Made by a program: the position numbers and the translations under genes | The notes under the pieces: model-generated | Told to the model about the DNA's origin: nothing | Database searches by the model: none | The model's input: the letters and a program-made list of their open reading frames with translations, nothing else | In this document: piece by piece, positions 1-24,015 of the stretch | How the letters are laid out: the number at the start of each line of letters is the position of its first letter | Position numbering within the stretch: position 1 is the stretch's first letter | IMG/VR virus record: IMGVR_UViG_3300009183_000363 | Location: 1 to 24,015 of that record | DNA length: 24,015 nucleotides | Source of the DNA: a virus | Reading direction: 5' to 3' (one strand)

Positions 1-543
1 AACATGGTAAGCGACAGTGCTACTTCGTTGGCTACACAGCAAAGCATTAAGGCTTATACAGATACTAAGTTTGCGGCAGTAATTACAAGAGGAACGGCCG
101 TAGCAACAACTAGTGGAACAACTGTTGATTTCACATCTATACCATCAACCGTTAAGCGGATTACAGTAATGTTATCTGGAGTTAGCACAAATGGGACTAG
201 TCCTGTTATTCTTCAACTTGGTGATTCTGGCGGGTTTGTTTCTACTAATTATTTAGGTAGTGCTGGAGAAGTAAGATCGACTCCAGATGTTGATCTTTTC
301 ACAACTGGTTTTGGATTATTACAGTCTCCAGCCGCAGCTGATTTATTTTACGGAATAGCAACAATAGTTAATATTTCTGGTAATGTATGGGTTTATTCCT
401 TTACTGGTGGCAGTTCTACTGTAGCAAATAATTACATTGGAGGTGGGAGCAAAACCTTATCAGCAACACTAGATCGCATACGCCTTACTACTATTGGCGG
501 CAACACTTTTGATGCAGGATCAGTAAATATCATGTATGAGTAA
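1..543 (+). CDS. Tail fibre or appendage protein, C-terminal part (5'-truncated by window edge)
   Basis: The reading frame is open from the first base, and the residues after the first Met (SDSATSLATQQSIKAYTD) match the 'SATxxATQQSVKAYVD' segment found inside many phage tail-fibre proteins just before a C-terminal domain. The ATG at position 4 is therefore probably internal, and the true start lies upstream of the window. The remaining ~150 residues are rich in Gly, Ser, Thr and Val with no charged clusters, as expected of a beta-structured receptor-binding or trimerising tip. The gene overlaps the next one by eight bases. Its role as a host-recognition appendage is inferred from this motif and from the virion genes that follow. 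The exact fold cannot be assigned by eye. Confidence 0.65.
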   Translation, partial: NMVSDSATSLATQQSIKAYTDTKFAAVITRGTAVATTSGTTVDFTSIPSTVKRITVMLSGVSTNGTSPVILQLGDSGGFVSTNYLGSAGEVRSTPDVDLFTTGFGLLQSPAAADLFYGIATIVNISGNVWVYSFTGGSSTVANNYIGGGSKTLSATLDRIRLTTIGGNTFDAGSVNIMYE

Positions 544-1459
544 TATGTCACATGCAATAATCAATATAGAAAACGATGACTATAATGAATTATTGAATTC
601 ATTGGGAGTTTCAGACTTAGACATCATTAAGATGATGGAGGGGAATATTTACTTTAATTCTGAGTTAAATAAGGACTCACTTGAGGTGCTTAACTCTCCC
701 ATCCATGGAAAAGGGTTATTTGCATTAGAAGACCTTGAATTGGGGAAAGAATGGTTAGCAGCAGAAGGGAATTGTAAGTATTCATGTGGTCGTATTATCA
801 ACCATTCTCCAAACCCTAATTGCAAATTCATATTTAATAATGGGTATGTTGTTTGCGTTACAATAAAAGAAATCAAAGCTGGTTCTGAATTGCTTGTGAA
901 CTACAGAGAAAATATCAATTTAGACGCAATTGAATCTTACAAAAGTTCAATATCGATTGCTAAGTTTGATTCAAAAGTGCCATCGCTAAAAGACTGGGAT
1001 TCCGCTTCTAAAATTGATAAATTAGAATACGAGTTGTCCACACTTCCAGCAGCGGAACTACCATTGACGCATATCTTCACAGACGGCATCTATATTCGTC
1101 AGGCATTTGCTCCAGCAGGATCGATGTTTACAACGGTTCACCACAATACAGAGCATCCATTCATATTGATATCTGGGACTACAGATGTTATCTCTAATGA
1201 AGAAGCGTCTAGTATTACTGGGCCTTTCATGGGAGTAACCAAAAAGGGAACAAGGAGAGTAGTTTATGCGGTAACTGATGCTGTTTATATGACCGTTCAT
1301 GCAAATCCAGACAACCTGACTGATCCTGACGAGATAATCAGGAGAATCACAGTCCCTGTAGTGAATCCACTAATGGATAATGAAGACCCAAGATTTAATA
1401 CATGGAAAAAAGATGTAAGTAGGTCACAAATATTTCTAACAAATAACATAGATAAATAA
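536..1459 (+). CDS. SET-domain protein fused to a phage cupin-like domain
   Basis: Residues ~49-125 carry SET methyltransferase signatures: SPIHGKGLFALEDLELGK (54-71) matches the opening 'GxGLFAxxDIxxGE' strand, GRIINHSPNPNC (85-96) matches the 'RxxNHSxxPNC' pseudoknot motif, and GSELLVNY (116-123) matches 'GEELxxxY'. SET proteins transfer methyl groups from S-adenosylmethionine to lysines. Residues ~170-260 look like a cupin domain seen in other phage structural clusters (GIYIRQAFAPAGS, HHNTEHPFILISG, KKGTRRVVYA). The first ~48 residues are acidic and unassigned. The start at 536 overlaps the fibre gene; an alternative ATG lies at 545. Position between tail fibre and ejection proteins suggests a virion-associated or late protein. 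The methylation target is unknown, and whether the minimal SET core is active cannot be judged. Confidence 0.75.
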   Translation: MSNMSHAIINIENDDYNELLNSLGVSDLDIIKMMEGNIYFNSELNKDSLEVLNSPIHGKGLFALEDLELGKEWLAAEGNCKYSCGRIINHSPNPNCKFIFNNGYVVCVTIKEIKAGSELLVNYRENINLDAIESYKSSISIAKFDSKVPSLKDWDSASKIDKLEYELSTLPAAELPLTHIFTDGIYIRQAFAPAGSMFTTVHHNTEHPFILISGTTDVISNEEASSITGPFMGVTKKGTRRVVYAVTDAVYMTVHANPDNLTDPDEIIRRITVPVVNPLMDNEDPRFNTWKKDVSRSQIFLTNNIDK

Positions 1460-2515
1460 ATGAGTTCAGCAATTACTATCGCCGCAATCGGGGCTGGAGC
1501 AACAGCGTATGGAGCTAGTCAAGCTGGCAAAACACCCAAGTCTCCTAAACCTACTGATATTTTTTCAGATACAACAAAAGGAGTGAATTCAGGAACGAAT
1601 CTTGTAGATAGACAGGCAACTGGTCTATTGAACTACTACGATGAGAATACAGGGAAGTTTCTAGATTTGAGTCAAAGGTTTGGCCCTCAATTCATGAGCC
1701 AAATGTTTGGTCAAACTGGACAGTTTCTTGGAGGAGTTAATGGACAGCCTGGATTCAATGCTTTACAGCTTTCTACATCTCAGGATGCAGGACGGTCATT
1801 GTCTCAGATTCGCGCTGAAGAACTTGGTCAAATGACTGGTCAAACAGGATTAACTCGCGGGTTAATGCAGTCATTATCTCCAGAACAAGCAGCAGTTGTC
1901 CAAGCATCATCTCAAGAAGCTGAACGAGCAAGGATTTCTGCACTGGGAGTTACTCCAGAAGAAAAGCGGATGTATGAGCAAAATGCTAGAGAAGCATATC
2001 AAGCATCTGGTCGATTGGGTGGAAACGCTAGTGTCGCAGCAGAAATAATGGGCAGAGAAGATATGATGCGTAGAAAGCGTGAAGAAGCAGCTATGGCTGG
2101 GACGAATGCATATAATCAAGCTGGATCATTTTACACTCAGCCTGGACTACAAGCACTAAGCGAAGCACCATTAGCTTATAATGCTGGACAAAAAAATCTA
2201 GCTTTAGGATTGCAACTTGGCCCACAATCCTCTGGTGAATTTGATTACAATATGCCTCTCAACTTGGCAATGAATCAAGCTGGAGCGCAAAACCAATCCA
2301 ACATGGCAAATTATCAAATGAATGCCGCTAACCAACAAGCAAAAGCATCTGCTTTTTCCTCAATAGGTGGAAGCCTAATGGGACTTGGTCTTGGATCAAT
2401 GGGTGGTGGTGGATTTGGTGCGCCTGGAACAATGAGTGCAGGGAACATGGGAGCCTATGTTGGCAACTATGGCAGAAACATGACTGGACAACCACTTAGA
2501 GCATACACAGTATAA
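1460..2515 (+). CDS. Internal virion (DNA ejection) protein, T7 gp14-like
   Basis: A 351-residue protein whose N-terminus is a hydrophobic Ala/Gly-rich segment (AITIAAIGAGATAYGASQAG) followed by a Lys/Pro linker. It then has a long Gln/Ala-rich helical region and a Gly/Met/Asn-rich C-terminus. This layout is typical of the smallest podovirus ejection protein, which inserts into the host outer membrane as part of a trans-envelope channel. The gene begins directly after the stop of the SET-cupin gene and is followed four bases later by a larger virion protein. That matches the order small, medium and large ejection protein in short-tailed phages. Assignment rests on composition and gene order, not on a catalytic motif. 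Confidence 0.6.
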   Translation: MSSAITIAAIGAGATAYGASQAGKTPKSPKPTDIFSDTTKGVNSGTNLVDRQATGLLNYYDENTGKFLDLSQRFGPQFMSQMFGQTGQFLGGVNGQPGFNALQLSTSQDAGRSLSQIRAEELGQMTGQTGLTRGLMQSLSPEQAAVVQASSQEAERARISALGVTPEEKRMYEQNAREAYQASGRLGGNASVAAEIMGREDMMRRKREEAAMAGTNAYNQAGSFYTQPGLQALSEAPLAYNAGQKNLALGLQLGPQSSGEFDYNMPLNLAMNQAGAQNQSNMANYQMNAANQQAKASAFSSIGGSLMGLGLGSMGGGGFGAPGTMSAGNMGAYVGNYGRNMTGQPLRAYTV

Positions 2516-2519
2516 AATT

Positions 2520-4409
2520 ATGGCACTTACCGCAGGACAAATAAACCTAGCTAACTACCCTCAACCCGATTACAGCGGAGTTGTTCAATCTGCTCAGATG
2601 CAAGCAAAAGGACTTGCTGATATTGGGAAAAGCATCAGTGGTGTAATTGATAATTTTGGAGCAGCTAAGATAGAACGTAAAAAAATTGACGCTGAAACAA
2701 AAGCTAGTAGAGCTGGCATTGAATCTGCAATAAAACTTGGTGATTCACTTGGTTTTGACGTTAAGAGTATGCTTTCACCAGTTCTTGATAGAATGGATGA
2801 TCCTAATACAACTCCTATGGAAGCTGCTGCATTAGGACGAGAAGCATCAACCCAAATTGCAAATGTATTAAATCTTGGTTTTAAAGCTCAAGATCGTGTA
2901 TCTGAACAAGCAAGACTAAGTCAAGATGCCGCATATAAAAATGCACAACTTGATATTGCACAACAAAATGCTAATTCAAGAGCGAGATCGGCAATAGCAG
3001 CGGGTAGTGCTCCTCCTCAAACAATGGATATTCCACTTGGTGATGGCAGCACGCAAAAAATGCAATGGAGCACTGAGAATAATTCTTATGTTCCAGTTCG
3101 GACATCTGGACTAACTGATACAAGCACATCTGCGTTAAATAATTTACCAGATCCTCTTAAGCCTTTCGCTAAAGATTTTGAAACAGCAGGAGCTAAATAT
3201 GGAGTTTCTCCTAATATATTGGCTGCTATTTCAATGCACGAAACAGCAAATGGAACATCACCAGCTTTTCGTAACAAAAATAATGCAATGGGTATCTCTG
3301 ATGCATCAGGTCCAGTTAAAGTTGAAAGCGTTGCTGAATCTATTGATAAAATGGCAAGTCTCCTTGGTAGAGGTATAAATGAAGGAACTGGCCCTTATGC
3401 AAATGTGAAATCTATTGCTGATATTGCAAATATCTACGCTCCTCCTGGAGCAGGCAATGATCCTAGAAACCTAAATCAATTCTGGACGCAAGGAGTCACA
3501 TCAAATATCCAAAAGTTATCAGAAAATCAAGCAAAACAAGCCGAACCAACCGCGACAACCTATCAAGGAAGAATCGGATATACTCCAGCAAAAGCAGAAA
3601 CAGTAGAAACATTCCGTCCATTTACTCCAGAAGAAATAGCTCGTTATGGATCAGATGGGCAAGTAAGCTCAACTGGAAAAGTATATCCAATTAGACCACC
3701 TTCTGGAACTGAGTTTACAATGAATCCAGATGGAAGCACAACTTATAGACAAGGTGCTGGAGTTGGGGCAAAGGCAGAAGGCGTAGCCAAAGCTCAAGAG
3801 CAAATGAAAGGTGAGTCTTTTAGGCTGAATCAAGCAAACACAGAAGAGGCTTTTGGTAGGCTTGACGTTGCTGGAACCAACAATCCATTATTTGCGGCTG
3901 GTAACTCATTGTTAGCTAAGGCTTTACCCGCATCAGAAGTTGGAGAGTTAGAGTCGTTTTTTGAAAGAATCAACGGAGAGAACTCTTTTGTAAAGATGAG
4001 CCAGCTAAGAGCAAGCTCGCCAACTGGGGGTGCAGCGGGAACTATGACTGAAAAAGAATGGCCAAGATTTGAAGGTCGGTTCTCTCCGCTTAAAGCAAAT
4101 GCACAAAAAGACACATTGGCTAAGTCTCTTAGTTTGAATCTTCTTAATGCGTTTGAAGCTGCTAACGGAATGCCTGAAGATATCATAAAGGCATTTGATG
4201 AGAAGAGAATAGATCAAGCAGAGTATGACAAATACGTTAATGATTACGTTATGAACAGGCAAATTGCACGGGTAAATGCTAATGGCGTTGAGGGCGAGTC
4301 GTATGATTGGACAAGACTCAACAAGAAACTGTTAAGTAAGTCCACAATTTTTGAAGCTCCTTCCACTAGTGGATCAAGTAACATTTACAAAAAACACGGA
4401 GTCAAATGA
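2520..4409 (+). CDS. Virion ejection protein with lysozyme-like (glucosaminidase-type) domain
   Basis: A 629-residue protein with a predicted peptidoglycan-hydrolase domain at ~215-325. The stretch KYGVSPNILAAISMHET followed by NNAMGI resembles the 'ILAQxxxETGWG...NLFGI' core of GH73-type glucosaminidases and related lysozyme-fold enzymes; Glu241 in MHET is the likely catalytic acid. Flanking regions are Ala/Gln-rich and helical, as in internal virion proteins. It probably opens the cell wall locally during DNA injection, distinct from the lysis amidase at 20094-20660. The start has no Shine-Dalgarno but a TATAAAATT leader. The stop overlaps the next start as ATGA, so translation is probably coupled. 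The enzymatic class is inferred from the motif alone. Confidence 0.65.
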   Translation: MALTAGQINLANYPQPDYSGVVQSAQMQAKGLADIGKSISGVIDNFGAAKIERKKIDAETKASRAGIESAIKLGDSLGFDVKSMLSPVLDRMDDPNTTPMEAAALGREASTQIANVLNLGFKAQDRVSEQARLSQDAAYKNAQLDIAQQNANSRARSAIAAGSAPPQTMDIPLGDGSTQKMQWSTENNSYVPVRTSGLTDTSTSALNNLPDPLKPFAKDFETAGAKYGVSPNILAAISMHETANGTSPAFRNKNNAMGISDASGPVKVESVAESIDKMASLLGRGINEGTGPYANVKSIADIANIYAPPGAGNDPRNLNQFWTQGVTSNIQKLSENQAKQAEPTATTYQGRIGYTPAKAETVETFRPFTPEEIARYGSDGQVSSTGKVYPIRPPSGTEFTMNPDGSTTYRQGAGVGAKAEGVAKAQEQMKGESFRLNQANTEEAFGRLDVAGTNNPLFAAGNSLLAKALPASEVGELESFFERINGENSFVKMSQLRASSPTGGAAGTMTEKEWPRFEGRFSPLKANAQKDTLAKSLSLNLLNAFEAANGMPEDIIKAFDEKRIDQAEYDKYVNDYVMNRQIARVNANGVEGESYDWTRLNKKLLSKSTIFEAPSTSGSSNIYKKHGVK

Positions 4410-7400
4410 GCGAATTAAAACAAAATAAAGCGGATATTGAAAACGAGTTTCGTAAAATTACTGAAACAAATCAAATAATTGACAAGAAACTTGATGCGGC
4501 AAAAGCTGCTGGAAACGATGGCGAATTTCAGTCTTTAATCAATGATTTGAGGGCGATGAAGGAGCGTGAAGATATTCTTCAAGGGGAGTATTCAAACATT
4601 TTAGAGCAAGAGAAAAAACCAGAGTTAGAAAGAGTCCAAAAACTTGGTTCTGAACTAAGACAACCATTAGCTGTTCCTATGCCTAATTACATGGGAATGT
4701 CTGGGATGCCTGGAGTAACCGCATTGCCTAGCGATCAGGTATCTGTTGAAGACCAAAGAAAAAGACAACGTGAAATTATTGCAGAACGATATAACTTTCC
4801 CCAGTCTGAAGGAGGCAGAGAGTCTGAGCGGATTCCAACTTCTCTCATGGCACAAGTAGAGAGTCTTTATGATCCTACAAGTAAAGCGCAACTTCTCAAA
4901 AACTCATTTCCTGGTGCCAACATAAGACCAGTAGATGTTGGTGGGAATACAGAATTTATAATCACTTTACCCGATGGTAGTCGCAAAACTACATTAGACA
5001 AAGGAGTCGCTTCTCTTGCTGGCTTTGCTGCGGAAGTGCCACCTACGGCAGCAGAAATTGCTTCATTCTTAGGTATCCTTGGAACAACCAAAAGCCCAGC
5101 ATTTGCAACTGTTGGATCGTCTGTTGCTGGCGCGGGAGTTGGTGCGCTCATGGATGAAGGATTAAGATACGCTTACAATCTTAATCCAGACGTAGGAGGA
5201 ACTCTTGCAAGGCGCGGAACACAAGCCGCTGTTGGAGCCGCAATGGGTGGCTTTACCGATGTAGCTATTCCCACAATAAGAGCGGCAAGAATAAAAGACC
5301 CATTTACAAATACGTTTGCCGCTCGTCTTGATGACTCAGCGAGAAACTTAATGGCTAGGGAAGAAAAACTTGCAGCAAAGCAGTTCCGCGAAGCTGGGAA
5401 AATCCAAGTCCCAATGGGTGCTAGATTAGCTGGACAACAAGGAATTGAAGCTCAGTCTGAACTTGCTGGAGCATATCCAAAATCAAACATTGCTTCGCTT
5501 GCTCGCAGCACTCAAGAAACACTGGTTAGAATACTTGATGATTGGAAAAGTAAGGTTCCAGCAAATCCCAACAATTACGCTTATATTGCTGCTAGGAAAA
5601 AAGAACAACAAGAAGCACTTTCTCAACAAATTTCATCATCTACTGGTAGGAATAAAAGAATTATTGAAGCAGCAATAGATCGTCAAACAAAAGGGCCATT
5701 AAGCAATAAGGATGAACTTGGAAAGGTTTTGTTCGACTCAGTTAAAAGTGCAGAAGATCAATCAATAGCAAACGTTAAAGAAGCGTATCAAAATGTCTTC
5801 ACTTTAGCTGATGATGGAGGATTTAGCGTCACTCCAGAAGAGATGCTTGATGTTGTTTATCAAATAGGAAGAGACATTAACAAGTCTGGTTCCGCTGATA
5901 CTTCAGCTATAAAGACCGTAACAGATCGCTTAATAAGAAGAAGGGAAGCACCTAGACTTTTACAAGAAGCAAATACAAGAGTAGATACTTTGATTAAAAA
6001 TGGCAAGCAACCATCTCAGGAGTTAATGAAAGAGATTGCTGATCTTTCTTCTCTTAATAAACCATTGAATTCAGAAGACTTCGATAGCTTCATAAAAGCA
6101 TTTAGAGAAGCTCGACCAGACAATATGTCTAGTGGTGCGAACAAAGATGTATTTGGCCGTGAAATCGCGTCAAAACTGTCTGATTATCGAATCAAAACTT
6201 ACGATTCAATCCCAACAGTTCTTCCAGATGGAACGGCAACCACAGTTGGCAATGTGTTTAGAGACGCATCATTTGAAGTTCAAAAGCGTCAAGGCTATGA
6301 GGCTAATTTGCTTGGCAATATCTTAAGGGAAGCTGCTGGTGAACAATCATCAACTCCGAGAGGCATTGTTAATGCTATAATGCAAGAACCATCTCAAATC
6401 AAAAAAATTGTGCAATCACTTAAACAACTTGGTCAATCCGATCCAAGCAAAGCTGGAGAAGCGGATAAAGTGCTTGGGATGCTTCAGTTGCAATACATGA
6501 ACGATATCGGTGTTGGTGCTGGTGGAGCAAAGAGTATACAAGCCGACACAGGGATGCTTGATGCTCTTTTCGGAGCAAATGCAGGAGCGCAAAAAAGATC
6601 AATTGATGAATTGAATCGCAATTTAGGCAATATCAAGGGACTCGACGCAAGCAGTCTAACGATTGATGATGTCAAAAGAATGGGGCAAGCTCTTACAGAA
6701 AATGAAAGAAAAGCCCTGACAAAAGGTATTGTTAAAAGAATCGAAGGAGAAAAAGAAGAAGCATTACTGATTAAGACCAAAGTATTTAAAGCCGCTGAAC
6801 AGGGAGACTTTAAAAACATTGATGCAGATTTTCTTTCTGGATTGATCCTTGGCAAAGATACTTCTATTGCTCAAGTTGATAGAATAATGAAACAACTAAG
6901 CAAGGAATCGCTAGAATCGAGAAACCTTTTCAAAGGAGATTTTAAGAGGAATTTGCTTCGTGATTATCCTGGTGGAGACGCAACTGCAAATGCACCATTT
7001 GAGTCATTATTTGATACGAAGAAATTTGTTGCTGACTATGAGGCATCTGGCAAATTTAAATCTGCTTTTGCTGAGAAGATGGAAGTTGTTCTTGGGAAAG
7101 AAGAGGCTACTGCTCTATATGACATAGCTAAACTATATGAAGCAAACGCAATTGCTGACACTGCAAAAGCTGGATATTCTCCAAGGATGTTCTTGAGTAA
7201 TAAAGGAACGACATTAGGTCTTCCAATTGCACAAGTAAGCGAAGCTGGAAAAAATAGATTTGTAACGGCGATGCTTTCTACTGGCAATTTCATGCCTCAA
7301 TTAAAAGCAGCACTTGCTAGAAATGCACTTCCTGGAGACATCAACAAAGTTTACAACCAGATGGCAAAAGATATGTTCCTAACTAGAACTGGGATAACAG

Positions 7401-7504
7401 CATTGGCACATCAAGCATCTAGTGATCCAGAATTTTCTGCTGAGTTGATAAAAATGGCAAGGGAATACGATGCAAAAGAAGGCTTGAACTTGGAAGAGAA
7501 ATAG
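4406..7504 (+). CDS. Large internal virion / ejection protein
   Basis: At 1032 residues this is the largest gene in the window. The N-terminal ~80 residues are charged and heptad-like (coiled coil). Residues ~205-285 are a low-charge Ala/Gly stretch (for example AGAGVGALMDEG, GTQAAVGAAMGGF) that could insert in a membrane. The rest is predominantly helical with many Lys, Glu and Gln. This matches the long protein that forms the periplasmic or inner-membrane part of the podovirus ejectosome. No enzymatic motif is visible. It follows the lysozyme-bearing protein with a 4-base ATGA overlap and ends the first operon, only 32 bases before the small terminase gene. Function is inferred from size, composition and neighbours. 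Confidence 0.55.
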   Translation: MSELKQNKADIENEFRKITETNQIIDKKLDAAKAAGNDGEFQSLINDLRAMKEREDILQGEYSNILEQEKKPELERVQKLGSELRQPLAVPMPNYMGMSGMPGVTALPSDQVSVEDQRKRQREIIAERYNFPQSEGGRESERIPTSLMAQVESLYDPTSKAQLLKNSFPGANIRPVDVGGNTEFIITLPDGSRKTTLDKGVASLAGFAAEVPPTAAEIASFLGILGTTKSPAFATVGSSVAGAGVGALMDEGLRYAYNLNPDVGGTLARRGTQAAVGAAMGGFTDVAIPTIRAARIKDPFTNTFAARLDDSARNLMAREEKLAAKQFREAGKIQVPMGARLAGQQGIEAQSELAGAYPKSNIASLARSTQETLVRILDDWKSKVPANPNNYAYIAARKKEQQEALSQQISSSTGRNKRIIEAAIDRQTKGPLSNKDELGKVLFDSVKSAEDQSIANVKEAYQNVFTLADDGGFSVTPEEMLDVVYQIGRDINKSGSADTSAIKTVTDRLIRRREAPRLLQEANTRVDTLIKNGKQPSQELMKEIADLSSLNKPLNSEDFDSFIKAFREARPDNMSSGANKDVFGREIASKLSDYRIKTYDSIPTVLPDGTATTVGNVFRDASFEVQKRQGYEANLLGNILREAAGEQSSTPRGIVNAIMQEPSQIKKIVQSLKQLGQSDPSKAGEADKVLGMLQLQYMNDIGVGAGGAKSIQADTGMLDALFGANAGAQKRSIDELNRNLGNIKGLDASSLTIDDVKRMGQALTENERKALTKGIVKRIEGEKEEALLIKTKVFKAAEQGDFKNIDADFLSGLILGKDTSIAQVDRIMKQLSKESLESRNLFKGDFKRNLLRDYPGGDATANAPFESLFDTKKFVADYEASGKFKSAFAEKMEVVLGKEEATALYDIAKLYEANAIADTAKAGYSPRMFLSNKGTTLGLPIAQVSEAGKNRFVTAMLSTGNFMPQLKAALARNALPGDINKVYNQMAKDMFLTRTGITALAHQASSDPEFSAELIKMAREYDAKEGLNLEEK

Positions 7505-7510
7505 AGTTTA

Positions 7511-7529
7511 ATTCCTTCAGTTAAGGAAT
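7511..7529 (+). promoter_or_regulatory. Hairpin sequestering the small-terminase ribosome binding site
   Basis: ATTCCTT (7511-7517) and AAGGAAT (7523-7529) form a perfect 7-bp stem with the loop CAGTT. The 3' arm contains AAGGA, which lies nine bases before the ATG at 7537 and is the clear Shine-Dalgarno of that gene. Folding would hide it. There is no T-tract, so it is not a classic terminator. It sits exactly between the ejection operon and the packaging operon, so it may set the translation rate of the small terminase. Confidence 0.45.
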
Positions 7530-7536
7530 AACTCCC

Positions 7537-8091
7537 ATGAACGAAGAACAACTCCAGAAAATAAAAGACAACCACTACGATGACCGCCCTGACAAAAGCG
7601 AGTGGTTTCTTGAGGTGCGAGAACGTGCGAAGTTAATCTCTCGCAACAACGTCGAGCATTACGCGCCACATAAGGCAGCATTGGCGTTATTCCTTTTATC
7701 TCAGGGCGCAAGGATAACCGAGATTTCCAAGAAAACTGGAATTGGGCGTGAAGTAATTCGTGGGCTGGAATGGCGGCATAACGACACACTAGAGACAAAG
7801 CGGAAAGAGTTCTCCATGCGTTACGCTATTGCCGCGCAGGAATACACTGACTTGCTGTTTGAGAAAGCCACACAGCTATTTGACGATCCAGATAGTCTTG
7901 CCAAAATTTCTCCTGAGAAGCTGGCGATTACTGTTGGCATCCTTACTGACAAGGCAGCGCAGCTTACAGGTATGGCAACCACAGTTGTGGAGCATCGCAA
8001 AGGAGCAAGCCTAGATGATGCAGCAAATCTCATCAATGAAGCTAGATCGCGTATTGCTAAAGGTAAGGTAATCGAAGCTGAGTTACTATGA
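7537..8091 (+). CDS. Terminase small subunit (probable)
   Basis: A 184-residue protein directly upstream of, and overlapping by ATGA with, the large terminase. Residues ~46-75 (KAALALFLLSQGARITEISKKTGIGREVIRGLEWR) form a convincing helix-turn-helix, the usual DNA-recognition module of small terminases, which bind pac or cos sites and regulate the motor. The C-terminal half is helical and charged, suitable for ring oligomerisation and contact with the large subunit. The start at 7537 has a good AAGGA ribosome site at 9-base spacing, partly hidden in a hairpin. Small terminases are poorly conserved, so the name rests on the HTH, the size and the position. A transcriptional regulator is the alternative. 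Confidence 0.65.
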   Translation: MNEEQLQKIKDNHYDDRPDKSEWFLEVRERAKLISRNNVEHYAPHKAALALFLLSQGARITEISKKTGIGREVIRGLEWRHNDTLETKRKEFSMRYAIAAQEYTDLLFEKATQLFDDPDSLAKISPEKLAITVGILTDKAAQLTGMATTVVEHRKGASLDDAANLINEARSRIAKGKVIEAELL

Positions 8092-9686
8092 TTTGGAGAC
8101 CACATCAAATACTAACTCCTCCAACGGATGAAGAGTTAATCCAGATGACTCCTGAAGAGGTATTGTCTATCCATCGCATCTACCATGAAGCGATTGAGAA
8201 TGCTGAGAAAGACCCGTATGAGTATGGGTTTCGATTACCTCACTGGACAAAAGCTGAAGAACAATTACACGAAGTCAATGAAATCCTAGCTTTGGGAGGC
8301 AACAGGTCAGGGAAAACTCAATGGGGTGCATTCTCTGTTGTCCGAGCCGCAGTTGATAATCCTAATTCTGAGATATTCTGCTTCGCTCAAACATCCGAGG
8401 TCTCGATTAGGCAGCAACAAAGCGCAGTATGGGCATGGTTGCCAGAATATCTGAAGACAAAGTTTACAAGCGCAAGTGCTTACATTTCATACAAAAAGAA
8501 AACTGGCTTTACTGATTCGTCGCTAATCTTGCCAAACGGTTCACAGATCATATTTAAGACGTATTCACAATATCAGAACAACCCAACAATCCTAGAGGGT
8601 GCGGAGCTTGGTTCTAGGAATCCAGTATGGCATAATATCGGTGTATGGCTGGACGAGTATCTTCTTGGCCCTGAACTGATAAACACCCTGCGATTCCGTC
8701 TAGCTACTCGTAACTCCAAGATGCTTGTCACGTTTACTCCTATTGATGGGTGGACTGAAGTAATCAAGGAGTATCTCGATGGAGCAACAACTGTTGAAAG
8801 CCGTGAAGCTGAACTACTTAATAACGAACTTGTTCCGTATGTCCAGCGATCCAAGAAGTTAAATGCTTCCGTGCATTACTTCCATTCTCAGGACAACGCC
8901 TTTGGTGGATATGAACGGATTAAAGAAACGCTAAAAGGAAGGACACGCGAGGAGATTCTAATCCGCGCATACGGTGTGCCAATGAAGTCACACGCTACTA
9001 AATTTCCTAAATTCAACAAAGTTGTGAATGTGGTTGATCCTGAGAAGATTCCTAAAAACAACGTCACAAAGTATCATGTAATCGACCCTGCTGGATCGAA
9101 GAATTGGTTCATGTGCTGGATTGCAATGGATGAGACTGGAACAATGTGGGTGTATCGTGAATGGCCTGGAGTTGACGTAGGTGACTGGGCTGAGTGGCGA
9201 TCTGGAAAGTGGATGCCTGGAGAAGGTGCTAAAGGACAAGGATTTGGTATCCGTGACTATGTGGAACTGATCGAGGAACTAGAAGGTGACGAGGAAATCT
9301 TTGAACGGTTAATTGACCCTCGACTTGGTGCTGCAAAGTATCAGGTGCAAGATGGTTCATCCTCGATTATCGAAGACTTGAATGATGCCGGTATGGTTTG
9401 CATTCCTGCGCCTGGACTAGATATTGACGATGGATTGCAAGCATTGATTGGGAAAATGGCATGGGACACAAGTAAGCCACTAGATGCCGTTAATCGTCCC
9501 CATTTCTACATCAGTTCTGACTGCGAGAATATTATTCAAGGATTATCTGAATACACTGGAGAAGGTGGGTTGAAGGAAGCATGGAAGGATGTGATTGATG
9601 TTTTACGCTATGCTGCAATCTCTGGAATAGATCATGTTGACAATTCTGTCAGTTTGGTTACAACTCAGGGCGGTGGAGGCTACTAA
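8088..9686 (+). CDS. terL: Terminase large subunit (packaging ATPase and nuclease)
   Basis: A 532-residue DNA-packaging motor. Residues 70-77, GGNRSGKT, are a terminase-type Walker A. VWLDEYL near residue 187 is the Walker B with the acidic catalytic residue, and TFTP (~210) fits the coupling motif. The C-terminal half has RNase H-fold nuclease features: HVIDPAGSKNWF (~323), LIDPRLGA (~405) and DVIDVLRYA (~505) supply the expected metal-binding aspartates. Length is in the usual 450-600 range. It docks on the portal encoded just downstream, pumps DNA into the prohead and cuts the concatemer. It overlaps the small subunit gene by four bases and is followed one base later by the AT-hook gene. 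Confidence 0.93.
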   Translation: MIWRPHQILTPPTDEELIQMTPEEVLSIHRIYHEAIENAEKDPYEYGFRLPHWTKAEEQLHEVNEILALGGNRSGKTQWGAFSVVRAAVDNPNSEIFCFAQTSEVSIRQQQSAVWAWLPEYLKTKFTSASAYISYKKKTGFTDSSLILPNGSQIIFKTYSQYQNNPTILEGAELGSRNPVWHNIGVWLDEYLLGPELINTLRFRLATRNSKMLVTFTPIDGWTEVIKEYLDGATTVESREAELLNNELVPYVQRSKKLNASVHYFHSQDNAFGGYERIKETLKGRTREEILIRAYGVPMKSHATKFPKFNKVVNVVDPEKIPKNNVTKYHVIDPAGSKNWFMCWIAMDETGTMWVYREWPGVDVGDWAEWRSGKWMPGEGAKGQGFGIRDYVELIEELEGDEEIFERLIDPRLGAAKYQVQDGSSSIIEDLNDAGMVCIPAPGLDIDDGLQALIGKMAWDTSKPLDAVNRPHFYISSDCENIIQGLSEYTGEGGLKEAWKDVIDVLRYAAISGIDHVDNSVSLVTTQGGGGY

Positions 9687-9687
9687 T

Positions 9688-9948
9688 ATGAATACGAAAA
9701 AAGAAGCAAAGAAACGAGGGCGACCAGCAAAGGTTGTAGAAGAGATTATTGTGGAACTACCAGAAGCCCCATTGCGAGCAATGATTGTAGGAATTTGCAA
9801 TAATCCGACATGGCTAAAGGCTCGCATTGATGGATTTAGCGTTAATGTTAAGTGTCCAGCGCAATTATCAAAACGCTTGCTAGGGAAGGAAGTTGATGTT
9901 ATGCTTGTCAATTCCGACCTTGAGGACTACTACCAATACATACCATGA
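9688..9948 (+). CDS. Small AT-hook-containing protein between terminase and portal
   Basis: An 86-residue protein. The start at 9688 is preferred over an upstream in-frame start at 9634 inside terL, because GGAGG lies eight bases ahead and the gene follows the terL stop by one base. The N-terminus is strongly basic, with KKRGRPAK (8-15) around the RGRP core of an AT-hook, a minor-groove DNA-binding motif. The remainder (about 40-86) looks like a compact alpha/beta domain ending in an acidic tail (DLEDYYQYIP). It overlaps the portal gene by ATGA. Its place suggests a packaging or DNA-binding accessory role, but no family name can be given. The AT-hook is visible; the function is inferred. Confidence 0.6.
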   Translation: MNTKKEAKKRGRPAKVVEEIIVELPEAPLRAMIVGICNNPTWLKARIDGFSVNVKCPAQLSKRLLGKEVDVMLVNSDLEDYYQYIP

Positions 9949-12011
9949 ATGACGTTCAGCAATTAGAAGATGAGTCTCTTGTTTATTTAGACAAGAAGCC
10001 TGATATTAACGCATTATCTGACGCTTATGACACTTGCTTAGTTGATCTTGATTATTATTTTGAATCATGCCTACGGTCATACAATGATCGGCGCAACATT
10101 TGGGATGGCAAATCTGATGACTTACGCAAGAATGGTTCAAATGCATTCCCGTGGCAAGGTGCTTCCGATCAAGAGGTGAACGTAGTTGGTGAGCGCATCG
10201 ACATGTATGTTGCTTTATTTGACCAAGCCCTCCAGCGTTCCCACATCAAAGCATTTCCTACGTCGATGGCAGCAATGCCTAAAGCGGCAGTAGTATCTGG
10301 TTTCCTTAAGTGGATGCGATCATCTTACATTCCTGACTTTAAACGTCAAATGGAGCTTGGTGGCAACTACCTAATGGAAAAAGGAATCATGGTTTCCTAC
10401 ATTGGATGGAAGCGTGAAAAGCGTTCCTACCTACAAAGTGTAAGTCTTGAAGAGATTCAACAAGCATCACCTGACCTAGTAGAGTTGATTCTTAGTGAGC
10501 AAGATGATGAAATGCTTATTGATTTGATTCAGCAATCATTTCCTGATCTTTCTACCAAGAGAGCAAAGAAATCAATTAAAGACCTTCGTAAGATGGGTGT
10601 GGCTGAGATTCCTATCTCTCGTCAGACTGTTGACTGCCCAGTTGTTTACTCATGCGCTCCTGACGGTGAAGTAATGTTTCCATCATATATTTCTGACCCA
10701 CAACGCGCACCATATATGTTCTGGCGCACATTCCTCACAGCGCAAGAGCTAGAGAAGAAGGTGACCAATGAAGGATGGGATCGCAAATGGGTAGATAATG
10801 CCATCGAAACACTTCGTGGTAAAGATTCTATGTATCTCGATGGCGAGAAAGTAAAAACCCAAACTCGCTTGCCAATCACAGATGACAATGATCTTGTAAT
10901 GATTGTCTATGCGTATCAACGATTGATCGACGAAGAAGATGGTTCAGAGGGCATTTACTGCACAGTATTCCATCCACAGACAGATGGATATGCCAAGCAT
11001 GAGCTTCTTAATGGCTACGATGATTATCCATTTGTGGTAACTCGATTAGCTAACGATCAGAAGCGCATGTATGAAGTGCAGACATTCTCTGATATTCTTC
11101 GTGGGCCACAGATGCAAATCAAGACAGAGCGCGATAGTCGAATTGACCGCGCATCTCTTGCTACTTTGCCTCCTATTATGCACCCTGCTGGTCGTCCTCC
11201 ATCTGATTGGGGACCAGGTCGCAGGGTTCCATATCGTCGGCTAGGTGAAATTGCTTTTGGACCTATTCCCCCACGGGATGACGGCTCTGTTGAAAGCGAG
11301 CTTTCCATGCGTGGACAAGCTGATCGTGCCATCGGATTAGACCTTACAAATCCGCTCTCATCGGCACGTCAGCAGTATTATATTGGCAAGTTCCTTGATC
11401 ACGTTAAGGATGTGCTTACTATGGCATGGAAACTGTATCAGCGGATGGGGCCAGATGAAGTATTCTTCCAAGTAACTGGTAATCCCAACCCGCAGGTAAT
11501 GACGAAGGGTAGCCCTGATGAGAACTTCTCAATTATGGTATCGTTTGATTCATTGTCTAGCGATCCAGAAACAGCAGAGACGCAGTTGAAAAACATGGTG
11601 TCACTTGTCCAGTTGGATCGTAATGGCATCCTCGATGTCAACAAGCTACTTGAGTTTGCCGCATCGTCGATCAATCCTATCTTTGCTGACTACGTTCTGC
11701 AACCAGTCGAGGAAGCTCAACAGAAGGTTCAGAAGAACGTCACAGATGACCTTGCGAAGATATTTGCTGGTATCGAAGTTCCCGCTCAACCGAATGGAGC
11801 GCAGATTGCAATGCAGATGGTTCAGGCTTACGTTCAGCAGCCCGATGTTGCAGCTAGAGCGCAGTCTGACGAGGCTTTTGCTGGTCGCTTGCAGAAATAC
11901 GCATCTCAGTATCAATTCCAGCTACAACAGGCGCAGAACGCCGAGATTGGACGTATCGGAACAGCACCTGCCGAAATGGGCGGAATGACAACTCAAGGAA
12001 TGGAACAATAA
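9945..12011 (+). CDS. Portal protein
   Basis: A 688-residue protein in the standard position after the large terminase. The N-terminal region has SNAFPWQGASDQEVNVVGERIDM (~65-87), resembling the 'FPWxGAsD' segment of large podovirus and SU10-type portals. The middle carries the helical stem and a conserved-looking DSRIDRASLATLPPIMHPAG stretch around residue 400. The C-terminal ~120 residues are Gln/Ala-rich and helical, like the barrel of long portals. Twelve copies form the ring at one capsid vertex through which DNA enters and leaves. It is translationally coupled to the AT-hook gene and is followed two bases later by a run of small basic proteins. Confidence 0.85.
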   Translation: MNDVQQLEDESLVYLDKKPDINALSDAYDTCLVDLDYYFESCLRSYNDRRNIWDGKSDDLRKNGSNAFPWQGASDQEVNVVGERIDMYVALFDQALQRSHIKAFPTSMAAMPKAAVVSGFLKWMRSSYIPDFKRQMELGGNYLMEKGIMVSYIGWKREKRSYLQSVSLEEIQQASPDLVELILSEQDDEMLIDLIQQSFPDLSTKRAKKSIKDLRKMGVAEIPISRQTVDCPVVYSCAPDGEVMFPSYISDPQRAPYMFWRTFLTAQELEKKVTNEGWDRKWVDNAIETLRGKDSMYLDGEKVKTQTRLPITDDNDLVMIVYAYQRLIDEEDGSEGIYCTVFHPQTDGYAKHELLNGYDDYPFVVTRLANDQKRMYEVQTFSDILRGPQMQIKTERDSRIDRASLATLPPIMHPAGRPPSDWGPGRRVPYRRLGEIAFGPIPPRDDGSVESELSMRGQADRAIGLDLTNPLSSARQQYYIGKFLDHVKDVLTMAWKLYQRMGPDEVFFQVTGNPNPQVMTKGSPDENFSIMVSFDSLSSDPETAETQLKNMVSLVQLDRNGILDVNKLLEFAASSINPIFADYVLQPVEEAQQKVQKNVTDDLAKIFAGIEVPAQPNGAQIAMQMVQAYVQQPDVAARAQSDEAFAGRLQKYASQYQFQLQQAQNAEIGRIGTAPAEMGGMTTQGMEQ

Positions 12012-12012
12012 T

Positions 12013-12159
12013 ATGAAACAAGGACTGTACAGCAACATCAATGCTAAACGCAAACGGATTGCATCAGGGAGTGGAGAGAAGATGAACAAAGTTGGCAGCA
12101 AGAAAGCACCAACTGCGAAGGACTTCCGCGAATCAGCCAAAACAGCAAAGAAAAAGTAA
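12013..12159 (+). CDS. Small basic protein downstream of portal
   Basis: A 48-residue ORF starting two bases after the portal stop and ending in TAATG overlap with the next gene. The protein is very basic, with more than a quarter Lys and Arg (KRKRIASGSGEKM, GSKKAPTAKDF, AKTAKKK at the end). Short Lys-rich proteins with an 'AKRKRIAxGSGEKM' core are found beside portals in other phages as far as I recall, but their role is unknown. The coupled overlap on both sides supports it being translated. DNA or capsid-interior binding would suit the charge; this is inference. Confidence 0.6.
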   Translation: MKQGLYSNINAKRKRIASGSGEKMNKVGSKKAPTAKDFRESAKTAKKK

Positions 12160-12413
12160 TGGAAAAGAGATTCACCAAGATCGTCACCAACCCTACAACT
12201 GGACGGAAGAAAACCGTCAAGTATGGGCAAGTAGGTAAAGCTGCTGACGGTGGTGATCGTATTCGCCCTGGCACTGCCAAAGGCTCAAGTTATTGCGCTA
12301 GAAGCTACGGGATTAAAAAAGGCTTGCCAGAAGCTAAGCAAAATGATCCTAATACGCCTAACAATTTAAGTCGAAAAAAATGGAAATGTTCGGGGAAAAT
12401 CAGCAGGAAGTAA
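12159..12413 (+). CDS. Small basic phage protein with CARS / RKKWKC motifs
   Basis: An 84-residue protein coupled to the previous gene through TAATG. It contains RIRPGTAKGSSYCARSYGIKK (~35-55) and NDPNTPNNLSRKKWKCSGK (~62-80), a pairing of single cysteines in CARS and KWKC seen in a small uncharacterised phage protein family (possibly the DUF6321 type; I cannot verify this). The two cysteines are only two metal ligands, so a zinc site would need dimerisation. The 3' end overlaps the start of the homing endonuclease by 34 bases, yet its own reading frame and stop are intact. That suggests the endonuclease arrived without breaking this gene. Function is unknown. Confidence 0.6.
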   Translation: MEKRFTKIVTNPTTGRKKTVKYGQVGKAADGGDRIRPGTAKGSSYCARSYGIKKGLPEAKQNDPNTPNNLSRKKWKCSGKISRK

Positions 12414-13054
12414 GAAATTCTGGAATTTACAGAATCACCTGTGTAGCTAATAACCATTTTTATTATGGGAGCAGTATTAATTTAAAGTCTAGGATCAAGA
12501 ATCACCTTAGTAAACTCAGGGCTAAGTGTCATAGAAATAAAAGGCTTCAACGTATATTTGATAAATATGGAGAGTCATCACTGACATTTGAAGTCATAAA
12601 ATACTGTGACCCAAGTTTTATTCTTGATGAAGAACAAGGGTATTTGGATGAAAACATTTCAAACGAAAACTGTGTTAATTTCTGCAAGAGTGCTAAGGCT
12701 CCAATGGCTGGATTGAGATTTTCTAACGAACATAAAAAGAAAATTTCAGAATCTCAAGTTAGGAACAAATACACTTTTTATTATGAGTGTGGTAAAATTG
12801 AATCATTTGATAGCCTGAAGCTAGCTGGAGATAGATTTGGAGTAAGAAGCTCAATTATATCTAAATGGTTTAAAAGAAAAAATCTAGGAAGAACACATGG
12901 AACACTTTGCTTATCAAACATTATAAAAGCTGAAAAGGTTGGTGATGAAAGTGTTACTCTTCTTCCTTGGGATTACAAACAGGAACCGTGGATAGTCGCT
13001 GGGGCAAAAAGCAGAAATGACTATTATCGGATCAAAAGCAAATCTATGAAGTAA
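12380..13054 (+). CDS. Free-standing GIY-YIG homing endonuclease
   Basis: A 224-residue protein with a GIY-YIG nuclease domain in its first ~105 residues: GIYRI (15-19), YYG (28-30), Arg38 and His42 in the R-x3-H arrangement, the acidic DEEQGYLD near 82-89 for metal binding, and NCVNFCKS near 103. After it comes GLRFSNEHKKKISESQ, a NUMOD3-like DNA-binding repeat, and FDSLKLAGDRFGVRSSIISKWFK, a NUMOD1/IENR-type helix-turn-helix. These together are typical of mobile intron-type endonucleases that copy themselves into related phages. It is visibly more A/T-rich than the packaging genes on both sides. It overlaps its left neighbour by 34 bases and its right neighbour by one (TAATG). A start at 12386 is also possible. 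Confidence 0.88.
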   Translation: MEMFGENQQEVRNSGIYRITCVANNHFYYGSSINLKSRIKNHLSKLRAKCHRNKRLQRIFDKYGESSLTFEVIKYCDPSFILDEEQGYLDENISNENCVNFCKSAKAPMAGLRFSNEHKKKISESQVRNKYTFYYECGKIESFDSLKLAGDRFGVRSSIISKWFKRKNLGRTHGTLCLSNIIKAEKVGDESVTLLPWDYKQEPWIVAGAKSRNDYYRIKSKSMK

Positions 13055-13308
13055 TGAGAGACTACAAAAAAGAGTATCAAGAATACCATGGCAAGCCTAA
13101 GCAAGTATCTCGCCGTGCTGGTCGTAATGCTGCGCGAGCGAAAGCAGTGAAGTCTGGGATGGCATGTAAAGGAGACGGAAAGGATATTCATCATAAGAAC
13201 AATAATCCCAAGGATAACCGTGCTTGTAACATTGCATCTGTATCAGTAAGCAAGAACCGAGGGTTTCCACGAACATCAACCAACAAACCGAAAGGAAGAC
13301 TAAAATGA
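13054..13308 (+). CDS. Small HNH-like basic protein
   Basis: An 84-residue basic protein. Residues ~60-85 hold GKDIHHKNNNPKDNRACNIASVSVSKN, which resembles the core of HNH nucleases (D-x-HH...N...N-I). Such short proteins starting 'RDYKKEY...' sit near portal genes in other phages, as I recall. The full HNH fold normally needs a second Cys/His half, and the protein is short, so activity is uncertain. It may be a nicking accessory of packaging or a DNA-binding remnant. It is coupled by TAATG to the endonuclease and by ATGA to the next gene. Confidence 0.6.
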   Translation: MRDYKKEYQEYHGKPKQVSRRAGRNAARAKAVKSGMACKGDGKDIHHKNNNPKDNRACNIASVSVSKNRGFPRTSTNKPKGRLK

Positions 13309-13517
13309 CACCAATACCTAAGCCAAGCATATCGCAAGCAGTCGAAGCTCTCTCTGATCGAGATGAGTTTAAGGCAATCATCCAATTCCTCTATGACGAG
13401 CGTGAGCGTTTCTTTGGAGACCTACGCCAGTGTGTAGAGGCAAACGAGGTAATGAAGATCGTAGGCAGCATTTCAACATTAGACGAACTTCTCATTCTTT
13501 TGAAAAAAGAGGCTTGA
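13305..13517 (+). CDS. Small conserved-looking helical protein, unknown function
   Basis: A 70-residue acidic, helical protein (ISQAVEALSDRDEFKAIIQFLYDERERFF and then EANEVMKIVGSISTLDELLILLKKE). It is the last gene of the packaging block, joined to the HNH-like gene through ATGA. A terminator follows ~65 bases downstream. The sequence looks like a two- or three-helix bundle of the type encoded next to portal genes in podoviruses, but I do not recognise a named family. Its operon position suggests a head-assembly or packaging accessory role. Confidence 0.6.
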   Translation: MTPIPKPSISQAVEALSDRDEFKAIIQFLYDERERFFGDLRQCVEANEVMKIVGSISTLDELLILLKKEA

Positions 13518-13541
13518 CATTCATCAGCATTCCACTATTAC
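13514..13541 (+). promoter_or_regulatory. Possible sigma70-type promoter at end of packaging operon
   Basis: TTGACA (13514-13519, perfect -35) and TATTAC (13536-13541, 4 of 6 to TATAAT) are 16 bases apart. It overlaps the stop codon of the previous gene. A transcript starting near 13548 would meet the terminator at 13583-13620, giving a ~70-base RNA with no ORF. Chance matches of this quality occur, so confidence is low. Confidence 0.3.
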
Positions 13542-13582
13542 TTCTTTGCTGTTTTGTTTTCAGCTTGTTTGTGTTCAAAGGG

Positions 13583-13620
13583 ACTCGTAGGGTAGTAAAA
13601 TACTCTACGAGTTTTCTTTT
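13583..13620 (+). terminator. Rho-independent terminator after packaging operon
   Basis: ACTCGTAGGGTA (13583-13594) pairs with TACTCTACGAGT (13601-13612) over 12 bp with one G-T pair and a 6-base loop. It is followed by the T-rich run TTCTTTT and more T's. It ends the rightward packaging block and lies just before the stop of the leftward gene ending at 13625. The stem also works in the other direction, but the leftward side lacks a good T-tract. Confidence 0.85.
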
Positions 13621-13624
13621 TGGA

Positions 13625-13843
13625 TTAGTAAGTAGGTAAAAATTGCAGTTCATCAAGCATATCGCTTGGATTTTCTTTCCCGTTTGCCATCGCCTCAATC
13701 CAAAGTGCTGGGTCAATAGTTGCGGTGTGTTTCCATCCTGCTGCTATTAATTCCGTTTCTTGGATTTCATCTGCGGATAGGCATTTTATCACTCCATTCA
13801 GAGCGTAAACAGACAGCATTCGGTTTAGTTTAATTGTGTTCAT
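13625..13843 (-). CDS. Small leftward protein of unknown function
   Basis: A 72-residue protein read leftward, the only leftward gene between two rightward blocks. I chose the ATG at 13843 over an upstream TTG at 13858 because its leader (ACCAAAAC then ATGAAC) matches that of the other leftward genes in the window. The sequence includes MNTIKLNRMLSVYALNGVIKCLSADEIQETELIAAGWKHTATIDPALWIEAM. 'AAGWKHTATIDPALWIEAM' is common in small phage proteins of no known role. It is isolated, with palindromic sites and its own intergenic region upstream, so it may be separately controlled, perhaps early. Confidence 0.6.
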   Translation of the reverse strand: MNTIKLNRMLSVYALNGVIKCLSADEIQETELIAAGWKHTATIDPALWIEAMANGKENPSDMLDELQFLPTY

Positions 13844-13850
13844 GTTTTGG

Positions 13851-13916
13851 TTGCGCAAGAATAATGTTATCTAATTTTAACTTGTGCAAGATAAATCATT
13901 GTAGTTTATTGTGCAT
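13851..13916 (-). promoter_or_regulatory. Operator-like palindromes upstream of the leftward gene
   Basis: Three related 8-mers lie in front of the leftward gene: TTGCGCAA (13851-13858, perfect palindrome), TTGTGCAA (13882-13889, flanked as CTTGTGCAAG) and TTGTGCAT (13909-13916). Centre spacing is 31 and 27 bases, close to three helical turns for the first pair. A weak leftward promoter (TTGCAC, 17 bases, CATTAT) lies among them. This looks like repeated binding sites for a dimeric regulator; no regulator is identified here. Confidence 0.4.
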
Positions 13917-14211
13917 CTATGATTTAGTGCTACCTACAACTAGATCGGACAATCAAGACAAAGTTCGCCCATTACAGCTAACCTTGCCAGATTTACTACC
14001 TCATAACTGAGTCGTCAACCTTGAACAAACCGTTGATACGGCTCTCATCCTATCCGTGGGAATTACGGCTTAACAAATGAGCGTTTCGTGCATTACTCTC
14101 GCTTCAATTATCGTCAGGCGAGAACCCCTAAAAAGCAGTCTAATTACTATCCAGCTTGCGTCACTAGACTCATAACATTATATGTGAACCTTCCACTCAA
14201 CTACAAATGAA
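13917..14211. other. Gene-free stretch with several inverted repeats
   Basis: No ORF above 35 codons and no recognisable tRNA. It holds several short foldable elements: CCGTTGATACGG (a 4-bp stem with 4-base loop), CCGTGGGAATTACGG, TCTCGC...GCGAGA around 14096-14124, and AGTCTA...TAGACT around 14137-14170. The 9-mer TACTACCTC occurs here (13994-14002) and again in the loop of the hairpin at 14212-14245. Its base composition is more balanced than that of the flanking A/T-rich leader DNA. It could be a structured RNA, a decayed gene or a packaging or replication site; none of these is proven. Confidence 0.4.
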
Positions 14212-14245
14212 AAGCCCGTTCAGGATACTACCTCTGAACGGGCTT
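14212..14245 (-). terminator. Perfect 12-bp hairpin, leftward terminator or RNA pseudoknot element
   Basis: AAGCCCGTTCAG (14212-14223) and CTGAACGGGCTT (14234-14245) are exact reverse complements with a 10-base loop. Read leftward, the stem is followed by TTTTCATTTG, a usable U-tract. Read rightward, the tail (GATTGCTATA) is poor. The loop bases GATACTACC (14224-14232) are the exact complement of GGTAGTATC at 14285-14293, so a transcript could form an H-type pseudoknot. The element stands ~240 bases before the scaffold gene. Confidence 0.6.
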
Positions 14246-14382
14246 GATTGCTATAAACACACAGCAAGAAAGTTTTTGTTTGGCGGTAGTATCGCGCGAA
14301 CGAGATGACAATAAATCACAAAATATGAATTGGCAAGAATTATTTTCATAAAACGAAAGATTTATTTCATTTATATTGGCTA

Positions 14383-14410
14383 TTGACAACTGCATCATTT
14401 TTGCGTTAAT
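14383..14410 (+). promoter_or_regulatory. Promoter for scaffold-capsid operon
   Basis: TTGACA (14383-14388, perfect -35) and GTTAAT (14405-14410, 4 of 6 to TATAAT) are separated by 16 bases, in a very A/T-rich leader. Transcription would begin near 14417 and give a short leader before the ATG at 14454. That supports the 14454 start over the upstream in-frame TTG (14376) and ATG (14409). It uses the same -35 and spacing as the candidate at 13514. Confidence 0.55.
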
Positions 14411-14453
14411 GTCCCTGCGAATCGCACCGCCGAGCGTAAATGGCGTTCCTAAT

Positions 14454-15467
14454 ATGAGTAATCCAGAAGCTACCGCTGAAGCTATTGAATCAGTGTCCAA
14501 TATGTCATTTGAAGAGCTTGTAGCTCAGAGAACGGCAAGACAAAGTAATCCAGAACCCGAATCAGAGGAGCAATCTGAAGAATTGGAACCTGAAGGTGAA
14601 GTGGAAGAGATTCTTTCCGATCCAGAAGAGACCGAAACCGAGGAGGAAGCCGAAGAAGAGGAAGAGGAAAGTGAAATTGATCTACTGTCGTTGACTACGG
14701 AGCAGATTCAATCTTTAGCCAAAAAGGGTAAAAGCCGACTCCTGCAACGGATTGGTGAGCTAACCGCTCAGAAGAAAGCCCTGGAGGAGAAGATTCAATC
14801 TCAACCTGCAATCAAGGAAGTCCCACAAGAACAGAATCCATTTCGTGAGATTGAGTCACTAGCTGACTTAAAAGCGAAATATCAAGAACTTGAGAGAACC
14901 CTTGAATCAACGGATGAACTACTGGAGGAATACGAAGATTATCGTTCTGAGGACATAATCCTAGTTGGAGACCGCGAGTTCACCAAGCAGCAGATTAAGA
15001 AAGCTAACCGAAACTCCCGCGAGGCGTTGACAAAATACCTTCCTGCTCAACAGGCGCATCTCCAGCAGATCGCGCAATTAGATCAGTTAAAGGTGCAATA
15101 CATCGCTGCGGCAGAAGAAGAAGTTCCAGACATCAGGGATGAAACCACAGTTGTCGGGAAACAATTCAAGGATTTAATGTCTGACCCGCTTATCGAAAAG
15201 CTACGGAAACAAGTTCCTGAAATTGGCTACCAAATCGAATATATCATGGCTCATGCGTCAAACTCCATCAACGGAGGAACGAGAATGAAGAAGCAACCTG
15301 CGGTGGGAACAAAACTGAAAATCAGTCCATCTCCGTCCCCATTTGGTGCGGGTGCTGCTAAATCCTCGACATCCTCTAAGATCAAGGGTGCAGATGCTTA
15401 CACACGCTTTGAAAAGAGCGGGAGTCCTGAAGAATGGGTTGCTGCAAGAATCGCCAAATACAAGTAA
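14454..15467 (+). CDS. Capsid scaffolding protein (probable)
   Basis: A 337-residue protein directly upstream of the major capsid gene. Residues ~30-75 are extremely acidic, with long runs of Glu (for example EPESEEQSEELEPEGEVEE and a string of eight or more Glu before SEIDLL). After this come long coiled-coil helices (LLQRIGELTAQKKALEEKIQ, DLKAKYQELERTLESTDELLEEYEDY) and a basic Ser/Pro-rich C-terminus, the usual docking end. This is the standard architecture of a scaffold that shapes the prohead and then leaves. The start at 14454 fits the promoter at 14383-14410; starting at 14409 would add 15 residues. No protease motif is seen. Confidence 0.75.
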   Translation: MSNPEATAEAIESVSNMSFEELVAQRTARQSNPEPESEEQSEELEPEGEVEEILSDPEETETEEEAEEEEEESEIDLLSLTTEQIQSLAKKGKSRLLQRIGELTAQKKALEEKIQSQPAIKEVPQEQNPFREIESLADLKAKYQELERTLESTDELLEEYEDYRSEDIILVGDREFTKQQIKKANRNSREALTKYLPAQQAHLQQIAQLDQLKVQYIAAAEEEVPDIRDETTVVGKQFKDLMSDPLIEKLRKQVPEIGYQIEYIMAHASNSINGGTRMKKQPAVGTKLKISPSPSPFGAGAAKSSTSSKIKGADAYTRFEKSGSPEEWVAARIAKYK

Positions 15468-15485
15468 ATTTAACCAACTAATATT

Positions 15486-16481
15486 ATGCCTATCTCAAAT
15501 ACTTATCAACCATCAGCCCCAGCCGCCAAATCAGGCACGGGTTCCGCTGTTTCCAACCGTGAGGATCTCTCTAACGAGCTTGCTATCCTAGCACCAGAAG
15601 AAACTCCTATCCTCTCGCTTTGCGGCAAGGGTAAAGCAAGTTCCACTTATTCTGAGTGGACTGTTGACTCCCTAGCTGCTCCTGCCACTACTGGCATCAG
15701 CGAAGGTTCCGATGTGACCTCGTTCAGCGACAAGTTCGCAGATCGCGCTCGCCTTGGGAACTACACCCAACTCATGCGCCGCGATTATATCGTGTCCAAC
15801 CTTCAGCAAGCTGTTACCAGCGTTGGCCCTGCTAACGTGGCACAAGCAGAAGCGAAGTCCATGCGTGAGATCAAACGCGACATCGAAGCTACCATCGCCT
15901 CCAATAACGAGATGACGGTTGAAAACGGTGCTGGCACTCCTTACGGTATGCGTGGTCTTGGCAAATGGATCGACTCGGCGGCGCAAGCAACTAACCCAGT
16001 TCCTGCTGCATACCGCACTCCTTCTGGTTCAATCATCTCGTCCACAATCAGCGAAAGCACCTTCAACACAATGATCGGTTCGATCTTTGCTAAAAACGGT
16101 GAAATGAACAGTCTGACGCTTGTTGCTAACGTAGCACTTCGCCAGCTTATCAGCAACTTCACTCGTAATTCGGGTGTTTCGACTGGCGTTACCTACCACG
16201 TTAACCAAGAAGCTACGAGCAAGCAGATCACCTTGTCGGTGAACCTGTATGACTCCGATTTCGGTCTTGTGAAGATCGTCAACGGTAACCCAAGCTGTAT
16301 GCCTACTGGTTCGACCAATGTTGGCTATGTTCTTAATCCTAAGTATCTTGGTTTCAACACCTTGATTCCTATGGGTGCCACTCGCCTGGAGAACCAAGGT
16401 GGTGGAGAGCGTGGATTCGTTGACGTTGCAGGAACTCTGTGCGTTAAACATCCACAAGCACACGGAAAAATCGCCTACTAA
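15486..16481 (+). CDS. Major capsid protein, SU10/HK97-fold type
   Basis: A 331-residue protein following the scaffold. The opening region NREDLSNELAILAPEETPILSLCGKGKASSTYSEWTVDSLAAP is characteristic of the SU10 major-capsid family (DUF5309/SU10_MCP). That family starts with an N-arm, then the 'EETPxxSL...' segment leading into the HK97 E-loop and long spine helix (LMRRDYIVSNLQQAV...AKSMREIKRDIEATI). Length fits the family (about 300-350). Codon choice is more G/C-rich and regular here than in the neighbours, as in highly expressed genes. There is no Shine-Dalgarno; the leader is AACCAACTAATATT. It assembles into the icosahedral shell. Confidence 0.9.
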   Translation: MPISNTYQPSAPAAKSGTGSAVSNREDLSNELAILAPEETPILSLCGKGKASSTYSEWTVDSLAAPATTGISEGSDVTSFSDKFADRARLGNYTQLMRRDYIVSNLQQAVTSVGPANVAQAEAKSMREIKRDIEATIASNNEMTVENGAGTPYGMRGLGKWIDSAAQATNPVPAAYRTPSGSIISSTISESTFNTMIGSIFAKNGEMNSLTLVANVALRQLISNFTRNSGVSTGVTYHVNQEATSKQITLSVNLYDSDFGLVKIVNGNPSCMPTGSTNVGYVLNPKYLGFNTLIPMGATRLENQGGGERGFVDVAGTLCVKHPQAHGKIAY

Positions 16482-16506
16482 TCCTAACTAAAAAAGAAAT
16501 AAAATT

Positions 16507-16965
16507 ATGCCTAAATTAACTAATAACGAACGCTCCCCATACACGGATGTTATCCGACTTACGGCTACCGACCTAATTGCCATTGGCAACGGCGGAACCC
16601 GTCAAATCGCGACGATTCCTGCTGGTGGTGCTGTAAGCCTATGCGCTGTTACTAATACCGTTGATATTGTTGGTTCAACAACTTTATCTATTGGTATCGG
16701 TACAACTCTTGCTACTCCAGTAGAGTTTATCAGCGCACTTGATGTGGATGGTGCAACTGTTGGTCTTCCAACATTTAACACTGGAACTTCATTTGTTCAA
16801 ACTGCTGGAAATACCACCATTAAAGGAGGCGTATTGCCAGTTGGAGCAGCGTCTACAGCTACACCAATCTATATTAAAGTGACTGATGCTGCTGTTACAA
16901 GCATCACTGCTGGTGAAATACTGATTGGTATTGATATTCTTGATCTTACTCAGTTTCAAGCCTAA
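16507..16965 (+). CDS. Capsid decoration-like protein (probable)
   Basis: A 152-residue protein right after the major capsid gene. It is low in charge and rich in Gly, Thr, Ala, Val and Ile in alternating pattern (TIPAGGAVSLCAVTNTVDIVGSTTLSIGIGTTLATPV), which points to an all-beta sandwich. It has no signal peptide. Small beta proteins in this place usually bind the outside of the shell as decoration or cement. It shares the TAAAATT leader with other genes here and is closed by a terminator ten bases later, which would give it abundance equal to the capsid protein. The name is inferred from position and composition. Confidence 0.55.
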   Translation: MPKLTNNERSPYTDVIRLTATDLIAIGNGGTRQIATIPAGGAVSLCAVTNTVDIVGSTTLSIGIGTTLATPVEFISALDVDGATVGLPTFNTGTSFVQTAGNTTIKGGVLPVGAASTATPIYIKVTDAAVTSITAGEILIGIDILDLTQFQA

Positions 16966-16974
16966 TCCATAACT

Positions 16975-17012
16975 GGGGAGGGAGGTAAAATCTCTCTCCC
17001 CTTTCTTTCTTT
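16975..17012 (+). terminator. Rho-independent terminator between capsid and connector genes
   Basis: GGGGAGGGAGG (16975-16985) pairs with TCTCTCTCCCC (16991-17001) over 11 bp including two G-T pairs, with the 5-base loop TAAAA, followed by TTTCTTTCTTT. The T-tract runs directly into the next ATG at 17013. It probably lowers expression of the connector and lysis genes relative to the capsid proteins. Confidence 0.85.
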
Positions 17013-17291
17013 ATGCTAATTAACGAAGAAATCAATGCTGCCCTTGTCCGAGAGTTATGCTCTGGACGGAAGTTCATCGAGAGTATGGAGAAGCGCAGGG
17101 AGATCGAAGCTGCTGAAGAAGCAAGAAAGATGCGCGAAGTGAAGTCCATTGCAGGTAAGCCTGTTGGTTCTATTCCGCAACGTGAGTATTTACTACTCGC
17201 AAACAAATATGGGAACGAGTGCTGGGATGACCGCACCTTTGTTCGAGACTTTTTCAAATCACAATCACACCTAAAAGCAGGTAACATTTAA
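17013..17291 (+). CDS. Small head/connector-region protein, unknown function
   Basis: A 92-residue protein beginning directly after a terminator T-tract, with no ribosome site. The first half is a charged helix (INEEINAALVRELCSGRKFIESMEKRREIEAAEEARKMREVKS). The second half holds GSIPQREYLLLANKYGNECWDDRTFVRDFFKSQ, a motif-like stretch found in small phage head proteins, though I recall no name. It is joined to the next gene by a TAATG overlap. Its place between capsid and adaptor genes suggests a head-completion role; that is inference. Confidence 0.6.
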   Translation: MLINEEINAALVRELCSGRKFIESMEKRREIEAAEEARKMREVKSIAGKPVGSIPQREYLLLANKYGNECWDDRTFVRDFFKSQSHLKAGNI

Positions 17292-17905
17292 TGCAAACGA
17301 GAACCTACGCTGAACTACTTTCTTTGATTCAATCGTTAAGCGGGGTTATCTTCGCAACACTAGAGCTTGGCAGGATTAAGGCTTTAATCAACCGTCGAGC
17401 ATTAAGAGCATTTCGCTCAACAAATTACTGGCCTCGCTTCCTTAAAATCGGAGAAGAGCGAGTAGTAACAAGTAATGTAGTTCCATATACTGAGTCTGGG
17501 AAAGACCCTATTGACACCTACTTGCGTATTCATGTGCAAGCTCCGTATTTGACTACTTCTGTTCAGGAGTATGACATTATGGTGACGGCAGATGGTGCGA
17601 CATTAGTAGCTGGCAATAGCAGTCCTACGGAAGCATTTGTGACTTACAAGAAGCAATTATCTGATACTTACGGTGATGGATCAGGAGAGACCACAGCAAT
17701 CCCTGCTGAATGGTATCAATACATGGCGCATGGAACTTATGCTGACTACCTTCGCGCAGAGGGACAGCAGGAGAAAGCGGCGTTGGCAGATCAAGAGGCA
17801 GATATGCTGCTTCAAGAAGAAATGATTCGCATTGACGAACAACATACTTTACAAATGGTTGCTAATCGTATATTTACCAACGCCAACATGCAAATGCGCT
17901 ACTGA
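17291..17905 (+). CDS. Head-tail connector / adaptor protein (probable)
   Basis: A 204-residue protein. The N-terminus has helices with YAELLSLIQSLSG and ALINRRALRAFRSTNYWPRF. The middle is beta-rich (YLRIHVQAPYLTTSVQEYDIMVTADGATLV). The C-terminal third, IPAEWYQYMAHGTYADYLRAEGQQEKAALADQEADMLLQEEMIRIDEQ, is helical. This helix-beta-helix shape and the 'AYADxLRxxGQxEKA' helix fit podovirus head-to-tail adaptors that bind under the portal. It overlaps both neighbours (TAATG at the left, TGATG at the right). Family identity is inferred from shape and place, not confirmed. Confidence 0.5.
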   Translation: MQTRTYAELLSLIQSLSGVIFATLELGRIKALINRRALRAFRSTNYWPRFLKIGEERVVTSNVVPYTESGKDPIDTYLRIHVQAPYLTTSVQEYDIMVTADGATLVAGNSSPTEAFVTYKKQLSDTYGDGSGETTAIPAEWYQYMAHGTYADYLRAEGQQEKAALADQEADMLLQEEMIRIDEQHTLQMVANRIFTNANMQMRY

Positions 17906-18852
17906 TGAACTACTCACTTGGAAATATGCTTAGTGGAGGAAAGGTTCTTGGCCCTGCCTTGAACCTTCAGTTTGCCACCGATCAATCATTGACCGCACGT
18001 AAAGGTGCGACTCCTACATTTACCCGCGCATCAGTCGGCACATTTGTAGGCAGCAATGGCTTAATCCAGTCTGCATCAATTAACACAGCACGATTTGAAT
18101 CAGATGGGTTATTGATTGAACCGCAACGGACTAACATTGTCCCAACGGATAATCCATCTGCTGCCGCATGGAGTTCTTTAACAAACGTAACAAAAGTATC
18201 AAATGCACAAATTGATCCCACAGGAGCTACTGAAGGAGTAATCATAACGGAGACAACAGCTAATGGAACACATGCAATATTTTTGCCGACAGCTGTAACT
18301 GCTAGTGTTGCAGTTGACTATGTTATATCATTTTACGCAAAATCTCTAGCGACAAGAAATCCATACACCTGTACGGAATTTAATACGCTTAGAAATGCAA
18401 CACTCAATGCAAGCACAAATGCAGTTGTTGGTGGAACTGGATCAACAAACGCAACATCTGTAGCTGCTCCCAGTGGTTTCCGCAGAGTTTCATATAGTTC
18501 ACAATCAATATATGGAGTAGTTCAAAGCTGCCGTCCTTCTTTAGGGATGACAAACGTGACAAGTGTAACAACCACGTTTCTATACCCTTCTTATGTTGGT
18601 GTCGTAACTGAATCAGCATCATTTTGGGGTATGCAAATTGAGTTGGGAACTTATCCTTCATCAATCATACGTACAACAGGAGCCGCAGCAACTAGAAGTG
18701 CTGATGTATGCACTTTGACAATTCCAAACAATGTGTCTTCAATTTTGATTACCTATGGGGACAATACTACATCAACTGTTTCTGTAACGCCTGGAGGCAC
18801 ATACGTTCTTCCAGCATCTGTTAAAAAATACAAATCAATCATCTCATTGTGA
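17905..18852 (+). CDS. Lectin-like (LamG/carbohydrate-binding) phage structural protein
   Basis: A 315-residue protein with a hallmark phage structural opening: LNLQFATDQSLTARKGATPTFTRASVGTFVGSNGLIQSASINTARFE followed by GLLIEPQRTNIV. This 'FTRAS...G.I....N..RF...GLLIEPQRTN' block precedes a concanavalin-like carbohydrate-binding domain in many phage fibre and head proteins. The rest is beta-rich with Ser/Thr and few charges. The C-terminus (NNVSSILITYGDNTTSTVSVTPGGTYVLP) looks like a small extra beta domain. It probably binds surface glycans, as a side fibre or capsid fibre. It is translated through TGATG from the adaptor gene. Confidence 0.7.
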   Translation: MNYSLGNMLSGGKVLGPALNLQFATDQSLTARKGATPTFTRASVGTFVGSNGLIQSASINTARFESDGLLIEPQRTNIVPTDNPSAAAWSSLTNVTKVSNAQIDPTGATEGVIITETTANGTHAIFLPTAVTASVAVDYVISFYAKSLATRNPYTCTEFNTLRNATLNASTNAVVGGTGSTNATSVAAPSGFRRVSYSSQSIYGVVQSCRPSLGMTNVTSVTTTFLYPSYVGVVTESASFWGMQIELGTYPSSIIRTTGAAATRSADVCTLTIPNNVSSILITYGDNTTSTVSVTPGGTYVLPASVKKYKSIISL

Positions 18853-19169
18853 CCGATTACATTTTAAGATTCCCATCAAAAGCTATTGCTGAACAGTTTA
18901 GTATTGCCAATGGATTCTCGACTGCCAGTGAGAATGGAGTGCAAACCTCTCTTGCTTCACACGAATACGCCATTTGTGTTATTGGAGAGCATAACGGTGA
19001 TGGTCAGTGGTGGGTTCTATTCCGCGACTTAGTTGGTATTCCAATCCCAGAAGGTGGTGAACAGTTTGTTTACTGGGCTTCTGACTTCACAGTAGATGAT
19101 GAAGATGGCAATGAAGTTTTAGTTCCAAGACCAATCTCCGATGATGTGCCAAATATTTGGTGGGCATGA
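18849..19169 (+). CDS. Small protein, unknown function (GTG start)
   Basis: A 106-residue acidic protein with a GTG start that shares GTGA with the stop of the fibre gene, so it is probably translated by re-initiation. It has alternating hydrophobics and Trp-rich segments (GDGQWWVLFRDLVGIPIPEGG, FVYWASDF, PNIWWA). A mixed alpha/beta fold with no membrane segment is likely. Small proteins with this look occur after fibre genes in phages, possibly as fibre chaperones, but I recognise no family and claim no function. Confidence 0.6.
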   Translation: MTDYILRFPSKAIAEQFSIANGFSTASENGVQTSLASHEYAICVIGEHNGDGQWWVLFRDLVGIPIPEGGEQFVYWASDFTVDDEDGNEVLVPRPISDDVPNIWWA

Positions 19170-19202
19170 TCAGAATTAAACAATATGCGTATGAAAAAGT
19201 AA

Positions 19203-19481
19203 ATGAAATTTGATCTACTCACAGAATTTTCCATTGGTATTTCAAAAACAATTACGTTGTTTTGCAGTAGTGGATTTAGCTTTTTACTCAGCACCGAAAT
19301 TCCCGATGATCTAGGCGTGGCTAAGTATGCTAGTGCGCTGACAGGCTGGGGGCTTGCGATTGCTTGTATCTTTGTTCTGACCCGCACGGTTAAACATTTG
19401 TTTGAAAAGCTGGAAAAGAAAGATGAATACATCAAGGAGCTACATGAAACCGCATTAAAAAAAGCAGAGGAAAGCAAATGA
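19203..19481 (+). CDS. Small membrane protein, holin candidate
   Basis: A 92-residue protein with two hydrophobic segments, a weaker one at ~11-31 (IGISKTITLFCSSGFSFLLST) and a clear one at ~43-60 (ASALTGWGLAIACIFVLT). They are followed by a strongly charged C-terminal tail (KHLFEKLEKKDEYIKELHETALKKAEE). Length, two-helix layout and location in a cassette with the amidase fit a class II holin, which opens the inner membrane at the time of lysis. A superinfection-type membrane protein is an alternative. A five-codon ORF (MRMKK) ends directly at its start (TAAATG). It overlaps the next gene by ATGA. Confidence 0.55.
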   Translation: MKFDLLTEFSIGISKTITLFCSSGFSFLLSTEIPDDLGVAKYASALTGWGLAIACIFVLTRTVKHLFEKLEKKDEYIKELHETALKKAEESK

Positions 19482-19951
19482 ATTACCGCATCTTACATCC
19501 AGTCAAAGAAGGCAAACGGAAATATCGTTTTGCATCGGTGGGAGTAAATTGCACGGCGTTGAAGGGAAGGCTGTCACAGCATCCAAACGTAGAATTTTAT
19601 AGTGCCGATGGGGTGCTTAGGGCATGGATTAAAAACGGCTGGATTTTCGCGGCGAACGAGTATTTTTGGAACGGATGCAGCCCTAAAAAATACGTCGGTT
19701 TTTATCCGTTTGGATTTTGGGCGGGAACACCAGACTTTGCTGGCACCATCGAAGCGTCATTTTGGCACGATGTTCTTTTCCAGTTTGCGGCAGTCGGCAT
19801 GTATGATTTGAACGATGCAAACTATCAATTTTTATACCTCATGGAACGCAATGGTTTTTTGCTTGCCAGTCATTATTTTGACGCGGTGGAAGCATACGGG
19901 GATAAGTATTTCGGGAAAGACTCAGACGGCGTTTATGTAAAAATCTTATGA
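19478..19951 (+). CDS. DUF1353-like phage protein (lysis cassette)
   Basis: A 157-residue protein. WIFAANEYFWNGCSPKKYVGF ... GTIEASFWHDVLFQFAAVGMYDLNDANYQFLYLME resembles the core of DUF1353-type phage proteins, where an ordered 'W.GxSP' and 'HDxLY' with a following helix are conserved. It has aromatic-rich segments but no signal peptide or transmembrane helix. It lies between the holin candidate and a small lipoprotein, joined to both by ATGA. The function of the family is not known to me; the location suggests a role near lysis or tail assembly. Confidence 0.5.
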   Translation: MNYRILHPVKEGKRKYRFASVGVNCTALKGRLSQHPNVEFYSADGVLRAWIKNGWIFAANEYFWNGCSPKKYVGFYPFGFWAGTPDFAGTIEASFWHDVLFQFAAVGMYDLNDANYQFLYLMERNGFLLASHYFDAVEAYGDKYFGKDSDGVYVKIL

Positions 19952-20094
19952 AACTACTAATTGCAATCATCATCGCGGCATTAACATCCTGCACACTAAC
20001 AATCAATCCAGATGGAAGCCGAACCTACGGAACGGACGCAAAAACGGCAGCGATCATCGCGGCTCAAATCGTGGAGGCTGAGAGCGGGAAATAA
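19948..20094 (+). CDS. Small lipoprotein, outer-membrane spanin-like candidate
   Basis: A 48-residue ORF. The N-terminus (MKLLIAIIIAALTSC) is a short signal peptide ending in a lipobox (LTSC), so the mature protein would be lipid-anchored through Cys15, only 34 residues long. It lies between the DUF1353-like protein and the endolysin, with ATGA and TAATG overlaps on both sides, which argues that it is a real gene. A tiny lipoprotein in the lysis cassette fits an o-spanin (Rz1-like), but no inner-membrane spanin partner is evident and it is not proline-rich. The lipoprotein call is strong; the spanin role is a hypothesis. Confidence 0.65.
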   Translation: MKLLIAIIIAALTSCTLTINPDGSRTYGTDAKTAAIIAAQIVEAESGK

Positions 20095-20660
20095 TGAGTA
20101 ATGAAAAATCAAAAATGCTGGTGGTAATTGACCCTGGTCATGGCATGGGAAACCGTAAATCAGGACGATATGACCCAGGCGCAGAATCAAACGGAATCAC
20201 CGAGGCTGAAATTGTCATGACGTGGGCAAACGAACTGCGCGACATTTTACGCGCAAGGAAAATCGCAGTTGTCAGAACTCGCACCGACGCTAAAGACCCT
20301 TGCAGCATTTCAGAACGCGCACGGATTGCCAAGCGATACGGCGGCACGATCATGTTATCATTGCATTGCAATGCCGCAAATGGAGTGGCGAGAGGCACGG
20401 AGACATTTTATCGAGGCGCGGAAAATAAATCGAAGGCAGTAGATTTGAATCTTGCCGTATGTGCTGGTCTATTAACGATCAGCCGAGGCGTGAAAACTGA
20501 AAATGAATCTCAGCATTCCACTTTGGCCGTGATGAACTTCCAGCCATGTTTTTTGATTGAACTTGGTTTTATCGACCACGCTGGAGATCGTGAGAAAATG
20601 CTTAATGCGGAAAAGCGCAAGGCAACGTGCAATGCTATTGCGGATTTGATACTTGAATAA
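20094..20660 (+). CDS. N-acetylmuramoyl-L-alanine amidase endolysin (Amidase_3)
   Basis: A 188-residue single-domain enzyme. The zinc site is visible: VVIDPGHG with His16, GITEAE with Glu37, and MLSLHCNA with His91. The catalytic glutamate is FLIELGF Glu156. All are in the order and spacing of the Amidase_3 family, which cuts the amide bond between muramic acid and the stem peptide. There is no signal peptide, so a holin would have to release it. There is no cell-wall binding domain, as is common for endolysins that act on Gram-negative hosts. It starts through TAATG from the small lipoprotein gene. Confidence 0.92.
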   Translation: MSNEKSKMLVVIDPGHGMGNRKSGRYDPGAESNGITEAEIVMTWANELRDILRARKIAVVRTRTDAKDPCSISERARIAKRYGGTIMLSLHCNAANGVARGTETFYRGAENKSKAVDLNLAVCAGLLTISRGVKTENESQHSTLAVMNFQPCFLIELGFIDHAGDREKMLNAEKRKATCNAIADLILE

Positions 20661-20733
20661 ATCATCACATCGTTCGAGCAATCGAGCATTTATTTTTCCC
20701 AGCGTTTCACAAAGTAACAGCAAACTTAAAATC

Positions 20734-21528
20734 ATGAAAACGACAAGCAAGGTAATACTAAACATCAGTGACCTGCACGTCGGTTCAACCGTGGGGCTTT
20801 GGCCTAAAGATTTTATCACCAACGAGGGAAACCACATCGGGCAAAACAACTTTCAAAAGTGGCTTTGGCTATGCTGGGTTGATATGCAATCTTGGGCCAC
20901 AAAGATAATCGGTAATGATGATTTTGATATTGTTATAAACGGTGACGCAATCGACGGCATACACCACAGAACATTGCAAGTAATGACACCTGATGTAGGG
21001 GATCAATTCGCGGCGGTTAAACACATCCTTGGCGACATGGCTAAGAAATGCAAAAATCTGCACATAATAAAGGGGACGGAATGTCATACAACGAATTTCG
21101 AGATTGCGCTAGGTCACGCGCTAGGAGCATCGAAAGACAAGTCCACAGGGCAACACGCATGGGATAATTTAGATTTGGAAGTGCATGGAACGCTTTACAA
21201 TTTCGCGCATCACATTTCAGCAACGGCGAGAACATACCTAGAAGCATCGGCTCACAGTATCATGCTGGGCAATCTCACACACTCACGGGCAAGGACGGGG
21301 AAACCCGTGCCAAAGGTCATGGTTCGCGCTCACAGACATCGCCACGGCATTTGGCAAGATGGAAACCAGACAAGCGCAATTTGCGGAGCTTGGCAGGGTT
21401 TGACGCGATTTGGTCACAAGGTAGTGCCTGACGCTATCCCACAGCCTAGCGCGATTATTTTTGACCATCGGGGACTAGATAAAAACGAAACGCCACTCAT
21501 CCACCAAAGAGTTTACACAGCAAAATGA
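20734..21528 (+). CDS. Calcineurin-like metallophosphoesterase
   Basis: A 264-residue protein. The start at 20734 is chosen over an in-frame TTG (20653) that overlaps the endolysin stop, since ATG gives an N-terminus running directly into the first motif. Motifs: NISDLHVG with Asp13 and His15, INGDAIDG with Asp71 and Asp74, IKGTECHT (112-119) where the usual GNH(D/E) would be, and MVRAHRHRHG (~216-225) for the last metal ligands. The GTxxH variant occurs in phage relatives, as far as I recall. The substrate is unknown. It follows the endolysin after 73 bases and overlaps the next gene by ATGA. Confidence 0.75.
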   Translation: MKTTSKVILNISDLHVGSTVGLWPKDFITNEGNHIGQNNFQKWLWLCWVDMQSWATKIIGNDDFDIVINGDAIDGIHHRTLQVMTPDVGDQFAAVKHILGDMAKKCKNLHIIKGTECHTTNFEIALGHALGASKDKSTGQHAWDNLDLEVHGTLYNFAHHISATARTYLEASAHSIMLGNLTHSRARTGKPVPKVMVRAHRHRHGIWQDGNQTSAICGAWQGLTRFGHKVVPDAIPQPSAIIFDHRGLDKNETPLIHQRVYTAK

Positions 21529-21776
21529 AAACCATCGGAAACAGAAAACAAGTCATGAGCGCACTGGATTATGCGCTAGAGCAAACCGACACAGTGAAGC
21601 GAAAAGATGATGAATTCACATCAAGCGAGTATTACCGCGCTTTGATTGCCAAGGGCGTAAAAATATCCAATTCTGGCGCAATGTATCGACTAAAGGAAAT
21701 GGTGGCTAGGAACGAGTTAGTAAAGCGCAAGACGATGATAAACGGCGCGCAAACCAACCTCTACAGCAAGCCATGA
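21525..21776 (+). CDS. Small winged-helix-like basic protein
   Basis: An 83-residue, strongly charged protein. Residues ~28-80 (DEFTSSEYYRALIAKGVKISNSGAMYRLKEMVARNELVKRKTMINGAQTNLYSK) read as helix, turn, helix and beta-hairpin, as in winged-helix DNA-binding domains; the 'LVKRK...NGAQTNLY' part suits the wing. It could be a small transcription regulator. It is joined by ATGA to the phosphoesterase and to the next small gene. The fold is predicted by eye only. Confidence 0.55.
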   Translation: MKTIGNRKQVMSALDYALEQTDTVKRKDDEFTSSEYYRALIAKGVKISNSGAMYRLKEMVARNELVKRKTMINGAQTNLYSKP

Positions 21777-21964
21777 GCGATTTACCAAAGTGTGAGCATT
21801 GCAAAAAGAAGCCTTGCCGAATCGTGACTATGATTGGCGATAATAAAAAAGCGCAACGAATGATCGGGCGCGTCTGCGATGACTGCGAACATTTGATCTG
21901 CGGCTTCGACATGCCGTTCATCGAAAAGATGCACCTGATGATGTTGCGTCCGATTGCACAATAA
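21773..21964 (+). CDS. Small zinc-finger-like protein
   Basis: A 63-residue protein with CEHCKKKPC (7-15) and VCDDCEHLIC (34-43). Two CxxC pairs ~27 residues apart are a typical treble-clef or ribbon zinc site; a further Cys follows each pair. It is basic in between, so it may bind nucleic acid or protein. It is the last gene of the rightward block, and its end lies in a terminator that starts at 21956. I recognise no specific family. Confidence 0.6.
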   Translation: MSDLPKCEHCKKKPCRIVTMIGDNKKAQRMIGRVCDDCEHLICGFDMPFIEKMHLMMLRPIAQ

Positions 21965-21996
21965 AGTGGCAAGGTTTATTGTGCTTTTGCCTTTTT
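21956..21996 (+). terminator. Terminator at convergent operon ends
   Basis: GCACAATAAA (21956-21965) and TTTATTGTGC (21975-21984) form a perfect 10-bp stem with a 9-base loop, followed by TTTTGCCTTTTT. The 5' arm contains the last codons and stop of the zinc-finger gene; the T-tract lies inside the 3' end of the leftward gene that stops at 21976. It terminates rightward transcription. The leftward direction has no T-tract after the stem. Confidence 0.8.
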
Positions 21997-22173
21997 GTAA
22001 ATCGCATCACAATGCGCCACAAGCTCGCTTTGCATCAATCGCCCGTTGCCATCGCCAACAGCGCGGCGAATGTCAGCAATGAGCAATAGCGCGGCAACAA
22101 GTGACCCGCTAGTATCGGCAAGTCTTTTCTCAAGATCAGCGTTTTCTATTTTGAGTTTTTCAATGTCGTTCAT
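21976..22173 (-). CDS. Small coiled-coil protein
   Basis: A 65-residue leftward gene. Residues 3-20 (DIEKLKIENADLEKRLAD) have clear heptads; the rest (SLVAALLLIADIRRAVGDGNGRLMQSELVAHCDAIYKKAKA) is helical and resembles small phage accessory proteins with a 'GRLMQxELV' segment. It is the last gene of the leftward block, 18 bases after the methyltransferase stop. Its leader AACCAAAACAAA before ATGAAC matches those of other leftward genes. No function is assigned. Confidence 0.6.
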   Translation of the reverse strand: MNDIEKLKIENADLEKRLADTSGSLVAALLLIADIRRAVGDGNGRLMQSELVAHCDAIYKKAKAQ

Positions 22174-22191
22174 TTTGTTTTGGTTCTTTTG

Positions 22192-23166
22192 TTATGTGTT
22201 GGTTAAAATTCTCCATGCGAGAGCAGCCACGCTTGAAGCTTGCCCGTTCCCAATGGCTTTAAGTCTGTCCACCCTAGAGGCCACCCCATTAGCCACTCGA
22301 CCCACGTTGGGTTCAGAGTCCCACCAACTTGCGCGGCTAGTGTCGGAGTGTTCCTCTGTGATTCGCTCGGTGCGTTTGTCTCCTTGGCGTTGTGCGCTGT
22401 TGGAGTGGGCCACATCATTTTGTGAACTATTCTGCCAAGCGTTGCTTGGTGGCCATTCTCTAATGCGGTTAGACTGCTTTGATATGTTGAATCCTTCCAA
22501 TCTCTGGCATTTGTTGTCGGCCACATCGCAACCGTTCGCGCTAATCCTATGCTGCCCGACACTCCCTGATTGCTGATCTTCCGTAACTTCCCCGACTTGA
22601 GCGTGATTAGCTTCGTGTTGTCGTTCAGGATAGCTCCCATCGTCGCATCTGCACAAGTTGGAGTCGGTAGCAACGATCCAGATTCTGTCTCGTCTGTGTG
22701 GAGCGGAGACATGATGCGCTCCCACAATACCCCACTTTGCATCATACCCCATTTCGGCAAGGTCAGCGAGGACGGTGCTAAGTCCTCTACCCACAAGCAT
22801 CGGTGAGTTTTCCACGAATGCGTATTGCGGTCGAACCTCACCGATGATTCGCGCCATGTGTTTCCACATACTGCTTCGCTCGCCTTCGATTCCCGCTCCT
22901 TTTCCTGCGCAACTAATGTCCTGGCAGGGAAACCCTCCGCAAACAATATCGACTTTTCCGCGCCATGGTTTTCCGTCAAAGGTTCGGACATCGTCCCAGA
23001 TTGGGAACTCTGGCAAGATTCCGTCTCGCTGTCTTTGGAGTAAGACTTTTCGGCAATAAGGTTCAATCTCGACAGCACATACTGTGGTATGTCCGCAAAG
23101 GATTCCACCAAGTATTCCTCCCCCTGCTCCTGCAAATAAGTGTAGCTCATTTAATTGTTCTTTCAT
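22192..23166 (-). CDS. C5-cytosine DNA methyltransferase
   Basis: A 324-residue protein with the ordered C5-MTase motifs: I, LHLFAGAGGGILGG (8-21, SAM binding); IV, GGFPCQDIS with catalytic Cys81; VI, FVENSPM (~118); VIII, HRRDRIWIVA (~157-166); X, RLKAIGNGQASSVAALAW near the C-terminus. It methylates cytosine in a short site, most likely to shield phage DNA from host restriction. The recognition region (~170-290) is unusually poor in hydrophobics and rich in Asn, Gln, Ser and Arg. The same bases also encode an open 315-codon frame shifted by one (22203-23150), which may constrain this region. It starts 12 bases after the ATPase gene. Confidence 0.9.
   Translation of the reverse strand: MKEQLNELHLFAGAGGGILGGILCGHTTVCAVEIEPYCRKVLLQRQRDGILPEFPIWDDVRTFDGKPWRGKVDIVCGGFPCQDISCAGKGAGIEGERSSMWKHMARIIGEVRPQYAFVENSPMLVGRGLSTVLADLAEMGYDAKWGIVGAHHVSAPHRRDRIWIVATDSNLCRCDDGSYPERQHEANHAQVGEVTEDQQSGSVGQHRISANGCDVADNKCQRLEGFNISKQSNRIREWPPSNAWQNSSQNDVAHSNSAQRQGDKRTERITEEHSDTSRASWWDSEPNVGRVANGVASRVDRLKAIGNGQASSVAALAWRILTNT
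22203..23150 (-). CDS. Long ORF nested in the methyltransferase gene (+1 frame), possible overlapping gene
   Basis: 315 codons without a stop, entirely inside the methyltransferase gene, on the same strand, shifted by one base. The translation has protein-like repeating motifs: RNTHSWKTHRCLW, LPKWGMMQSGVLW, SGSLLPTPT, MWPTPTAHNAKE, GTLNPTWVEWLMGWPLGWTD. These match sequence styles that I recall as separately annotated 'hypothetical' or 'methyltransferase' phage proteins. Here they are the shifted reading of MTase motifs (HRRDRIW and VAHSN, for example). The ATPase stop makes TAATG, opening a 10-codon ORF that ends as ATGA exactly on this ORF's ATG. That offers a coupled route to translation. 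It may still be an artefact of MTase codon structure. Confidence 0.4.
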   Translation of the reverse strand: MSYTYLQEQGEEYLVESFADIPQYVLSRLNLIAEKSYSKDSETESCQSSQSGTMSEPLTENHGAEKSILFAEGFPARTLVAQEKERESKASEAVCGNTWRESSVRFDRNTHSWKTHRCLWVEDLAPSSLTLPKWGMMQSGVLWERIMSPLHTDETESGSLLPTPTCADATMGAILNDNTKLITLKSGKLRKISNQGVSGSIGLARTVAMWPTTNARDWKDSTYQSSLTALENGHQATLGRIVHKMMWPTPTAHNAKETNAPSESQRNTPTLAAQVGGTLNPTWVEWLMGWPLGWTDLKPLGTGKLQAWLLSHGEF

Positions 23167-23178
23167 GTTTGTTGTTCA

Positions 23179-23757
23179 TTATTTCCTTCTGAATGATTCC
23201 CAAGTAAAGGAGAGTTTCGCTCCGTTCTCCTCAATTCTGTCAATCACGGCAGGGGACAACGTAGATGCTAACCTCTCCCATGTATAGTTCGAAATCAGAA
23301 TCGTCGGCATATCTGCGGCGTATCTCGCATCAATGATCGCGGTTAGCTGTCTATCCTCGTATTGGGTTTCCCCACGCTCCTGGACTTCATCAATCACTAG
23401 CAAGGCGGCTTCACAGTAATCCGACACAACTTCCTTTTCTGATTTCCCAGATCCAGAAGTGTAAGTAGATTTGATCGTTGAGAACAAGTTCACTGCTGTG
23501 GTGTAAACCATCGGGCGTTTCTTCGTGCTTGTCGTCCATCCAATGCCTCCATTACTGATTGTTGGACGCTTCGACTTATGCGCTCTAGCTACCTCCCAAG
23601 CCATGCGGGTCTTGCCTGTGCCGTATCCTCCGTAGAGGATTGTAATACCCCCAGAATCGGTCGTAGCGAGTGCCTTGGAGTAGTTTGTCAACCATCCGTC
23701 ACCTGTCGCTGGCGGGGCATCCTCGTAGCGTTTTGGGAATCCTCGTAATATGTTCAT
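23179..23757 (-). CDS. DnaC-like AAA+ ATPase (helicase loader)
   Basis: A 192-residue P-loop ATPase. Walker A is GGYGTGKT (43-50), Walker B is LLVIDEVQE (~118-126), the sensor-1-like segment is MPTILISNYTWERL (~150-163), and IDRIEENG (~172) supplies an arginine-finger region. This set and the size match the ATPase part of DnaC/IstB/DnaI-type proteins that load the replicative helicase. There is no N-terminal helicase-binding zinc domain, so it is shorter than host DnaC. It lies between a probable PAPS reductase and the methyltransferase gene. It fits phage DNA replication genes. The leader is ACCACAATCAAAA before ATGAAC. Confidence 0.85.
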   Translation of the reverse strand: MNILRGFPKRYEDAPPATGDGWLTNYSKALATTDSGGITILYGGYGTGKTRMAWEVARAHKSKRPTISNGGIGWTTSTKKRPMVYTTAVNLFSTIKSTYTSGSGKSEKEVVSDYCEAALLVIDEVQERGETQYEDRQLTAIIDARYAADMPTILISNYTWERLASTLSPAVIDRIEENGAKLSFTWESFRRK

Positions 23758-23777
23758 TTTTGATTGTGGTTAATGGT

Positions 23778-24015
23778 TTAAACTCCGCACATTCCCTCAC
23801 ACTCAGCTTGGAAATCCCAAACTTGTTGGCCTTTTTGCTCGTCTGAATCAAAGTCAATATCTGATAATGGCTTACAGGAGTTGTGGAGAAAAACATCCAT
23901 TTTTAATGCTCTGTCTTTCCTTCCCAGTGTTCTTATCTTATCATCAAAATCAACAGCGCGTTGAAACTCGATTGGTTCAAAATCTCTTAGCCGTCTCCAT
24001 TCTGTATCTGAGTGA
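23778..24015 (-). CDS. C-terminal part of a probable PAPS-reductase-family phage protein (cut by window edge)
   Basis: An open frame runs from the right edge to a TAA at 23778-23780, 78 codons with no start in view, so the gene begins outside the window. The sequence reads EWRRLRDFEPIEFQRAVDFDDKIR ... FLHNSCKPLSDIDF ... QVWDFQAECEGMCGV. I recall the ending 'FLHRSxxPLxEVDF...ECEGMCGV' from phage proteins annotated as phosphoadenosine phosphosulfate reductase family. That identification is from memory and covers only the tail. The catalytic part is not visible. It ends 20 bases before the ATPase gene and is the first member of the leftward operon seen here. Confidence 0.55.
   Translation of the reverse strand, partial: HSDTEWRRLRDFEPIEFQRAVDFDDKIRTLGRKDRALKMDVFLHNSCKPLSDIDFDSDEQKGQQVWDFQAECEGMCGV

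Follow-up and report, generated by a model that had tools for sequence, protein, structure and literature searches.

In the virus DNA analysed here, a single gene very probably holds, in overlapping reading frames, the two chains of a two-polypeptide cytosine-5 DNA methyltransferase; the chains would be produced together and assemble into a sequence-specific enzyme. The stretch (the window, 24,015 bases) is the entire virus record and contains terminase, major head and tail genes. Ribosomes would start at two start codons lying a few bases apart on one message, so that both chains are made. From frame A the catalytic chain would be obtained, with motifs I-VIII, a disordered linker and the helix of motif X. 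Frame B would yield the recognition chain, in which an N-terminal extension, overprinted on the catalytic domain, precedes the target-recognition region and motif IX. The assembled chains would act as one enzyme methylating cytosines in a specific DNA sequence. We infer the production of both proteins, their assembly and the activity of the complex. Activity in the presence of both parts is known from natural and artificial C5-methyltransferases in which the chain is divided between motif VIII and the recognition domain (PMC3404938, PMC5944983). In the phage the enzyme probably modifies the own DNA against host restriction.

The initial annotation described a frame of 315 codons (22203-23150), shifted by one base and nested in the methyltransferase ORF. 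Both ORFs were checked in the sequence and lie exactly at these positions (Table 1). The motifs quoted for frame B (WKT..., KWGMMQSG, SGSLLPTPT, WPTPTAHNAKE) are present in its translation, and the out-of-frame pairs VAHSN/WPTPT and EPNVGRVANGV/NPTWVEWLMGW hold. Frame A matched PF00145 (E 3.9e-35) and phrog_363 (E 1.9e-69), frame B matched phrog_1008 (E 2.1e-25). The ORF of the helicase loader ends with TAA at 23179-23181, forming TAATG. Immediately downstream of the methyltransferase a 65-aa ORF without family match is located (21976-22173, minus strand), and a gene for a GIY-YIG-type homing endonuclease lies amid the structural genes (12380-13054, plus strand).

Table 1 Features of the methyltransferase locus (positions in the window)
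Feature	Position	Strand	Remarks
Frame A ORF (alpha-like chain), 324 aa	22192..23166	-	C5-cytosine methyltransferase with motifs I-VIII and X, without motif IX
Frame B ORF (beta-like chain), 315 aa	22203..23150	-	Wholly nested in frame A, +1 relative to frame A
Catalytic half of frame A, residues 1-168 (motifs I-VIII)	22663..23166	-	Overprinted by frame B residues 1-163
Linker of frame A, residues 169-276	22339..22662	-	Read through, hydrophilic, predicted disordered, neutral; frame B recognition region encoded here
C-terminal half of frame B, residues 166-315	22203..22655	-	Target-recognition region and motif IX, from hhalign against a single-chain methyltransferase family
Motif IX, LNPTWVEWLMGWPLGWTD	22263..22316	-	Frame B; from conservation and alignment via the Derg family to motif IX of ordinary methyltransferases
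Motif X core, RLKAIGNGQ	22240..22266	-	Frame A; the same nucleotides read LKPLGTGK in frame B
Nested ATG of frame B	23148..23150	-	Asn codon of frame A kept as AAT
Ten-codon leader ORF	23147..23179	-	TGA overlaps the nested ATG; among the relatives seen, common to L096 only
DnaC-like helicase loader (AAA ATPase), upstream gene	23179..23757	-	phrog_50, E 4.9e-37; IstB-like ATPase PF01695

Chance cannot explain that frame B is open. Synonymous codons were reshuffled with the frame A protein kept fixed, using the codon usage of the window or that of the gene itself, which is already biased. With the usage of the window, 9.8 stops were expected in the nested span and none of 5000 shuffled genes was open; the longest open run had a median of 87 codons and a maximum of 289. 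With the usage of the gene, 5.9 stops were expected and again 0 of 5000 were open. Shuffled genes with equally long frames, named in the initial annotation as evidence against a second protein, were thus not obtained.

Depletion of stops was also found in related genes. The loci were gathered by similarity to frame A or frame B and are not an unbiased sample; 126 of them, with usable flanks, were counted (136 unique loci at the first analysis). Over the catalytic half, frame B contained 27 stops against 584 expected, and over the remainder of the gene 30 against 420. The third frame of the same loci was not depleted, with 1057 stops against 922 in the catalytic half and 1033 against 1166 in the rest. 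The sole stop counted for frame B of the window is located 5' of the nested ATG. As controls, 34 loci from Pseudomonadota genomes were used, nearly all of them ordinary C5-methyltransferases and two or three partial or unclassified; their +1 frame had 233 stops, with 246 expected. Five split-like genes from the control search had 1 stop against 20.6 expected. For 45 single-chain relatives from actinophages the +1 frame was mildly low in stops (133 vs 188), and so was the third frame (128 vs 223). Since the controls are without depletion, openness of the +1 frame is not general to methyltransferase genes.

The two frames both encode protein. Selection acts on frame B over the full length and on frame A everywhere but in a neutral, open linker. 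For 70 independent pairs, drawn from 209 genes, each single change was classified by its consequence in frame A and in frame B. Constraint in the catalytic half is strong on frame A (NN/SN 0.056) and moderate on frame B (NN/NS 0.375, 95% 0.30-0.48). In the rest of the gene frame B is strongly constrained (NN/NS 0.061, 95% 0.047-0.081). Purifying selection on the second frame, on which the initial proposal depended, is thus seen in both halves. Changes that create a stop in frame B and are silent in frame A were never seen, with 78.5 expected; for the third frame 63 were seen against 66. Over the last 48 codons (frame A residues 277-324) both frames are constrained, A with 0.09 and B with 0.095. 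Hence, selection acts on both frames over the overlap, with the exception of frame A residues 167-276, which are neutral but open. Here frame A is indistinguishable from neutral (NS/SS 0.95) and frame B reaches an NN/NS of 0.043. The hydrophilic character of this variable region had been attributed to constraint by the second frame, and the values bear this out: the region is hydrophilic because frame B is the constrained layer there. Frame A stays open through the neutral linker, with 49 stops against 935 expected given the B protein. The entropy of silent third bases at fixed residues was informative at one Gly column only. Part of the apparent conservation of the N-terminal half of frame B is a shadow of frame A; the profile of this half also matches the +1 frame of two actinophage methyltransferases (L179 and L180). 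Because of this shadow, the argument rests on the substitution and stop tests.

The limits of profile and model assign motifs I-VIII and X to frame A, without recognition region or motif IX. The profile of frame A aligns with C5-methyltransferases of the PDB over about residues 5-175 only. Its model is confident at residues 1-172 and 307-322, has a pLDDT < 50 over 183-307 and matches the fold of M.HhaI. GGFPC is invariant and ENSP near-invariant, and the features of PF00145 (motifs I-VIII, catalytic PCQ and the ENV-type motif) are present. N307, G308 and Q309 of motif X are invariant. Neither a target-recognition region nor motif IX was found within the frame A chain, in which residues 183-307 are predicted to be disordered.

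For frame B, motif IX was identified as LNPTWVEWLMGWP. E285, M288 and W290 are invariant and most of the neighbouring columns are conserved to at least 90%. The C-terminal half aligns with the matching segment in the family of the single-chain enzyme from Gordonia phage Derg (hhalign 97.3%, E 1.8e-11). This family was chosen for the single-chain comparison, because a scan with the single-chain methyltransferase of Papez gave one locus only. Within the Derg family RLNAAFAEWMMMLPAGWV aligns with motif IX of ordinary methyltransferases, and motif X follows. In several relatives (L037, L040, L093, L101, L001 and L004) an early stop in frame A goes along with a frame B that also includes motif X. 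The window and 237 of 263 loci share one distribution, in which frame A has motifs I-VIII and X and frame B the recognition region and motif IX. The alignment of the C-terminal half and the motif X of these relatives indicate that frame B is the other part of the same enzyme. Judged by sequence and model, both frames together appear to form one methyltransferase, and frame B does not seem to be a separate activity. The initial annotation had supposed a methyltransferase plus a second protein. A coding and conserved second frame is indeed present, but it seems to supply the parts which frame A lacks and not an extra, unrelated product.

Modelled alone, frame B gave a poor result (pLDDT 57), and no solved relatives were detected by sequence or by fold. 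The recognition region is therefore identified by its sequence profile only. Pfam and NCBIfam recognised neither frame B nor the frame B ORFs with motif X, and for the N-terminal half a known relative was not found. The length of the frame B chain ranges from 225 to 439 residues and the recognition region looks modular; in L032, L094 and other frame B products it contains 0-5 copies of a (W/L)PTPxAxDxK-like motif.

The nested ATG needs a silent choice in frame A, Asn encoded by AAT and not by AAC. AAT was found in all 112 loci with Asn at this position. Most relatives have the arrangement 'RTG AATGAG', with two start codons 4 nt apart, 3' of one stretch resembling a ribosome-binding site. In most loci the RTGA of the frame A start puts a stop in frame B directly before the nested ATG. 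For a subgroup, frame B starts upstream of the overlap and the N-terminus still reads M-(S/T/A)-W-(L/I)-x-S-x-A-L or near to it. The same N-terminus arises from different codons, which supports it as part of a protein. At the internal positions 136/137 of frame B, Met occurs in 64-70%; a comparably conserved internal start was not found. In the initial annotation a ten-codon leader was proposed to couple translation to the nested frame. The TAATG, the leader and the overlap of its TGA with the ATG are real. However, they were seen in the window and its near relative L096 only; the leader is real but local.

The frame B chain could be shorter than its ORF, if translation starts inside the gene as for the small chain of M.EcoHK31I, which is said to have 176 aa. 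The open N-terminal half would then be incidental or a stop-free passenger. In favour of this, frame B is open for only 192 and 203 codons in L005 and L181, its N-terminal half is interrupted in L048 and L068, and the model of this half has low confidence. But the silent site on which the first ATG depends is conserved (112/112), and no internal start matches this conservation. Moreover, the NN/NS of 0.375 in the N-terminal half means constraint at the level of amino acids, and N-termini of the type 'MSWL.S.AL' recur even if frame B starts upstream of the overlap. A short second chain is thus unlikely. Less probable than not, but conceivable, is that the N-terminal 165 residues are a module born by overprinting the ancient catalytic domain, with no counterpart elsewhere, acting in its own right by assembly control, DNA binding or timing and so regulating or completing the catalytic core encoded by the same DNA.

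Programmed ribosomal frameshifting, leading from motifs I-VIII in frame A to the recognition region in B and back to motif X in A, would give a single long chain and fits to the alternation of modules A-B-A along the message. Such a mechanism needs neither an open, selected frame B over the catalytic half nor a conserved start of frame B. In most relatives the RTGA of the frame A start contains a frame B stop immediately ahead of the nested ATG, and in the tandem forms A stops and B goes on as a separate ORF. Frameshifting is hence regarded as improbable. Even less can be said for an unrelated protein in frame B, e.g. a counter-defence factor, on a complete methyltransferase. The N-terminal half without known relative would agree with it; however, frame A is without motif IX, and the C-terminal half of frame B aligns with the recognition and motif IX segment of single-chain methyltransferases, in several relatives continuing into motif X. 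Finally, the open frame might be a by-product of base composition or of conserved methyltransferase codons, as the match of the frame B profile to the +1 frame of the actinophage genes L179 and L180 could suggest. This is refuted by the counts and has next to no probability: 0 of 5000 shuffles were open, the control methyltransferases lacked depletion, and stop-creating silent changes were 0 against 78.5 expected.

Relatives of the gene are abundant, with at least 599 stretches in one scan of viral contigs. They occur in phages, in genomes of Pseudomonas, Acinetobacter, Verrucomicrobiota and Myxococcus, and in archaeal bins. For all 136 unique loci frame B is at +1 relative to frame A. No standalone frame B was found in phages and plasmids, searched with the consensus of the N-terminal half, or in viral and genome contigs. 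This search covers the DNA-checked loci in which the frame A profile could be placed, and in all of them frame B overlaps frame A at +1. L254 and L256 contain only the 3' end of frame B, near the contig edge. The proteins MAWLYVPR... (L242) and MVWLYVPG... (L240), apparently standalone from their start, turned out to be frame B products of overlapping genes. The initial annotation had counted a lack of homologues outside methyltransferase genes against a second protein, and every homologue examined does overlap a methyltransferase frame. This is expected of a subunit born by overprinting, so that the coding of frame B is not refuted. L048 and L068 are rare cases with a frame B stop inside the catalytic half, for which sequencing error, decay or a shorter chain fit alike.

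Three states were found among the relatives: single chain, tandem split without overprinting and nested. The tandem split is present in 12 actinophage loci, with 51 stops against 61 expected. The tree calculated for the catalytic half places all nested genes in one group of 48 (SH-aLRT 99), to which a few tandem, short-B and unclassified forms also belong. Among the wider relatives of this group are Bacteroides genes and the single/tandem group of actinophages. The state changed frequently, in a direction that the tree does not show. To our knowledge, the catalytic motifs are universal in C5-methyltransferases; most simply, therefore, the overprinted N-terminal half of frame B is the younger layer. 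As single-chain, tandem and nested relatives exist, the birth of an overlapping gene is traceable step by step. A recent switch of architecture is seen in L093, closely related to the window, where frame A stops early and motif X has passed to frame B.

If the two-chain enzyme is correct, genes now annotated as one DNA methyltransferase produce two chains in hundreds of cases among phages, bacteria and archaea; databases would then list just one chain of each pair, or give both the same name. The part that recognises the target, and so sets the methylated sequence, would lie in the other frame, and specificity predicted from the annotated chain would be read off a disordered linker. As an example of dual coding on the same strand the family is unusually rich, with a complete overlap of about 315 codons and constraint passing between the frames. 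The two protein families phrog_1008 (frame B) and phrog_363 (frame A) bear one name, DNA methyltransferase. For Pseudomonas phage phPA-G (L003) and Vibrio phage 1.236.O (L006) frame B is annotated, as 'hypothetical protein', for Acinetobacter phage ABMM1 (L002) it is frame A, as 'DNA methyltransferase'. Genes 33 and 34 of Streptomyces phage Euratis (L001) and genes 54 and 53 of Gordonia phage Upyo (L004), in each case annotated as two DNA methylases, look like one split enzyme.

A description of a whole-gene overlap of this kind was not found in the open literature. New are the full-length extent of frame B, the selection on the overprinted half and the breadth of the family. Homing insertions with an out-of-frame product inside a phage methylase gene are alike in having a second product in another frame. 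Unlike frame B, this product has a separate function, is not a subunit and does not lie over the conserved catalytic domain.

The closest known system to the gene of the window is M.EcoHK31I. Its small chain reportedly has about 176 aa and lies within the gene of the large chain, in a different frame of the 3' half. The second chain of the window is likewise nested in the other frame of a large gene. In contrast to the reportedly short chain, frame B has 315 codons, spans the catalytic domain and starts adjoining the alpha start, and the added half is itself under purifying selection. According to the account in PMC3404938, M.EcoHK31I is a two-polypeptide C5-methyltransferase for YGGCCR (Lee, Kam and Shaw 1995), with motifs I-VIII and X in the large chain and motif IX in the small one. 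This corresponds to frame A with I-VIII and X and frame B with motif IX. The recognition domain of M.EcoHK31I, in the same account, is predicted for the large subunit (PMC3404938), whereas the recognition region is found in frame B here. M.AquI, also a two-polypeptide C5-methyltransferase, is described there as split after motif VIII, with IX and X in the second chain (Karreman and de Waard 1990, via PMC3404938). L037, L040, L093, L001 and the tandem forms of actinophages resemble M.AquI. The gene of the window differs from it, as motif X is kept in frame A and the two ORFs are co-extensive and not in series.
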